A stretch of DNA of 64,000 nucleotides from Mesorhizobium sp. WSM4311 (GTDB lineage Bacteria; Pseudomonadota; Alphaproteobacteria; Rhizobiales; Rhizobiaceae), in the NCBI RefSeq assembly GCF_002295115.1, contig NZ_NSFV01000008.1, positions 1 to 64,000 of the forward strand, in the 5' to 3' direction. Every line of letters begins with the position of its first letter. Within the stretch, counting starts at the first letter, position 1. The notes under the pieces are model-generated. The model had not been told where the DNA came from. It searched no databases and was given only the letters and a program-made list of their open reading frames with translations. Below are positions 1 to 64,000 of this stretch, piece by piece. Made by a program: the position numbers and the translations under genes.

Positions 1-122
1 TTGGAGCGCCAGATGGCACGCGGAAACTTGCCCGCGATGCGCTCGAGGTCGGCGAAGACACGATAGCGCCGCTCCGCGTGGAGCTGGTCGATCGCTTCTT
101 CGAAGAACCGCTGGTAGTTCAT
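1..122 (-). CDS. hemA: 5-aminolevulinate synthase, N-terminal part (cut by window edge)
   Basis: Reading leftward from the ATG at 120-122 gives MNYQRFFEEAIDQLHAERRY and then an RVFADLER block. This is the characteristic opening of alphaproteobacterial ALA synthase, the PLP enzyme that condenses glycine and succinyl-CoA in the first step of C4-pathway haem synthesis. AAAGGAG sits 7 bases before the start. About 40 residues are visible and the rest lies beyond base 1. An FNR/FixK-type dyad at 223-236 lies about 107 bp upstream. This fits the known oxygen control of rhizobial hemA, which raises haem supply for oxidases and FixL. The identification rests on the N-terminus only. Confidence 0.85.
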   Translation of the reverse strand, partial: MNYQRFFEEAIDQLHAERRYRVFADLERIAGKFPRAIWRS

Positions 123-222
123 GTCCGAACTCCTTTTCTGTGGAACGATCGCAGGTGTCGCCGCACCGGTTCCTCGCTCATTTGGCGGGGCTAGACGTAA
201 CCCCTTGCGGGAAGGGGCGACC

Positions 223-236
223 TTGATTCAGGTCAA
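223..236. promoter_or_regulatory. FNR/FixK-type anaerobox upstream of hemA
   Basis: TTGATTCAGGTCAA is seen, a dyad with one deviation from TTGAT-N4-ATCAA. It lies in the hemA upstream region, with its centre about 107 bp from the hemA start. That distance would leave a leader of roughly 65 nt if the site sits at -41.5. The regulator is not encoded in the window, and its binding is inferred from the motif. Confidence 0.7.
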
Positions 237-260
237 CTTCAGGGGCGAAGGTGTTTTTGC

Positions 261-422
261 TCAGTTCGATATGAGTCGATGCAGCGATCCGCTGCGCAGC
301 ACAGAATGCGTCACGCCGCCAAAGGCCATTTCACGGACACGGCTGTGGCCGTAACCGCCCGCAATGATCAGATCAGCCGTAAATCTGTCGACCAATCTGA
401 AGGGCTGCCCACCCGGCAAAGG
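261..422 (-). pseudogene. Universal stress protein C-terminal relic
   Basis: Minus-strand translation, open only from an in-frame stop at 423-425 down to the stop at 261-263, contains ADLIIAGGYGHSRVREMAFGG followed by VTHSVL. This is the C-terminal nucleotide-binding signature of UspA-family proteins. It closely parallels the end of the intact stress protein encoded at 3975-4784 (DLIVSGAYGHSRLREWAFGG). No N-terminal domain, start codon or SD precedes it, so it is read as a decayed gene. It lies between the hemA box and the box at 432. Apart from this relic and the two boxes, nothing else is visible in bases 123-501. Confidence 0.7.
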
Positions 423-431
423 TCAAAGGGC

Positions 432-445
432 TTGATCCTGATCAA
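432..445. promoter_or_regulatory. FNR/FixK-type anaerobox upstream of the phasin-cytochrome pair
   Basis: TTGATCCTGATCAA has two perfect TTGAT/ATCAA half sites. With the dyad centre at -41.5, transcription would start near 480, just ahead of the GGAG at 489 and the ATG at 502. This spacing supports the later start for the phasin-like gene over an in-frame ATG at 460. A second possible target is the lost stress-protein gene on the other strand. Confidence 0.8.
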
Positions 446-501
446 CGACCCCGAGGCGAATGGCATTAGCGTTGCGGCATCTCGCAACGGAGCAGCCGAT
501 C

Positions 502-885
502 ATGCACAGCTATCCAGGACCGCCGCGATCCGGCACGCAGCTGCTGCCAATGGCGGAAAATGGCCAGAAGGCGGTTCTTGCCGCCGTGTCACTCCAGGCG
601 CACGCCTTCAAGGCGATGATGCGCTATCAGATCGAAACGCTTGCCTTTCTGAGGCATCGTTGCGAGCAGGATATCAAGCTGGCGGACGATCTCATCGGTG
701 GTCCTGAATTCAATGATGCCTTCGAGGTCGTCTCCACCTTCCTGCAGAATGCAGCCTCGGACTATGTCACCGAAGCCGGCAAGGTTGCGACACTGACGTC
801 CAAGCTTGCATCGGAATCGGCCGGGCTGGTGCGCAAGGAAGCCAGAACCGCGATTGAAGACATAGCGGCGAGGACAGTCGCTTGA
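502..885 (+). CDS. Phasin-like protein
   Basis: The product is 127 aa. After a short N-terminus it becomes a helical, alanine-rich sequence (VLAAVSLQAHAFKAMMRYQI, then a stretch ending DYVTEAGKVATLTSKLASES) typical of the phasin_2 family, which coats polyhydroxybutyrate granules. The start at 502 is chosen because GGAG lies 9 bases upstream. The in-frame ATG at 460 would lie ahead of the transcription start predicted from the anaerobox at 432. The cytochrome gene follows after 24 bases, so the two are probably cotranscribed under low oxygen. A link to granules is inferred; the protein could instead be a general stress phasin. Confidence 0.7.
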   Translation: MHSYPGPPRSGTQLLPMAENGQKAVLAAVSLQAHAFKAMMRYQIETLAFLRHRCEQDIKLADDLIGGPEFNDAFEVVSTFLQNAASDYVTEAGKVATLTSKLASESAGLVRKEARTAIEDIAARTVA

Positions 886-909
886 GCGGAAATGCGGAGG
901 CTGGCAGCC

Positions 910-1263
910 ATGAACACCCGTATGGACAATAGCAGCCGCAGATATTGCGCGGCGATTTCCGTGTTGGTGGCGGTTTGGCTTGGCTGCGCACCGCCAGCCT
1001 TGGCAAATAGCTCGGTCGAACGCGGCAAGGTATTGGTTGAGTTCAATTGCGCCGGATGCCACGCGGTTGGCAGAACCGACAAGAGCAGCCATCCGGATGC
1101 GCCCGCCTTTCGCACCTTGTCGAAGCGCTATCCTATCGCGGATCTCGAGGAAGCTCTCGCGGAAGGCATCTCGACGGGACATCCGGACATGCCCGAGTGG
1201 GTTGCGAGCCCTGACCAGATCGAGGCGATCATCGCCTATATCAGCAGCCTGCAGCAACCGTGA
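910..1263 (+). CDS. Small secreted monohaem c-type cytochrome
   Basis: The product is 117 aa. An N-terminal signal segment (about residues 12-32, ending near PALA) is followed by one haem-binding motif, C47-A-G-C50-H51. M94 in HPDMPEW is the likely sixth ligand. This is the layout of a periplasmic class I cytochrome c. GGAGG lies 9 bases before the ATG at 910, favoured over the ATG at 892. It follows the phasin-like gene and shares its anaerobox, suggesting an electron carrier made at low oxygen. No oxidase or reductase partner is in the window, so its electron acceptor is unknown. Confidence 0.8.
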   Translation: MNTRMDNSSRRYCAAISVLVAVWLGCAPPALANSSVERGKVLVEFNCAGCHAVGRTDKSSHPDAPAFRTLSKRYPIADLEEALAEGISTGHPDMPEWVASPDQIEAIIAYISSLQQP

Positions 1264-1358
1264 TCGAGACACCAGCAGAGTAGGCAGAGCTGGGGTGGAT
1301 CCGATCAGGAGCGGCAAGAACGACCTCATTCCGACGGCAATCGGGGCGATTCCAGAAA

Positions 1359-1628
1359 ATGATGCAGATCAAAGCGCGGCCCATCGTTTACGGACATCTT
1401 GATACGATGTGGAAGCCAATCCTAAACGCTCCGTTTGGTCGCGATCTCGAACTTGCCGTCCTTGACGAGGACGGCGCGCACGCGCTTGTATTTCCCTGCC
1501 AAAGGGTGGGGGAGGGTTGGAAGAACGTGACCACCGGCGCGCGTGTCGATATCCGACCGACCCATTGGCGCGACTGGGCGATGGAGAAAACGCTCAACGA
1601 GGAAGACGGACTTCAGCCTGGCCGATAA
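1359..1628 (+). CDS. Conserved hypothetical protein, 89 aa
   Basis: The protein has no signal peptide or membrane segment. It contains a WKPI.NAPFGRDLELAVLDED segment, then HALVFPC and PTHWRDW, a tryptophan-rich pattern I associate with small rhizobial proteins of unknown function. Two adjacent ATGs (1359, 1362) and a later one at 1407 are possible starts. No strong SD decides between them. It ends two bases before the convergent fixJ stop. I cannot assign a function. Confidence 0.55.
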   Translation: MMQIKARPIVYGHLDTMWKPILNAPFGRDLELAVLDEDGAHALVFPCQRVGEGWKNVTTGARVDIRPTHWRDWAMEKTLNEEDGLQPGR

Positions 1629-1630
1629 GT

Positions 1631-2245
1631 CTAGGATTTGGTCTCCACGATAAGTGCCATGCGCACGAGGTGTGACAGGCTGCCTGCCGCCATCTTGCTC
1701 ATGACATTGGCCCGGTGGATTTCGACGGTGCGCGGGCTGATGCCCAGATCATATGCGATCGTCTTGTTCGGCAGGCCGGACACCAGCCCATCCAGCACCT
1801 GGCGCTCGCGCTCCGACAAGGTGGACAGGCGATCGCGGATATCCGCCGACCTGGGATGCGCCGCATGCGCCTGGTTGCGGTTGGCCAATGCGGAACGGAT
1901 CGATTCGATCAGCATCTCGTCATCGAACGGCTTCTCGATGAAGTCGGCGGCTCCCTCCTTCATCGCCTGGACGGCGAGCGCCACATCGGCATGGCCTGTC
2001 ATGACAATAACCGGAATCGTATGGCCGCCGGCTCTGAGCTGCCGCAGGAACTCGATACCGTCTATACCCGGCATGCGTACGTCGGTGACGATGCAGCCCT
2101 CGAGCCTGCCCGTTGCCGTTGACAGAAAAGCGGTGGCCGATTCGTACAGGCGCACCGCAAAATCCGCTGTCGCCAGAAGAAAACCGAGCGACTTGCGAAC
2201 GTCCACATCGTCGTCGACCACATGCACCAGATCACTATCGGCCAT
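1631..2245 (-). CDS. fixJ: FixJ-type two-component response regulator
   Basis: The product is 204 aa, the usual FixJ length. The N-terminal receiver domain has acidic residues D11-D13, phospho-acceptor D55 (TDVRMPG), T83 and K105 (EKPF). The C-terminal LuxR/GerE helix-turn-helix reads [20 protein letters not shown] and then [10 protein letters not shown]. The start is the ATG at 2245, which overlaps the end of fixL by 11 bp and implies translational coupling. Phosphorylated FixJ normally activates fixK and nif/fix promoters when oxygen falls. Neither fixK nor fixNOQP lies in this window, so its targets are elsewhere or are the boxed genes here by way of FixK. Confidence 0.88.
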
Positions 2246-3788
2246 TTGAGACCTCTTCCTTCTCCACGATACGCAAGGTGAACCGGAAAGCCGTCCCGCC
2301 GGTCGGCATTGCCTCGGCCCATATGTGACCGCCATGCGATTCAACGATGGTGCGGCAAATCGAAAGCCCGACGCCCATGCCGTGCTTCTTGGTGGTCACA
2401 AAGGGCTGGAAGAGTTGCGCCGAGACCTCCGGGGCAAGGCCTGGGCCAGTATCGATCACGCTCACTTCGGCCATTCCATCATCGCGGGCGACAGTTGTGA
2501 CCTTCAATTCGCGGCGCGGCGAGCCTTGCATTGCCTCTACGGCATTGCGCATCAGGTTGAGCAGAACCTGCTGGATCTGGATGCGATCGGTCAACACCAG
2601 TTCGGCGGCACGGTCGAGCTTGTAGCTGACGAGGACGTTTATCTCCCGTGCTCCGACCAGTGCCAGGGACGAAGCTTCCTCGATCAGCGTCGGCAGTCGT
2701 TCGACCTGGCGCTCGCTTTCGCCTCTTGCAACGAAATCCCTCAGATGCCTGATGACGTTTCCCGCCCTCAGGGCCTGCTCGGCGGCTTTATCCACGGCAT
2801 CCCGCAGCATTGGCGCATTTTCTTCCTTGCTGTTTTCGAGAAGTCGCCGGCTGCCTTTCAAATAGTTCGTGATCGCCGTAAGCGGCTGGTTGATCTCATG
2901 GGCCAAGGTGGAAGCCATTTCGCCGAGAGCGGTAAACCGCGCCATATGGAGAAGCTCCTGCTGCTGCTCCTGGATTCTCGCTTCCGCCCGGTGGCGTTCG
3001 GTCAGGTCGCGGCAGAAGCCCGTGAAGAAGCGTCCGGTTCCCGGGTGCATCTCGCCGACGGAAAGCTCCATCGGGAAAGTCGTGCCGTCCTTGCGTGCCC
3101 CGGTAACGGTGCGGCCGAGCCCGATGATCCGACGCTCTCCTGTCGTCAAATAGCGAAGCAGATAGGCATCATGCTCGTCGCGATAGGGCGAGGGCATCAG
3201 CAGATTGACGTTTTGCCCGATGACCTCGCTTGACTGGTAGCCGAACAGCGATTCGGCAGCGGTGCTGAAGGACTGGATCCGCCCCTGTTCGTCGATGACG
3301 ACCATGGCGTCGGGCACCGTGGCCAGGATCGAACGCAAATGATCCTCACGCAACCGAAGGGCGGCGTTGGCAAAGGAGAGTTCGCTGACATCCGTGCCTT
3401 CAATGAAGATCGCGGTGATCCGCCCGTCATCGCCCTTGATCGGCTGATAGACGAAATCAAGGATGCGCTCTTCGATCGGCCCGTCTTCATGGTTGCGGAG
3501 GCCGACCTTCACACCTTGTCCCCTGTAGGGCACGCCGGTCTTGTGCACCTGATCCAGATGTTCGAAAAATTCGTGTCCCTCGAGTTCCGGAAAGGCATCG
3601 CGGATGGACTTTCCAACGACTTGCCGGTCTCCGATGAGCCTTTGGTAGGCCGCATTGGTCAGTTCGAAGACATGGTCTGGTCCTTGCAGCAGCGCCATGA
3701 AGCCCGGGGCCTGCTCGAACATCTGCGACAAGACGGATTTCAGCATCGTCCCGTCGGCCGACAAAATAAGCGCTTCGTCTTGGCTCAC
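2235..3788 (-). CDS. fixL: FixL-type oxygen-sensing histidine kinase with an extra N-terminal PAS domain
   Basis: The product is 517 aa from a GTG start; an ATG 42 bases downstream is an alternative. Domains are a PAS-like domain (about 20-140), a second PAS (about 150-265), HisKA with H297 in [12 protein letters not shown], and an HATPase with N box and DTGPGLA. The second PAS carries the FixL haem signature: H206 in RDEHDAYL as proximal haem ligand and R226 in [10 protein letters not shown] as the oxygen-switch arginine. No membrane segments are visible, so it is a soluble FixL like that of Bradyrhizobium. The role of the first PAS is unknown. Confidence 0.88.
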
Positions 3789-3897
3789 CTGCTGACGCCC
3801 CTGGATTCGAAAGACTTGCCGAAGGCGTAGTTATCACTTCTCGCCACACACGCAAAACGGATCGGGGCTTCCGCGTGGAATGCCAGCGTCGGGTCAT

Positions 3898-3911
3898 TTG
3901 ATGCGCATCAA
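3898..3911. promoter_or_regulatory. FNR/FixK-type anaerobox between fixL and the stress-protein/ATPase operon
   Basis: TTGATGCGCATCAA is a fully palindromic 14-mer. Its centre lies 70 bp before the stress-protein ATG at 3975. A site at -41.5 predicts transcription from about 3946, ahead of the AAAGAGG SD at 3962 and downstream of the earlier in-frame ATG at 3930. It is also about 116 bp from the fixL start, so feedback on fixL is possible but unproven. Confidence 0.8.
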
Positions 3912-3974
3912 GGTGCCGGGCGCCCGCGAATGCAATTCATCGCGCATTCCTGCGTTTCAGAAAAGAGGCCGGCA

Positions 3975-4784
3975 ATGTGCTACAAGTCGATCATCGTAAA
4001 CCTTGCGGTGGATGCACCTCCCGCACCGATCGTAAACGTTGGGGTCGAACTGGCGGAACGGTTTGGAGCCCGTCTCATCGGTCTGGCGGCAGCGGATGTT
4101 CCGCCCCTGGTCGCGACTGGCCAGGGCATGGTCTACGAAGGCGAGATCATGCAGATCCAACGGACGGAAATCGAAAAGCGGCTTGCAGAACTGCGAGCCG
4201 AGTTCGAAAGGCTGGTTCCGGCTTCGATCTTCAGCGAATGGGGGCAAGCTGTTTGCAGCCCGACCCGGTTCCTCTGTGTTTCCGCCAGAGCGGCCGACCT
4301 CGTCGTTACCGGCCAGGCAGGAGACAATGTGTTTCGCGCCGTGGATGTCGGCAGCCTGACACTGGGCACCGGGCGTCCGGTCCTGGTCGCCGCAACCAAC
4401 GTCGAGCACGTCCTTGCAAAAACCGTTCTTGTCGCGTGGAAGGACACCAGGGAGGCGCGGCGGGCGATGGCTGATGCGTTGCCTTTCCTGGCCAAAGCCA
4501 GCGAAGTCGTGATTGCCACGATTGACACCGACCGCGACGAAAGCATTCGCGACAGCCTCGCCGATGTCGCGGTCTTTCTCGAGCACCATGGCATCAAGGC
4601 GCGAACCGAGCTGATCGCCGGTGAGGCTGATGGCGACCGGTTGCTGACATTCGCACGCTCGATCCAAACGGACCTCATCGTCTCGGGCGCCTATGGCCAT
4701 AGTCGCTTGCGGGAATGGGCGTTCGGCGGCGTTACCCGCACGCTGATCGAAGAGAGCGGCATCAACCGCTTCATGTCGTATTGA
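3975..4784 (+). CDS. Tandem-domain universal stress protein
   Basis: The product is 269 aa, which fits two UspA-like halves: MCYKSIIVNLAVD opens the first, and the second begins near KTVLVAWKDTREARRAMADA. The C-terminus carries the nucleotide-binding signature SGAYGHSRLREWAFGG. The start at 3975 is favoured by AAAGAGG upstream and by the anaerobox at 3898. The stop overlaps the ATPase start (TGATG), so the two are translationally coupled. UspA proteins of this type are common members of anaerobic regulons. Its substrate or partner is not known. Confidence 0.85.
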   Translation: MCYKSIIVNLAVDAPPAPIVNVGVELAERFGARLIGLAAADVPPLVATGQGMVYEGEIMQIQRTEIEKRLAELRAEFERLVPASIFSEWGQAVCSPTRFLCVSARAADLVVTGQAGDNVFRAVDVGSLTLGTGRPVLVAATNVEHVLAKTVLVAWKDTREARRAMADALPFLAKASEVVIATIDTDRDESIRDSLADVAVFLEHHGIKARTELIAGEADGDRLLTFARSIQTDLIVSGAYGHSRLREWAFGGVTRTLIEESGINRFMSY

Positions 4785-7402
4785 TGATAGGCGAGGCTGA
4801 CCAGCGATCCGTCTCACCAGAGGACGGTGCCTATTGGTCGATCGAGACCAATGACCTCCTGCTACGCCTTGAGACCTCAGTCTCGGGGCTTGCTTCGTCC
4901 GAGGCGGCATCGAGGCTCGCAAAATTCGGCCGAAACACACCCGCGTCGACGTCAAGCGCGTCGGCCATGGCAGTGTTTGCCCGCCAGTTCCGCAGCCCGC
5001 TGGTCCTAATCCTCATTTTCGCGGCCTGCGTATCGGCCTTCGTCGGGGATGGCCAGGAGGCTGCGATCATCGGCGCGATCGTGCTGGCAAGCTGCGTCCT
5101 GAGCTTCACCCAAGAGTACGGTGCGTCGCGGGCGACCGAAGCACTGAAACAGCGTATTTCGCGCAAGGCTATTGTGTTGCGCGACGGCGCCGAGTGCTCG
5201 GTCGCCGCCGACGACATCGTGCCGGGCGACGTGATCCGGCTTTCGGCCGGAAACCTCATCCCAGTCGACGGTATCATTCTGGAAGCGCGCGATTTCAATG
5301 TCAGCGAGGCCGTGCTGACCGGCGAGACCTTTCCCGCCGTGAAGACACCGGGACGCTCGGCGCCGGATGCCGCGCTCACGCTGCGCACCAACGCGGTCTT
5401 TACGGGAACATCCGTCCGTAGCGGCACCGCAACCGTGCTTGCAGCAGCAACGGGCCCCCGCACGGAATTTGCGTCGATCGCCGCGGCCCTGGAGCGACAA
5501 ATCCCCGAAACAGGGTTTGCCCGGGGCATCAGGCTGTTCGGCTATCTGATGACTGAGATCATGCTGGCGATTGTCATCCTGGTGTTCTTCGCGAACCTGA
5601 TGCTGCATCGGCCGCTCATTGAATCGCTGCTGTTTTCGCTGGCACTGGCGGTTGGTCTTACGCCCGAACTTCTCCCGGCCATCATCAGCGTGACGCTGGC
5701 TCGAGGGGCTCGCGCGATGGCAGTCAATGGCGTCATCGTGCGCCGTCTCGATGCCATCGAGAACCTGGGCAGCATGGATTTGTTGTGCACCGACAAAACG
5801 GGGACGCTGACTGAAGGCGTTATCCACCTGGATGGATGGCTCGATGTCGACGGCAATCCATCAACCGATATCCTGCTCTGGGGACGTCTCAACGCGACCC
5901 TGCAGACCGGACTGAAGAATCCACTGGACGAAGCAATCGCCGGTGCGCCAGGCGAGGGCGCATCATTGGCGGCCTTCACGAAAGTCGACGAAATCCCCTA
6001 CGATTTCATTCGCAAGCGACTATCGGTCGTGGTGCGGAACAAGGACGCCCAGGATCTTCTGATTACCAAAGGTGCCGTACAAAATGTCCTCGAAACCTGC
6101 AGCTTCGTCCGAACAGCCAAGGGGCTGGAACCTCTCAATGAAATGGACCGGGCGGCAATCGAGGAAAAATTCCGACGCTGGAGCGCGGACGGCTACCGCG
6201 TTCTGGGCTTGGCAATCCGTCGGTTTGAGCGCCAGAAAACGTTCAGCAGGAAAAACGAGATCGATCTCGCCTTCGCGGGCTTCCTGCTTTTCCTCGACCC
6301 GCCAAAGAGAGGCGTCAAGGAGACGCTTGCCGAACTCGCCCAGCGCGGCATCGCGGTAAAGGTCATTTCTGGCGACAACCGTTACGTTGCCGCGCATCTC
6401 GCCCAGGCGATCGGCTTGCGGGCCGACAGGATCATGACCGGCGAGGAGCTTTCGAAATTGACGAAGAGCGCGCTCTTCGCAGGCGTGCAGCACACCGACC
6501 TCTTCGTCGAGATCGACCCCAACCAGAAGGAGCGCATCGTTCAGGCGTTGCGGAGCAGGGGCCGTGTCGTTGGTTACCTGGGCGACGGCATCAATGATGC
6601 GCCCGCCCTTCATGAGGCAGACATAGGCATCTCGGTCGACAGCGCCGTCGATGTCGCGCGCGAGGCGGCCGATATCATCCTTCTCAAGCAGGATCTCGGC
6701 GTGCTGGTGCGCGGCGTCGACGATGGCCGCAAGACCTTCGCGAACACGATGAAGTACATTTCCATCACCACCAGCGCCAATTTCGGCAACATGATCAGCA
6801 TGGCTGTCGCCTCACTGTTCCTGCCTTTCCTGCCGCTTCTGGCCAAGCAGATCCTGCTCAACAATTTCCTTTCCGACGTTCCTTCACTCGCCATTGCAAG
6901 TGACAACGTCGATCCCGACCAACTGCACAGACCTCGCCACTGGGATATCCGTTTTGTGCGGCGGTTCATGATTAGCTTTGGCTTGGTCAGTTCGCTGTTC
7001 GACTTCGCGACCTTCGCATTCCTTCTGTTCTTCGCGCATGCCACGGAGGCCGCATTCCAGACCGCCTGGTTTGTCGAGTCGTTGCTGACGGAGCTTGCCA
7101 TCGTGCTCATTGTGCGCACGCACAGGGCTTTCTGGGCGAGCCGTCCAAGCCCGTTGCTTGCCTGGCTTACATTGGCTGTCGGGATTATCGCGATCATGAT
7201 CCCCTATCTGCCGTTTGCGGCCTGGTTCGGCTTCGTGCCCTTGCCTCTGCCCGTACTTGCCGGACTTGTCGCAATTACCGCGCTCTATCTACTCGCCTCG
7301 GAGGCGACCAAGCGCTGGTTTTTCGGACAAGAGAGTCGGGCCCGCAAGAAGTTGCTTGCCCGTCAGCGGTCCTTTCTCGATCGCCTTGTGGCCAAGGTTT
7401 AG
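4784..7402 (+). CDS. MgtA-type magnesium-transporting P-type ATPase
   Basis: The product is 872 aa, inner membrane. It has an N-terminal cation-ATPase domain, an actuator TGE motif (VLTGETFPAVK), the membrane motif VGLTPELLPAIISVTLARGA, phosphorylated D337 in DKTGTLTEG, the hinge GDGINDAPAL, and C-terminal helices with NNFLSDVPSLAIASDNVD. The TPELLP and DNVD blocks match the P3B magnesium importers MgtA/MgtB rather than calcium or proton pumps. The start at 4784 overlaps the stress-protein stop by one base; longer in-frame starts would lie inside that gene. The anaerobox at 3898 suggests induction at low oxygen. The ion specificity is inferred from family motifs. Confidence 0.85.
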   Translation: MIGEADQRSVSPEDGAYWSIETNDLLLRLETSVSGLASSEAASRLAKFGRNTPASTSSASAMAVFARQFRSPLVLILIFAACVSAFVGDGQEAAIIGAIVLASCVLSFTQEYGASRATEALKQRISRKAIVLRDGAECSVAADDIVPGDVIRLSAGNLIPVDGIILEARDFNVSEAVLTGETFPAVKTPGRSAPDAALTLRTNAVFTGTSVRSGTATVLAAATGPRTEFASIAAALERQIPETGFARGIRLFGYLMTEIMLAIVILVFFANLMLHRPLIESLLFSLALAVGLTPELLPAIISVTLARGARAMAVNGVIVRRLDAIENLGSMDLLCTDKTGTLTEGVIHLDGWLDVDGNPSTDILLWGRLNATLQTGLKNPLDEAIAGAPGEGASLAAFTKVDEIPYDFIRKRLSVVVRNKDAQDLLITKGAVQNVLETCSFVRTAKGLEPLNEMDRAAIEEKFRRWSADGYRVLGLAIRRFERQKTFSRKNEIDLAFAGFLLFLDPPKRGVKETLAELAQRGIAVKVISGDNRYVAAHLAQAIGLRADRIMTGEELSKLTKSALFAGVQHTDLFVEIDPNQKERIVQALRSRGRVVGYLGDGINDAPALHEADIGISVDSAVDVAREAADIILLKQDLGVLVRGVDDGRKTFANTMKYISITTSANFGNMISMAVASLFLPFLPLLAKQILLNNFLSDVPSLAIASDNVDPDQLHRPRHWDIRFVRRFMISFGLVSSLFDFATFAFLLFFAHATEAAFQTAWFVESLLTELAIVLIVRTHRAFWASRPSPLLAWLTLAVGIIAIMIPYLPFAAWFGFVPLPLPVLAGLVAITALYLLASEATKRWFFGQESRARKKLLARQRSFLDRLVAKV

Positions 7403-7450
7403 CGCCATGCTCCCTGTTGGGGGCTCAGGGATCGGCAACGATGCCGCCTG

Positions 7451-7464
7451 TTGATCGAGATCAA
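7451..7464. promoter_or_regulatory. FNR/FixK-type anaerobox upstream of the DUF6455 gene
   Basis: TTGATCGAGATCAA has two perfect half sites. Its centre is 59 bp before the ATG at 7517. A site at -41.5 predicts a start near 7499, directly before the AGGAG at 7504. Confidence 0.8.
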
Positions 7465-7516
7465 CGCCGCCTGCCGCCAACATGCCAATGATGGCCAGTA
7501 GGCAGGAGTGATCACC

Positions 7517-7786
7517 ATGACCTTTCTCGATTACCTGATTTCAATTGATGCCAGAACCACCTTGATGGACCGCATGATGCGGAAGCTGGGCGTCGACAGA
7601 CAATTGAAGGTCGTGGCAGACCATACCGCCGTCACCAACCGGGCGGTGGACCGCTGCCAATCCTGCGGGCACCAGGACGAATGCTCGGTTTGGCTCGACG
7701 AACATCAGCAAGCCGATAACCCGCCAGACTATTGCCGCAACAGCGACCTGATCGCTCGGTTGCGGCATGCGGCCGGTCAACGGTAA
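7517..7786 (+). CDS. DUF6455 family small cysteine-rich protein
   Basis: The product is 89 aa. It contains LDYLISIDARTTLMDRMMRKLGV and a cysteine cluster, C47-x2-C50-x5-C56 and then PDYC73RN. This pattern is typical of DUF6455 proteins found in respiration and denitrification neighbourhoods, and the cysteines could bind metal or an Fe-S cluster. The ATG at 7517 is chosen over an in-frame GTG at 7508, which overlaps the AGGAG SD. It has its own anaerobox at 7451. The biochemical role is unknown. Confidence 0.8.
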   Translation: MTFLDYLISIDARTTLMDRMMRKLGVDRQLKVVADHTAVTNRAVDRCQSCGHQDECSVWLDEHQQADNPPDYCRNSDLIARLRHAAGQR

Positions 7787-7830
7787 TCATTCGAATACTC
7801 AGCCTGGACGATGTCGTGCTGTCCGTGTTT

Positions 7831-7844
7831 TTGACGAGAGTCAA
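7831..7844. promoter_or_regulatory. Variant anaerobox without an obvious target gene
   Basis: TTGACGAGAGTCAA has perfectly symmetric half sites but with TTGAC/GTCAA. It lies in the 301-base space between two convergent genes (7787-8087). Downstream there is GGAGG at 7917-7921 and an in-frame stretch up to a stop near 8012 that ends in a hydrophobic segment, but no ATG or GTG follows the SD. It may serve a tiny unrecognised gene or be a leftover of a lost one. Confidence 0.45.
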
Positions 7845-8087
7845 CGCGAGCCACGTGTTGCAGTTGATAGGTTTACGTTCCACCGGGTGTGGCTTTTGCT
7901 GGGGCGGCGCTTCTGCGGAGGCAAAACACTGGCAGAAAAAGTTGCGGGCACGGCGCTTATTGCCTTTGCCCTGTTGCTCCTTCGACCATTGATACCCATG
8001 GTCGCGCCCTAGGCGCGGCGAAGCCTTGGGCGAGGACTGGCAACACAGAGGGCAATGGTGCCTTGCTGCGGATCAATGTCAGCTCCG

Positions 8088-8786
8088 CTACGAAACAAGG
8101 ACGACCGACACGGGATCGGCGCAGAAGAGATTGTCCTTGACTGCATTGACGCCGGCGACGTTTTCGGCGGCGACTATTGCTGCCTGGCGCTCGCGTTCAT
8201 CGAAGATGGCGCCGCTCAATGTCACCACGCCCTTGTCCACCATCACGTTGATCAAATCGTTGCCAGCCCATTTCTGCCTCGCAAGCTCGGTAGCGATGTT
8301 CTGCCGAATCTGTTCGTCATCGATGACCGTAGCGCCTCCATCCGGAAGGACGCCGAGCAATGCCCGCAGAAGATCAGAGCGGGTGATGATGCCAACGACT
8401 TTCCCAGCTTCTACGACGGGAATGCGTTTGACATGGTGACGCGTCATGAGCTCGACGACTTTCGCGAGTGATGCCGCAGGGGATGCCGTCACGACATCCT
8501 GCGACATCACCTCTTCAACCCGTCGACCATTGGCGCGGACATATTCGTCGGCGGCCTTTCCTGGGCTGACGAGAAATTCCAGCCAGCGCGAGCGCTTGCG
8601 CTCCGTACCCAGTTCCCCGCGTCGCAGGAAATCGCCCTCGCTGACGATCCCCACCAGCCTGCCGTCGTTGCGAATGACGGGGAGGCCGCTGAGCTTTTTG
8701 GAGAGCATCAACCCGGCGGCCTCGGCGATCGATGCTGACGGGTCTATGCCGACGACTGGCTTGCTCATTATGGCTTCGGCTTGCAT
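8088..8786 (-). CDS. CBS-domain pair plus BON domain protein
   Basis: The product is 232 aa. There is a CBS motif at about 1-55 (MQAEAIMSKPVVGIDPSASI), a second at about 90-145 (VEEVMSQDVVTASPAASLAK), and a BON domain from about 157 to 225. CBS pairs usually bind adenine nucleotides and BON domains bind phospholipid or protein surfaces. No signal peptide is seen. The ATG at 8784-8786 is preceded by GGAGAG 8 bases away; two upstream in-frame ATGs lack this. An anaerobox at 8848-8861 lies 68 bp upstream. The architecture is common in rhizobial low-oxygen regulons, but its target is unknown. Confidence 0.85.
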   Translation of the reverse strand: MQAEAIMSKPVVGIDPSASIAEAAGLMLSKKLSGLPVIRNDGRLVGIVSEGDFLRRGELGTERKRSRWLEFLVSPGKAADEYVRANGRRVEEVMSQDVVTASPAASLAKVVELMTRHHVKRIPVVEAGKVVGIITRSDLLRALLGVLPDGGATVIDDEQIRQNIATELARQKWAGNDLINVMVDKGVVTLSGAIFDERERQAAIVAAENVAGVNAVKDNLFCADPVSVVLVS

Positions 8787-8829
8787 GTTCGCTCTCCGGA
8801 GTTTCTCCAACGTCCGGCTTCTTTAGCTT

Positions 8830-9120
8830 TCATATGCACGAAGCGCCTTGATCTGAATCATTTGTCGGTGGAGGCAAATGGTCCAAGGCTGGAGCCGTGA
8901 ATGACAGGGCGCGAACCGGTAGACCAGCTATCGCGGTCTTGGCGACGTTCACGCCAAGTTCGTAGACAAGCAGTCCACCGTGGTAGGCCGTCGCAGTGAC
9001 CAGAAATGCACCGCAAATTTCGATCAGAGGAATGGCGATCGTTACAACCCGCGTGTCACGGTTCCGCGTCCAAAGCCAAGGCGCACAACCAGGCCGCCCT
9101 TGTGGCATTGCTGCGATCAA
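8830..9120 (-). pseudogene. DUF2231-like membrane protein, C-terminal relic
   Basis: The minus-strand reading frame contains VTIAIPLIEICGAFLVTATA followed by YHGGLLVYELGVNV. This is a hydrophobic helix ending in the G-G-x-LVY-x-x-GV motif typical of the C-terminus of DUF2231 predicted membrane proteins. The first helices of the family are missing, and the sequence upstream runs into the SGNH gene, so this is read as a 5'-truncated relic. With the anaerobox at 8848, it fills the space 8787-9138. The family call rests on one short motif. Confidence 0.55.
8848..8861. promoter_or_regulatory. FNR/FixK-type anaerobox upstream of the CBS-BON gene
   Basis: On the plus strand this reads TTGATCTGAATCAT, one base off the consensus dyad. 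The centre is 68 bp from the CBS-BON start, which suits a site at -41.5 with transcription from about 8813. It overlaps the last codons of the DUF2231 relic. Confidence 0.7.
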
Positions 9121-9138
9121 AGCCGGCCGGCACGTGGT

Positions 9139-10044
9139 TCACATCCCAAAGCGTGCTGCTTGGTCTTTGGAGATTGTGGACTCGATCTTCGACACGAAGT
9201 CCTCCACCAGAAGCGAATTGGCATAGGCCGTGACATGATCGCCGTCGAAGAACAACGGGTGTCCGTTCCTGAATGCCGAACATGTAACTTGTGGGCACAG
9301 CGTAGGCAAAGGGTCCCAGACGTGAACATTCGGCACAGCCGCTGATATCTCAGCGTAGCCCTTCAAAATTGGTGATCGAAGATTTTCTATCAGCTTTCGA
9401 TCGATGTCGAATCCGTTGGTACAGGACGGGTTCATTGAATTGAACCAATCACTGCATCGAAAGGCCGGGGCCCTGAAGATTGGCTTTGGGCCTTCGAAAA
9501 CAATCGACAGTCCCGCCTTGGTGAGGGGGGTAAGTTGATCGATAGCGTTTTTGACGGCTTGTTTCCTCTGCTGCTCGCTGCTCTGCGGGCTGCTGTCGGG
9601 GCCAGAAGCCCATTGAAGGCTAAGTCGAGTCAGCCGGAGCGAGGGCAGGAACAGCAGGTCGCGAGGCTTGGCAAGCTTGGCTATGTAGGCTGCACCGGCA
9701 GCCGTGGCATGAGCGCACGTCGGCTCAGTGTCGTGGCGAAGATCCAAGCTGACAAACGGGCAACCGGCGGTCGACACCACCACTGTTCGGATACCGGTTT
9801 CGAGCGTGAAGCGCTTCAGGAGAGGAATGTAGGCTCCCGCGTGAGAGTCGCCCAGCACGAACATGGTCTCGCTACGCCCTTCGGCCGGGCACCCACCTTT
9901 GGTGAAGAACAGTGCTTCTTCCACAGTTTCCGTGACGACGGCGCAACCAGGAGACTGGGGAGAGGTGTCTGGTGAGGTCGCATACCATTCGCCTCGATTC
10001 CTCATGACCGTGCTCAAGGCGATTTCATATCGATTGTCGCGCAT
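9139..10044 (-). CDS. SGNH domain, downstream half of a frameshifted surface acyltransferase
   Basis: A 301-aa frame carries the SGNH hydrolase signature: FVLGDSHAGAYIPLLKRF near the N-terminus and FFDGDHVTAYANSLLVEDF near the C-terminus (block V Asp-His). This domain normally follows an acyltransferase-3 domain in OafA/PatA-like polysaccharide O-acetyltransferases. The ATG is not preceded by an SD. If one base is removed from the G6 run at 10108-10113, reading continues from the acyltransferase through a transmembrane segment (AVVALFLAVIVAAFFSF) into this frame. It is thus best seen as the second half of one broken gene. Confidence 0.75.
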   Translation of the reverse strand: MRDNRYEIALSTVMRNRGEWYATSPDTSPQSPGCAVVTETVEEALFFTKGGCPAEGRSETMFVLGDSHAGAYIPLLKRFTLETGIRTVVVSTAGCPFVSLDLRHDTEPTCAHATAAGAAYIAKLAKPRDLLFLPSLRLTRLSLQWASGPDSSPQSSEQQRKQAVKNAIDQLTPLTKAGLSIVFEGPKPIFRAPAFRCSDWFNSMNPSCTNGFDIDRKLIENLRSPILKGYAEISAAVPNVHVWDPLPTLCPQVTCSAFRNGHPLFFDGDHVTAYANSLLVEDFVSKIESTISKDQAARFGM

Positions 10045-10054
10045 CAGTTTGAAG

Positions 10055-11206
10055 CTAAAAAATGCAGCAACGATGACAGCCAGAAAGAGGGCGACAACGG
10101 CTATGTCGGGGGGCGGTTCTCAGAAGCCGCATTCGACGCGTGGGTGTTTCGATCCAGAAATACGAGCCGAGGCTGAACGCCACGGCGACCAGCAACGCCG
10201 CCAATTTTGTGGCGGTGGTTTCGGTGCCCATCGTCCATCTTGCGATCACGAAGACTGGCCAATGCCACAGGTAGAGAGAATAAGAGATCCATCCGACGAA
10301 CCTGACGGGCTTTATTTCCAACACCGCAAAGTGTGGCGCACGGTCGCTTCCCAGGTAGTAGAGGCATCCGATCAAGACTGTTGTGCAGGCAACCGCAGCG
10401 ATGTTCTCAAGCCCTTCGGAGCCCTGGCCAAAGTCGAGCGCGAACGTTGCCACGAGTCCTATCAGCGCGGTCGTGGCTGCAAGATTGCAATGCCTTTCGA
10501 AGCCCGTCCGTTCCCCTATCCGGCTGACAAGCTGAAAGCACAATATGCCGCATGCCAACTGCCAAAAGCGAGCATGGGGCATATAGAAGGCCTGAAGCGG
10601 ATTCGCATCCAGTAGATGAAGCCATATCGCCACCGACGCGACGGCGAGCGCACCGTATACAAGCGCCGAGAATCTCTTCCCGCGCGGTCCCATGACCCAA
10701 GGAAAGAACAGCAGCGGGAAGACGACGTAGAATTGTTCCTCAACCCCAAGAGACCACGTGTGGGTGAATGGGTTAAACTCGGTCACGGGTGAAAAATAGT
10801 CGGTTCCCTTGGCCAGGAAGATGTTGCTCAGGCCGACGAAGGCCGAAGAAGCGGTTTTGCTGATTGATGTGCTCAGCCATGCGTCCGGAACAAACAGAAA
10901 GGTGGCGAGTGCACTGACCAATAAGCACAGCAACAGGGCCGGCATGATTCTTGTGAATCGGCGCGCATAGAATTCCAAGACAAAATGAAAAGCGGACTGG
11001 CCGCGGTAGCGCCTCGACACGGTATAGCTGACGACGAAACCAGAAATTACGAAGAAAACATCAACCCCTAAAAAACCATTGGGGAAGCGGTCGCCATACA
11101 GATGGTAGAACACTACTGACAGGATCGCGATGGCCCGGAGCCCGTCAAGGAAAGCCAGATAGTCCTTCGACGAGCGTTCCGACGTCGAACCAAAATTATC
11201 GGCCAT
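10055..11206 (-). CDS. Acyltransferase family 3 (OafA-like), upstream half, frameshifted
   Basis: From the ATG at 11204-11206 the frame gives LDGLRAIAILSVVFYHLYGD, with the conserved motif histidine. It continues with FLGVDVFFVISGF, RRFTRIMPAL, THTWSLGVEEQFYVVFPLLF and later SYSLYLWHWPVF, all hallmarks of multi-helix acyltransferase-3 proteins that acetylate surface polysaccharide. After WIETPTRRMRLLR the frame turns into arginine- and cysteine-rich nonsense and stops. The shift is at the G6 run. No good SD precedes the start. The gene stands alone on the minus strand with no polysaccharide cluster around it. Nothing recognisable lies at 11207-11468. Confidence 0.75.
   Translation of the reverse strand: MADNFGSTSERSSKDYLAFLDGLRAIAILSVVFYHLYGDRFPNGFLGVDVFFVISGFVVSYTVSRRYRGQSAFHFVLEFYARRFTRIMPALLLCLLVSALATFLFVPDAWLSTSISKTASSAFVGLSNIFLAKGTDYFSPVTEFNPFTHTWSLGVEEQFYVVFPLLFFPWVMGPRGKRFSALVYGALAVASVAIWLHLLDANPLQAFYMPHARFWQLACGILCFQLVSRIGERTGFERHCNLAATTALIGLVATFALDFGQGSEGLENIAAVACTTVLIGCLYYLGSDRAPHFAVLEIKPVRFVGWISYSLYLWHWPVFVIARWTMGTETTATKLAALLVAVAFSLGSYFWIETPTRRMRLLRTAPRHSRCRPLSGCHRCCIF
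10108..10113 (+). other. G6 homopolymer at the acyltransferase/SGNH frameshift
   Basis: Six consecutive G (C on the coding strand) occur where the acyltransferase frame leaves its family sequence. With five, the frame reads through a membrane helix into the SGNH domain. With seven, it stops at once. The tract could be a slippage site, a fixed mutation or a sequencing error. Confidence 0.7.
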
Positions 11207-11468
11207 TGGACGAAACACACGTTCTTGTAGGTAAGAAATCCGATCGGATAACGTTCCGGTTAAGGCCAGCCAGACGCCAGTTGAAGCGCGGCAGCCTGAA
11301 CCTGCGGGCAATTACAGGATGTGCCGATCATGGGAAAGGCCGGACACAGGATTTGTTTCGTTCGAGGGCGTTGTGGGGCCGGTCCGTGGCTTTCGGCTGC
11401 AACCGAATGTCGCGAGGGAGGACATTCGCCTCGCTCGCAGGCCTCCGCAGCGCGTTGCGACCGACCGT

Positions 11469-12070
11469 TCAGCCGTTCCGCGACAAATGCACGTCCAGGA
11501 CGGCAGCCTTCTTGGCGATCAGGCCTTCCAGATCCGCGTCCGATCGCTTGGTGCCGGTTCGTTCGCGCAGCAACGAGATCACTGCGCTCATTGAAAGCGG
11601 AGTAATTTGGGAAAGCGGGGTGTTTTGGGAAATCGGGGCGGTCTGGGTGGCCAGAATGGCATCCACCGCGCCGGCAACATCGGGAGTCTCCCTTGGTGCT
11701 CGCATGGTCGGTTCCTTTCTGCTCAGGTCGGCCACGGTGCCATCGGTCGGTGCTCTGACGCCACGATCGAAGACGACCGCAAGGCCGTTCTTGACGGCGA
11801 CGGCGGCGACCATATCGTCGAGCTTACGGTCGGAGAGGGCTGGGTCCGCGGGTTTCAGGATCTTGCGGATCACCCTGGCGGCCAGATCCGTCGACACGAA
11901 GTCATAACTCCGTTTTCTGGCCTCGACATATTGTTCGATGATCATCCTCAGGCGGCGGGCTGCAATGTCCCTGGGTTCCTGCACATCCTTGGGTTCCACC
12001 GGAGCCTCCCTGGCCTGCCGTGCGCGCAAATTCGGCGGCCAAAAGGAAATAGGGCGGCTTGATCGGACAT
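11469..12070 (-). pseudogene. Hypothetical protein gene with probable N-terminal frameshift
   Basis: An ATG at 12068-12070 with AAGGA 7 bases upstream starts MSDQAALFPF and then runs out of frame. The neighbouring frame continues as PPNLRARQAREAPVEPKDV and then DIAARRLRMIIEQYVEARKR to a stop at 11469. One extra base in the A4 run at 12041-12044 joins the two into a protein of about 200 aa. In-frame initiation at 11945 would give 158 aa. A TPLSQITPLS stretch is encoded by a short imperfect repeat near 11600. I do not recognise the family. The gene is divergent from the glycosyltransferase at 12174. Confidence 0.45.
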
Positions 12071-12173
12071 CAAACGTCCTTCGATCATTTCGTCGCACCC
12101 GCCAATGGGCCGGAACGATCCTGCGGCTGAAGCATTTCGTTCCATGACCAGTGCATTGAGGGAAGGCCGGGCC

Positions 12174-13235
12174 ATGAAGGTCGCTCATGTCGCGCCGCTG
12201 TACGAATCCGTTCCGCCAAGGCTCTATGGCGGCACCGAGCGCATCATCTCCTACCTGACCGAAGCCCTCGTCGACCTCGGCCACGACGTGACGCTGTTCG
12301 CCAGCGGCGACACGAAGACCTCCGCCAAACTCGTGCCATGCCGCGAGCGGGCGCTTCGTCTCGATCCGCGCCCGCTGAAGTCCGAGATCGCGGCGCATCT
12401 GTCGATGCTCGACGAGGTGAGGAAACGCGCCGACGATTTTGACGTAATTCATTTCCACCTCAGCCATTTTCTGCATTTCCCGTTTTTCCGCGACATGCCG
12501 CAGCGCACGGTGACGACGCCGCATGGCAGGCTGGATTACGCGGATCTCGCGCAGGCCTATGACCGGTTCCCACGCTTCCCGATGGTTTCCATATCGCGCA
12601 GCCAGCGGGCGCGGTTTGCGTCCGCCAACTGGCTTGCCACGATCCATCACGGCCTGCCCGTCGATCTCTACGAACCCGATTTCGAGGCAGGTTCGGATGG
12701 CGGCTATCTTGCCTTTCTCGGCAGGATGTCGCGCGACAAGCGGCCGGACCGGGCGATCGACATCGCCCGCCGCACCGGGCTGAAACTCAAGCTAGCGGCC
12801 AAGATCGGCGATGGCGACCGCGCCTATTTCGAGGAAGTCGTGCAACCGATGATCGATGGCGACCGGGTCGAATATGTCGGCGAAATCGGCGAGGACCAGA
12901 AGAGCAGGTTTCTTGGCAATGCTGCCGCCCTGCTGTTTCCGATCGATTGGCCCGAACCCTTCGGTCTTGCCGTGATCGAAGCCATGGCCTGTGGAACTCC
13001 GGTCATGGCCTGGAGTTGCGGCGCCATGCCCGAAATCGTCGACTATGGGGTTACCGGCTTCGTCGTCGAGACCATCGAGGATGCGGTCGCCACGATGCCG
13101 GCTCTCCTGCAGCTCGACAGGCGGCGCATAAGGGCGGTGTTCGAAAGGCGGTTTTCAGCCGACAGAATGGCCAGGGACTACGTCGAGGCTTATTCCCGGC
13201 TGCGCAACGGCCATGAGCAAAGCAGAGCTTCGTAG
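12174..13235 (+). CDS. GT4-family glycosyltransferase
   Basis: The product is 353 aa, cytoplasmic. The N-terminal Rossmann half begins MKVAHVAPLYESVPPRLYGG (substrate-side GGxE loop). The C-terminal half has LGRMSRDKRPDRAIDIARRT and the E-x7-E motif EPFGLAVIEAMACGTPVMAW. This is a retaining GT-B fold as in glycogen or trehalose synthases and many polysaccharide enzymes. AGGGAAGG precedes the ATG at 12174. The 3' end overlaps the next gene by 23 bp, so it belongs to the glucan/trehalose operon. The acceptor cannot be read from sequence. Confidence 0.82.
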   Translation: MKVAHVAPLYESVPPRLYGGTERIISYLTEALVDLGHDVTLFASGDTKTSAKLVPCRERALRLDPRPLKSEIAAHLSMLDEVRKRADDFDVIHFHLSHFLHFPFFRDMPQRTVTTPHGRLDYADLAQAYDRFPRFPMVSISRSQRARFASANWLATIHHGLPVDLYEPDFEAGSDGGYLAFLGRMSRDKRPDRAIDIARRTGLKLKLAAKIGDGDRAYFEEVVQPMIDGDRVEYVGEIGEDQKSRFLGNAAALLFPIDWPEPFGLAVIEAMACGTPVMAWSCGAMPEIVDYGVTGFVVETIEDAVATMPALLQLDRRRIRAVFERRFSADRMARDYVEAYSRLRNGHEQSRAS

Positions 13236-15444
13236 GCCTTCACCCGTCCGAAAAACCCAGCACGGGACAATCCTGTTGACCATCACCCAACTCGACGAGC
13301 GCAAGCTTGATCCTGCCATAGCTCTGGCTTCCCTGGACGAAACCGCGCCGAGGGAGCCGCATCGGCTGTTCGCCCTCAAGCATGGCGATTGCTTTGCCGT
13401 AGCCGATGCCTATGGCGACATACGCGGTGTCGGCGATGGGTTCTTCCGCGACGACACGCGCGTGCTCTCCGAATTTCGCCTCACCGTCGGCGGGCGGTCG
13501 ACGTCGTTGCTGGGCGCGTCGCTCAGCCAGGACAACGTGCTCTTCACCACCAACCTCACCAATCTGCCGATCGAGAGCGCCGCTGGCCGCCAGATTCCGC
13601 AAGGCGCTATGCATATCGAGCGCGTGCGGCTGTTGTGGGAGGAAAGGCTGTATGAGCGCATAACACTGTCCAACTACAGCCGCGAGCATTCGACGATCCT
13701 GCTATCGCTGCGTTTTGCCGCCGATTTCCGCGACATGTTCGAGGTCCGCGGTTCGACCCGCTCGAAGCGTGGAACCGCCCATACGGCCGAGATCACAGGG
13801 AATGCGGTCGTGCTTCGCTACGAAGGCCTGGACAAGGTCGTGCGGACATCGGCGATTTCCTTCTCACAGACGCCCGATCAACTGACTTCCGAGCGCGCCG
13901 ATTTCGTCATCGCCGTCACCAAGCGCAGCAGCCAGACGCTTTATGTGGAAGTGGGCAACGCGACGGACGATCGCCCCGAAAGCCGCCGGTTTCGCGCGGC
14001 TGCCGCCCGCGCTCGCTTCGGCATGCGCGCCAAGCGCCGGCATGGCGCGACGCTGCACAGTTCCGGCCGCGTCTTCAACGACTGGATGGAGCGGGCGCGC
14101 GCCGATGTCGCGCTGCTCACCACGGAACTGGCGACCGGGCCCTATCCCTATGCCGGCATTCCCTGGTTCTCCACAGCCTTCGGCCGGGATGGTGTGATCT
14201 CCGCCTTGCAGATGCTTTGGCTCAATCCCGGCCTGGCGCGCGGCGTCCTGGCGTTTCTCGCTCAGCACCAGGCGACCGAAACCTCTCCGTTCAGCGATTC
14301 CGAACCTGGCAAGATCATGCACGAGACCCGCAAGGGCGAGATGGTGGCGCTGAGCGAGTTGCCGTTCGGCCGCTATTATGGCGGCGTCGACACGACGCCG
14401 CTCTATATCCATCTTGCCTGCGCCTATGCTGACCGCACGGGCGACACGGCCTTCCTTGATACGCTGTGGCCCTCACTGTGCGCCGCGGCCGAATGGATCG
14501 AAACGGCGAGCCGTTCGACTGGATTCCTCACCTACCAGCGCGCCGCGGAATCCGGCCTTGCCAACCAGGGATGGAAGGACAGTTTCGATTCCGTCTTCCA
14601 CGCCGATGGCCGCATCCCGAAGGGGCCGATCGCGCTGGTCGAGGTGCAGGGCTACGTCTTCGCAGCGTTCCAGGGGTTGGCGAAGCTGGCACGGCTGCGT
14701 GGCGAGGCGGAACGCGCCGAGAGCTGGGAAATACGCGCCGACGCCATTCGCCAAGCAGTCGAGCGCCATTTCTGGATGGAAGACCTCGGCTACTATGCGC
14801 TCGCGCTGGACGGCGATGGTCAACCTTGCAAGGTGCGCACGTCCAATGCCGGTCACCTGCTCTATGTCGGCCTTCCCGACCCGAATCGCGCGCGCATGGT
14901 CGCCGACCAGCTGCTGTCGGCCTCGTTTCATTCCGGCTGGGGGCTGCGGACGCTGGCGGACGATGCGATCTTCTTCAATCCGATGTCCTATCACAACGGC
15001 TCCATCTGGCCGCACGATACAGCGATCTGCGCTGCCGGACTGGCGCGGTACGGCAGCCGCGACAGCGTCGTGCGGCTGATGAGCGGCACCTTCGAATCCG
15101 CCGTCCATTTCAACATGCGGTTACCGGAACTGTTTTGCGGTTTCACGCGCGCGGCCGGCGAAGCGCCGATCGCCTATCCGGTGGCTTGCCTGCCGCAAGC
15201 CTGGTCCGCCGGCTCGGCCTTCATGCTCATGCAATCGTGCCTCGGCCTGCAGATCGACGGCTGGACAGGCGAGATCCATGTGACCCGGCCGCGCCTGCCG
15301 ATCGGCATCGACAACCTCGTCATCCGCCATCTTTCGGTGGGGCAGGCGGCAGTGGATCTGACGTTCCAGCGCGTGGGAGATCGCGTCGGCGCCTTCCTTG
15401 CCGAACCGCATGAGGGGCTGGTGCCACTCGTGGTCAGGAGCTGA
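13213..15444 (+). CDS. Amylo-alpha-1,6-glucosidase (glycogen debranching family)
   Basis: The product is 743 aa. The N-terminal half matches the bacterial GDE N-terminal domain (HGDCFAVADAYGDIRG and a FFRDDTRVLSEF block). The C-terminal half is an (alpha/alpha)6 glucosidase domain with GIPWFSTAFGRDGVISALQM, QGWKDSFDSVF and SYHNGSIWPHDTAI. Such enzymes cleave alpha-1,6 branches or related glucosides. It starts 23 bp inside the glycosyltransferase gene and has no strong SD, suggesting coupled translation. Its place beside trehalose genes suggests a role in glucan turnover or compatible-solute supply. Confidence 0.85.
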   Translation: MSKAELRRPSPVRKTQHGTILLTITQLDERKLDPAIALASLDETAPREPHRLFALKHGDCFAVADAYGDIRGVGDGFFRDDTRVLSEFRLTVGGRSTSLLGASLSQDNVLFTTNLTNLPIESAAGRQIPQGAMHIERVRLLWEERLYERITLSNYSREHSTILLSLRFAADFRDMFEVRGSTRSKRGTAHTAEITGNAVVLRYEGLDKVVRTSAISFSQTPDQLTSERADFVIAVTKRSSQTLYVEVGNATDDRPESRRFRAAAARARFGMRAKRRHGATLHSSGRVFNDWMERARADVALLTTELATGPYPYAGIPWFSTAFGRDGVISALQMLWLNPGLARGVLAFLAQHQATETSPFSDSEPGKIMHETRKGEMVALSELPFGRYYGGVDTTPLYIHLACAYADRTGDTAFLDTLWPSLCAAAEWIETASRSTGFLTYQRAAESGLANQGWKDSFDSVFHADGRIPKGPIALVEVQGYVFAAFQGLAKLARLRGEAERAESWEIRADAIRQAVERHFWMEDLGYYALALDGDGQPCKVRTSNAGHLLYVGLPDPNRARMVADQLLSASFHSGWGLRTLADDAIFFNPMSYHNGSIWPHDTAICAAGLARYGSRDSVVRLMSGTFESAVHFNMRLPELFCGFTRAAGEAPIAYPVACLPQAWSAGSAFMLMQSCLGLQIDGWTGEIHVTRPRLPIGIDNLVIRHLSVGQAAVDLTFQRVGDRVGAFLAEPHEGLVPLVVRS

Positions 15445-15450
15445 AAAATC

Positions 15451-15475
15451 GGAACCATCCTGCACCGTGAGCGTT
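15451..15475 (+). promoter_or_regulatory. EcfG-type (general stress sigma factor) promoter upstream of otsA
   Basis: GGAAC at 15451-15455, 16 bases, then CGTT at 15472-15475. This matches the alphaproteobacterial EcfG/RpoE2 consensus GGAAC-N16/17-CGTT. It is about 80 bp before the otsA start, inside the 109-base gap after the glucosidase gene. Trehalose genes are established members of this regulon in related rhizobia. Use of this site is inferred. Confidence 0.75.
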
Positions 15476-15553
15476 GGACCACCACGCCATGGGATGCCGA
15501 AACTCCAGTCCATAAAGCCGCAGCAGTATCCCATTGAAAGGTAATCGATTTCA

Positions 15554-17323
15554 ATGCCCGACAACAGTTCGTATCTAGTCGTTCCCGTATTCGCATTGTG
15601 GCTCTTTGTTGTTGCAGCCCTCGGCGTCCTGGTTATTGTGCTGGTGACGATGGTGTTGCGGGCGCGCAAGGGCGGCAGGTTGGCCGCTGCGGAGGTTGAC
15701 CCTGCTCGCGGCCCATTGCCGGAATTCGCGAAGAACGGGCAGTCGGCGGCCGCGGCACTGGTACAGTGGTCGCCCGAAACGCTGCGTCACATCCTGGCGA
15801 CCGAACTTCCCGATGCCCAGGTGATCGTCGTCTCAAACCGTGAGCCGTATATCCACAACCGCGAGGGCGACGACATCCAACTGGTCGTACCCGCGAGCGG
15901 GCTCGTCTCGGCCCTGGAGCCGATCACGCGCGCCTGTGCGGGCACGTGGATCGCCTATGGCGGCGGTTCGGCCGACAAGCTGGTGGTCGACAAGAACGAT
16001 CGGATCGAGGTGCCGCCGGACAATCCTTCCTACACGCTGCGCCGTGTCTGGCTGAGCGAGGAAGAACAGCAAGGCTATTATCTCGGCTTTGCCAATGAAG
16101 GACTCTGGCCGCTGTGCCATATCGCCTTCACCCGGCCGATATTCCGCGCCTCGGATTGGGAGGCCTACGAGGCGGTCAACCGCAAATTCGCCGACACCGT
16201 CATCGCGGAAGCCCGCAACGAGCGGCCGATCGTGCTGGTCCAGGATTATCATTTCGCGCTGCTGCCGCGAATGATCCGTGAGTGTCTGCCGGAGGCGATC
16301 ATCATCACCTTCTGGCATATCCCGTGGCCGAATTCCGAAGTGTTCAGCATCTGCCCATGGCGCGAGAGGATTCTCGAGGGCCTGCTCGGCAGTTCGATCG
16401 TCGGTTTCCACACCCAGTTCCATTGCAACAACTTCATCGACAGCGTCGACCGTTTCCTGGAAAGCCGGATCGAGCGCGAGGATTCGGCCATTTCCTATGG
16501 TGGCCAGATCAGCCTGGTCCATGCCTATCCTATCTCAATCGAATGGCCGCCGGCGCAACTGGGCAAACTGCCTGACGTGGCGCAGTGCCGCCGGCAGGTT
16601 CAGGAGAAATTCGGCCTGGCCGAAGATGTCAAACTGTGCGTGGGCGTTGAACGTCTCGACTACACCAAAGGCATCCTCGATCGCTTCAATGCACTTGATG
16701 AACTGCTGACGCTTCATCCCGAATGGATCGGCAAGGTGGCGTTCCTGCAGATCGCTGCGCCCAGCCGGGGCACCTTGCCAGCCTATCAGCAACTCTACGA
16801 GGAGTGCCTGCGCCATGCCGAGGATCTCAACCGGCGCTATGGTCGCGACGGCTACACACCCATCCTGATGATAACGGAACATCACTCGCAGCAGCAGGTC
16901 TACGAAATCTACCGTGCCGCCGACGTTTGCATGGTCACCAGCCTGCATGACGGCATGAACCTGGTCGCCAAGGAGTTTGTCGCGGCGCGCGAGGACGAAC
17001 AGGGCGTGCTGCTGCTCAGCATGTTCGCCGGCGCCTCCAAGGAGCTTTTGGACGCACTGATCGTCAATCCCTATGACGCGGCGATGATGGGCGATGCCTT
17101 GCTGCAGGCCTTGACCATGTCGCCGGAAGAGCAAAGCCAGCGCATGCGACGCATGCGCGAAATCGTGCGCGACAACAATGTCTATCGGTGGGCGGGCAGC
17201 ATGCTTCTCGATGCGGCGCGCTTGCGCAAGCGCGACGCCGTCGATCGCGCCGTTGCCACCGCTCCAACGGCCCCAGGCAATGTGATATCGCTGCTCGATC
17301 GCAGACGCGTGGCGGCGCTATGA
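15554..17323 (+). CDS. otsA: Trehalose-6-phosphate synthase, membrane-anchored form
   Basis: The product is 589 aa, about 100 longer than soluble OtsA. The extra length is an N-terminal hydrophobic segment (about residues 7-36, [20 protein letters not shown]) and a linker. The GT20 domain then shows [56 protein letters not shown] and [12 protein letters not shown]. It transfers glucose from a nucleotide sugar to glucose-6-phosphate. Its stop overlaps the otsB start. An EcfG promoter lies upstream. The anchor suggests the enzyme works at the inner membrane. Confidence 0.92.
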
Positions 17324-18111
17324 TGTCGATCTCGCCGAATCTCGCCGTGCCTGTCGTTCCGCAAGGGCCATGGAGCCTGTTCCTCGATATCGATGGCACG
17401 CTTCTCGAACATGCCGCGCATCCCGATGCGGTGGTCGTCGGTGACGAATTGCGCACGCTGCTGGTGCGGCTCGAAGCGCAATTGGATGGAGCGCTGGCGT
17501 TCATCACGGGACGGTCGATCGCTGCCGTCGACCATCTCTTCCAGCCTCTCAGATTGCGCGCCGCGGGGCTTTATGGCCTCGAGCACAGGCTGGCGCGCGA
17601 TGGTCCGGTCGAGGCGGCCGACGAACCGGCTGATATTGCCGCGCTCGCCAACGAAATCGCTACGGAACTGGACAATGCGGATGTCTATATCGAGCGCAAG
17701 GGACCAATCCTGGCCATTCATACGCGCGCGGCACCGCATCTGCTGCAGCGAGCGACCGAGTTGGTCGAACAGGCACTGGACAGATTGCCTGCGGGATATC
17801 GGATCCTGGCCGGAAATGCCGGTGTGGAACTGATGCCGCTGGAGGCGGCGAAGGGAGCGGCCATCCGGCGCTTCCTGCAAGTTCCGGCCTTCAGGGGACG
17901 GCGCCCGGTGTTCCTTGGGGACGATACATCCGACGAGAACGGGTTCGAGACCGTCAACGAATTGGACGGCATTTCGGTTCGCATAAAGCCGCAGGGATCG
18001 ACAGCGGCGCCTTTTTCGCTGGCTGGCGTGGATGCGGCCCTGGCCTGGCTGAACGAGATGAGCAGACGCGAGACCGCGAAAGCGGCGACGCTTGCCGCAA
18101 CGTCCAAATGA
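17320..18111 (+). CDS. otsB: Trehalose-6-phosphate phosphatase
   Basis: The product is 263 aa, HAD superfamily. Motif I is LFLDIDGTLLEHAA (nucleophile Asp), with ITGRSIAAVDHL, GLYGLEHRLARDG and the motif IV pair GDDTSDENGF. It hydrolyses trehalose-6-phosphate to trehalose. The start (tandem ATGs at 17320 and 17323) overlaps the otsA stop as ATGATG, indicating coupled translation. Earlier in-frame starts would lie deep inside otsA and lack the family sequence. Confidence 0.92.
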   Translation: MMSISPNLAVPVVPQGPWSLFLDIDGTLLEHAAHPDAVVVGDELRTLLVRLEAQLDGALAFITGRSIAAVDHLFQPLRLRAAGLYGLEHRLARDGPVEAADEPADIAALANEIATELDNADVYIERKGPILAIHTRAAPHLLQRATELVEQALDRLPAGYRILAGNAGVELMPLEAAKGAAIRRFLQVPAFRGRRPVFLGDDTSDENGFETVNELDGISVRIKPQGSTAAPFSLAGVDAALAWLNEMSRRETAKAATLAATSK

Positions 18112-18157
18112 ACCGGACTGCCCTAATTGCCGGTTCACGCGCATGGAAGAAGTTGCA

Positions 18158-18370
18158 ATGACCCAACTGACCAGCCTCATCGAGGAAATCATGCCCGTCT
18201 GGCTCCGGCGGCAATCCAAGACGAACAGCCGAGATCGCCAGGCGACAGCTGAGCCGCTGCGTCCCGAAGATGCGGACGCAGTCTGGCGCAAGGCCGTAGA
18301 AAACGATCTGTTTGGAGCCAACACGCCGGATTATGCCGACACCGGGGAGAAGAAGCCTAACCGTCATTGA
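18158..18370 (+). CDS. Small hypothetical protein at the end of the trehalose operon
   Basis: The product is 70 aa, MTQLTSLIEEIMPVWLRRQS followed by a polar tail. The start at 18158 is preceded by GGAAGAAG; an in-frame ATG at 18143 is the alternative. It lies 46 bases after otsB and 9 bases before the convergent dprA stop. It has no signal peptide or recognised domain. Coding status rests on position, SD and codon pattern only. Confidence 0.45.
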   Translation: MTQLTSLIEEIMPVWLRRQSKTNSRDRQATAEPLRPEDADAVWRKAVENDLFGANTPDYADTGEKKPNRH

Positions 18371-18379
18371 CGGCCGTGC

Positions 18380-19513
18380 TCAGCCTTCCCCGAAAATCAG
18401 CGAAACATTACCGCCGGCATGGCGTTCGAGCCGGCCAGCGAGGTCGAGTTCCAGCAGAACCATGAAGACCTGGGCCGGGTGAAGGCCGGTGTGGCGGATG
18501 ATGTCGTCGACTGGCACCGGTGTCGGGCCTAGCGCTTCGATGACCTTGGCGCGGTCGCTCTCGCCGGGTGGCGGTGTGGCCGAAAAGTCGGGCGGGTCCT
18601 CGAATGGTGGCACGGCAGGCGCCCGCATGCCGGTCAGCGGCGCGATCGCCCTGGAAATGTCCGATGCCTCGGTGACCAGCGTGGCGCCGTCCTTGAGCAG
18701 GCCGTTGGTGCCTGCGGCGCGCGGATCGAGCGGGGAGCCGGGCACGGCAAAAACCAGCCGGCCCATTTCGCCGGCAAGCCTGGCGCTGATCAGCGAGCCC
18801 GAACGCTGGGCGGCCTCGACCACCACCAGCCCGAGGGCCGCGCCAGCGACAAGACGGTTGCGGCGTGGAAAATCCTGGGCGCGCGGCTGCCAGCCGAATG
18901 GCATTTCGGAGATGATGGCGCCACGCTCGGCGATTTCCGCGCACAGGCCGGCATTTTCGGGCGGGTAGGGAAGGTCGAGGCCTCCGGCCAGCACACCGAC
19001 TGTGCCGGTTTGCAGGCTGCCCTGATGCGCCGCCGTGTCGATGCCGCGCGCCAACCCCGAGATAATGCCATAGCCGTCGCCGCCAAGCTCGGCCGCCAAC
19101 ATGCGCGCCATCTTGATGCCGGCAAGCGATGCGTTGCGGGCGCCGACGATGGCGACCCCAGGTAGCCGGAACACAGCGGCATTGCCCTTGACCGCCAGAA
19201 GGGGCGGAGGATTGTCCATGCTTCTCAGCAGCGGGGGATAGTCGGGCTCGCCGATGCCGACAAAACGCGCGCCTACCCGGCGGGCCGCCTCGAGTTCGGA
19301 CTCGGCCTCGGCGATTGACGGAATGCGGGCGATCCGGCTGGCGCCGCCCGAAATCATCAGTTCCGGCAGGATTTCCAGCGCCACTTCGGCCGAACCGAAG
19401 CGGTTGATCAGGTCGCGAAAGGAGGCGGGGCCGACATTCTGGGTGCGGATCAGCCGCAGCCAGCTCAGCCGCTGCCGGTCGCTGAGGCGCGGCCCGGCGG
19501 CCGGCTCGCTCAT
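18380..19513 (-). CDS. dprA: DNA-processing protein DprA/Smf
   Basis: The product is 377 aa. A SAM-like N-terminal part ([20 protein letters not shown]) is followed by the Rossmann-like DprA core with [43 protein letters not shown] and [12 protein letters not shown] winged-helix-like C-terminus follows ([20 protein letters not shown]). DprA loads RecA onto incoming single-stranded DNA during transformation. Its ATG overlaps the plsY stop by 4 bp (ATGA), so the pair is cotranscribed. No other competence gene is present. Confidence 0.9.
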
Positions 19514-20097
19514 CCCTTGGCTCCGATCTTGCCCTCTGTGCCGGCAAGCAGCCGCGAAATGTTCGCCCTGTGCTTGATAAAGACGATGATGCTCATCACC
19601 ACGAACAGAACGGCAATCTGCGGTGCGCTCATAAAGTAGAGGGCTATCGGCACGACGACGGCCGCTGCAAGTGCCGCAAGCGACGAGTAACGGAACAGGA
19701 ATGCCATCGCCAGCCAGATGACGGCGAAGATCAGCGCCACCTGCCAGGCAAGGCCGATCAGCACCCCGAGATAGGTCGCGACGCCCTTGCCGCCCTTGAA
19801 GCCAAGCCAGACCGGGAAGAGATGCCCGAGAAAGGCGCCGAGGCCGGCCCAGACCGCCGTTTCCGGCGCGAAATGGCCTGATATCACCACGGCGGCGGTG
19901 CCCTTCAGCGCATCGAGCAGCAAGGTCGCGGCGGCCAGGCCCTTGTTGCCGGTGCGCAGCACGTTGGTGGCGCCGATATTGCCGGAGCCGATCTTGCGCA
20001 CATCACCAAGGCCGGCGGCGCGGGTCAGCAGCAGCCCGAAGGGAATCGAGCCTAAGAGGTAGCCGAATACCAGCGCCAGGATCAGGCCGTAAGTCAT
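19510..20097 (-). CDS. plsY: Glycerol-3-phosphate acyltransferase PlsY
   Basis: The product is 195 aa, a polytopic inner-membrane protein. It has [20 protein letters not shown], then [15 protein letters not shown] and [20 protein letters not shown], the three conserved motifs of acyl-phosphate-dependent PlsY. It makes lysophosphatidic acid, the first step of phospholipid synthesis. It overlaps dprA by 4 bp and lies 57 bases after pyrC in the same direction. Confidence 0.93.
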
Positions 20098-20154
20098 TGT
20101 TTCCCCCGCATTTCCCCCAACTAAACCCGATCGGGCGCGACGCCCGTTGCCGGT

Positions 20155-21441
20155 CTATGCCGAGAACACTGTGCGGCCCGCCACCAGCGTTTGCAAGACC
20201 TTGCCTTGCAGGCGCGCGCCTTCGAAGCAGGTGTTCTTCGAGCGCGAGCGGATGCCGCCTTCACTGACGATCCAGGGTTCGTCGAGATCGACGAGCGCGA
20301 GGTCGGCGACTGAGCCCGGCTTCAGCGCGCCGCCGGGCAGTCCGAACAGCCTTGCCGGCGCGGTGGACAGCGCTTCGACCAGCCGCAGCAAGGGCACGTC
20401 GCCATTGTGGTAGAGCCGCAAGGCGGCACCCAGCAGCGTCTCCAGCCCGATCGCGCCGGCCGCGGCATCGGCGAAGGGCAGGCGCTTGGTGTCGACATCC
20501 TGCGGATCGTGCGAGGAGACGATGATGTCGACCGTGCCGTCCCTGACCGCCTCGATCATCGCCAGCCGGTCTTCCTCGGCGCGCAATGGCGGCGTCAGGC
20601 GGAAGAAGGTGCGGTACTCACCGACATCGTTTTCATTGAGCGACAGATTGTGGATCGACACGCCCGATGTCACATCAGCGCCATCGGCTTTGGCGCGCGT
20701 CACGGCGTTTGCGGCCATCGCCGTCGAAATCTTGGCCGCGTGATAGGAGCCGCGCGTCAGTCGCGCCAAAGCCAGATCGCGCTCGAGCGGGATCGACTCG
20801 GCTTCACGCGGAATGCCGGAAAGGCCGAGCCAACTGGCGTAGAGACCTTCATTCATCACGCCGGACGAACCGAGATCTGCATCCTGCGTCTCGTGCACGA
20901 TGGTGGCGCCGAAATCGCGGGCATAGGTGAGCGCCCGGCGCATCACCAGCGAACTGGCGATGGTGTGGCGGCCATCGGTGAAGGCGACGGCGCCGGCCTC
21001 GCGCAGCAGGCCGAACTCGGTCATCTCGCGGCCGTCGAGCCCCTTGGTGATCGCCGCCGCCGGGAAGATGTTGACGATCGCCGTGTCCTTGGCGGTGCGC
21101 AGCACGAACTCGACCAGCGCGACATTGTCGATCACCGGATCGGTGTCAGGCATCATGACGACGGAAGTCACGCCGCCGGCGGCTGCGGCGACGCTTGCCG
21201 AGGCGATGGTTTCGCGATGTTCGCCGCCCGGCTCGCCGATAAAGACGCGGCCATCGATCAGTCCGGGAATGATCGCCTTGCCGGCGCAATCGATTGTCGT
21301 GGCGCCATCGGGCGCGCCCTGGTTCAACGCCGCTTTGCCGGCGGCAACGATCTTGCGGCCCTCGACGATGACGGAGCCGACTTCGTCGAGGCCGCGCGAG
21401 GGGTCGACGATGCGGGCGCGTTCAAAGACTGTCGTGCTCAT
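20155..21441 (-). CDS. pyrC: Dihydroorotase-like protein lacking catalytic residues (PyrC')
   Basis: The product is 428 aa with a type I dihydroorotase/amidohydrolase fold along its whole length. The catalytic signature is destroyed. The canonical D-x-H-x-H-x-R-E-P-G reads [10 protein letters not shown] (residues 63-72), so both metal-binding histidines are R65 and F67. The later HxST histidine is Lys (AAKIST), PHHL is IHNL, and the DHAPH aspartate is Ser (SSHDPQ). It overlaps pyrB by 4 bp. In several bacteria such inactive homologues are structural partners of aspartate carbamoyltransferase. A true dihydroorotase should be elsewhere. Confidence 0.88.
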
Positions 21442-22418
21442 GCGCCGCGACCCTCTTGATTGCGGCCCTCTTGGTTGCGACGGGGGTCGAGCAGTGCTTC
21501 CATCACCGCCATGCGCACGGCGACGCCCATCTCCACCTGCTCCTGGATCACGCTTTGCGGGCCGTCGGCTATTTCCGAGGCGATTTCGACGCCGCGGTTC
21601 ATCGGGCCGGGATGCATCACCAGCGCGTCGTCCTTGGCTGCCTTCAGCTTTTCGGCGTCGAGGCCGAAATAGCGGAAATATTCGCGCACCGAAGGCACGA
21701 AGGCGCCTTCCATGCGCTCGCGCTGCAGGCGCAGCATCATCACCACGTCGGCGTCCTTGAGGCCTTCGGCCATCGAGCGCGTGACGATAACGCCCATCTT
21801 CTCGATGCCGGACGGCAGCAGCGTCGAAGGCGCCACCACGCGCACCTGCGCGCCAAGCGCGTTGAGCAGCATGATGTTGGAGCGCGCCACGCGCGAATGC
21901 AGGATGTCACCGCAGATCGCCACGATCAATTTCGACAGCGGCCCCTTGGCGCGGCGGATGGTCAGCGCATCGAGCAGCGCCTGGGTCGGGTGTTCATGCG
22001 CGCCGTCGCCGGCATTGACCACCGAACAGCCGACCTTCTGCGCCAGCAGGGCGGCGGCACCCGCCGACTGATGGCGGATGATCAAGATATCGGGCCGCAT
22101 GGCGTTCAGCGTCATCGCCGTGTCGATGAGCGTTTCGCCCTTCTTCACCGAAGAACTCGCCACCGACATGTTCATGACATCGGCGCCGAGCCGCTTTCCA
22201 GCCAGCTCGAACGAGGACTGCGTGCGGGTCGAGGCCTCGTAGAAGAGATTGATCTGGGTGCGGCCGCGCAGCGTCGAGGTCTTTTTCTCGGACTGCCGCG
22301 AAATCGCGACGGCCCGATCAGCCCGGTCGAGCAACAGCTCGATGTCGGCGGGCGAAAGATCGCTGATGCCTAGAAGATGGCGGTGAGGGTAGAGTGGCAG
22401 GGACGAAGCGTCGGTCAT
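21438..22418 (-). CDS. pyrB: Aspartate carbamoyltransferase catalytic chain
   Basis: The product is 326 aa. It has the carbamoyl-phosphate motif [19 protein letters not shown], then [26 protein letters not shown] and [12 protein letters not shown], as in the ATCase that commits to pyrimidine synthesis. The C-terminus ends in a small tandem duplication ([12 protein letters not shown]) just before the overlap with the dihydroorotase-like gene. No regulatory chain (pyrI) is present. This suits a PyrB-PyrC' type complex. Confidence 0.93.
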
Positions 22419-22575
22419 CTCAAGGCGCTGCTATAGGGTGCGGATTTTGCGCCCGCAAGCACCAGCTTTGGATTGGCGCCTTTCTCCCCGGTATTTTCGT
22501 CGCGCACGCGGCAACGCTTGGCTATATCTAGCCGGTGGCCCCGGATTCGAGGCTTTCCGACGATAGGGACGAATT

Positions 22576-24204
22576 GTGACCGACGACGTGACGAACCAGC
22601 CGCCGCCGCTGACGGGCGGCAACGCCTGGCGAGGCGATCCGTTGCTGATCCAGCTTGCCGAGCGCTTTTCCGACCCGGTGCGCAAGGACCTCGACGGTCT
22701 CGGCCGTTTCGTCCTGACGCAGGAGGCGCAGGAGCTGGCGCGCCTGGCCAATGTCGAGACGCCGAAGCTCAGGACCCATGACCGCCAGGGACGGCGCATC
22801 GACCTCGTCGAGTTCCACCCCGCCTACCACGCCTTGATGCGCCGCTCGGTGGCGAACGGGTTGCATTCCTCGGTCTGGGAAAATGGCGACGCGGAGATCG
22901 GCCGCCGCCACCAGGTGCGCGCCGCCCGTTTCTACCTGACCGCCGAACTCGAGACCGGGCATCTCTGCCCCATCACCATGACCAGCGCCTCACTGGCGGC
23001 GTTGATGGCCAGCCCAAAGCTGTTTCGCGAATGGGCGCCGCGCGTGACGACGCGCAAATACGACCAGAGCCAGAAGCCGCCGGTCGAGAAGACCGGGCTG
23101 ACGCTCGGCATGGGCATGACCGAAAAACAGGGCGGCACGGATGTGCGCGCCAATGTGACGAGGGCCGAGCGCGCCGGCAGCGGCTTCTATCGCCTGACCG
23201 GCCACAAATGGTTCATGTCGGCACCGATGTCGGACGCCTTCCTGGTGCTGGCGCAGGCGCCGGAGGGATTGTCGTGCTTCCTCGTGCCGCGCGTTCTCGG
23301 CGACGGGTCGGGCAACGGCTTCCGCTTCCAGCGGCTGAAGGACAAGCTCGGCAACCGCTCCAACGCCTCTTCCGAGGTCGAGTTCGTCAACGCCATCGGC
23401 GAGATGGTCGGCGAGCCCGGCGCCGGCGTGAAGACGATCATGGACATGGTGACCTTGACCCGGCTCGATTGCGCCGTGGCGTCCTCGGCGATCATGCGGG
23501 CAGGGCTGGCGGAAGCGGTTCATCATGCCCGCCATCGCCAGGTGTTCGGCTCCACCTTGATCGAACAGCCGCTGATGCAGCGCGTGCTGGCCGACATGGC
23601 GCTGGATGTTGCGGCCGCAACCGCTCTGTCGTTCCGGCTGGCGCGCTCGTTCGACGAGGCGGCGAGCGATCGCGGCGAAGCGGCGTTTGCCCGCGCCATG
23701 ACACCGGTCGTCAAATACTGGGTGTGCAAGATCGCGCCGCCGCTGCTCTATGAGGCGATGGAGTGTCTCGGCGGCAATGGCTATGTCGAGGAGGCGCCGC
23801 TCGCCCGCTATTATCGCGAAGCGCCTGTCAACGCGATCTGGGAAGGGTCGGGCAATGTCATGGCGCTCGACGTGCTGCGCGTGCTTGGGCGCGCGCCCGG
23901 CCTGTTCGAAGAGGTGCTGGCCGGTATCGACCGCGACCTCGGGGCCGGTGGGCGCGGCACGATCGGCGTGTTGAAGGCGGCGATGCAGGTGGCATCGACC
24001 GACGAGGGCTCGGCACGGCTGCTGACCGAACAGCTGGCGTTGTCGGCCGCCGCTGCGGAGCTGCGCCGGCTGGGGGCAGGGCGGATTGCCGATGCCTTCG
24101 TCGAGACCCGCCTGGCCGGCCAGTGGCGTAACACCTACGGCATGATCGATTCGCGCCATGACGCGCGCATGATCATCGACACGCTCTATCCGCCGGTGAC
24201 CTGA
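22576..24204 (+). CDS. AidB-like acyl-CoA dehydrogenase family protein
   Basis: The product is 542 aa, the same length class as E. coli AidB, from a GTG start with GGGA upstream. It contains LTLGMGMTEKQGGTDVRANV, GHKWFMSAPMSDAFLVLAQA, RLKDKLGNRSNASSEVEF and ECLGGNGYVEEAPLARYYRE, the flavin-binding ACAD blocks with the AidB-style N-terminal extension. AidB proteins bind FAD and DNA in alkylation stress, but related proteins may act on acyl-CoA. It is divergent from pyrB. Confidence 0.85.
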   Translation: MTDDVTNQPPPLTGGNAWRGDPLLIQLAERFSDPVRKDLDGLGRFVLTQEAQELARLANVETPKLRTHDRQGRRIDLVEFHPAYHALMRRSVANGLHSSVWENGDAEIGRRHQVRAARFYLTAELETGHLCPITMTSASLAALMASPKLFREWAPRVTTRKYDQSQKPPVEKTGLTLGMGMTEKQGGTDVRANVTRAERAGSGFYRLTGHKWFMSAPMSDAFLVLAQAPEGLSCFLVPRVLGDGSGNGFRFQRLKDKLGNRSNASSEVEFVNAIGEMVGEPGAGVKTIMDMVTLTRLDCAVASSAIMRAGLAEAVHHARHRQVFGSTLIEQPLMQRVLADMALDVAAATALSFRLARSFDEAASDRGEAAFARAMTPVVKYWVCKIAPPLLYEAMECLGGNGYVEEAPLARYYREAPVNAIWEGSGNVMALDVLRVLGRAPGLFEEVLAGIDRDLGAGGRGTIGVLKAAMQVASTDEGSARLLTEQLALSAAAAELRRLGAGRIADAFVETRLAGQWRNTYGMIDSRHDARMIIDTLYPPVT

Positions 24205-24360
24205 GCCGGGAGCGGCCGCATCGCCCGATTCTTCGATGAGTTGAGCGCATCTGAGAACAGGGGGTGCGTCCTGTGGATCGCCGTTAACCTTAACAAATGG
24301 TTTCCATTGCGGCGGCGGGCGGCAAAGCCCACTGTCATTCCTGCCGAAGCAGGAACCACG

Positions 24361-24909
24361 ATGCGACACGTACTGACCTCCTTTCTGTCTGTGCACTGGG
24401 CGATCGTCTTCGCCCTGCTGGCGCTGATCTGCATCGATGGAGACCGCGGTGTGACGGCAGCCCTCGGCGTGCTTGGAGTGACCGTCGAGAGCGCCCGGTT
24501 CGTCGATCTGCAGAACGTCGTCGTGGTCGCGCCGCTGGCGATCGCCTTGCTGGTCGTGGCGGTGCTGTTCTTCTGGGCCTTTGTCGATACGTTGATCAAC
24601 GATCCGGCCAGCCCGGGCGCCGACAGCGTCGTTCGCATCGCCTTCATTTCCGCGTCCGGCGTCCTGTCGATGATCCTGATCGGTGGCGCCGCGCAAGGCA
24701 TCAACGGGCTGTTCATGGTCGTTGCGGTGCAATTGGCGGCGCTTCTGGCCTCCTATGTCGCGATGCTCGCCGAGCGGCGCTCCGCGGCCGCGTCTGATGA
24801 CGCTGATTTTCGCGCCACGGCGCACGGCATGGCGAAGGCAGCGGCGCATAATTCGCTGCTTTCCCTTATATCGGGCCGGACCGGGCCGAACGGGAAGGGA
24901 GGCCGCTGA
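24361..24909 (+). CDS. Membrane protein of unknown function
   Basis: The product is 182 aa with three to four predicted membrane helices (for example WAIVFALLALICID and VVVVAPLAIALLVVAVLFFW). The ATG at 24361 has AGGA 7 bases upstream; a longer frame from 24241 has no SD. Its stop overlaps the next start as TGATG, so the two form a coupled pair, likely both in the inner membrane. I do not recognise a named domain. Confidence 0.7.
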   Translation: MRHVLTSFLSVHWAIVFALLALICIDGDRGVTAALGVLGVTVESARFVDLQNVVVVAPLAIALLVVAVLFFWAFVDTLINDPASPGADSVVRIAFISASGVLSMILIGGAAQGINGLFMVVAVQLAALLASYVAMLAERRSAAASDDADFRATAHGMAKAAAHNSLLSLISGRTGPNGKGGR

Positions 24910-25268
24910 TGCGCTATATCTTCGCATTGTGGGCGGCCCCGATGGCGCTGTTCTGGGGCTGGTTCTACCTGTCGCTCAACGACATGAATTTCGGCTATGT
25001 GATGCTGACCCGGCAGCTGCACGATTTCGTATTCCAGCTCTATGGCCAGATGCTCGGCATCGATCCGGCAATCATCCCGGGGATGGTGGCGAAGGCCTGC
25101 ATCTTCGACGGTTTTTTGCTGATGGCGATATGGGCTTTTCGCCGTCGCCGCGAAATTCTGGACTGGGTCAGGCGGCGTCGGTCGGGCCCGGTCCCGCTTG
25201 ACCGCCCAATTCCCTTCGATCGCCTGAATCGAGCGACTGAAGCCGGTCCAAGACTCCCTGCAGAATAA
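24909..25268 (+). CDS. DUF6105-type small membrane protein
   Basis: The product is 119 aa. [20 protein letters not shown] and [20 protein letters not shown] match a rhizobial family of small membrane proteins (DUF6105) of unknown function. A second helix near residues 65-80 is followed by an arginine-rich tail. The last 101 bases overlap the convergent ruvX gene, so about 33 C-terminal residues are encoded opposite the ruvX 3' end. That tail looks unconserved. Confidence 0.75.
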
Positions 25269-25692
25269 AGGCCGCGGCCGCCGAATCGATCTTGCCGGCA
25301 CGTTTGGCGCGCGAGAAATCCATTTCGATCAGCGTCCGCTCCGCCGCCACAGTCGACAGCCGTTCGTCCCAGAACACGAAGGGCAGGTCACTCAGCTGCG
25401 CCATGTTGCGCACGAAGGCGCGCGATTTCTGCGCACGCGGACCTTCCGACCCATCCATGTTGATCGGCAGTCCGATCGCCACCGCGCCGACATTCTCCTT
25501 CTTCAGCAAGGCCAGAAGCACGGCGGCATCGAGCGAGAATTTCTTCCGCATGATGACCGGGCGCGGGTGAGCGAAGGCGAATCCCCGGTCGGAAACCGCG
25601 ACGCCGATCGTCTTGTCGCCGAGATCGAGCCCCGCCAGCGTCCTGCCGTCGGCGAGCCATGCCGGCAATTGCTCAATCGTGATGATAGCCAA
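25168..25692 (-). CDS. ruvX: Putative pre-16S rRNA nuclease / Holliday junction resolvase YqgF (RuvX)
   Basis: The product is 174 aa with an RNase H-like fold. [20 protein letters not shown] carries the first catalytic Asp, followed by [20 protein letters not shown] (conserved GLP) and [16 protein letters not shown] (catalytic DE). These are the YqgF motifs linked to 16S rRNA 5' maturation. The C-terminal tail beyond LQGVLDRLQ is glycine- and proline-rich and overlaps the facing membrane-protein gene. Confidence 0.9.
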
Positions 25693-25817
25693 CGGTTTTT
25701 CCTTGTCTTTTTCAGCAGCATGCGTCCTTCCGGATGCGCGGCGGACACTATACCCTTTGATATCGGGGTCATCGGCGTTTTAACCTCTGGCCCGGCAATA
25801 ATCGAGGAATGCATTTC

Positions 25818-26525
25818 ATGAAACTGACCTGGTACGGCCATTCGGCCTTCCGTATCGAAACCGGCGACGCCAAGATCCTCATCGACCCCTATCTGATCGG
25901 CAACCCGTCCTGGACGGGCGGCTGGGAAGGGCCGGCGGAAGGGATCACGCATGTCCTGCTGACGCATGGACACAGCGACCACATCAGCGGCGCGCTGGAA
26001 GTGCTCGGCAAGAGCGGCGCGCAGCTGGTCGCCAATTTCGAGATCTGCATGTATCTGGTCGGCAAGGGCGCCGACGGCAGCAAGATCAATCCCGGCAATA
26101 TCGGCGGCACGGTCGATTGCGGCGGCTTCACCACCACTTTCGTCGAGGCGCTGCACTCTTCCTCGTTTGGCGAAGACGGCGGCAAGAACGTCTATCTCGG
26201 CAATCCGGGCGGGCTGGTCCTGCATTTCCCGGAAGACCCGACGCTCTACCATATGGGCGATACCGACATCTTTTCCGACATGGCGCTGATCAACGAATTG
26301 CATGAGCCGAAGATCGGCATCGTGCCGATCGGGGATCGTTTCACCATGGGCGGCGCGGTGGCGGCTCTTGCCTGTCGGCGCTTCTTCAAGTTCGACACGG
26401 TCGTCCCTTGCCATTTCGGCACGTTTCCGATGATCGATCCGACGTCCGAGAAATTCGAGGCCGGCCTCGAAGGGTCCGGTGTGAAGGTCGCGTTGCCGAA
26501 AATCGGTGAAACGATCACGATCTAG
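25818..26525 (+). CDS. Metallo-beta-lactamase-fold hydrolase, UPF0173 family
   Basis: The product is 235 aa. It has MKLTWYGHSAFRIETGDAKI, then THGHSDHISGALEVL (HxHxDH metal motif), MGDTDIFSDM and VPCHFGTFPMID. These are the signatures of the UPF0173 metal-dependent hydrolases, whose substrate is unknown. The ATG at 25818 is favoured over 25809 because GAGGAA lies at 25804-25809. Confidence 0.9.
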   Translation: MKLTWYGHSAFRIETGDAKILIDPYLIGNPSWTGGWEGPAEGITHVLLTHGHSDHISGALEVLGKSGAQLVANFEICMYLVGKGADGSKINPGNIGGTVDCGGFTTTFVEALHSSSFGEDGGKNVYLGNPGGLVLHFPEDPTLYHMGDTDIFSDMALINELHEPKIGIVPIGDRFTMGGAVAALACRRFFKFDTVVPCHFGTFPMIDPTSEKFEAGLEGSGVKVALPKIGETITI

Positions 26526-26549
26526 AAACAACCAAAGCGGAACAAATCC

Positions 26550-26966
26550 ATGGTGTTGGGGCGATCTCTTTGTGTGTCGATGTTTGTCGCGGCATCGCCC
26601 GCGCTCGCCGCGGATGACTTCATCGAAGGCGTTTACCTGCAGTCCGAGGAGCTTTGCACGCAGGCCAGGAAGGACACGCTGCAGACGCTGATCGATGCCG
26701 GCAACGTCGTGCTTTCCGTGCATGGCCTGCAGGGCGTTGAATATAATTGCGAATTCGTTCAGGTCAGCAAGGCGACACGCTCGCCGAACTGGGCGGTGAC
26801 GGCCATCTGCCAGGAACCGGGCTATGTCTTTCCCGATGTCCTGTCGGTGACGCGGATCAGCCCGACGCAGATCGATCTCGTATCGGTCCGGCCAATCGAT
26901 GACGAAAGCGAAGCGAGCGGCAACAGCGGCAGCTATTATCTGTGCGAGGGCGTTGCCTTGCCATAG
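26550..26966 (+). CDS. Secreted hypothetical protein
   Basis: The product is 138 aa with a signal peptide ending near SPALAADDF (cleavage about residue 21). The mature part has four cysteines (LCTQARK, YNCEF, ICQEP, LCEG) that could form two disulfides in the periplasm. It lies 24 bases after the hydrolase gene and may be cotranscribed. No family is recognised. Confidence 0.65.
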   Translation: MVLGRSLCVSMFVAASPALAADDFIEGVYLQSEELCTQARKDTLQTLIDAGNVVLSVHGLQGVEYNCEFVQVSKATRSPNWAVTAICQEPGYVFPDVLSVTRISPTQIDLVSVRPIDDESEASGNSGSYYLCEGVALP

Positions 26967-27088
26967 ACCTGTCCTTGGACCGATGGCCGAGACCAGGCCG
27001 CCATCACGCCTGGTCTCTCGCATGATGCATGTTGCGCCGCGCGCGCGGCGCCGCTATAGCCCGGACTGGTTTTCCCCGAGGCAAATCT

Positions 27089-27376
27089 ATGTCCGTTGAT
27101 CTTCAGACTGTGAAGCGCGTCGCGCGTCTCGCCCGCATTGCGGTGAGCGAGGAAGATGCTGAACGCATGACCGGCGAACTGAACGCCATACTGGGCTTCG
27201 TCGAGCAACTGAACGAGGTCGATGTCTCCGGCGTCGAGCCGATGACCTCGGTGACGCCGATGGAGATGAAGAAGCGCCAGGACGTCGTCACCGACGGCAG
27301 CAAGGCGGCCGACATCGTCGCCAATGCGCCGGCGACCGAAGAGAATTTCTTCCTCGTGCCGAAGGTCGTGGAGTAA
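27089..27376 (+). CDS. gatC: Asp-tRNA(Asn)/Glu-tRNA(Gln) amidotransferase subunit C
   Basis: The product is 95 aa, the usual length. [36 protein letters not shown] and VEPMTSVTP are conserved GatC blocks. The subunit bridges GatA and GatB in the transamidosome. The ATG at 27089 follows CGAGG; the longer frame from 27029 lacks support. It leads a three-gene set with an acetyltransferase and gatA. gatB is not in this window directly downstream. Confidence 0.93.
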
Positions 27377-27383
27377 CGCGTCG

Positions 27384-27839
27384 ATGGCAATCGAGATCGC
27401 CATCGAGACACCGTTGCAGGACGATGTGCGCGGCCTGGTCAAGGAGCTCAACGAGACCTTGCTCGAATTGACGCCGCCGGAGCACTGCTATCATCTGACG
27501 GTGGAGCAGATGGCCGGCCAGGACACGACCGTTTTCATCGCCCGCGACAATGGCATCGCCATCGGTTGTGGCGCGTTGAAGCGCCATGGCGATGCCATTG
27601 GCGAGGTCAAGCGCATGTATACGCGGCCTTCGCATCGCGGCCAGAAAATCGGCGCCAGCATCGTTGAGCGCGTCGAGGCACTGGCGAGGCAGGAAGGACT
27701 GAAGCGGCTGGTGCTGGAGACGGGCGACCGCCACCCCGCCGCCTGGACCGTCTATGAACGTGCCGGATTTTCGCGCTGCGGCCCGGTGCTGGATTATCCC
27801 GATTCCAAGTGGTCGGTGTTTTACGAAAAGAGCCTTTGA
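27384..27839 (+). CDS. GNAT-family N-acetyltransferase within the gat operon
   Basis: The product is 151 aa. The acetyl-CoA-binding motif reads [20 protein letters not shown] (R-x-x-G-x-I/G), followed by [20 protein letters not shown], the classic GNAT fold end. It begins 7 bases after gatC, and its TGA overlaps the gatA ATG as TGATG. gatA translation may therefore depend on it. The substrate is unknown. Confidence 0.85.
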
Positions 27840-29404
27840 TGAGCGACCTGACCAGACTGACGATTTCGCAGGCCCGCGCCAAGCTGCGCGGCAAGGAAAT
27901 CACCGCGACCGAGATCACCGAGGCCTATCTCTCGGCGATCGATCGCGCCAATCCGGCGCTCAATGCCTATGTCGCGGTGACCGGCGACAGAGCGCGTGAC
28001 ATGGCCAAGGCGTCCGACGCCAGGCTGGTCAAGGGCGAGGGCGGTGCGCTGGAAGGCATTCCGCTGGGCATCAAGGATTTGTTCGGCACCGAAGGCGTCC
28101 ACACCCAGGCCTGCAGCCATGTGCTCGACGGCTTCAAGCCACGTTACGAATCGACCGTCACCGCCAATCTGTGGGCGGATGGCGCGGTCATGCTCGGCAA
28201 GCTCAACATGGATGAGTTCGCCATGGGCTCGTCCAACGAGACGTCCTATTATGGCCCGGTCATCAACCCGTGGCGGCGTTCGCGGCTCGACACGGTGGTG
28301 ATGCCAACGACGCATCAGGGCGATGGCGGCTTCGTGACGGCCGGCGGTACGAAAACCCAGCGCACCCTGGACAATGCGCAGTTGGTGCCAGGCGGCTCTT
28401 CCGGCGGCTCGGCGACCGCCGTCTCGGCGTTCCTGTGCGCCGGCGCGACGGCGACTGATACGGGCGGCTCGATCCGCCAGCCGGCCGCCTTCACCGGCAC
28501 CGTCGGCATCAAGCCGACCTATGGCCGCTGCTCGCGCTGGGGCATCGTCGCCTTCGCCTCGTCGCTCGACCAGGCCGGCCCGATCGCGCGCGACGTGCGC
28601 GACGCCGCGATCCTGCTCAGGTCGATGGCCTCGGTCGATCCGAAGGACACCACTTCCGTCGACCGGCCGGTGCCGGACTACGAGGCTGCGATCGGCAAGC
28701 CGATCAAGGGCATGAAGGTCGGCATTCCCAAGGAATACCGCGTCGACGGCATGCCGGAAGAGATCGAGGCGCTGTGGCAGAAGGGGATTGCCTGGCTCAG
28801 GGATGCCGGCGCCGAGATCGTCGACATTTCCCTGCCGCATACGAAGTACGCGCTGCCGGCCTACTACATCGTGGCGCCCGCCGAGGCTTCGTCCAACCTG
28901 GCGCGCTATGACGGCGTCCGCTACGGCCTGCGCGTGCCGGGCAAGGACATTGTCGAGATGTATGAAAAGACCCGCGCCGCCGGTTTCGGCCGCGAGGTCA
29001 AGCGCCGCATCATGATCGGCACCTATGTGCTGTCGGCAGGCTATTACGACGCCTACTACCTGCAGGCGCAGAAGGTGCGCAATTTGATCAAGCGCGACTT
29101 CGAAAATGTGTTCGCCGCCGGCGTCGATGTCATCCTGACCCCGGCGACGCCGTCCGCCGCCTTCGGCATCGCGGATGAGGACATGGCCGCCGATCCGGTG
29201 AAAATGTACCTCAACGACATTTTCACGGTCACCGTGAACATGGCCGGCCTGCCGGGCATCGCCGTGCCTGCCGGCCTGGACCCCAAGGGGCTGCCGCTCG
29301 GGCTGCAGCTCATCGGCCGGCCGTTCGAGGAAGAGACGCTGTTCCAGACTGCCGCCGTCATCGAGCAGGCGGCTGGCACATTTCAGCCTGAGAAGTGGTG
29401 GTAA
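27839..29404 (+). CDS. gatA: Asp-tRNA(Asn)/Glu-tRNA(Gln) amidotransferase subunit A
   Basis: The product is 521 aa. The amidase-signature triad is visible: K79 ([10 protein letters not shown]), cis-Ser S187 ([14 protein letters not shown]) and S211 ([13 protein letters not shown]). It supplies ammonia from glutamine to mischarged tRNA. The spacing K79-S187 is 108, against 75 in Staphylococcus aureus GatA (K79, S154, S178). This shows an insertion of about 33 residues (about 147-179, [20 protein letters not shown]). The start is coupled to the acetyltransferase stop. Confidence 0.95.
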
Positions 29405-29432
29405 GGGTATCGATCATCTGAAGGGGTGAGCG

Positions 29433-30230
29433 ATGTTCTTTCTTCTTTCCAAGGTCTTCTGGTTCTTCATCCAGCCGCTCAACCTGACGATTTTCCTGCT
29501 TCTGGCCGGGTTGATCGCCGGGCTGATCGGCCGGCGGCGGCTGGCCGTCACCGGCAGTGTCCTGGCGTTTCTGATCCTGGCGCTCTCAACCTGGACGTCG
29601 CTTGGGGCGATGATGCTCAACCCGCTGGAGGAGCGCTTTGCGCGCCCGCCGCTGCCGCAAAAGGTTGACGGCATCGTCGTGCTCGGCGGCGGCTTCGAGG
29701 GCGCCATCAACTTCGCGCGTGGCGGCTATGAACTGAGCAGCAGTGGCGATCGCATGGTCGAGGCCGCAATCCTCGCCCGGCGCTTCCCACAGGCCAAGGT
29801 GGTTGTATCAGGCGGTCACGGCGCGTTTTTCATCGACGCCGAGGGGGACGCCGACACCGCGTCCCGCCTGCTCGTTCCGCTCGGTGTATCGGCCGATCGT
29901 CTTGTCCTGGAGGACAAGTCCCGCAACACCTATGAAAATGCCGTCTTCAGCCGCAAACTTGTCGACCCGAAGCCGGGCGAGACCTGGCTGCTGGTGACCT
30001 CCGCCTTCCATATGCCGCGGGCCAAGGCGCTGTTCGACAAGGCTGGTTTTCCAACCATCCCATGGCCGGTCGATTATCACACTTCCGGCAAGGAAGGTGT
30101 CGGCTTGTTTCGCGACAATGCGATTGATTCCGTGCAGAACACCACCATAGCGCTCCGCGAATGGATCGGGCTTTTCGCCTATTGGCTTTCCGGCCGCATC
30201 GATCAGCCTTTCCCAGGACCGGGCGGCTGA
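29433..30230 (+). CDS. YdcF/ElyC-family envelope protein
   Basis: The product is 265 aa. Two N-terminal membrane helices (LTIFLLLAGLIAGLIG and SVLAFLILALS) precede a DUF218 domain with VDGIVVLGGGFEGAINFARG, KVVVSGGHGAFF, EDKSRNTYENAVFS and LVTSAFHMPRAKALFDKAGF. Related ElyC affects peptidoglycan or undecaprenyl-phosphate metabolism; the activity here is unproven. Its 3' end overlaps the convergent DUF599 gene by 28 bp. Confidence 0.85.
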   Translation: MFFLLSKVFWFFIQPLNLTIFLLLAGLIAGLIGRRRLAVTGSVLAFLILALSTWTSLGAMMLNPLEERFARPPLPQKVDGIVVLGGGFEGAINFARGGYELSSSGDRMVEAAILARRFPQAKVVVSGGHGAFFIDAEGDADTASRLLVPLGVSADRLVLEDKSRNTYENAVFSRKLVDPKPGETWLLVTSAFHMPRAKALFDKAGFPTIPWPVDYHTSGKEGVGLFRDNAIDSVQNTTIALREWIGLFAYWLSGRIDQPFPGPGG

Positions 30231-30922
30231 CCGATGACGGCGCGCCGCGCCGCCGAGAAGAACTGGCGCCGCACCAGCACGGCAAGCAGCAGAAGCGTCG
30301 ACAGGACGAACACCACCGGATCGACGAACCAGCCGAGATAGCCGATCGAGAAGAACACGCCGCGCAGGCCAGAGTTGAAATGCTTGCCGGCCAGCATGTT
30401 CATCTGCGCCGCGCGCCACACCGCGGTTTCCGTGACCGGATTGCGCGAGGCTTCGCCATGCGGGATCGGCACCGCGCCGATCAGGATCGAGCAATAGTTG
30501 AACAGCCGGTAGGCCCAGCCGAATTTGAAGAAGGCGAAGGCGAGGATCAGCACCAGTCCCAGCACCTTGATCTGAAAGGCCGGGCGCGATGGCGCCCCGC
30601 CGAGCGGCAGGTTGCTCAGCACTTCCAGCACCCGGTCGGACGCGCCGAGCAAGGCAAAGCAGCCGCCGAGCGCGATCAATGAACTGGAGGCAAAGAAGGC
30701 GGTTCCCTGCTGCAGACCGCTCATGATGGCGGTGTCGACGATGCGGATTTCACGCTCGGCCATGGTGCGCATCCAAGCCCCGCGTTGCGCATTCATCGCC
30801 GTCGTCAGCGACATGCGGCTGACCAGCTTGCCGTCCGAGGCGAGCGTGTGCAGCAGCCACGCGATCAGGAAGAAGGCCAGCGCCCCGAAATCAGCCATCG
30901 AAAGATAGAAGGAATCGCCCAT
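30203..30922 (-). CDS. DUF599 family membrane protein
   Basis: The product is 239 aa. About four to five helices are visible (DFGALAFFLIAWLLHTLASD, FASSSLIALGGCFALLG, VLGLVLILAFAFFKFGWAYR, WFVDPVVFVLSTLLLLAVLV) with the conserved MNAQRGAWMRTMAEREIRIV segment of DUF599. The family is widespread in alphaproteobacteria and has no assigned role. Confidence 0.8.
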   Translation of the reverse strand: MGDSFYLSMADFGALAFFLIAWLLHTLASDGKLVSRMSLTTAMNAQRGAWMRTMAEREIRIVDTAIMSGLQQGTAFFASSSLIALGGCFALLGASDRVLEVLSNLPLGGAPSRPAFQIKVLGLVLILAFAFFKFGWAYRLFNYCSILIGAVPIPHGEASRNPVTETAVWRAAQMNMLAGKHFNSGLRGVFFSIGYLGWFVDPVVFVLSTLLLLAVLVRRQFFSAARRAVIGQPPGPGKG

Positions 30923-31098
30923 GGGCTGAATTTATCACATCCAGCGTGGTTGCTTCGATGCCTGCTCCCGCGATCGGCAGCAATGTCGCTGCCGGAGCAA
31001 ACAAGGTCGGCAGGTGCTGCGCCGCGACCGTCAAAAGAGCGGAAACATTCCGTGGAATTCCTATATGTAGGATCCTCGACGCGACTCCAGGAGACAGT

Positions 31099-32502
<1,404 letters not shown>

Positions 32503-32573
32503 GCAACGCTGGCCACTGTGGAGAAGCCCCTTCATGCCGTTGACGTCCCGGCGCTCCGGACTAACCTTAGCGA

Positions 32574-33011
32574 ATGGCTCTCAATCTCCTAAAACTGTGC
32601 GTCGGCTGCGACAGCGTCGAGGATCTCGAGGAATGGATCGAGTTCCGTCTCGACGAACGGCGCCGGGCCGGCGAGCCGGCCGAACACTGGCACACCACCC
32701 GCATGGTGCCCACGCGTGGCGCCGAGATCACCGATGGCGGTTCGCTCTACTGGGTGATCAAGGGCAATGTGCAATGCCGGCAGCTGATCACCGAGATCCG
32801 GCCGTTCATTGACGACGAGGGCATCGGTCGCTGCCACCTTATGCTTGATCCGCATGTCGTGCGCACCGACTGGCAGCCGCGCCGGGCCTTCCAGGGTTGG
32901 CGCTATTTGAAACCGTCGGATGCACCACCTGATCTCGGCAAAGGCAAGGCGGGACTGGTCGAGATGCCGCCGAAACTCAGGCGCGAGCTTGCCGATCTCG
33001 GCTTGCTGTAG
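32574..33011 (+). CDS. DUF1489 family protein
   Basis: The product is 145 aa. It contains LLKLCVGCDSVEDLEEWIEF, HTTRMVPTRGAEITDGGSLY, then WVIKGNVQCRQ and DPHVVRTDWQPRRAFQGWRY. This is the full-length pattern of the alphaproteobacterial DUF1489 family of unknown function. It lies 71 bases after sdaA with no terminator seen between. The following 276 bases (33012-33287) hold no convincing gene. Confidence 0.85.
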   Translation: MALNLLKLCVGCDSVEDLEEWIEFRLDERRRAGEPAEHWHTTRMVPTRGAEITDGGSLYWVIKGNVQCRQLITEIRPFIDDEGIGRCHLMLDPHVVRTDWQPRRAFQGWRYLKPSDAPPDLGKGKAGLVEMPPKLRRELADLGLL

Positions 33012-33287
33012 GCCGTCGCACGCAGGCGCTGCCTGTTTTGGCGCGGGCTTTTCTGGCCCTCCATCTTGCTTCGCACTGGACTTGCAAGCGGCGCGACAAC
33101 GCCACATCTTGAAATTCATGCGCAATGAAAAGCTGACGAAGCCGACAAGGGCCAATGGGCTGGAGAGCCAGCCCGCGTGGCGGTTCTCGTCCTGTCCAGG
33201 TGAAAGCCATCATTCCGGCGCAGAAAAAGTGTTGGATGACATCACGCGGCTGTCCAGGCGGACAGGGCATCTGCGGGGCGGTGGGAA

Positions 33288-33989
33288 ATGTTAGCAGCAA
33301 TTATCGGTCTGGTCGCATTGCTGCTGGTGCTCCTGGGCATAGCCTCGGCCTTCCTGCGGGCCGATCCGGCCCGGCTGGCAACCGGCATGAGAACACTGGG
33401 ACCGATCCTGCTGGCGCTGGTAGGCACCGCCGTGCTTCTGGTCGGCCGAAGCGGAATCGGCAGCATCATGCTGTTCGTGGCGATCGGCTGGTATGCCGCC
33501 ACGCGCACGAACCGGCCTGATGCCAGGCCGGCGCCGGGAAAACGCTCAACGGTGCGGACGGCAGCGCTCGAAATGGAGCTGGATCACGATACCGGCGGCC
33601 TCGAAGGGCTGGTTCTGGCCGGCCGCCATGACGGCAAGATGCTTGGCGCTATGGGCCTTGCGGAGTTGCAGCATCTCTACCGCGAACTCTCCGCCGATGC
33701 GGAGAGCCGCCAGCTGCTAGAGGCGTATCTTGACGGCAGATTTCCCGTCTGGCGCAAAAACACTGAGACGAACGGTGGCGAAGGGCTGGGTGTTGCGCCA
33801 GGTCCGGGCGCCATGACTAAGGAGGAGGCCTACAAGGTCCTTGGTCTTGAAGCGGGGGCCGCCGCGGCGGATGTCCGCAAGGCGCACCGCCGCCTGATGC
33901 AGCGCCTGCACCCCGATATCGGCGGCACGTCTTTCCTGGCGGCGCGAATCAACGAAGCCAAGGACGTCTTGCTCTCCAATCACAACTAG
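33288..33989 (+). CDS. Membrane-anchored J-domain protein (DnaJ/TIM14-like)
   Basis: The product is 233 aa. Two N-terminal hydrophobic segments (LAAIIGLVALLLVLLGIAS, ILLALVGTAVLLVG) anchor it. The C-terminal J domain reads EEAYKVLGLEAGAAAADVRK and HRRLMQRLHPDIGG, keeping the HPD motif needed to stimulate Hsp70. The layout resembles mitochondrial Tim14/Pam18, a known alphaproteobacterial homologue group. The partner is presumably DnaK, which is not in the window. Confidence 0.85.
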   Translation: MLAAIIGLVALLLVLLGIASAFLRADPARLATGMRTLGPILLALVGTAVLLVGRSGIGSIMLFVAIGWYAATRTNRPDARPAPGKRSTVRTAALEMELDHDTGGLEGLVLAGRHDGKMLGAMGLAELQHLYRELSADAESRQLLEAYLDGRFPVWRKNTETNGGEGLGVAPGPGAMTKEEAYKVLGLEAGAAAADVRKAHRRLMQRLHPDIGGTSFLAARINEAKDVLLSNHN

Positions 33990-34035
33990 TCTCCTTCGAC
34001 GCAAAAAATTTTCCGGGAGATGCTTCCACGCCGCC

Positions 34036-35475
34036 CTACTGCTGGACGGCGTAGCACTCGATTTTCTTCTTCTTCAAAGCGGTACAGGCCTTCCAGGCGG
34101 CGTCTTTCGAGCCAAAGCCGCCGAAACGGGCGCGGTAGTATGTGACGCCGTCCTTGTCGAACGCGACGGTGAAGCCGGAAGCATCCGCCAGCGCTTTTGG
34201 TGCTTGCTTGCTGGTCTTGTCGAGGACGGCCTGGGCTTCCGACTGCTTCGGTGAAGAGGCGACTTGGATGGCCCAGCCCGACGGCACCGAAGCGGTGTTG
34301 ACCGGATCGACGCTTGACGCCGGCTCGGCGGCCTGCGTCGGCTCGGCATAGGCGGCCACGACCTGCGCCGTGGCGACCTTGGGGGCGGAGACGATGACCG
34401 TCTTCACCTTCTTTGCCGGGGCGACCAGCGTGGGCGCTTCGGCCTGGGCATTGCTGTCGGCGGTGTCATCCTCGGCAACCGTTGCGTCGTCGGCGACGGC
34501 GTCATCGGCGCTGGCCACCGCGACCGGCTTCTCGTCCGGGGTCGGCGCGTCGTGCTTGGGCAGGAGAACCTTGGCAAGGGCCTTGATCGGGTTGCTGCCG
34601 TCGGCCTTGGCGACCAGGTCACCGCCGCCGCGGGTCGAGGCCCTCGGCAGGTAGGTGTTGATCAACGATGCCATCTGGTTGTCGCGGCTGCCGCCCGACG
34701 TGCCGCCCATGACAACGGCGACGAGGCGACGGTTGCCGTCGGCCACGGATGAAACGAGGTTGAAGCCGGAGGCGCGGGTGTAGCCGGTCTTGATGCCGTC
34801 GACGCCCTTGATGCGTCCGAGCAGACGGTTGTGGCCATTGATGCGCTGGCGGCCATAGAGAAAGGAACGCTGCGAGAAGTAGCCATAATACTGGGGGAAA
34901 TGCTCCCTGAGCGCGATGCCGAGCGTCGCCATGTCGCGCGCGGTGGTGAACTGGCCAGGGTCGGGCAGGCCGTTGGCGTTGCGGAAGACGGTGCCGTTCA
35001 TGCCGAGCTGCCGCGCCTTGGCGGTCATCATGCGGGCAAAAGTGGTTTCATCGCCGCCAATCATTTCACCAAGTGCGGTGGCCGAGTCGTTCGCGGACTT
35101 GGTGACGATCGACAGGATCGCGGTTTCGACCGAGACCGAACCGCCCGGCTTCACGCCGAGTTTCGTCGGCGCTTCGGCGGAGGCCTTGGCGGAAAACACG
35201 ACAGGCGTGTTCCGGCTGATCTTGCCCTTCGCCATCGCTTCGAAGGTCAGATAAAGCGTCATCATCTTGGTCAGCGACGCCGGATAGCGCCTGCCGTTGG
35301 CATCCGCGGAGTAGAGCACCTTGCCCGTCTTGGCGTCCACGACGATGGCGGCCGGCCGTGCTGCCAGCGAGGAGGCAACGTCGGCGCAAACGAACGTCAT
35401 CGCCAGGGCGAAGACCATCATCGCTTTGAGGGGGGAGGTGGATTTGGAAACGATGCCCAACAACGCCTTACGCAC
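34036..35475 (-). CDS. D-alanyl-D-alanine carboxypeptidase with SPOR domain
   Basis: The product is 479 aa from the GTG at 35475 (AAGGGA upstream); a TTG at 35541 gives 22 more residues but no SD. A signal segment (about 18-38) precedes the peptidase S11 domain with S67-L-T-K70, S127-A-N129 and K229-T-G231. A long Ala/Pro/Asp linker leads to a C-terminal SPOR domain (about 400-479, IQVASSPKQSEAQAVLDKTS), which binds denuded glycan at division sites. It trims pentapeptides in the periplasm. Confidence 0.88.
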   Translation of the reverse strand: MRKALLGIVSKSTSPLKAMMVFALAMTFVCADVASSLAARPAAIVVDAKTGKVLYSADANGRRYPASLTKMMTLYLTFEAMAKGKISRNTPVVFSAKASAEAPTKLGVKPGGSVSVETAILSIVTKSANDSATALGEMIGGDETTFARMMTAKARQLGMNGTVFRNANGLPDPGQFTTARDMATLGIALREHFPQYYGYFSQRSFLYGRQRINGHNRLLGRIKGVDGIKTGYTRASGFNLVSSVADGNRRLVAVVMGGTSGGSRDNQMASLINTYLPRASTRGGGDLVAKADGSNPIKALAKVLLPKHDAPTPDEKPVAVASADDAVADDATVAEDDTADSNAQAEAPTLVAPAKKVKTVIVSAPKVATAQVVAAYAEPTQAAEPASSVDPVNTASVPSGWAIQVASSPKQSEAQAVLDKTSKQAPKALADASGFTVAFDKDGVTYYRARFGGFGSKDAAWKACTALKKKKIECYAVQQ

Positions 35476-35670
35476 TGATATTTCCCTTGAATTCTTCGTT
35501 GCGTTGGAGGCGGCAAAGGGTCCTGCCTCACTTTCAGCCAAGCTAACGGGGCAGCGTTACCAATCCGTTTATGGTAACCGCCGCGTTCACCATTTTCTTC
35601 GGGCTTGAAACGCACTTTATTTGATTTTTAGCCATTGCCTGCGCAGGCGGCGCCGCTCGCCGGCGAAATA

Positions 35671-35699
35671 TTGACTTTTGTGCGGCGCACAATATACTC
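35671..35699 (+). promoter_or_regulatory. Sigma-70-type promoter of the phasin gene
   Basis: TTGACT (35671-35676), a 16-base spacer, then TATACT (35694-35699). It lies about 60 bp before the phasin ATG in a region otherwise free of genes (35476-35759). Both hexamers are close to consensus, suggesting a strong promoter that needs repression. Confidence 0.7.
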
Positions 35700-35714
35700 T
35701 AGTGCATTGCACAA
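35681..35714 (+). promoter_or_regulatory. Two PhaR-type operators (TGC-N3-GCA)
   Basis: TGCGGCGCACAA at 35681-35692 and TGCATTGCACAA at 35703-35714 share TGC-N3-GCA-CAA and are 22 bp apart, about two helical turns. The first lies between -35 and -10, inside the perfect dyad TTGTGCG-G-CGCACAA (35678-35692). The second falls just after the -10. TGC-N3-GCA is the known core of sites bound by PhaR/AniA, the granule-sensing repressor of phasin genes. phaR itself is not in the window. Confidence 0.7.
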
Positions 35715-35759
35715 GGGCGCCCCGAAGAAGGACGCCTCAACCGTCAAGGGAATCGTGAA

Positions 35760-36089
35760 ATGACCCAGACCTATGAGGACTTCAGCAAATACGGTAAGGA
35801 ATTCGCCGACACCGGTTTGAAGAGCTTCGCTTCGCTCTCCAAGGGCGCTCAGGCGATCGCCACCGAAGCCGGTGAATACACCAAGAAGAGCTTCGAAGCC
35901 GGCAGCGCCGCCTTCGAGAAGCTGTTTTCGGCCAAGTCGCTGGACAAGGCGATCGAGATCCAGTCCGACTACGCCAAGCAGTCCTACGAGGCGTTCGTCG
36001 CCGAGGCCACCAAGATCGGCGATCTCTACGCCGAACTCGCCAAGGAAGCCTACAAGCCGTTCGAATCGATCGTTGCCAAGGCGAAGTAA
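35760..36089 (+). CDS. Phasin (polyhydroxyalkanoate granule-associated protein)
   Basis: The product is 109 aa, entirely helical and alanine/lysine rich. ADTGLKSFASLSKGAQAIAT, AFEKLFSAKSLDKAIEIQSD and YAKQSYEAFVAEATKIGDLY are the standard phasin_2 pattern. It coats polyhydroxybutyrate granules. It has its own strong promoter, two PhaR-type operators and a downstream terminator, so it is a monocistronic, highly expressed gene. It differs from the oxygen-boxed phasin-like gene at 502. Confidence 0.9.
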   Translation: MTQTYEDFSKYGKEFADTGLKSFASLSKGAQAIATEAGEYTKKSFEAGSAAFEKLFSAKSLDKAIEIQSDYAKQSYEAFVAEATKIGDLYAELAKEAYKPFESIVAKAK

Positions 36090-36136
36090 TTTCGGCCGAT
36101 AGTTTCAGATCCGGCCCCCTTTGGGCCTGGGGCAAA

Positions 36137-36167
36137 ACCCGGTCGCGGAAACGCGGCCGGGTTTTTT
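36137..36167 (+). terminator. Rho-independent terminator after the phasin gene
   Basis: An 11-bp stem (36137-36147 with 36152-36162, one G-T pair) closes on a GAAA tetraloop and is followed by TTTTTT. It sits 48 bases after the phasin stop. Confidence 0.85.
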
Positions 36168-36329
36168 CGTGCTAATTTCCGGTTTGCGGCGGCGTGGCGC
36201 TTCACGATTGCGAAAATCCGCCAAGTTTGGTCACCTAGCCATATTGTCAGCTAACCAGAAGGGCTTAAAATCGTCCATCGAACACCTACATGTTGAACTC
36301 GCATGGGGATTCGAAAGAGGCAGGACTAC

Positions 36330-36698
36330 GTGACGATCGGTTTGACTGCCATGAGACAAGTGGCGCGGATGCAAAACGGCGGCGGCGACGGCAATGAGGC
36401 CGGCCGCGGGACGGCCGTCATCACGCGCACCAAAACCAAGACCAAGAAGCCCAGCCTTTATCGGGTCCTCATCCTCAACGACGACTACACTCCAATGGAG
36501 TTCGTGGTTCACGTGCTGGAGCGTTTTTTCCAGAAGGACCGCGAAGCCGCCACACGCATCATGCTTCATGTTCACAATCATGGAGTGGGCGAGTGCGGGG
36601 TCTATACATTCGAGGTGGCCGAGACCAAAGTGTCTCAGGTCATGGATTTCGCCCGACAGAATCAGCATCCGCTGCAATGCGTGATGGAGAAGAAGTGA
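36330..36698 (+). CDS. clpS: ATP-dependent Clp protease adaptor ClpS
   Basis: The product is about 122 aa. The core contains [20 protein letters not shown] and [20 protein letters not shown], the N-degron-binding ClpS motifs. The N-terminus is uncertain: the GTG at 36330 has AGAGG upstream, the in-frame ATG at 36303 has none, and an ATG at 36351 is also possible. ClpS hands N-end-rule substrates to ClpA, encoded 6 bases downstream. Confidence 0.92.
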
Positions 36699-36704
36699 GG
36701 TAAC

Positions 36705-39173
<2,469 letters not shown>

Positions 39174-39186
39174 TCGGCACGCACCC

Positions 39187-39219
39187 GAAAAAGCCCCGGC
39201 AACGGGGCTTTTTCATTTT
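39187..39219 (+). terminator. Rho-independent terminator after clpA
   Basis: The stem GAAAAAGCCCC/GGGGCTTTTTC (39187-39197 with 39204-39214) has loop GGCAAC and is followed by ATTTT. It lies 13 bases after the clpA stop and overlaps the leader of the next gene. Confidence 0.85.
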
Positions 39220-39235
39220 GAGCAATGGGGTAGCT

Positions 39236-39856
39236 ATGCCCGGCCAGATCGTCATCCTCAACGGCGCGCCGCGGTCGGGAAAATCGAGCATCGCTCGCGC
39301 CATTCAGGAAAGCTTCGAAGGCGCATGGATGAATCTGGGCGTCGACAGCTATGCCCAGATCATACCGCCGCGACTTCGCCCGGGAATAGGGCTGCGACCC
39401 GGCGGCGAACGCCCCGACCTCGAAGCGTTCGTGCCACGCCTTTATGCCGCCCTTTACGAATCGATCGGGGCGCATAGTCGGCTGGGGCTGAACGTCGTGA
39501 CGGATGTCGGCCATCACGATGCCTATTCGAGGCCGCTCGATTGCCTGGCCGATTGCGCGCGCCGTCTCGCCGGCCTGCCGGTGCTGTTTGTCGGCGTTCT
39601 CTGTCCGATTGAAATCATCATGGAAAGGCGAGCCGCCAGCGAGGCGGGCAGGGGGTATGTCACCGGCTCTTCGGGCGATGCCACCCCTTTGCCCGTGCGT
39701 CTGTGGCAGGAAGCGGTGCATCGACCGGGCGTGTACGATCTTGAGGTCGACACCTCGGTCCTCAGCCCTGAACAGTGCGCCCAAGCGATCTGCCGGCGCC
39801 TGCGTGATGGCGCCCAGCCGGGCGCGATCGAGCGGTTGGCTCGAGCCGCCAGCTAG
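39236..39856 (+). CDS. Chloramphenicol phosphotransferase-like P-loop kinase
   Basis: The product is 206 aa. Walker A is ILNGAPRSGKSSIARAIQES, followed by WMNLGVDSYAQIIPP, NVVTDVGHHDAYSRP and VGVLCPIEIIMERRAA. This matches the CPT-like family that includes the Streptomyces chloramphenicol O-phosphotransferase. The natural substrate in rhizobia is unknown and resistance should not be assumed. The start is the ATG at 39236 after GGGG. Confidence 0.75.
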   Translation: MPGQIVILNGAPRSGKSSIARAIQESFEGAWMNLGVDSYAQIIPPRLRPGIGLRPGGERPDLEAFVPRLYAALYESIGAHSRLGLNVVTDVGHHDAYSRPLDCLADCARRLAGLPVLFVGVLCPIEIIMERRAASEAGRGYVTGSSGDATPLPVRLWQEAVHRPGVYDLEVDTSVLSPEQCAQAICRRLRDGAQPGAIERLARAAS

Positions 39857-39887
39857 ACTTTCTCCTGCCCGCGAAACGAGTTGCGGC

Positions 39888-40319
39888 TCAACTTCCCAGC
39901 GCCGCCCGTATTTTCTCGGCATTCCCGGCAAGCACTTCGGGTTTCTCCATCACGCCGCTATGCGGCTTCAACGGGATGCCGTCGAAACGCGGAATGACAT
40001 GGACGTGCAGGTGATAGACGGTCTGGCCGGAGGCCGGCTCGTTGAACTGCAGGATGGTAACGCCGTCGGCATTATGCGCCTTCTTGACTGCCCGCGCCAC
40101 TTTCTGGACGACGTTGAAGAGCGGGCCGAAGGTCGACGGGTTGGCGTCGAGCAGATTGCGCGACGGGGCTTTTGGCACCACCAGCGTATGGCCGGGCCCT
40201 TGCGGCATCACATCCATGAAGGCGACGACGGCGTCGTCTTCGTAGACGCGGTGCGAGGGAATTTCTCCACGCAGGATCCTGGCGAAGATGTTGTCGGTCT
40301 CATAGGCGGTTTCAGCCAT
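39888..40319 (-). CDS. HIT family nucleotide hydrolase
   Basis: The product is 143 aa. FARILRGEIPSHRVYEDDAV, MDVMPQGPGHTLVVPK and QTVYHLHVHVIPRFDG carry the H-x-H-x-H active site of Hint-like purine nucleoside phosphoramidases. The ATG at 40319 follows GGAG at 8 bases; the frame open further upstream is the next gene's shadow. Confidence 0.9.
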   Translation of the reverse strand: MAETAYETDNIFARILRGEIPSHRVYEDDAVVAFMDVMPQGPGHTLVVPKAPSRNLLDANPSTFGPLFNVVQKVARAVKKAHNADGVTILQFNEPASGQTVYHLHVHVIPRFDGIPLKPHSGVMEKPEVLAGNAEKIRAALGS

Positions 40320-40426
40320 GGCGAACACTCCGGATTGTGCCTCGCGTCCCGTGTAGCGAAGCTGTCCCGGACCGGCAAGACGATGGGACGGGCGATCGGG
40401 CGAGATCGGCCATGCCAGAAGGCCTG

Positions 40427-41641
40427 CTACTCCTCGATATCCTTGCGAAACGGCGTGTGTTCTTCGAGATAGCCGCTCATCCGCTCCACCTCGCGCCGCT
40501 CGCGCTGGAGATAGTCGGCCACCGCATTGCGCAAGCCGGGATGCGAAATGTAGTGGGCCGAATGCATCGTAACCGGCCGGTAGCCGCGCGTCAGCTTGTG
40601 CTCCCCCTGGGCGCCCGCCTCGACCACCTTCAGCTTGCGTTCGATGGCGAAGTCGATGGCCTGGTGATAACAGACCTCGAAATGCAGGAAGGGGTGATCC
40701 TCGATGCAGCCCCAGTTGCGGCCGTAGAGCGCGTCGGAGCCGATGAAATTGATGGCGCCGGCAATGTAGCGCCCGTTTCGCCTGGCCATCACCAGCAGGA
40801 TGTCGTCGGCCATGCGTTCGCCGATCAGCGAGAAGAACTGGCGGTTCAGATAGGGGCGGCCCCATTTGCGGCTGCCGGTGTCCATGTAGAAGGCGAAGAA
40901 GTCGTCCCAGGCCTTTTCCGTCAGGTCCTTGCCGGTCAGCCAGTCGATGGTGATGCCATCGGCGAGCGCCTCGCGCCGTTCCTTCTTCATCGCCTTGCGC
41001 TTGCGCGAGGCAAGCGTGGCGAGAAAGTCGTCATAGGTCGAAAAGCCTTCGTTGAAGAAGTGGAATTGCTGGTCTGTACGGTGCAGGAAACCGGCGGCCC
41101 CGAGCGTTGCGACATCGCTCTCCCGCGCGAAGGTGACATGCGCCGAGGACACGCCGAGCTTGTCGGTCACCATTTTGAGGCCAGCGGCAAGCCCGGCCTT
41201 CACCGCATCCGGATCCTCGCCCTTGCCGACCAGCAGGCGAGGACCGGTGACCGGCGTGAACGGCACGGCGCATTGCAGTTTTGGATAATAGCGGCCGCCG
41301 GCGCGCTCGAAGGCGTCAGACCAGCCGTGGTCGAACACATATTCGCCCTGGCTGTGCGATTTGAGATAGCAGGGGACGGCGCCCAGCAGCCTGCCTTGCG
41401 CGGTCTCCAGCCGCAAATGATGCCCCTGCCAGCCGGTGCGTCGCACGGCGCAGCCGGAATCTTCCAGCGCGCTTAAAAAAGCGAATGAAACGAGCGGGTT
41501 ATAACCATTTTCCGCATCGCCGCGCGTGGTGCCCGCAAAGCCGTTCCACTCATCGCAGGTGAACGCGCCGATGCCTGCGGCGATACGGATCGAATAGTCC
41601 GCATTTGCAGTTTGCCCGTCGCCATCGTCGCCCTGATCCAT
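40427..41641 (-). CDS. FemAB/GNAT-like peptidogalycan family protein
   Basis: The product is 404 aa. NPLVSFAFLSALEDSGCAVR, YVFDHGWSDAFERAGGRYYP, FHFFNEGFSTYDDFLATLAS and GRNWGCIEDHPFLHFEVCYH followed by EAGAQGEHKLTRGY match the large GNAT-like family annotated as peptidogalycan biosynthesis (DUF482). It probably transfers an acyl or aminoacyl group, substrate unknown. It lies 107 bases upstream of the HIT gene on the same strand. Confidence 0.82.
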   Translation of the reverse strand: MDQGDDGDGQTANADYSIRIAAGIGAFTCDEWNGFAGTTRGDAENGYNPLVSFAFLSALEDSGCAVRRTGWQGHHLRLETAQGRLLGAVPCYLKSHSQGEYVFDHGWSDAFERAGGRYYPKLQCAVPFTPVTGPRLLVGKGEDPDAVKAGLAAGLKMVTDKLGVSSAHVTFARESDVATLGAAGFLHRTDQQFHFFNEGFSTYDDFLATLASRKRKAMKKERREALADGITIDWLTGKDLTEKAWDDFFAFYMDTGSRKWGRPYLNRQFFSLIGERMADDILLVMARRNGRYIAGAINFIGSDALYGRNWGCIEDHPFLHFEVCYHQAIDFAIERKLKVVEAGAQGEHKLTRGYRPVTMHSAHYISHPGLRNAVADYLQRERREVERMSGYLEEHTPFRKDIEE

Positions 41642-41696
41642 GAGGCTTATTTAAGCTCCATCCGGGCCGCTACAAGTCACATTTCAGACACCCCAC

Positions 41697-42425
41697 TCAC
41701 GCGACCTTGACCAGCTCGGGTTCGAACCCTTCGAATGTCATCTGATCAGCATATTTGAAGGTCAAGTCGATCGCGGGCTGATCATGCACCGTCCAGGTGA
41801 TGACAGGCATTTTGAGCTTTTCACGCACGAAGCTGACGAACGGATTCGGCAGGTCGCCGGCGGCGTAGGAGGTGAAGGATAACTCATGCGCCAGCATCGA
41901 AAAATGCGCCTCGATCAGCTTGAGGTCCTTGCCGTAGGCGGTCAGGCCAGCGGGAATGCCGGCTGCATGTTTCGGGAAATCGCGGATCAGCCAGTGATCG
42001 AACGACATGATCGCCGCCTTGCCCTTGTAGCGCTTGAGCATTTTGCCGACGCGCGCCACCAGGCCTTCGTCGCGGCCTGGAACCCCTTTCAGCTCGACGA
42101 CCATGGGCACGCGGCCGTCGACGAGGTCGAGCGCTTCCTGCAGCGTCGGCACACGGTCGGATGTGCCGCCAACCTTGAGCGCGGTCAGTTCGGCCGCGCT
42201 GCGCTGCCAGACGAAACCGTCCTCTCCGGTCAGCCTTTTCAGGTCGTCATCATGGATGATGACGGGAACGCCATCAGACGACAGATGCACGTCGCATTCG
42301 ATGGCGTAGCCGCGTTCGGCCGCGGCGGTGAAAGCGGACAGCGTGTTCTCCCAGCGCGTCTTGTTCATGTCGTGGAAGCCGCGATGGGCAACGGGCCGGG
42401 CAGTCAGCCAGGATAGGTCGGTCAT
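41697..42425 (-). CDS. Glycerophosphodiester phosphodiesterase
   Basis: The product is 242 aa. VAHRGFHDMNKTRWENTLSA, then AIECDVHLSSDGVPVIIHDD and VPMVVELKG, are the catalytic HRG, EN and ExD blocks of the GDPD TIM barrel. VITWTVHDQ is near the end. It releases glycerol-3-phosphate from phospholipid head groups. No signal peptide is seen, so it is cytoplasmic. It starts 13 bases after the RidA gene. Confidence 0.9.
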   Translation of the reverse strand: MTDLSWLTARPVAHRGFHDMNKTRWENTLSAFTAAAERGYAIECDVHLSSDGVPVIIHDDDLKRLTGEDGFVWQRSAAELTALKVGGTSDRVPTLQEALDLVDGRVPMVVELKGVPGRDEGLVARVGKMLKRYKGKAAIMSFDHWLIRDFPKHAAGIPAGLTAYGKDLKLIEAHFSMLAHELSFTSYAAGDLPNPFVSFVREKLKMPVITWTVHDQPAIDLTFKYADQMTFEGFEPELVKVA

Positions 42426-42438
42426 GTCAGGCCTTCGT

Positions 42439-42903
42439 TCATTCGACTTCGAAGATGGCTTCGATTTCCACTGCGGCATTAAGCGGCAGGGAGGCAGTGC
42501 CGACGGCGGAGCGGGCATGCTTGCCGCGCTCGCCAAGGGCGGCGACCAGGAAATCGGAAGCGCCGTTGGCAACCAGATGCTGCTCGACAAAGTCGGGGGC
42601 AGAGGCAACGAAGACGGTGATCTTCACCAGCCGGCGGATCTTCTCCAGGTCGCCGAGCGCGGCCTTGGCCTGCGCCAGAATGTTGATCGCGCAGTATTTC
42701 GCCGCGTCCTTGCCGCCTGCCGTGTCGACGTCGCGGCCGAGCAGGCCGCTCGCCTGCAGCTTGCCGTCCTTGAGCGGCAATTGCCCGGCGGTGAACAGCA
42801 GAGTGCCCGACCTGCAATAGGGGACGTAGTTGGCGGCAGGTGCGGCGGCGACAGGAAGCGTCACGCCGAGATCGCTTAGCCGCTTTTCGATTGTTTCACT
42901 CAT
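42439..42903 (-). CDS. RidA family protein (YjgF/UK114-like)
   Basis: The product is 154 aa. LLFTAGQLPLKDGKLQASGL, VKITVFVASAPDFVEQHLVA and HARSAVGTASLPLNAAVEIE place it in the RidA superfamily. The arginine of the final block (R in HARSAVG) lies at the usual imine-deaminase site. Members remove reactive enamines or act on varied substrates. It forms a two-gene unit with the phosphodiesterase gene. Confidence 0.85.
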   Translation of the reverse strand: MSETIEKRLSDLGVTLPVAAAPAANYVPYCRSGTLLFTAGQLPLKDGKLQASGLLGRDVDTAGGKDAAKYCAINILAQAKAALGDLEKIRRLVKITVFVASAPDFVEQHLVANGASDFLVAALGERGKHARSAVGTASLPLNAAVEIEAIFEVE

Positions 42904-43041
42904 TGCTTTTCCCTATTGCTGGAAGGCGCCGCGCTGGCGGGGCCGAAATTGCTATTTTTGCCTCGCTTCCGCCACGACTTTTTTTAAGCTGGACCATCTT
43001 TCCCTGCGGCCTGCCATCAGCCGCGACGATCGGAGTACCCC

Positions 43042-43872
43042 ATGCGCGCAGCGCGCCTTGCATTCCATGCCGTTCTGTTGTCGGCGGTGTTCCCGATAGT
43101 TCCCGCCTTCGCCGTACCGGCGCTGCAGGCGCATCGCGCCGTGTATGACCTTACCCTCAAAAAGGCCTCAGACCGCTCCGGCATAACAGGCATATCCGGT
43201 CGCATGGTCTACGAATTCAACGGTTCGGCCTGCGAAGGCTATACGGTGAAATTCCGGTTCGTCACCCAGATCGTCACCAACGACAATACGCGATTGACCG
43301 ACCAGCAGACGACGACTTTCGAGGATGCCGAAGGCAAGACCTTCTCATTTGTGACCAAATCCTTTGTCGACCAGAACCTCGACAAGGAGGTCAAGGGTAT
43401 CGCCACGAAAGATCAGAAGGGGCTCAAGGTCGATATCGACAAGCCCGAGAAGAGCAGTCTGGAACTCGCCGCGACCCAGTTTCCGACCCAGCATTTGGTC
43501 GAACTGATCGGCAAGGCCGAAAAAGGCGAGAATTTCTACCAGACGAACCTGTTCGACGGGTCGGAGGACGCCAACAAGGTAATGGCGACCACCGTCGTCG
43601 TCGGCAAGAAGACCGAAGCCGACAAGGCCGATCCGGAGGCTCCGGCGCTGGCCAAGCTCGCCACCGACAAATACTGGCCGGTCGACATCGCCTATTTCGA
43701 CGACAGCGCCCAGAACGGCGAAGAAGTGCCGGAATACCGGATCAGCTTCAAGCTGCACGACAACGGCATCACCCGCGATCTCACCATGGACTATGGCGAC
43801 TTCTCGATGACCGGCAAGCTGGTCAACCTGTCGCTGTTCGACCAGACCAAGCCTTGCCCGGTCTCGAAATAG
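43042..43872 (+). CDS. eipB: EipB-family cell envelope integrity protein (DUF1849)
   Basis: The product is 276 aa with a signal peptide ending near PAFAVP (about residue 25). HRAVYDLTLKKASDRSGITG, RMVYEFNGSACEGYTVKFRF and a C-terminal DQTKPCPVSK are typical. The two cysteines, one early and one near the end, match the conserved disulfide of periplasmic EipB described in Brucella. EipB is a beta-spiral protein needed for envelope integrity. Confidence 0.85.
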   Translation: MRAARLAFHAVLLSAVFPIVPAFAVPALQAHRAVYDLTLKKASDRSGITGISGRMVYEFNGSACEGYTVKFRFVTQIVTNDNTRLTDQQTTTFEDAEGKTFSFVTKSFVDQNLDKEVKGIATKDQKGLKVDIDKPEKSSLELAATQFPTQHLVELIGKAEKGENFYQTNLFDGSEDANKVMATTVVVGKKTEADKADPEAPALAKLATDKYWPVDIAYFDDSAQNGEEVPEYRISFKLHDNGITRDLTMDYGDFSMTGKLVNLSLFDQTKPCPVSK

Positions 43873-43908
43873 CAGGGTTGCTCAATTGAACTGGCCGCGG
43901 CGGGCTTG

Positions 43909-44187
43909 ATGGCGGTCTACGTCGATGCGGCGATCTGGAAATGGGCCGGCCATCGCTGGTGCCACCTGATGGCCGACGACACTGACGAACTGCATCGTTT
44001 CGCCGCCGCGCTTGGCGTCAAGCGTTCATCCTACCAGGGGCCGCCCAAGACATCGGCTCCGCATTATGACATAACCGGCTTGGAGCGCGACCGCGCGGTG
44101 CGGCTCGGCGCCATCGAATGCAGCCGCGAGGAGATCGTCGCGATCTTCCGGCGGGTGCGGGTGCCCAATGGAAAGGCCAAACGATGA
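43909..44187 (+). CDS. DUF4031 family protein
   Basis: The product is 92 aa. MAVYVDAAIWKWAGHRWCHL, MADDTDELHRFAAALG and SAPHYDITGLERDRAVRLGA are the DUF4031 pattern, a small protein of unknown function found across bacteria. The ATG at 43909 is used rather than the TTG just before it. Its TGA overlaps the next start as ATGA. Confidence 0.85.
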   Translation: MAVYVDAAIWKWAGHRWCHLMADDTDELHRFAAALGVKRSSYQGPPKTSAPHYDITGLERDRAVRLGAIECSREEIVAIFRRVRVPNGKAKR

Positions 44188-44795
44188 CACCAACAGCATT
44201 TCTCGCCTATTGCGCCGCCGTCACACTCGCTGCCGCCACGCCTGGGCCTGCTATGTTCACGGTCATCACCAATGGTGTGTCACGCGGTTTCCTGCGTGCC
44301 TTCATGGCCGGCGTCGGGGTCGCCGCCGGCGATGCCGTGCTGGTCACCCTGGCGCTGCTCGGCCTGGTGGCGCTGGCGCAAACCTTCGAATGGATCTTTC
44401 TCCTGCTAAAATATGCCGGCGCCGCCTACCTGATCTTTCTCGGCATCAGGATGTGGCGCGCCTCGACCGCGCAATCGAATGGGCCGCGGACGGCCGAGGC
44501 GAGATTGTCCCGGTCTTTTTTCCTTGGCGCGTCCATTGCGCTGGGCAACCCCAAGGCGATCCTGTTCCACGCCTCGATCATGCCGCTGATCCTCAACCTC
44601 GACACGCTGACATTTGTCGACGGCCTGCTGGTGGTGGCCACCGTCATCAGCGTCAATATCCTGACCATGGGGGTCTATGCGGCGCTTGCCGGCCGGGCGT
44701 CTAGCTGGTTCAGGACACCGAAGCGCATGCGGCTGATGAACCGGTTTGCCGGCAGCGCGATGATCGGCACCGGAGCGCTGATTGCCGCACGTTGA
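44184..44795 (+). CDS. LysE family amino-acid exporter
   Basis: The product is 203 aa, inner membrane, about six helices. VTLAAATPGPAMFTVITNGV, FMAGVGVAAGDAVLVTLALL and LLKYAGAAYLIFLGIRMWRA are the LysE/RhtB signatures, and FFLGASIALGNPKAILFHAS marks the second half. It presumably exports an amino acid or homoserine-lactone-like compound; the substrate is unknown. Confidence 0.88.
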   Translation: MTPTAFLAYCAAVTLAAATPGPAMFTVITNGVSRGFLRAFMAGVGVAAGDAVLVTLALLGLVALAQTFEWIFLLLKYAGAAYLIFLGIRMWRASTAQSNGPRTAEARLSRSFFLGASIALGNPKAILFHASIMPLILNLDTLTFVDGLLVVATVISVNILTMGVYAALAGRASSWFRTPKRMRLMNRFAGSAMIGTGALIAAR

Positions 44796-44815
44796 GCGGT
44801 AAAACGCCGCCCCGC

Positions 44816-44844
44816 TTGCGTTTGTCGCGCTTCCCCTCTATATG
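44816..44844 (+). promoter_or_regulatory. Putative promoter of rpsB-tsf
   Basis: TTGCGT (44816-44821), 17 bases, then TATATG (44839-44844). It predicts a leader of about 120 nt before rpsB. That leader contains self-complementary GC-rich stretches that could serve S2 feedback control, but no defined motif was recognised. Confidence 0.45.
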
Positions 44845-44972
44845 CGCGCTCATTCCACACACGGACTTTGGTGTCTGCCCGGGAGAAATCCGGCTGAAAC
44901 CTCCGGTGGCGTTAGAGGACATCGTCCAAAAATGCCTGTGTCCGTGGAGGCTAACCGGAAAGGAAAATGAGA

Positions 44973-45755
44973 ATGGCTCTGCCTGATTTCAGCATGCGCC
45001 AGCTTTTGGAAGCTGGCATTCACTTCGGCCACCAGACCCACCGCTGGAACCCGAAAATGGCGCCCTACATCTACGGCGCCCGCAACAACATCCACATCAT
45101 CGACCTCTCGCAGACGGTGCCTTTGCTGCACCAGGCGCTGAAGCAGGTTTCCGACACCGTTGCCAAGGGCGGCCGCGTGCTGTTCGTCGGCACCAAGCGC
45201 CAGGCGTCCGACATCGTTGCCGATGCGGCGCAGCGTTCGGCCCAGTACTATGTCAATTCGCGTTGGCTCGGCGGCATGCTGACCAACTGGAAGACAATCT
45301 CGAATTCGATCCAGCGCCTGCGCAAGCTCGACGAGATGCTGGCCGGCGAGGCCCAGGGCCTCACCAAGAAGGAGCGCCTGAACCTCGACCGCGAGCGCGA
45401 GAAGCTCGACAAGGCTCTGGGCGGCATCAAGGACATGGGCTCGACGCCTGACCTGATGTTCGTGATCGACACCAACAAGGAAGCGATCGCCATCCTCGAG
45501 GCCAAGCGTCTCGGCATCCCGGTCGTCGCCATCATCGATTCGAACTGCGATCCGGACAAGATCGACTTCCCGATCCCTGGCAATGACGACGCGGCCCGCG
45601 CCATCCAGCTCTATTGCGACCTGATCGCCAAGGCTGCGATCGACGGCATCGCCCGTCAGCAGGGCGCGCTCGGCGTTGATATCGGCGCTTCGGTCGAAGC
45701 CCCGGTCGAGCCGGCGCTCGATCCGGCTCCGTCGACCGAGACCCCTCAGGCGTAA
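44973..45755 (+). CDS. rpsB: 30S ribosomal protein S2
   Basis: The product is 260 aa. [60 protein letters not shown] and [20 protein letters not shown] are classic S2 blocks. The start at 44973 is favoured over 44967 by family N-termini and GGAAAGGA upstream. A short acidic, proline-rich tail follows the last conserved helix. tsf follows after 110 bases. Confidence 0.97.
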
Positions 45756-45865
45756 AACGGCGAGGGCCGGTTCCGGCCTTCATCTTTCTAATATTTTGGC
45801 ACGCTAAACGGACGCATCATCGAGTAGCGGTGGTGCGTCGGTGCATTTAAAACAAAGAGGCGACA

Positions 45866-46786
45866 ATGAGCATTTCGGCTGCACAGGTCAAAGAACTCCG
45901 CGACTTGACCGGCGCGGGCATGATGGACTGCAAGGCGGCGTTGAACGAGACCAACGGCAACATGGAAGAAGCCGTCGACTGGCTGCGCAAGAAGGGCATT
46001 TCCAAGGCTGACAAGAAGGCCGGCCGCACCGCGGCCGAGGGGCTGATCGGCGTCGATGCCGGCGTGCGCGAAGCTGCCGTCGTCGAGGTCAATTCCGAGA
46101 CCGACTTCGTCGCCCGCAACGCCGCGTTCCAGGAGATCGTCGCCAACGTTGCCAAGGTTGCTCTCGCCTACGGCACGACGGAAGCCGTGGCTGCCGCGAA
46201 GTATCCGGGTTCGGACAAGTCGGTCACCGACACCATCAAGGATGCGGTCGGCACCATTGGCGAGAATCTGGGCTTCCGCCGCTCGGCCAAGCTGACGGTT
46301 CCGCACGGCGCGGTTGCGACCTATGTCCACAACGCGGTCGCCGACGGCCTCGGCAAGCTCGGCGTGCTGGTTGCGATCGAAACCACCGGCAACGAGCATG
46401 CCGCCAATGCTTTCGGCCGTCAGGTCGCCATGCATGTCGCCGCCACCAACCCGATGGCGTTGACGGCGGAGCAGATCGATCCGGCAGCGGTCGAGCGTGA
46501 GAAGGCGATCTTCTCCGATCAGGCGCGCCAGTCCGGCAAGCCGGAAGCGATCATCGAAAAGATGGTCGAGGGCCGCATGCGCAAGTTCTACGAGGAAGTC
46601 GTGCTCTTGAAGCAGGCCTTCGTGCTCAATCCCGACATCACCGTCGAGAAGGCGCTGAAGGATGCCGAGAAGGAAATCGGCGCGCCGGCCAAGATCACGG
46701 CCTATTTGCGCTTCGCGCTCGGCGAGGGCATCGAGAAGGAAGAGACCGACTTCGCGGCGGAAGTCGCGGCGGCGGTCAAGAAGTAA
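45866..46786 (+). CDS. tsf: Elongation factor Ts
   Basis: The product is 306 aa. [20 protein letters not shown] is the N-terminal EF-Tu-binding module, and [20 protein letters not shown] carries the TDFV motif that displaces Mg-GDP. Two core subdomains follow. GAGG precedes the ATG. It forms the conserved rpsB-tsf unit and is followed by a terminator. Confidence 0.97.
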
Positions 46787-46795
46787 ACTTCCTAC

Positions 46796-46818
46796 CGCTT
46801 TATGCCGAAAGCGTTTTT
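46796..46818 (+). terminator. Rho-independent terminator after tsf
   Basis: CGCTTT (46796-46801) pairs with AAAGCG (46808-46813) around a 6-base loop and is followed by TTTTT. It lies 9 bases past the tsf stop and runs into the 3' end of the convergent LysR gene. Confidence 0.6.
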
Positions 46819-47735
46819 CGGCCGGATGTCCGCAGGGATGTCCGGCCGATTTCTTGTGCGGTGTCGATAAAGGCCCGTAGTTTCGGCGCCATCGCCGCAC
46901 GGCGCGGGAAATAGAGGAAAAGGCCGGGTTCCTCGATTGCCGTTTGCGACAGGACCTGCACCAGGCGGCCGGCCGCAAGATCGGCGCGCGCCAGCGGTTC
47001 GAACATATAGGCAAGGCCCACTCCGGCTAGCGCCAGGTCAATCGCCGCGAGCGAATCCGTGACGACGACCGTACCGCCGGTCTGCATCACGACATCCTTG
47101 CCGTCTTCGGTCAAATCCCAGCGATAGAGGGCACCGGAGCGGACAAGCCGGTAGCCGATGCAATTGTGGTTGGCGAGATCGGCGACGCTGCGCGGACGGC
47201 CGCGGCGCCCGATATAGGCGGGAGAAGCGACGATGACGGTTTTGAACGGAGGCGTGAGCCGCACGGCCACCATGTCCTGCGCGATCATCTCGCCCAGCCG
47301 GATGCCGGCGTCAAAGCCTTCGCCGACGATGTCGACCAGCCCCTGATCGGCGAAAATCTCCACCGTAACGTCCGGATAGCGCTCGGCCATCGCCGCGACG
47401 ACAGGCGTCACCGCCAATGGAATCGCGATGGTGGAGGCGTTGATCCTGAGCAGGCCGGAGGGCCTGCCCTTGACGCTGCGGATTCGATCGATCCGCTCGC
47501 CAATATCCTGAAGGGCAGGAGCCGCGGTCTCCACCAGCGCCTTGCCGGCTTCGGTCAGTGAGACGCTGCGCGTCGTGCGCGCGAACAAGGGCTGGCCGAT
47601 GCGCTCCTCGACCAGCCGCACCGCATGGCTGACCGCTGACGGGCTCATGCCAAGTTCGGCGGCGGCAAGCGCGAAGCCGCCACGCCGGGCAACGGCCACG
47701 ATGACAGGCAGATGCGTGAGGAGATCCCGATCCAT
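46800..47735 (-). CDS. LysR-type transcriptional regulator
   Basis: The product is 311 aa. The N-terminal winged HTH includes HLPVIVAVARRGGFALAAAE and MSPSAVSHAVRLVEERIGQP. The effector domain follows with INASTIAIPLAVTPVVAAMA, FDAGIRLGEMIAQDMVAVRL and GVGLAYMFEPLARADLAAGR. It is divergent from the NTF2-like/aldo-keto reductase pair across 132 bases, and therefore probably controls that pair as well as itself. Confidence 0.9.
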   Translation of the reverse strand: MDRDLLTHLPVIVAVARRGGFALAAAELGMSPSAVSHAVRLVEERIGQPLFARTTRSVSLTEAGKALVETAAPALQDIGERIDRIRSVKGRPSGLLRINASTIAIPLAVTPVVAAMAERYPDVTVEIFADQGLVDIVGEGFDAGIRLGEMIAQDMVAVRLTPPFKTVIVASPAYIGRRGRPRSVADLANHNCIGYRLVRSGALYRWDLTEDGKDVVMQTGGTVVVTDSLAAIDLALAGVGLAYMFEPLARADLAAGRLVQVLSQTAIEEPGLFLYFPRRAAMAPKLRAFIDTAQEIGRTSLRTSGRKTLSA

Positions 47736-47867
47736 TCATGCACGATATCGCATGGTGTTTGCAGACAATGCAATCTTATCGATGCCGACGCGGTGATCCA
47801 CATTGTCGCCAACACGTCGGCGCCCCCACACATCGGCAATCGGCCGATGGCATCAAGGAGAAGAGAC

Positions 47868-48395
47868 ATGAATGCATTGAAGCACGTAACGTTCGCGGCA
47901 GGCATGGCGCTGGCGCCGATCGATGCCGGCGGGGCCGAACCTTCCGGCTGGCAGGCGCTCGCGGACGAACGCGCGGTCATCCGCATTGCGGACGCCATCG
48001 ACCGCGCCGTCGACGCGCAGGACTGGAAACTGGCGCGCAGCTACTTCGCGGATCGGGTTATCGCTGATTTCAGCAGCCTGTCCGGGCAGCCTGCGGCCAA
48101 CATCGCCTCCGACGAGCTGATCGGCACCTGGGCCGGCAATCTCAAGGGCTCGAAGAGGAGCCTGCATTTGCGCACCAATCACCAGGTCGTTCTCAAGGCG
48201 GACACGGCGACCGTCTGTTCGAATGGCTATGCCTGGAACCGGATGGAAGGCAATGGCGACCCGCTTTGGGAAGTCTGGGGCACCTATGAGCATCACCTGA
48301 CGCGCTCCTCCTCCGGCTGGAAAGTCGACGGCTTCACGTTCCGCATGACGCATGAGCGCGGCAATCCTTGGGTCAAGGCGACCCCAGGCCTGTGA
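47868..48395 (+). CDS. Periplasmic NTF2/SnoaL-like protein
   Basis: The product is 175 aa with a probable signal segment (about 1-24, MNALKHVTFAAGMALAPIDA). The rest is a cone-like SnoaL fold: DAIDRAVDAQDWKLARSYFA, DELIGTWAGNLKGSKRSLHL, RTNHQVVLKADTATVCSNGY, WEVWGTYEHHLTRSSSGWKV. AAGGAG precedes the ATG at 47868. The substrate is unknown. It lies 37 bases before the aldo-keto reductase gene in a probable operon. Confidence 0.75.
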   Translation: MNALKHVTFAAGMALAPIDAGGAEPSGWQALADERAVIRIADAIDRAVDAQDWKLARSYFADRVIADFSSLSGQPAANIASDELIGTWAGNLKGSKRSLHLRTNHQVVLKADTATVCSNGYAWNRMEGNGDPLWEVWGTYEHHLTRSSSGWKVDGFTFRMTHERGNPWVKATPGL

Positions 48396-48432
48396 GGCCA
48401 CAGCTTTCACCAGCAAGTATTGGAAAACGATC

Positions 48433-49542
48433 ATGACCATGACCTATTACACCCTCGGCAATAGCGGCCTCAGGGTCAGCCGGCTGGCGCTCGGCACGAT
48501 GACTTTCGGCAAGGAATGGGGCTGGGGAGCTGACAGGGAGACAGCCCGCGCGATGTTCGACGCCTATGTCGAGGCGGGCGGCAATTTCTTCGACACGGCG
48601 GACCTCTACACCGGTGGCACGGCCGAAGCCTGGCTTGGCGAATTCATCGCCGAGCGGGGCTTGCGCGACACCGCGGTAATCGCCAGCAAGTTCACCATGA
48701 ACATGCAGCCGGGCAATCCGAATGCCGGCGGCAACGGCCGCAAGAACATCATGCGGGCGGTCGATGCCTCGCTGAAGCGGCTGGGCACCGACTATATAGA
48801 TCTCTATCTCATGCATGTGTGGGACAGGCTGACGCCGGCCGAGGAGGTCATGCGCTCGCTGGACGATCTCGTGCGCGCGGGGAAAATTCGCCATGTCGGC
48901 CTGTCCGATGTGCCGGCCTGGTATGCGGGACGGGCACAGGCGATCGCCGAGCTGCGCGGGTATGAGCCGGTTTCTGCCCTGCAGCTCGAATACTCCCTGG
49001 CCGAGCGCTCGATCGAGAACGAGTTCGTGCCTTTCGGCACGCGCCATGGCGCCGGCATCATGGTCTGGAGCCCGCTCGCCAGTGGGCTGCTCAGCGGCAA
49101 GTATCGGCCGGCCCAGGCCGGAAATGCCGGCCGGCTCGACGGTTTCCGCAATTCGGCTCATCCGGGATTCCAGAAATTCACGGAGCGCAACTGGGCCATC
49201 GTGGCCGAACTCGAAAAGGTCGCATCCGAACTCGGCCGCAGCATGCCGCAGGTCGCGCTCAACTGGGTGGCGACGCAGCCGGGGATCGCCACGGTCATCC
49301 TCGGTGCGACGACGCTTGCCCAGATCAAGGACAATCTTGGCGCGCTGGATTTCGAGATTCCGCTAGGGCTTCGCGACCGGCTGGATGCGGTCAGCAGAAC
49401 GCCGGCGCCGTTCCCTTATTCCTATTTCGGATCGCTGATACAGGCGCGCGTCACCGGTGGTGCAGCAACCGGCGACAAGCCCTCCAGCTACGCAACGCCG
49501 GTGCTTGTCGAGGGCGAGCCGGCCAGCGTGTCGACCGACTGA
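48433..49542 (+). CDS. Aldo/keto reductase
   Basis: The product is 369 aa, an NADPH-dependent TIM barrel. LGNSGLRVSRLALGTMTFGK, NFFDTADLYTGGTAEAWLGE (catalytic D and Y), VIASKFTMNM (K) and YIDLYLMHVWDRLTPAEEVM (H) form the tetrad, and GIATVILGATTLAQIKDNLG binds cofactor. The substrate is not predictable. The start at 48433 or 48439 follows GGAAAACG. An ATG at 48352 would overlap the preceding gene. Confidence 0.88.
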   Translation: MTMTYYTLGNSGLRVSRLALGTMTFGKEWGWGADRETARAMFDAYVEAGGNFFDTADLYTGGTAEAWLGEFIAERGLRDTAVIASKFTMNMQPGNPNAGGNGRKNIMRAVDASLKRLGTDYIDLYLMHVWDRLTPAEEVMRSLDDLVRAGKIRHVGLSDVPAWYAGRAQAIAELRGYEPVSALQLEYSLAERSIENEFVPFGTRHGAGIMVWSPLASGLLSGKYRPAQAGNAGRLDGFRNSAHPGFQKFTERNWAIVAELEKVASELGRSMPQVALNWVATQPGIATVILGATTLAQIKDNLGALDFEIPLGLRDRLDAVSRTPAPFPYSYFGSLIQARVTGGAATGDKPSSYATPVLVEGEPASVSTD

Positions 49543-49575
49543 TCGATCCCGCAGCTTGCCACCAATTTGCCGGTC

Positions 49576-49603
49576 GGGCGCCGCGTGACATCGCGGCGCC
49601 CTT
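49576..49603 (+). terminator. Terminator-like hairpin after the aldo-keto reductase gene
   Basis: A perfect 10-bp GC-only stem (GGGCGCCGCG, 49576-49585, with 49592-49601) has loop TGACAT and is followed by only TT. The stem is very stable but the T tract is poor, so termination may be partial before pyrH. Confidence 0.45.
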
Positions 49604-49701
49604 CGTGTATCGGAACTCGGCATCATGCCAATGTTCGGGCGCGGCGCCTGCGCGAGGGCGGCCAGCCCAGGCGCGACCACATGAAAAATGACGAGGACCA
49701 G

Positions 49702-50424
49702 ATGACGGTGAAGCCCCTCTACCGACGTGTCTTGCTGAAAGCGTCGGGCGAAGCGTTGATGGGCGAACAGCATTTCGGCATCGATGTCTCCGTCGTGGAT
49801 CGCATCGCCGCTGACATCGCCGAGGCCCGAGCGCTTGGCATCGAGGTCGGCGTCGTCATCGGCGGCGGCAATATCTTCCGTGGTGTGGCTGTCGCCTCCA
49901 AGGGCGGAGACCGCGTTACCGGCGACCACATGGGCATGCTTGCCACGGTCATCAACTCGCTGGCGCTGCGCACCTCGCTGAACAAGATCGGCGTCGACGC
50001 CGTGGTGCTGTCCGCGATCGCCATGCCGGAGTTGTGCGAAAGCTTTTCGCAGCGCCAGGCCACCGCCTACATGAACCAGGGCAAGGTGGTGATCTTTGCC
50101 GGCGGCACCGGCAATCCGTTCTTCACCACTGATTCGGCGGCGGCGCTGCGCGCGGCCGAAATCGGCGCCGATGCGCTGTTCAAGGGCACGCAGGTCGATG
50201 GCGTCTATTCGGCCGACCCAAAAAAGGATCCGAATGCGACGCGTTTCGAGCGCATCAGCCATGCCGAAGTCATAAATCGAGGCCTTTCCATCATGGATAC
50301 GGCTGCGATTGCACTTGCGCGCGAAAACAACATTCCGATAATCGTCTATTCGATCCACGAAAAAGGTGGTTTCGGCGATATTCTGAGGGGCGGCGGCCGC
50401 TGCACGGTCGTCGCGGACGGTTGA
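49702..50424 (+). CDS. pyrH: UMP kinase
   Basis: The product is 240 aa. YRRVLLKASGEALMGEQHFG, VGVVIGGGNIFRGVAVASKG, then GGTGNPFFTTDSAAALRAAE and FKGTQVDGVYSADPKKDPNA are signature blocks of the hexameric bacterial UMP kinase. The start at 49702 has GAGGA close upstream; the ATG at 49681 adds seven residues. It begins the pyrH-frr-uppS-cdsA-rseP series. Confidence 0.96.
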   Translation: MTVKPLYRRVLLKASGEALMGEQHFGIDVSVVDRIAADIAEARALGIEVGVVIGGGNIFRGVAVASKGGDRVTGDHMGMLATVINSLALRTSLNKIGVDAVVLSAIAMPELCESFSQRQATAYMNQGKVVIFAGGTGNPFFTTDSAAALRAAEIGADALFKGTQVDGVYSADPKKDPNATRFERISHAEVINRGLSIMDTAAIALARENNIPIIVYSIHEKGGFGDILRGGGRCTVVADG

Positions 50425-50532
50425 TCCGGAGCCTGATCCCTGGAAAGGGAGACCGGCTTTTCGAAAATCAGGCTCGAACAGGGCCTTGCCCCGAGGCAGT
50501 GAACCCGCGGCAGACGGGTCGAGGAGACTAAG

Positions 50533-51087
50533 ATGAGTGGTGAGTACGACGATCTCAAGCGGCGCATGGATGGGGCAATCGCCGCGTTCAAGCATGATTT
50601 GGCTTCGCTGCGGACCGGCCGCGCCTCCAGCAATCTGCTCGATGCCATCCAGGTGCAGGCCTATGGCACCACCATGCCGATCAACCAGGTGGCCAACGTC
50701 ACGGTGCCGGAGCCGCGCATGATCTCGGTGTCGATCTGGGACAAGTCGATGGTCGGCGCCGTCGATCGCGCCATCCGCGAATCCAACCTGGGCTTCAATC
50801 CCATCGTCGACGGCACCAATCTGAGGATTCCGCTGCCGGAGCTCAACGAGCAGCGCCGCAAGGAACTGGTCAAGATCTCGCACGGCTATGCCGAGAATGC
50901 GCGTGTCGCCGCGCGCCATGTGCGCCGCGACGGCATGGACTTCCTGAAGAAGGCCGAGAAGGACGGCGTTATCAGCGAGGATGATCAGCGCAAGCGTTCG
51001 GATCAGGTCCAGAAGCTTACAGACGAAACGATCAGCACCATCGATCATCTGCTTTCCGACAAGGAAGCTGAAATCATGCAGGTTTAG
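50533..51087 (+). CDS. frr: Ribosome recycling factor
   Basis: The product is 184 aa. [40 protein letters not shown] and [20 protein letters not shown] are conserved RRF segments. It splits post-termination ribosomes together with EF-G. GGAG precedes the ATG. It follows pyrH after 108 bases and precedes uppS by 32. Confidence 0.97.
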
Positions 51088-51119
51088 GGTTGGCGGCCGG
51101 CTGACCCGAAAGCGAGATC

Positions 51120-51854
51120 ATGACAACGCCCGCGCATGTCGCGATCATCATGGATGGAAATGGACGCTGGGCCAAGGCGCGCGGCATGCCGAGGCTTGCC
51201 GGTCATCGCGCCGGCGTCGAGGCATTGCGCAAAACGGTGCGCGCGGCGCCCGATCTCGGCATCTCCTACCTGACCGTCTATGCGTTCTCGTCGGAAAACT
51301 GGTCGCGGCCGAAGGCCGAGGTCAGCGACCTGATGGGACTGTTGAAGCTGTTCATCCGCCGTGATCTCGCCGAACTGCACCAGAGCGGCGTGCGGGTCAG
51401 GATCATCGGCGACAGGGCAGGGCTGCAGGCCGACATCCGAGGGTTGCTCGAAGAGGCCGAATCGCTGACCGCGCGTAACGAGTCCCTGACGCTGGTGATC
51501 GCCTTCAACTATGGCGGGCGCGACGAGATCGTCCGCACGGCGCGCAAGCTTGCCTTGGCCGCGGCGCGCGGCGAAATCGACGCCGAATCGATCACAGCAG
51601 AGAGCTTTGCCGGCTGTCTCGACACGCAAGGCATTCCCGATCCGGAACTGGTCATACGCACCAGCGGCGAGCTTCGCCTGTCCAACTTCCTCTTGTGGCA
51701 GGCCGCTTACAGCGAGCTCGTCTTCCTGCCTTGCTATTGGCCTGACTTCAGCCGCGAACACCTTGCCGAGGCGTTGCGCGAATTTGCCGGCCGCGAGCGC
51801 CGTTTCGGCGGAGTGGGCCCGCAAGACGTCGCTTCGCGACCGGCCGCGGGATGA
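51120..51854 (+). CDS. uppS: Undecaprenyl diphosphate synthase
   Basis: The product is 244 aa. [20 protein letters not shown] contains the catalytic Asp of cis-prenyltransferases. [40 protein letters not shown] and [20 protein letters not shown] complete the family motifs. It makes the C55 lipid carrier for peptidoglycan and O-antigen. It overlaps cdsA by 4 bp. Confidence 0.95.
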
Positions 51855-52666
51855 GCAACCTTCAGCTCCGCGTCATTTCAGCGGTCGTGCTTGCCGTCAT
51901 CGCCCTCGGCCTGACCTGGCTTGGTGGCCTGCCATTCCGACTGCTGTGCGCGGCCATGTCGGCGATGATCTTCTACGAGTGGACACGCATGTCGCGGCCA
52001 GCCGCGGCCCATGGGCTGGGCTTCCTGCCCGAGGCGCTGGCCGTCGTTTTCATCAGTGCCTTGATTGCCGGGCTTGCCGCATGGTGGCTGCTGCTGCTCG
52101 TCGCGATTCTGATCGCCGTTACGGCGACTGCCGCCCTGGTTCGCAAGGCCGGGCAGTGGGAGGCAAGCGGTCTTGCCTATGCCAGCGTGTCCGGCCTGTC
52201 GCTTGCGTTGTTGCGTGATGGCGACCTTCCGGGCCTCGTCGCCATCCTGTTCCTGTTCGCGGTCGTCTGGGCGACCGACATTTTTGCCTATTTCGTCGGG
52301 CGCGCCGTCGGTGGTCCCAAGCTGGCGCCGTCGATTTCGCCCGGCAAGACGCGCAGCGGCGCGGTCGGCGGCGCGGTTGGCGGCGTTGTCGCCGGGGTCG
52401 TGCTGGCAGCAGCCGCCGGTGCCGGCAATCTGGCCTTGCTTGGCCTCGTGGCGCTTGTGCTTTCGATTATCGCTCAGGCTGGAGACCTGTTCGAATCCTG
52501 GGTCAAGCGGCGGCATGGCCGCAAGGATTCGGGCGTGCTCATTCCAGGCCATGGCGGTGTCATGGACCGTGTCGACGGGCTTGTCGCGGCGGCTCTTGCC
52601 CTATACGTCATTGGCTGGATTTCGGCGGGCGCCGATCATCCGGCGCAGGGGCTATTTCCGATTTGA
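51851..52666 (+). CDS. cdsA: Phosphatidate cytidylyltransferase
   Basis: The product is 271 aa with about seven helices. The C-terminal signature [20 protein letters not shown] followed by [10 protein letters not shown] is the CdsA metal-binding motif, and [20 protein letters not shown] is the preceding conserved loop. It makes CDP-diacylglycerol. The next gene is rseP after 95 bases. The dxr gene found here in many other bacteria is absent. Confidence 0.94.
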
Positions 52667-52761
52667 ACGGTGTCGTTTCACGATCTGGTGCGGGCGTGCC
52701 TTGGATTCGCCTGGATTGATGTCACAGTCACCGCGACAGCGGAAGAATTTGAGGGCATGAG

Positions 52762-53904
52762 TTGAACGGGATTCTTCACGCGATTTTCAGCACCGAAGGC
52801 TTTTTTCTCGGCACGCTCGTGCCGTTTCTCTTCGTGCTGACCGTGGTCGTGTTCGTCCACGAGATGGGCCACTACCTCGTCGGTCGCTGGTGCGGCATCG
52901 GAGTCAGGGCCTTCTCGATCGGCTTCGGTCCCGAACTCATCGGCTTCAACGACCGGCATGGCACGCGCTGGAAGCTTTGCGCCATACCGCTTGGCGGCTA
53001 TGTCAAATTTGTCGGCGACATGAACGCCACCTCCAGCCAGCCCACCTCGCAAGAGCTCGAAACGCTGACCGACGAGGAGCGCAAGGTTGCCTTCCACACC
53101 CAGGCCATCTGGAAGCGTGCGGCGACCGTGGTGGCTGGACCCCTGTTCAATTTCCTTCTGGCGATCGTCGTCTTCTCCGTGCTGTTTGCGTCCTATGGGC
53201 GTTATGTCGCAGAGCCCATGGTGGCGGAAGTCACAGCGGACAGTCCGGCGGCAAAGGCCGGCATCCAGCCTGGCGATCGATTCGTCAGTGTCGACGGCAG
53301 CAAGGTCGAAACCTTTGGCGATGTGCAGCGGCTGGTCTCGGGCCGCGCCGGCGATACCATCACCTTTGTCATGCTGCGCGGCGGCAAGGAAATCACGGTG
53401 ACCGCGACGCCGCAGTTGATGGAGCAGCAAGACGCGCTCGGCAACAAGGTCAAGGTCGCAGTGATCGGCGTTGTCAACAACAAGGAACTCGGTCAGCCGC
53501 GTCTCATCACCTACACACCGGTCGGGGCGGTTGCGGCGGCAGTTGAGGAAACGGGCCACGTCATCGAACGCACCGGCCAGTTCTTGCAGCGTTTCGCCGT
53601 CGGGCGCGAGGACAAGTGCCAATTGGGCGGTCCCGTCAAGATCGCGGACATGGCCGGCAAGGCGGCGAAACTCGGTTTCGAATGGCTCGTGCAGCTCGTC
53701 GCGCTGCTCTCCGTTGGCATAGGTATTCTAAACCTTTTGCCGATTCCCCCCCTCGACGGCGGCCATCTGTTGTTCTACGGGGTGGAGGCCGTCATTCGCC
53801 GGCCGGTGTCGGAACGGATGATGGAAATGGCCTATCGGGCCGGTCTGCTCCTGGTCTTGTGCTTCATGGGTTTCGTATTCTGGAACGATCTGTTTGGGTG
53901 CTGA
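52762..53904 (+). CDS. rseP: Site-2 intramembrane protease RseP
   Basis: The product is 380 aa from a TTG start with GAGGG upstream. H33-E34-M-G-H37 (VVFVHEMGHYLVGRWCGIGV) is the zinc motif, and LPIPPLDGGHLLFYGVEAVI the second metal-binding segment. One PDZ domain is visible at about 140-220 (DSPAAKAGIQPGDRFVSVDG). It cleaves anti-sigma factors and signal peptides within the membrane. The frame spans the whole family length. Confidence 0.93.
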   Translation: MNGILHAIFSTEGFFLGTLVPFLFVLTVVVFVHEMGHYLVGRWCGIGVRAFSIGFGPELIGFNDRHGTRWKLCAIPLGGYVKFVGDMNATSSQPTSQELETLTDEERKVAFHTQAIWKRAATVVAGPLFNFLLAIVVFSVLFASYGRYVAEPMVAEVTADSPAAKAGIQPGDRFVSVDGSKVETFGDVQRLVSGRAGDTITFVMLRGGKEITVTATPQLMEQQDALGNKVKVAVIGVVNNKELGQPRLITYTPVGAVAAAVEETGHVIERTGQFLQRFAVGREDKCQLGGPVKIADMAGKAAKLGFEWLVQLVALLSVGIGILNLLPIPPLDGGHLLFYGVEAVIRRPVSERMMEMAYRAGLLLVLCFMGFVFWNDLFGC

Positions 53905-54025
53905 AATCATGAAGAAATTTGGCTTTGGCATGGTCGATGTTGAGACGCCGTTTACCATGCACGGGGATATGAGTGACGCGAAAGCCACGCACCAGGGTTA
54001 AGTAAATACAAATTAACCAGAAGCC

Positions 54026-54053
54026 TTGCGTGTAGGGAAAATCCGGTTAATAC
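54026..54053 (+). promoter_or_regulatory. Putative promoter of bamA
   Basis: TTGCGT (54026-54031), 16 bases, then TAATAC (54048-54053), about 70 bp before the bamA ATG in a 217-base AT-richer gap. It would let bamA and the lipid A genes be transcribed separately from rseP. Confidence 0.5.
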
Positions 54054-54121
54054 GGTAGGGGAAATTACCGCACGTCCGGTTTTCTCGCCGTGGGGACTAC
54101 GAGAAAAGGTTATTAAGCCCG

Positions 54122-56503
54122 ATGAAGGCAGCATCCAAGTTTCTGAGCGCCGCGTCAGCGGCGGCACTGTCCGCCGCTCTGGTCGTGCCAGGTGCGCTCG
54201 CAGTACAATTCGTTGCCACATCGGCGGCTGAAGCCGCTGTCGTCAGCAGGGTCGAGGTGAGCGGCAACCAGCGTGTCGACGCCGATACCATCCGCAACTA
54301 CATCACCATCAAGCCCGGCAAGGCCTTCTCCAGTTCCGATGTGGACGCGGCCGTCAAGGCGCTGTTTGGCACTGGCCTGTTCTCGGACGTGCAGATCAAT
54401 CAGGTCGGCTCGACGCTGGTGGTCAAGGTTGCCGAATACAAGGTCGTCAACCAGGTGCTGTTCCAGGGCAACAAGAAGCTCAAGGACAACGCGCTCCAGG
54501 CGGCGGTCCAGCTGAAGCCGCGTGGCACATTCTCGCAGGCGACGCTCGATTCCGACGTCGAGGCCGTGAAAGCCGCTTATAGGCGCATAGGCCGCGATGA
54601 TGCAGGCGTGACCACGCAGATCATGGAACTCGGCGACAACCGCGTGAACGTGGTGTTCCACATCACCGAAGGCGACCGTACGCAGATCGCGGCGATCAAT
54701 TTCGTCGGCAACAGCGCCTATTCGAGCCGCCGTCTGTCGGACGTGATCAACACCAAGCGTTCGTCCTGGGTGTCGTTCATCCTGCGCGACGACGTCTATG
54801 ACGAGGACAAGCTGCGCGCCGACCAGGAGCTGCTGCGCCGCTTCTATTACAACCACGGCTACGCCGATTTCCAGGTCGTGTCGGCCGTCGGCGAACTCGA
54901 CAATGCGACGAACAAATACACGGTCACCATCACCGTCCAGGAAGGCGAGCGCTACAATTTCGGCGATATCAGCGTCGAAAGCACGATCCCGGAAGTCGAC
55001 TCCAAGTCGCTAGAATCGGTGGTCGAGACCCACAAGGGCGATGTCTACAACGCCAAGGATGTCGAGGACTCCATCATCGCTCTCACCGAGAAGGTGGCCG
55101 GTTCAGGCTATGCCTTCGCGCAGGTAACGCCGCGCGGCGATCGCAATTTCGAGAACCATACGATTTCGGTGGTCTATACGGTCGACCAGGGCACCAAGGC
55201 CTATATCGAGCGCATCGAGATCCGCGGCAATGACCGCACGCGTGACTATGTCATCCGCCGCGAATTCGATGTCAGCGAAGGCGATGCGTTTAACCAGGTG
55301 CTCATCCAGCGCGCGAAGAAACGCCTGGAAGACCTGAATTATTTTGACAAAGTCGAAATCTCGACGGTGCCCGGCTCGCAGCCCGATCAGGTCGTGCTTG
55401 TGGTCGACGTGGTCGAAAAGTCGACGGGTGAATTCTCCGTTGGCGCCGGCTATTCGACCGGCGGTGACTCGGCAGGCCCGTCCGTCGAAGGATCGATCAC
55501 CGAGCGCAACTTCCTCGGCCGCGGCCAGTTCATCAAGCTGTCGGCGGGCGGCGGCAAGAATTCGCGCGACTACAGCGTGTCATTTACCGAGCCGTATTTC
55601 CTCGGACGGCGCATCGCCGCCGGCTTCGACATCTACAAGTCGACGAGGCAATACAACGACAACTATGACAGCGATACCGTAGGTGCGACGGTTCGCTTCG
55701 GGCTGCCGATCACCAACAGCATCACGACCCAGCTGGCGTATAATATCTCTCAGGAGAAGTATAAGGTCGACGACAGTTGCGGTCCTACCAGTGTCGGAGA
55801 CCCAGACGGCGCCTGTACGATTTCGCCAGCCATCCTGGATGGCATCGCAGAAAGCCCCTGGATCAAGTCTTCGGTCAGCCTGGGATTGGTCTACAACACC
55901 ATCGACGACATGAAGAACCCGCATGAGGGTATCTATGCCAACACGACGGTGGAGGTCGCGGGTCTCGGCGGCGATGCCAAGTTCGTGAAGATCACCGGTC
56001 GCGGCAGCGTCTATCAGACTCTGTCCGAACAGCTCGACCTTGTCGGCCTCATTTCAGGTGGCGCTGGCCACGTCGAGGGTTACGGCAACGAAGGTGGTCT
56101 GCGCATCTTCGATCAGTTCCAGAGTACCGACCGCATGATCCGCGGCTTTGCCTATGGCGGCATCGGTCCGGTCGACTCCTCCGGTGTTGGCGACCATCTG
56201 GGCGGCACGACCTATTTCAACGCCTCTGCCGAGGCCCAGTTCCCGCTGCCGGTCGTTCCCGAGAGCTTCGGCCTGCGTGGCGCGGTCTTCGCCGACGCTG
56301 CAACGCTCTACGGCAACAAGATTGCTGATCAGACACTGGTCGATCAGGACTCGACCGGCATGAAATTGCGCGCTTCGGTCGGCGTCGGCCTAATGTGGGC
56401 CTCGCCGTTCGGTCCGATCCGTATCGACTATGCGATCCCGGTCAAGAAGGAAGCGAGCGACGACGTGCAGGAATTCAACTTCGGCATATCGACCCGCTTC
56501 TGA
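54122..56503 (+). CDS. bamA: Outer membrane protein assembly factor BamA
   Basis: The product is 793 aa. A signal peptide (about 1-40) is followed by POTRA repeats from VVSRVEVSGNQRVDADTIRN to about residue 415, including IAAINFVGNSAYSSRRLSDV and KAYIERIEIRGNDRTRDYVI. A 16-strand barrel follows with FLGRGQFIKLSAGGG and a conserved RGF loop (MIRGFAYGGIGP), ending in FNFGISTRF with terminal Phe. It inserts beta-barrel proteins into the outer membrane. Confidence 0.95.
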   Translation: MKAASKFLSAASAAALSAALVVPGALAVQFVATSAAEAAVVSRVEVSGNQRVDADTIRNYITIKPGKAFSSSDVDAAVKALFGTGLFSDVQINQVGSTLVVKVAEYKVVNQVLFQGNKKLKDNALQAAVQLKPRGTFSQATLDSDVEAVKAAYRRIGRDDAGVTTQIMELGDNRVNVVFHITEGDRTQIAAINFVGNSAYSSRRLSDVINTKRSSWVSFILRDDVYDEDKLRADQELLRRFYYNHGYADFQVVSAVGELDNATNKYTVTITVQEGERYNFGDISVESTIPEVDSKSLESVVETHKGDVYNAKDVEDSIIALTEKVAGSGYAFAQVTPRGDRNFENHTISVVYTVDQGTKAYIERIEIRGNDRTRDYVIRREFDVSEGDAFNQVLIQRAKKRLEDLNYFDKVEISTVPGSQPDQVVLVVDVVEKSTGEFSVGAGYSTGGDSAGPSVEGSITERNFLGRGQFIKLSAGGGKNSRDYSVSFTEPYFLGRRIAAGFDIYKSTRQYNDNYDSDTVGATVRFGLPITNSITTQLAYNISQEKYKVDDSCGPTSVGDPDGACTISPAILDGIAESPWIKSSVSLGLVYNTIDDMKNPHEGIYANTTVEVAGLGGDAKFVKITGRGSVYQTLSEQLDLVGLISGGAGHVEGYGNEGGLRIFDQFQSTDRMIRGFAYGGIGPVDSSGVGDHLGGTTYFNASAEAQFPLPVVPESFGLRGAVFADAATLYGNKIADQTLVDQDSTGMKLRASVGVGLMWASPFGPIRIDYAIPVKKEASDDVQEFNFGISTRF

Positions 56504-56519
56504 TCGGCGGCCAACGATG

Positions 56520-56545
56520 CTCCCGGATTTTTTTGGATCCGGGAG
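56520..56545 (+). repeat. Inverted repeat between bamA and lpxD
   Basis: CTCCCGGAT (56520-56528) is perfectly repeated in inverse at 56537-56545, with loop TTTTTTGG. There is no T tract after the stem, so it is not a standard terminator for the plus strand. It may attenuate or stabilise mRNA between the two genes. Confidence 0.5.
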
Positions 56546-56579
56546 AAATGTTCCGACCTAGCTGGATATAGCTTCTGGA

Positions 56580-57635
56580 ATGACCGATCCGGTGTTCTTC
56601 GCGCCATCACGCCGGTATACGGCGGCCGAAGTCGCGAATCTGACCGGCTCGGTGCTTGTCGATTCCGGCCAATCCGACGTTTCGATCGAGGCGCTGGCGC
56701 CGGCCCACGAAGGCGGCGCAAATGCGCTCGTCTTCGTCGACGGCAGGCGCAATTCCGCGCTGATGTCGTCATTGCGGGCGGCTGCGGTGCTGTGTCCGGC
56801 GGAATTCGCCAACAAGGCGCCGTCCGGCGTCGCCGTATTGATCCATCCGCGTCCGCAACAGGCATTCGCGCTGGTCGGCCGGCTGCTGTTTCCGACAGCC
56901 GCCACGCCGGGCCCAATGACCGGTGAAACCGGTGTTTCAGCGCATGCCCATATCGATCCGACCGCCCATGTCGAAGCTGGCGCCATAATCGAGGCCGGTG
57001 TGGTCATCGGGCCAGGCGTCTCGATCGGCAGCGGCACCGTCATCGCGCCAAACGCGGTCATTGGACAATCCTGCCAGATCGGCCGTGACGGCTATGTCGG
57101 CCCGGGCGCCAGCATCCAGTATGCGCTGATCGGCAATCGGGTCATCATCCATGGCGGCGCCAGGATCGGCCAGGACGGCTTCGGCTTTGTCGGCGGTGCC
57201 AAGGGCCCGGAACGCGTTCCCCAGATCGGACGGGTCGTCATCCAGGATGATGTCGAGATCGGCTCCAATTCCACCGTCGACCGCGGCGCCATGTCCGATA
57301 CGATCATCGGTCAGGGCACCAAGATCGACAATCTCGTGCAGATCGCCCATAACGTCCGCATCGGCCGCAATTGCATAGTGGCGGGGCTTTCAGGTATTTC
57401 CGGTTCCGTGGTCGTGGGTGACAACGTTACGATGGGCGGTGGCGTCGGGCTCGCGGATCACTTGACCATCGGCTCAGGGGCCAAGCTTGCCGCCAGAAGT
57501 GGATTTATGAGCAATGTTCCCGCCGGCGAGATCTGGGGCGGTTATCCGGCACAGCCGATGGCGGAAGCCATGCGGGAGATAGCCATGTTGCGCACGATGG
57601 CCAGGGCACGCAAGCAGGGCAAGGACAATGGCTGA
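56580..57635 (+). CDS. lpxD: UDP-3-O-acylglucosamine N-acyltransferase LpxD
   Basis: The product is 351 aa. The N-terminal substrate domain includes [20 protein letters not shown]. Then comes a left-handed beta-helix of hexapeptide repeats ([20 protein letters not shown]) with [20 protein letters not shown] and [10 protein letters not shown], which includes the catalytic His. It adds the second acyl chain in lipid A synthesis. It overlaps fabZ by 8 bp. Confidence 0.95.
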
Positions 57636-58095
57636 TATGGTGGCGGCGACGACGCTGGAAGCGGTCGACATACTGGGGCTGATGAAGCTCCTGCCGCACC
57701 GCTATCCTTTCCTGATGATCGACCGCATCGTCGACATCGATGGCGACGATTCCGCCGTCGGCATCAAGAACGTCACCATCAACGAGCCGCATTTTCAGGG
57801 GCATTTCCCGGAGCAGCCGGTGATGCCGGGCGTGCTGATCGTCGAGGCCATGGCGCAGACGGCAGGCGCCATCTGCATCCGCAGCCTTGGGGCGTCGAAG
57901 CCGTCGCTGGTCTATTTCCTGACCATCGACAACGCCAAATTCCGCAAACCGGTCGTTCCCGGCGACCAGTTGAAGATTCACGTCAAGAAAATCAAGAAGC
58001 GCGGCAACCTGCTCAAATTCGCCTGCGAAGCCCTGGTCGATGGCACCAAGGCGGCCGAGGCCGAGATTTCAGCCATGATGGTCACCGGCGACTGA
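57628..58095 (+). CDS. fabZ: 3-hydroxyacyl-ACP dehydratase FabZ
   Basis: The product is 155 aa with a hot-dog fold. [20 protein letters not shown] has the catalytic His, and [20 protein letters not shown] the catalytic Glu. It dehydrates hydroxyacyl-ACP in fatty acid elongation and competes with LpxA and LpxD for the same acyl-ACP. It sits between them in one operon. Confidence 0.96.
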
Positions 58096-58108
58096 CGATC
58101 GAGTGCTT

Positions 58109-58942
58109 ATGAAAATCAAGACTTCAATCCATCCTTCCTCCGTCGTGGAAGAGGGCGCTCAAATCGGTCAGGGCGTGCGCATAGGGCCGTTCTGCCACAT
58201 CAGCGCCGAGGCCGTGATCGGCGATGGTGTCGAACTGGTCAGCCATGTCTCCGTCATAGGCGCGACCACCATCGGCGCCTCGACCAAGGTCTATCCGATG
58301 GCGACATTGGGCGCACCGCCGCAGAACACCAAACACAAGGGCGGCCGCACGACGCTGGTCATCGGCGCCAACTGCACCATCCGCGAAGGCGTCACGATGC
58401 ATGTCGGCACCGACACCAGCCGCGGCGAAACGACAGTGGGCGACAATGGCAATTTCCTTGCCTACGCCCACATCGCCCATGATTGCGTTGTCGGCAAGAA
58501 CGCTACCTTCGCCAATGGCGCGACGCTGGGCGGCCACTGCGAGATTGGCGACAACGTCTACATAGGCGGCCTCAGTGCCGTTCATCAATTCGTGCGCGTC
58601 GGCGACAATGCCTTTCTTGGCGGGTGCTCGGCCTTCGTTGGTGACGTCATTCCCTATGCCATTGCCGTCGGCAACCGCGCCAGCTTGCGCGGTTTGAACA
58701 TCATCGGCCTCAAGCGCGCCGGTCTACCGCGTTCCGAAATCCATCTGTTGCGCAAAGCCTACAAGACAATTTTCGACCGCTCCCGCACCGTCGGCGAGAA
58801 CATCGAATCCGCCAAGGCCGAGTTCGCCTCTTCGCCGACCGCCATGAAGATCGTCGACTTCATCAGCAGTCGCGGCAAGCGGCACTATGCAGTGCCATCG
58901 CTAAAAGGCAGCGATGGCGACGATACCGACGATGAAGACTGA
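58109..58942 (+). CDS. lpxA: UDP-N-acetylglucosamine acyltransferase LpxA
   Basis: The product is 277 aa, hexapeptide beta-helix. IHPSSVVEEGAQIGQGVRIG, AYAHIAHDCVVGKNATFANG (catalytic His in the AHDC stretch) and VYIGGLSAVHQFVRVGDNAF are the LpxA motifs. The C-terminal helices end in an acidic tail. It performs the first lipid A step. The ATG at 58109 is used; a GTG two codons earlier is possible. Confidence 0.95.
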   Translation: MKIKTSIHPSSVVEEGAQIGQGVRIGPFCHISAEAVIGDGVELVSHVSVIGATTIGASTKVYPMATLGAPPQNTKHKGGRTTLVIGANCTIREGVTMHVGTDTSRGETTVGDNGNFLAYAHIAHDCVVGKNATFANGATLGGHCEIGDNVYIGGLSAVHQFVRVGDNAFLGGCSAFVGDVIPYAIAVGNRASLRGLNIIGLKRAGLPRSEIHLLRKAYKTIFDRSRTVGENIESAKAEFASSPTAMKIVDFISSRGKRHYAVPSLKGSDGDDTDDED

Positions 58943-59828
58943 GGCCGCTTCCGCCGGTCTTGATCTCCCGCCAGATGCCAGGGTCGGCATCATCGCAGGC
59001 GGCGGCAGTCTTCCGGTCGAAGTCGCGGCGGGCTCGGCCGGGCAAGGGTATCCGCCCTTCATCGTCCTCATGGAGGGCGAAGCCGACCGTCTGCCGGAAT
59101 TGTGCCGGTACGAGCATGAGACCCTTGCCCTGGAGGCGATAGGCTCGCTTATTCCTTTGCTCAAACGCCACCGGATTACCCATCTGGTGCTTGCCGGCGA
59201 GATCAAGCGCCGGCCAAGGCTGACGCATCTGCGCCCAAGCCTTAGCCTGCTGGCGGTGATACCAATTGTTGTCATGGCGCTGGCGCGTGGCGACGATGGC
59301 TTGCTGAAGGTGGTGGCGCGCGGTCTTGAGGCGCGAGGGATTAAGGTCATGGGCGCCCACGAGATCGTGCCGAGCCTGGTCGCCGCCGAAGGCGTCTTGA
59401 CCAAAGCGGCGCCGCAGAAATCGGATTGGCGCGACATCGAGGCAGGCTTTGCGGCGGCGAAGGCCATCGGGGCGCTGGATATCGGCCAGGCGGCGATCGC
59501 GGTCGGCGGCCGGGCCATCGCGCTCGAGGGTATCGAGGGTACGGCCGGATTGCTCGACCGCGCCAAACCGCTGCGTGGCCACGGCCGTATCGCCGGCAAG
59601 ACCCGCGGCGTCCTGGTCAAATGCGCCAAGCCTGGCCAGGAACTGCGCGCGGACCTTCCGTCCATCGGGCCGCAGACGGTCGAAGCGGCCCATGTGGCGG
59701 GGCTTGCCGGCATTGCCGTCGAAGCAGGGCGCTCGCTGATCCTCGAAGGCCCCGCGACACTGTCGCGCGCCAATGAACTTGGCCTGTTCATCGTCGGCTT
59801 GGCCGCAGCGGAGCCCGCGCATGGCTGA
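58914..59828 (+). CDS. lpxI: UDP-2,3-diacylglucosamine pyrophosphatase LpxI
   Basis: The product is 304 aa. VGIIAGGGSLPVEVAAGSAG, HLVLAGEIKRRPRLTHLRPS, IGALDIGQAAIAVGGRAIAL and GHGRIAGKTRGVLVKCAKPG match LpxI (former DUF1009), which replaces LpxH in many alphaproteobacteria. It overlaps lpxA by 29 bp from the ATG at 58914 (AAAAGG upstream) or 11 bp from 58932, and overlaps lpxB by 8 bp. Confidence 0.93.
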   Translation: MATIPTMKTEAASAGLDLPPDARVGIIAGGGSLPVEVAAGSAGQGYPPFIVLMEGEADRLPELCRYEHETLALEAIGSLIPLLKRHRITHLVLAGEIKRRPRLTHLRPSLSLLAVIPIVVMALARGDDGLLKVVARGLEARGIKVMGAHEIVPSLVAAEGVLTKAAPQKSDWRDIEAGFAAAKAIGALDIGQAAIAVGGRAIALEGIEGTAGLLDRAKPLRGHGRIAGKTRGVLVKCAKPGQELRADLPSIGPQTVEAAHVAGLAGIAVEAGRSLILEGPATLSRANELGLFIVGLAAAEPAHG

Positions 59829-60993
59829 CAAGGGGCTGAAGATCGCGATCGTCGCCGGCGAGGAATCGGGTGACCTGCTTGGCGCCGACATCGTGCGCTC
59901 GCTCCGCCAGATAACAGGTCGCGAGGTGCAGCTTGTTGGCCTCGGCGGCCGGCATCTCAGCGAATTGGGCCTGGTGTCCCCCTTTGATGCCGGTGAGATC
60001 GCGCTGATGGGTTTCAGTGCCGTCCTGCGCGATCTGCCGCGTCTCATCAGGCGGATCGGTCAACTGGCCAAAACCATCGCCGAGGAAAAGCCGGACTGCC
60101 TGGTCACCATCGACAGTCCGGACTTTTCCTTGCGCGTCGCCAGGAAGGTGCGGGCGGCCAATCCGTCGATACCGATCATCCACTATGTCTGCCCGAGCGT
60201 CTGGGCCTGGCGGCCGGGCAGGGCGGTGGCGATGAAGCCCTATGTCGACCACATCCTCTGCATCCTGCCGTTCGAGGTGAAGGAGCTCGACCGGCTGGGC
60301 GGCCCGCCGGGCACCTATGTCGGGCATCGCCTGACGCATGATGCGGGCGTTCTTGCCGCCCAGAAGGCGCAGGCCTTGCCGCGCGATCTTGCCCAGGACC
60401 GGATCAAGACATTGCTCGTCCTGCCGGGCTCGCGGCGCGGCGAGGTACGGCGGCTGATCGAACCATTCGGCGAGACCGTGTCGATGCTGCGCGCGCGCGG
60501 GAATCGGCTGCGACTGCTGCTACCGACGGTTCCGCATGTCGCCGATCTCGTCAAATCCTCGGTCAACCGTTGGGACGAAAAACCCGAAATCATCGTTGAT
60601 CCGCAACGCAAATGGCAGGCTTTCGGCAGGGCCGACGCCGCGCTGATCGCATCGGGAACCGTATCGCTGGAACTGGCTTTGGCTGGTGTGCCGATGGTGT
60701 CGTCCTACAGGCTCGATCCGGTCGCCCGTGCAGTTGCGCCGTATCTTGTTTCGGTCTGGTCGGCGCTGCTGCCCAATCTCATCTCGGATCGCGCCCTTAT
60801 CCCGGAGTTCTACAACGAGTACGTCAAGCCGAACAATCTGGCTCGCCAACTGGAAGCGTTGTTCGCCGACAGCGGCATGCGCGCCTGGCAGAAGGACGGC
60901 TTTGCCGAGATCGCGCGGCGCATGGCGACGGACAGGCCATCGGGTGAGATCGCGGCGGGCGTGGTGCTGCGCCATATAAAAAAGGCGCCCTGA
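59821..60993 (+). CDS. lpxB: Lipid A disaccharide synthase LpxB
   Basis: The product is 390 aa, GT19. IAIVAGEESGDLLGADIVRS, VTIDSPDFSLRVARKVRAAN, IHYVCPSVWAWRPGRAVAMK and VLPGSRRGEVRRL are the LpxB blocks, with ALIASGTVSLELALAGVPMV near the end. It joins lipid X and UDP-diacylglucosamine. Its last five codons form the first arm of the terminator, with the stop codon in the loop region. Confidence 0.95.
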   Translation: MADKGLKIAIVAGEESGDLLGADIVRSLRQITGREVQLVGLGGRHLSELGLVSPFDAGEIALMGFSAVLRDLPRLIRRIGQLAKTIAEEKPDCLVTIDSPDFSLRVARKVRAANPSIPIIHYVCPSVWAWRPGRAVAMKPYVDHILCILPFEVKELDRLGGPPGTYVGHRLTHDAGVLAAQKAQALPRDLAQDRIKTLLVLPGSRRGEVRRLIEPFGETVSMLRARGNRLRLLLPTVPHVADLVKSSVNRWDEKPEIIVDPQRKWQAFGRADAALIASGTVSLELALAGVPMVSSYRLDPVARAVAPYLVSVWSALLPNLISDRALIPEFYNEYVKPNNLARQLEALFADSGMRAWQKDGFAEIARRMATDRPSGEIAAGVVLRHIKKAP

Positions 60994-61008
60994 GAGGCGC
61001 CTTTTTTA
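60977..61008. terminator. Rho-independent terminator overlapping the lpxB stop
   Basis: AAAAAAGGCGCC and GGCGCCTTTTTT pair as a 12-bp stem around a 6-base loop (60990-60995) that contains the TGA stop of lpxB (60991-60993). The A and T tracts on both sides allow it to serve lpxB and the convergent gltA. Confidence 0.9.
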
Positions 61009-61026
61009 TGATCTAGACAGCTTCGG

Positions 61027-62355
61027 TCAGCGCTTGGCGATCGGCACGTAGTCGCGCTCCGGCGCACCGGTGTAGAGCTGGCGCGGGCGGCCGATCTTCT
61101 GGCGCGGATCCTCGATCATCTCCTTCCACTGCGCGATCCAGCCGACGGTGCGGGCGACCGCGAACAGCACGGTGAACATCGTGGTGGGGAAGCCCAGGGC
61201 CTTCAGCGTGATGCCGGAATAGAAGTCGACATTCGGATAGAGCTTCTTCTCGATGAAATAGGGATCGGTCAGCGCGATCTTTTCCAGTTCCATGGCGATG
61301 TCGAGCAGCGGATCGTCCTTGATGCCGAGTTCGCCCAGCACCTCGTGCGCCGTCTTCTGCATGATTTTCGCTCGAGGATCGTAGTTCTTGTAGACGCGGT
61401 GGCCAAAGCCCATCAGCCGGAACGGGTCGTCCTTGTCCTTGGCGCGGGCGATGAACTCCGGGATGTGATCAACATGGCCGATCTCGCCCAGCATGTTCAG
61501 CGCCGCTTCATTGGCGCCACCATGGGCCGGGCCCCACAGGCATGCAATGCCGGCGGCGATGCAGGCGAACGGGTTGGCGCCCGAAGAGCCGGCGAGGCGA
61601 ACCGTCGAGGTCGAGGCATTCTGCTCGTGATCGGCGTGCAGGATGAATATGCGCTCCATGGCGCGCGCCAGCACCGGGTTGATCTTGTACTCCTCGCACG
61701 GCACGGCAAAGCACATATGCAGGAAGTTTGCCGCGAAACCGAGATCGTTCTTCGGGTAAATGAAGGGCTGGCCGATGTGATACTTGTAGGCCATGGCCGC
61801 GATCGTCGGCATCTTGGCGATCAGACGCATCGACGCCACCATGCGCTGGTATGGGTCCGAGATGTCGGTGGAGTCGTGATAGAAGGCCGACAGCGCGCCG
61901 ACCACGCCGCACATGACTGCCATCGGGTGAGCGTCGCGGCGGAAGCCGGTGAAGAAGCGCGACATCTGCTCGTGCACCATGGTGTGGCGCGTCACGCGGT
62001 AGTCGAAATCGTCCTTCTGCGCCTTTGTCGGCAGTTCACCGTAGAGCAGGAGGTAGCAGACTTCGAGGAAGTCACCGTGTTCGGCCAGCTGGTCGATCGG
62101 ATAGCCGCGGTGCAGGAGAATACCGGCATCGCCGTCGATGAAGGTGATCTCGGACTCACAACTTGCCGTCGAAGTGAAGCCGGGGTCGTAGGTGAAGGCG
62201 CCGGTCGTGCTGTAGAGCGAGGCGATGTCGATGACGTCGGGTCCGACGGAGCCGCTTCGCACCTTGAATTCATGGGTCTTGCCGGCGAATTGAAGCGTTG
62301 CGATAGCCTCTTGGTTCGCGCCGCCCACATCCAGTTTTTTCGCAGCTTCGGTCAT
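61027..62355 (-). CDS. gltA: Citrate synthase (type II)
   Basis: The product is 442 aa. [60 protein letters not shown] and [20 protein letters not shown] carry the active-site His residues, and the conserved Asp lies in PNVDFYSGI. It condenses acetyl-CoA and oxaloacetate. The length and the N-terminal beta domain fit hexameric, NADH-sensitive type II enzymes. It is convergent with lpxB and shares the terminator. Confidence 0.96.
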
Positions 62356-62538
62356 TGCAAACTCCTTGTTGTTTCCTCATGCCGGCAAAGGCAAATTCTG
62401 CAGAGCGACACGTCGAAATCACCGCAATGCGCGTATTCGCCACCGCATTTTAGGAGGTGCGTGCCAGATTGGGCCAAGGCCTAATGTTGCACTGCGAAAC
62501 GCCCCTTTCAATGCCAATCTTCTTGGGCCAGTTCGCTC

Positions 62539-63963
62539 CTAATCGATTTGATCCGCTATGCGCGCCAGGCTTTCCTCGCGCCCAAGCACGGCAAGCACGT
62601 CGAACACGCCGGGCGAGGTGCTTTTGCCGGTCAGCGCGGCCCGCAACGGTTGGGCCACGGCGCCAAGCTTGTGGCCACCGGCCAGCGCATAGTCGCGGAT
62701 CGCGGCTTCCGCCGCGGCCGCCGTCCAGTCGCTCGACAGCCCATTCAAAGCTTCGTGAGCGCCGCGCAGGATTTTGCGGGCACCGTCATTGAGCAGGAGG
62801 GCCGCCTTCTCGTCGACCGGCAGCGGGCGCGTAGCGAACAGATAGGCCGCGCCATCGACGAGTTCGACCAGCGTCTTGGCGCGCTCCTTCAGGCCCGGAA
62901 GCGCCGCCAGCAACTGCGCCTTGTTGTGTTCGTTGAGGCGCGCGGCCATCGCCGGGCCGCCCTCGAGATAGGGCAGGGTGGCGATGAAGATGTCCAACAG
63001 CTCCGCGTCGGCCATGCGCCGCATATGCGCGCCGTTGATGGCTTCCAGCTTGGCGAAATCGAAGCGGGCAGCGCCCTTGTTGACGTCGCCGATATCGAAC
63101 CAGGAGATCATGTCCTTGATCGACATGATCTCGTCATCGCCATGACTCCAGCCCAGTCGCGCCAGATAGTTGAGCAGTGCCTCCGGCAGGTAGCCCATGG
63201 CCCGATAGGCTTCGACGCCGAGCGCGCCATGGCGCTTCGACAGCTTGGCGCCATCGGCGCCATGGATCAGCGGGATGTGCGACATAGACGGCACGTCCCA
63301 GCCCATGGCGTTGTAGATCACGGTCTGGCGGGCGGCATTGGTCAGGTGGTCGTCGCCGCGGATGATGTGCGTGACACCCATGTCATGATCGTCGACGACG
63401 ACGGCATGCATATAGGTCGGGTTGCCGTCCGAACGCAGGATGATGAAGTCGTCGAGATCCTTGTTGGGGAAGCGCACCTCGCCCTGGACGCGGTCATGGA
63501 CGATCGTCTCGCCTTCGGTCGGCGCCTTGATGCGGATGGCGCCCTTGACGCCCGCAGGCGCCTCCGAGGGGCTGCGGTCGCGCCACTGGCCGTTGTAGCG
63601 CGGCGGCAGGCCCTTGGCCCGTGCTGCCTCGCGCATGGCTTCGAGCTCGGCCGGCGTTTCGTAGCTGTAATAGGCCTTGCCCATGCGAACGAGTTCTTCG
63701 GCGACCTCGCGGTGGCGCGGCGCGCGCTCGAATTGCGAGACCGCGTCGCCGTCCCAGGTCAAGCCGAGCCAGGTGAGGCCGTCGAGGATGGCGGCCGTCG
63801 CGGCGGCGGTCGAACGCTCGCGATCGGTGTCCTCGATGCGCAGCAGCATCGTGCCGCCGGTGTGTTTGGCATAGAGCCAGTTGAACAGCGCCGTGCGCGC
63901 GCCGCCGATGTGCAGATAGCCGGTGGGCGAGGGGGCAAAACGGGTGACGACCTTGTCGGACAT
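62539..63963 (-). CDS. gltX: Glutamyl-tRNA synthetase
   Basis: The product is 474 aa. [20 protein letters not shown] has the HIGH-type motif, and [20 protein letters not shown] the KMSKS-type motif. [11 protein letters not shown] and [20 protein letters not shown] are further class I GluRS blocks. The ATG at 63963 is preferred, with a second ATG at 63981 six codons upstream. The presence of gatC-gatA implies that a GluRS also misacylates tRNA-Gln, as usual in this group. It is 183 bases from gltA. Confidence 0.96.
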
Positions 63964-64000
63964 GAAACTCTCGGAAACCATCTGAAGCGGGGTGCGGCTG

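Follow-up and report, generated by a model that had tools for sequence, protein, structure and literature searches.

FNR/FixK dyads cluster around fixLJ

In Mesorhizobium sp. WSM4311, the oxygen-sensing pair fixLJ lies among genes many of which are preceded by FNR/FixK-type dyads, and this raises the question of whether the region is a low-oxygen regulon and which genes would belong to it. We analysed a stretch of 64,000 nucleotides that includes this region (the window). Using the pattern TTGAY-N4-RTCAA, we found five perfect dyads and one with a single mismatch in the 8.6 kb fixLJ region, in the six places where an earlier sequence-only reading had put them: those at 223, 432, 3898, 7451 and 7831 have 0 mismatches, and that at 8848 has one (TTGATCTGAATCAT). 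Three of them (432, 3898 and 7451) have perfect TTGAT/ATCAA halves, as that reading had said. There were no further zero-mismatch sites elsewhere in the 64-kb window, and with one mismatch allowed the window held 9 sites against 3.58 expected from shuffles, a count reached by 1 of 100 shuffles. The same reading had called for a whole-genome scan, which over 6.98 Mb returned 36 perfect sites, whereas the control, the pattern reversed, gave 7. From base composition by itself one would expect about 7.5 perfect dyads in the genome and 0.01 in 8.9 kb; the five zero-mismatch dyads here cluster within 7.6 kb. Established targets elsewhere in the genome have dyads as well: hemN/fnrN, ccoN (fixN) and a cluster for arginine deiminase.

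Genes and predicted promoters of the island

The gene families named in the sequence-only reading were borne out by profile searches, and most of the promoters have counterparts in relatives. At 1–122 on the minus strand is the 5′ end of hemA (5-aminolevulinate synthase, ATG at 122), which is incomplete because the window starts at a contig edge (C42:1-64000), a truncation overlooked earlier. Over the 40 aa present the fragment matches TIGR01821 with an E of 2.3e-10 and 39.9 bits (the cut-off of 338.55 applies to the whole protein), and its identity is 90–100% in those relatives' loci that contain hemA, 11 of 13. The hemA dyad (223–236, predicted transcription start site (TSS) 188) recurs within 240 bp and with at most one mismatch in 10 of 11 relatives, perfectly in 2. 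Between hemA and the phasin gene lies what is left of a gene for a universal stress protein (267–386, minus strand); the C-terminal 40 aa that remain are 48% identical to the intact Usp of the window (E 5.1e-7) and 82% identical to Usp pieces in the same position in one relative (L077). The phasin dyad (432–445, predicted TSS 480), kept with at most one mismatch in the single relative compared (L077), precedes phasin (502–885, plus strand; PF09361, E 9e-9) and a small c-type cytochrome (910–1263, plus strand; PF00034, E 5e-9) with a CAGCH motif in its translation. The usp-mgtA dyad (3898–3911, predicted TSS 3946) is present in 13 of 13 relatives, 12 of them with a perfect copy, and is followed on the plus strand by a universal stress protein with two Usp stretches (3975–4784; PF00582) and an MgtA-type Mg2+ P-type ATPase (4784–7402; TIGR01524, 769 bits, cut-off 611). 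The dyad of the DUF6455 gene (7451–7464, predicted TSS 7499) is perfect in all four relatives compared, and its gene lies at 7517–7786 on the plus strand (PF20056, E 1.7e-21). On the minus strand, the CBS-BON gene (8088–8786; two PF00571 domains and PF04972) has its dyad at 8848–8861 (predicted TSS 8813), which is retained in 7 of 8 relatives, each with one mismatch. The spacing of 59–70 bp claimed between dyad centre and start codon also held, at 63.5 bp for phasin, 70.5 for usp, 59.5 for DUF6455 and 68.5 for CBS-BON. Conservation of a −10 box was examined at the MW gene alone (below), and the TSSs of the other island genes are predictions. Judged by these footprints, the dyad set around fixLJ is real and evolutionarily conserved.

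The dyad at 7831–7844 called for a correction. Downstream of it we found no intact gene in the window, only the C-terminal remnant of a LysE-type transporter gene (7887–8012, plus strand), which shares 90% identity with the last part of frames of 182 codons in L118 and L119. The L119 homologue matches PF01810 at E 4e-5, with 23.6 bits, under the cut-off of 25.6. In L119–L124 the homologous gene starts with TTG and is preceded, at 57.5–60.5 bp, by a perfect dyad. Dyad 7831 is thus most likely the leftover promoter of a decayed LysE-type transporter gene.

FixLJ and the unlinked regulators

Both halves of the sensor system are in the window on the minus strand. FixJ (1631–2245) scores 307 bits on NF006900 (cut-off 255). 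FixL (2235–3788), a haem-PAS oxygen-sensor kinase, scores 569 bits on NF041777, under the cut-off of 850, in a match that begins at residue 123. Its haem PAS aligns without gaps to the solved 1DP6, where R-S-R-HDSY faces R-D-E-HDAY here, and we take the His of the latter to be the proximal haem ligand. The supposition of an unlinked FixK/FnrN agreed with the rest of the genome, which by similarity encodes one FixK-like regulator (L090:4376-5020, contig C8) and two FnrN-like ones (L089:5556-6281 and L115:4044-4784), all with HTH_Crp_2 and the latter two with C-x2-C-x7-C. The FixK-like protein reaches 186 bits on a Caulobacter FixK model and the FnrN-like protein 233 bits on an FnrL model, each model having a cut-off of 300; genome-wide, 14 of 31 HTH_Crp_2 matches are above cut-off.

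Together, these features suggest how the island may work. Haem-containing FixL would phosphorylate FixJ, which would, as we infer for this strain, turn on the unlinked FixK; FixK and the two FnrN-like Fe-S regulators would then bind the TTGAY-N4-RTCAA dyads and, acting at class II promoters, activate hemA, phasin-cytochrome c, usp-mgtA, DUF6455 and CBS-BON. Such control may place PHB, Mg2+ and haem functions under oxygen. The earlier idea of a coherent regulon is upheld by the conserved dyads, the haem-PAS FixL, FixJ and the unlinked regulators, and needs changing at dyad 7831 and at a dyad that it missed (below).

A seventh dyad predicts a leaderless mRNA

A seventh dyad at 1359–1372, the most diagnostic of the island, had been overlooked. 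It has one mismatch, is conserved in relatives and is centred 41.5 bp upstream of ATG 1407 of the MW gene (1407–1628, plus strand), which encodes a 73-aa protein, and a −10 box, CATCTT, occupies 1395–1400 on the plus strand (−12 to −7 from the ATG). Structure prediction gave a five-stranded beta protein (pLDDT 80.8).

The MW gene has matches in 90 of 146 genus genomes, and we surveyed 116 members with distinct upstream sequence, leaving out 18 of the 133 genus matches, mostly partial. Of the 116, 99 have a dyad with no more than one mismatch whose centre is 40.5–45.5 bp from the start codon on its upstream side: 68 at 41.5, 20 at 40.5, three each at 42.5 and 43.5, four at 44.5 and one at 45.5; five more members have a two-mismatch dyad at 40.5–42.5. 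Six of the eight members at 43.5–45.5 have a second ATG immediately in front, from which the distance is 40.5–42.5, a correction made post hoc after data inspection. A weakness of these dyads is a first-base mismatch, which 86 of the 99 copies have. Counted from the ATG, A(−11) is present in 95 of the 99 and T(−7) in 88; the figures are 68/68 and 66/68 at a spacing of 41.5 and 20/20 for both at 40.5, or 88/88 and 86/88 together. The remainder of the spacer at 41.5 (n=68) is poorly conserved except for G(−6), a few pyrimidines and a dyad-adjacent GCG, and these spacers form 30 greedy clusters under 70% identity. By an identical rule, SD-like 4-mers precede 9 of 116 MW genes versus 30 of 37 hemA, usp, CBS-BON, DUF6455 and phasin genes in relatives. 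Among named-genome loci, a set that overlaps the 116-member survey, 64 of 80 have such a dyad. From the dyad spacing, the A(−11)/T(−7) box and the scarcity of Shine-Dalgarno motifs, we predict that MW genes have class II promoters making leaderless mRNA: transcription activated from the dyad would begin at or within one base of the A of the ATG, and the mRNA would therefore be leaderless. The cassette of dyad, spacer with −10 box and ATG is kept across the genus and is duplicated in several genomes.

The remaining 17 of the 116 members have no dyad with one mismatch or fewer in the expected place. Degraded and distant copies account for some of these, and two (L190, L191) come from outside the genus, but L262, L263 and L270, which are 60–65% identical and have the ATG, just do without the dyad. 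In Bradyrhizobium, three of eight loci (L340 and the near-identical L349 and L350) have an ATG one codon earlier with perfect dyads exactly 41.5 bp away, although A(−11)/T(−7) are absent from L340; L339 has an SD-like motif and a spacing of 43.5. The arrangement is absent from the other four Bradyrhizobium loci and from both Nitratireductor loci, and all 10 Rhizobium and Sinorhizobium loci inspected have a Shine-Dalgarno motif and lack the dyad, so the MW-FixK link is not universal in the family.

Alternative explanations

We considered whether the MW gene could be ordinary, with translation from the NTG within the dyad (ATGATGCAGATCAAAGCG..., 89 aa), with the dyad being conserved coding sequence and the true promoter further upstream. 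In its favour, 72 of the 99 members have a dyad that begins in frame with the ATG, the NTG is ATG in 40 of the 68 at 41.5, and in some copies another perfect dyad is present 99.5–236.5 bp upstream. The NTG is a possible in-frame start in 58 of the 99 copies, some of which may thus give a longer product, but in the other 41 it is out of frame or interrupted by an in-frame stop. Moreover, the protein is conserved from the ATG onwards whereas the spacer before it varies, the conservation of A(−11) and T(−7) suits a −10 box and not codons, and in the three Bradyrhizobium loci the dyad is equally distant from an ATG located one codon earlier. We therefore regard an upstream start as improbable.

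The dyads could also be bound chiefly by another CRP/FNR regulator, such as one of the NO-responsive NnrR/DNR type, or by FnrN only, such that the island answers NO or anoxia and not FixLJ. Paralogues among the 14 above-cut-off HTH_Crp_2 proteins could use the dyads, and on M. ciceri pMESCI01 the block adjoins NnrS, pseudoazurin and another Crp/Fnr gene. Set against this, of 60 Mesorhizobium or Mesorhizobium-like loci, 53 have fixJ no more than 5 kb away from the MW gene, and the identical motif occurs at the known FixK/FnrN targets ccoN, hemN and hemA, which makes the alternative unlikely. Chance clustering of degenerate, functionless motifs has next to nothing to recommend it: the dyad is a simple 14-mer with four free bases and some of the 36 genomic sites fall within coding sequence, but the genomic excess, the clustering and the conservation in relatives speak against it, and the footprints already contradict it. 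A FixLJ-FixK/FnrN low-oxygen regulon that includes a leaderless MW gene with a class II dyad is, by contrast, a reading we consider likely; regulator binding, start sites, oxygen response and leaderless translation are what we infer within it.

Relation to known systems

On sequence grounds, the island is of the ordinary rhizobial FixLJ-FixK/FnrN kind: it has in common with the FixLJ-FixK2/FnrN regulons of Bradyrhizobium, Sinorhizobium and Rhizobium, in which a FixLJ to FixK cascade has hemA, hemN and cco/fixN as targets (PMC4999443), the cascade, the dyad and the hemA target. Usp, CBS-domain and phasin proteins increase in B. diazoefficiens under microoxia (PMC6515984), and predicted FixK targets include a CBS-domain protein, a class I cytochrome c and FixL (PMC2908626). 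MgtA, DUF6455 and the MW cassette were not found among the rhizobial regulon members in the excerpts of these three papers. The low-oxygen-activated (lxa) locus of Burkholderia cenocepacia, for which a FixK-like regulator is discussed (PMC6127331), resembles the island by description in being a cluster that includes universal stress proteins and is tied to low oxygen, but is betaproteobacterial. The island is a well-supported Mesorhizobium addition to the known regulons, and it suggests a possible purpose for the cascade in a genus where nitrogen fixation by M. loti R7A persists in fixJ and fixK mutants (PMC3538637).

Messages starting with AUG, as predicted for MW, are a known rhizobial class, with 171 leaderless mRNAs in Sinorhizobium meliloti and, in Bradyrhizobium japonicum, 192 TSSs that coincide exactly with a start codon (PMC3616915, PMC4842269). 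Unlike MW, the leaderless genes in the excerpts of these surveys are not tied to a fixed-distance class II activator or to FixK. With the MW family, nature has run an experiment across the whole genus, holding the activator site at about 41.5 bp from the start codon. If confirmed, the family would offer a clean model, inducible by oxygen level, in which to study leaderless translation in an alphaproteobacterium.

The MW protein is small, as is FixT, the negative-feedback regulator of FixL in the Caulobacter FixLJ pathway (PMC7078487). We rejected it as a FixT, which has a receiver domain; MW is predicted to be a beta protein and gave no match to a receiver domain. The Pfam DUF551 profile matched none of 21 MW members at E up to 10. 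In a Foldseek search of BFVD viral structures, 21 of the 50 matches listed for the predicted MW structure were named DUF551, the top match having a probability of 1.00 and a TM of 0.60 on the query with an E-value of only 0.0099. DUF551 proteins are phage or prophage proteins such as E. coli YfdS (PMC4776307), whereas MW is a bacterial gene adjoining fixLJ. It is conceivable, if doubtful, that the MW microprotein derives from a phage (DUF551-like), that the FixLJ circuit has captured it, and that a portable leaderless cassette of the FixK class II type expresses it as a feedback effector on FixL/FixJ or a low-oxygen target; leaderless initiation would set its translation in energy-poor conditions, and one protein-DNA geometry for promoter and start codon would fix the dyad-AUG distance. 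MW and fixLJ occur together repeatedly, across several genera and in more than one arrangement, and this points to a component of the oxygen-sensing circuit yet to be characterised.

A probable low-oxygen island of FNR/FixK dyads

The sequence-only reading had placed six FNR/FixK dyads (TTGAY-N4-RTCAA, numbered here by first base) in a compact low-oxygen island, and we recovered all six at 223, 432, 3898, 7451, 7831 and 8848, the last with one mismatch to the pattern and the other five with none. The rest of the 64-kb window, outside 223–7844, holds no perfect dyad, and across the 6.98 Mb genome there are 36 perfect matches to the pattern, compared with 7 for its reversed form. To look for footprints we used 13 loci of the same genus, picked for carrying an orthologue of the Usp gene, whole or broken. 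Counting for each gene only the loci where it was found, we see a dyad with no more than one mismatch ahead of usp in 13/13, DUF6455 in 4/4, CBS-BON in 7/8, phasin in 1/1 and hemA in 10/11, and in aligned relatives the dyad is kept amid otherwise variable DNA. On the site counts and these footprints we rejected chance clustering. On plasmid pMESCI01 of M. ciceri WSM1271 the order MW (a small gene beside fixJ, discussed below), fixJ, fixL, usp, DUF6455, CBS is that of the window, and beyond CBS follow DUF1858, a Crp/Fnr gene, pseudoazurin and NnrS.

The gene families proposed for the island were borne out by Pfam and NCBIfam: phasin, small cytochrome c, FixJ, a haem-PAS FixL, DUF6455, the CBS-BON protein, a Usp protein with two Usp stretches and a TIGR01524 Mg2+ ATPase. 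FixJ scores above its curated cut-off; FixL, at 569 bits, falls below the 850 of the rhizobial FixL model, and its haem PAS gives a gap-free alignment with the solved FixL PAS 1DP6, histidine included. The window spans C42:1–64000, and the edge of this contig truncates hemA to its first 40 codons (TIGR01821, E 2.3e-10). Among the fetched loci the closest named relatives are Mesorhizobium, with identities in M. huakuii NBRC 15243 of 86% for MW, 96% for FixJ and 96% for FixL, and on this ground we treat the genome as that of a Mesorhizobium. The DUF6455 protein (7517–7786, under a perfect dyad) has a compact CxxC-x5-C with a fourth cysteine further along, a pattern that could be a metal or Fe-S cluster site. 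Between hemA and phasin lies a remnant of a Usp gene (267–386, minus strand); the same interval of locus L077 carries Usp pieces in two overlapping frames and a dyad of its own.

An unlinked FixK/FnrN had also been proposed, and similarity searches support it: outside the window the genome encodes one FixK-like protein (L090:4376–5020) from which the N-terminal cysteines are absent, and two FnrN-like proteins (L089:5556–6281 and L115:4044–4784) with C-x2-C-x7-C. These names reflect similarity only, and the two proteins scanned against NCBIfam score under the cut-offs. Other perfect dyads sit in the hemN–fnrN interval, ahead of ccoN (fixN) and ahead of a gene cluster for an arginine-ornithine antiporter, arginine deiminase and ornithine carbamoyltransferase (contig C8, L090 9043–12826). 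The dyad targets in this genome agree with the rhizobial FixK/FnrN regulons described in PMC4999443. To the extent that sequence can tell, the island represents a low-oxygen regulon of the FixLJ-FixK/FnrN type. M. loti R7A is described in PMC3538637 as fixing nitrogen without need for FixJ or FixK, and a symbiotic role is therefore not to be assumed.

A seventh dyad and the start of the MW gene

A further dyad, at 1359–1372 and with one mismatch, is absent from the sequence-only reading. An 89-codon frame starts within it and runs into the MW gene (1407–1628, plus strand). When relatives are aligned, the dyad is conserved, the spacer behind it is variable and strong conservation sets in from ATG 1407 onward, which makes a protein of 73 amino acids beginning MWKPI the most likely product. 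From the centre of the dyad to the A of this ATG is 41.5 bp, which would be the class II distance of an activator site if transcription starts at that A.

We found the MW protein in 90 of 146 genus genomes, at 133 places. Upstream sequence was compared for 115 of these places and two members outside the genus, which, with one identical pair, gave 116 distinct regions. A dyad with at most one mismatch is centred 40.5–45.5 bp before the start in 99 of the 116 (99/114 within the genus), at spacings of 41.5 (n=68), 40.5 (n=20), 42.5 (n=3), 43.5 (n=3), 44.5 (n=4) and 45.5 (n=1). None of the 116 has such a dyad closer to the start; in the 120 bp compared, one occurs at a greater distance in just six members. 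Six of the eight members with 43.5–45.5 spacing have a second ATG directly before, from which the distance is 40.5–42.5; counted from that ATG where present, a correction made post hoc, 97/99 fall at 40.5–42.5. We rejected the start at 1359, giving 89 amino acids, for the family; the spacer is variable, and in 41/99 the NTG within the dyad cannot serve as start, because its frame differs or a stop intervenes.

The dyad-bearing members share A at −11 (95/99) and T at −7 (88/99). The spacers of the 68 members at 41.5 form 30 clusters under 70% identity, so the conserved spacer bases are not merely recent descent. Shine-Dalgarno-like 4-mers precede only 9/116 MW genes versus 30/37 hemA, usp, CBS-BON, DUF6455 and phasin genes in relatives. 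Seventeen of the 116 have no dyad of at most one mismatch in place, five of them having a two-mismatch dyad there; some of the exceptions are degraded or distant copies, and L262, L263 and L270 look intact with the dyad absent. Taken together, the MW gene is strongly predicted from its upstream sequence to yield a leaderless mRNA, one starting at the start codon, from a class II promoter. Both S. meliloti and B. japonicum are known to make leaderless mRNAs (PMC3616915, PMC4842269); among the open-access papers listed by our searches we recognised none tying leaderless mRNA to FixK or FNR.

A second MW copy in this genome (contig C24:8381–8566, minus strand, locus L098) has a perfect dyad centred 40.5 bp before its ATG. 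On M. ciceri pMESCI01 (L183) the annotated MW start falls 15 bases past the conserved ATG, and R. leguminosarum (L177) has an annotated gene lying over the MW gene on the opposite strand; annotation of the family looks unreliable.

MW genes in other lineages and linkage to fixLJ

The dyad is found in 64 of 80 named loci, a set that overlaps the genus genomes and is no separate sample. Three of eight Bradyrhizobium loci (L340 and the near-identical L349 and L350) have an ATG one codon earlier and a perfect dyad exactly 41.5 from it, with A(−11) and T(−7) kept in L349 and L350 and not in L340; in L337 the dyad, at 42.5, has two mismatches, and no dyad is present in the other four. The spacing is 40.5 in a Pseudolabrys MAG, and the dyad is absent in both Nitratireductor loci. 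L339, with a dyad at 43.5 plus a Shine-Dalgarno-like motif, is an intermediate case, against a strict rule. Rhizobium and Sinorhizobium relatives have no dyad and carry GGAGG before the ATG (10/10 looked at), and, set against the dyad-bearing genes, they provide a natural comparison of leadered with predicted leaderless forms. The MW gene has arcA as its immediate neighbour in Sinorhizobium sp. B11 and on a R. leguminosarum plasmid.

Within 5 kb of the MW gene, 59/80 named loci have a fixJ (identity 50% or more) and 54/80 a fixL, counts for which contig ends shorten several loci; for fixJ the figure is 53/60 in Mesorhizobium or Mesorhizobium-like loci. Linkage beyond that group includes Ferirhizobium, Bradyrhizobium diversitatis and an unclassified alphaproteobacterium, as well as three Rhizobium loci at only 50–51% identity. 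The MW gene occurs convergent with fixJ, divergent from fixL or co-directional ahead of fixL, and such positions suggest a role within the FixLJ circuit. For such a role FixT (PMC7078487) is a functional analogy only, since no receiver domain was matched in the MW protein.

Structure prediction gives the MW protein a small beta fold of five strands (pLDDT 80.8). Neither sequence (best E 0.25) nor fold searches of solved structures gave a convincing relative, the best fold match being a chain of a 50S ribosomal particle (Z 4.4, rmsd 5.2, 66 aligned), and the best hits were E 0.019 in PHROGs and E 0.18 in NCBIfam. Against viral models the best fold matches are DUF551 proteins (E 0.0099, a modest value, as for short proteins generally; probability 1.00, TM 0.60), the name of 21 of the 50 matches listed. 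Pfam does not support this kinship, and the modelled fold points only weakly to DUF551, as a lead.

A LysE-type remnant behind dyad 7831

The 41-codon frame downstream of dyad 7831 has matches in 38/146 genus genomes. We rejected a small membrane-protein gene at 7887: the sequence is conserved, yet in relatives it forms the terminal part of a gene for a LysE-type transporter (PF01810, E 4e-5, score slightly below cut-off). The start could be located in 26 of 29 fetched homologues, 19 with 182 codons, three with 174–181 and four with fewer, which shows the gene to be broken in other loci as well. Six close homologues (L119–L124) have a perfect dyad 57.5–60.5 bp upstream of a TTG start; among the other 20, one has a one-mismatch dyad (61.5), nine a two-mismatch dyad (55.5–63.5) and the remaining ten none. 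Of the LysE-type gene the window retains about the final fifth, together with dyad 7831.
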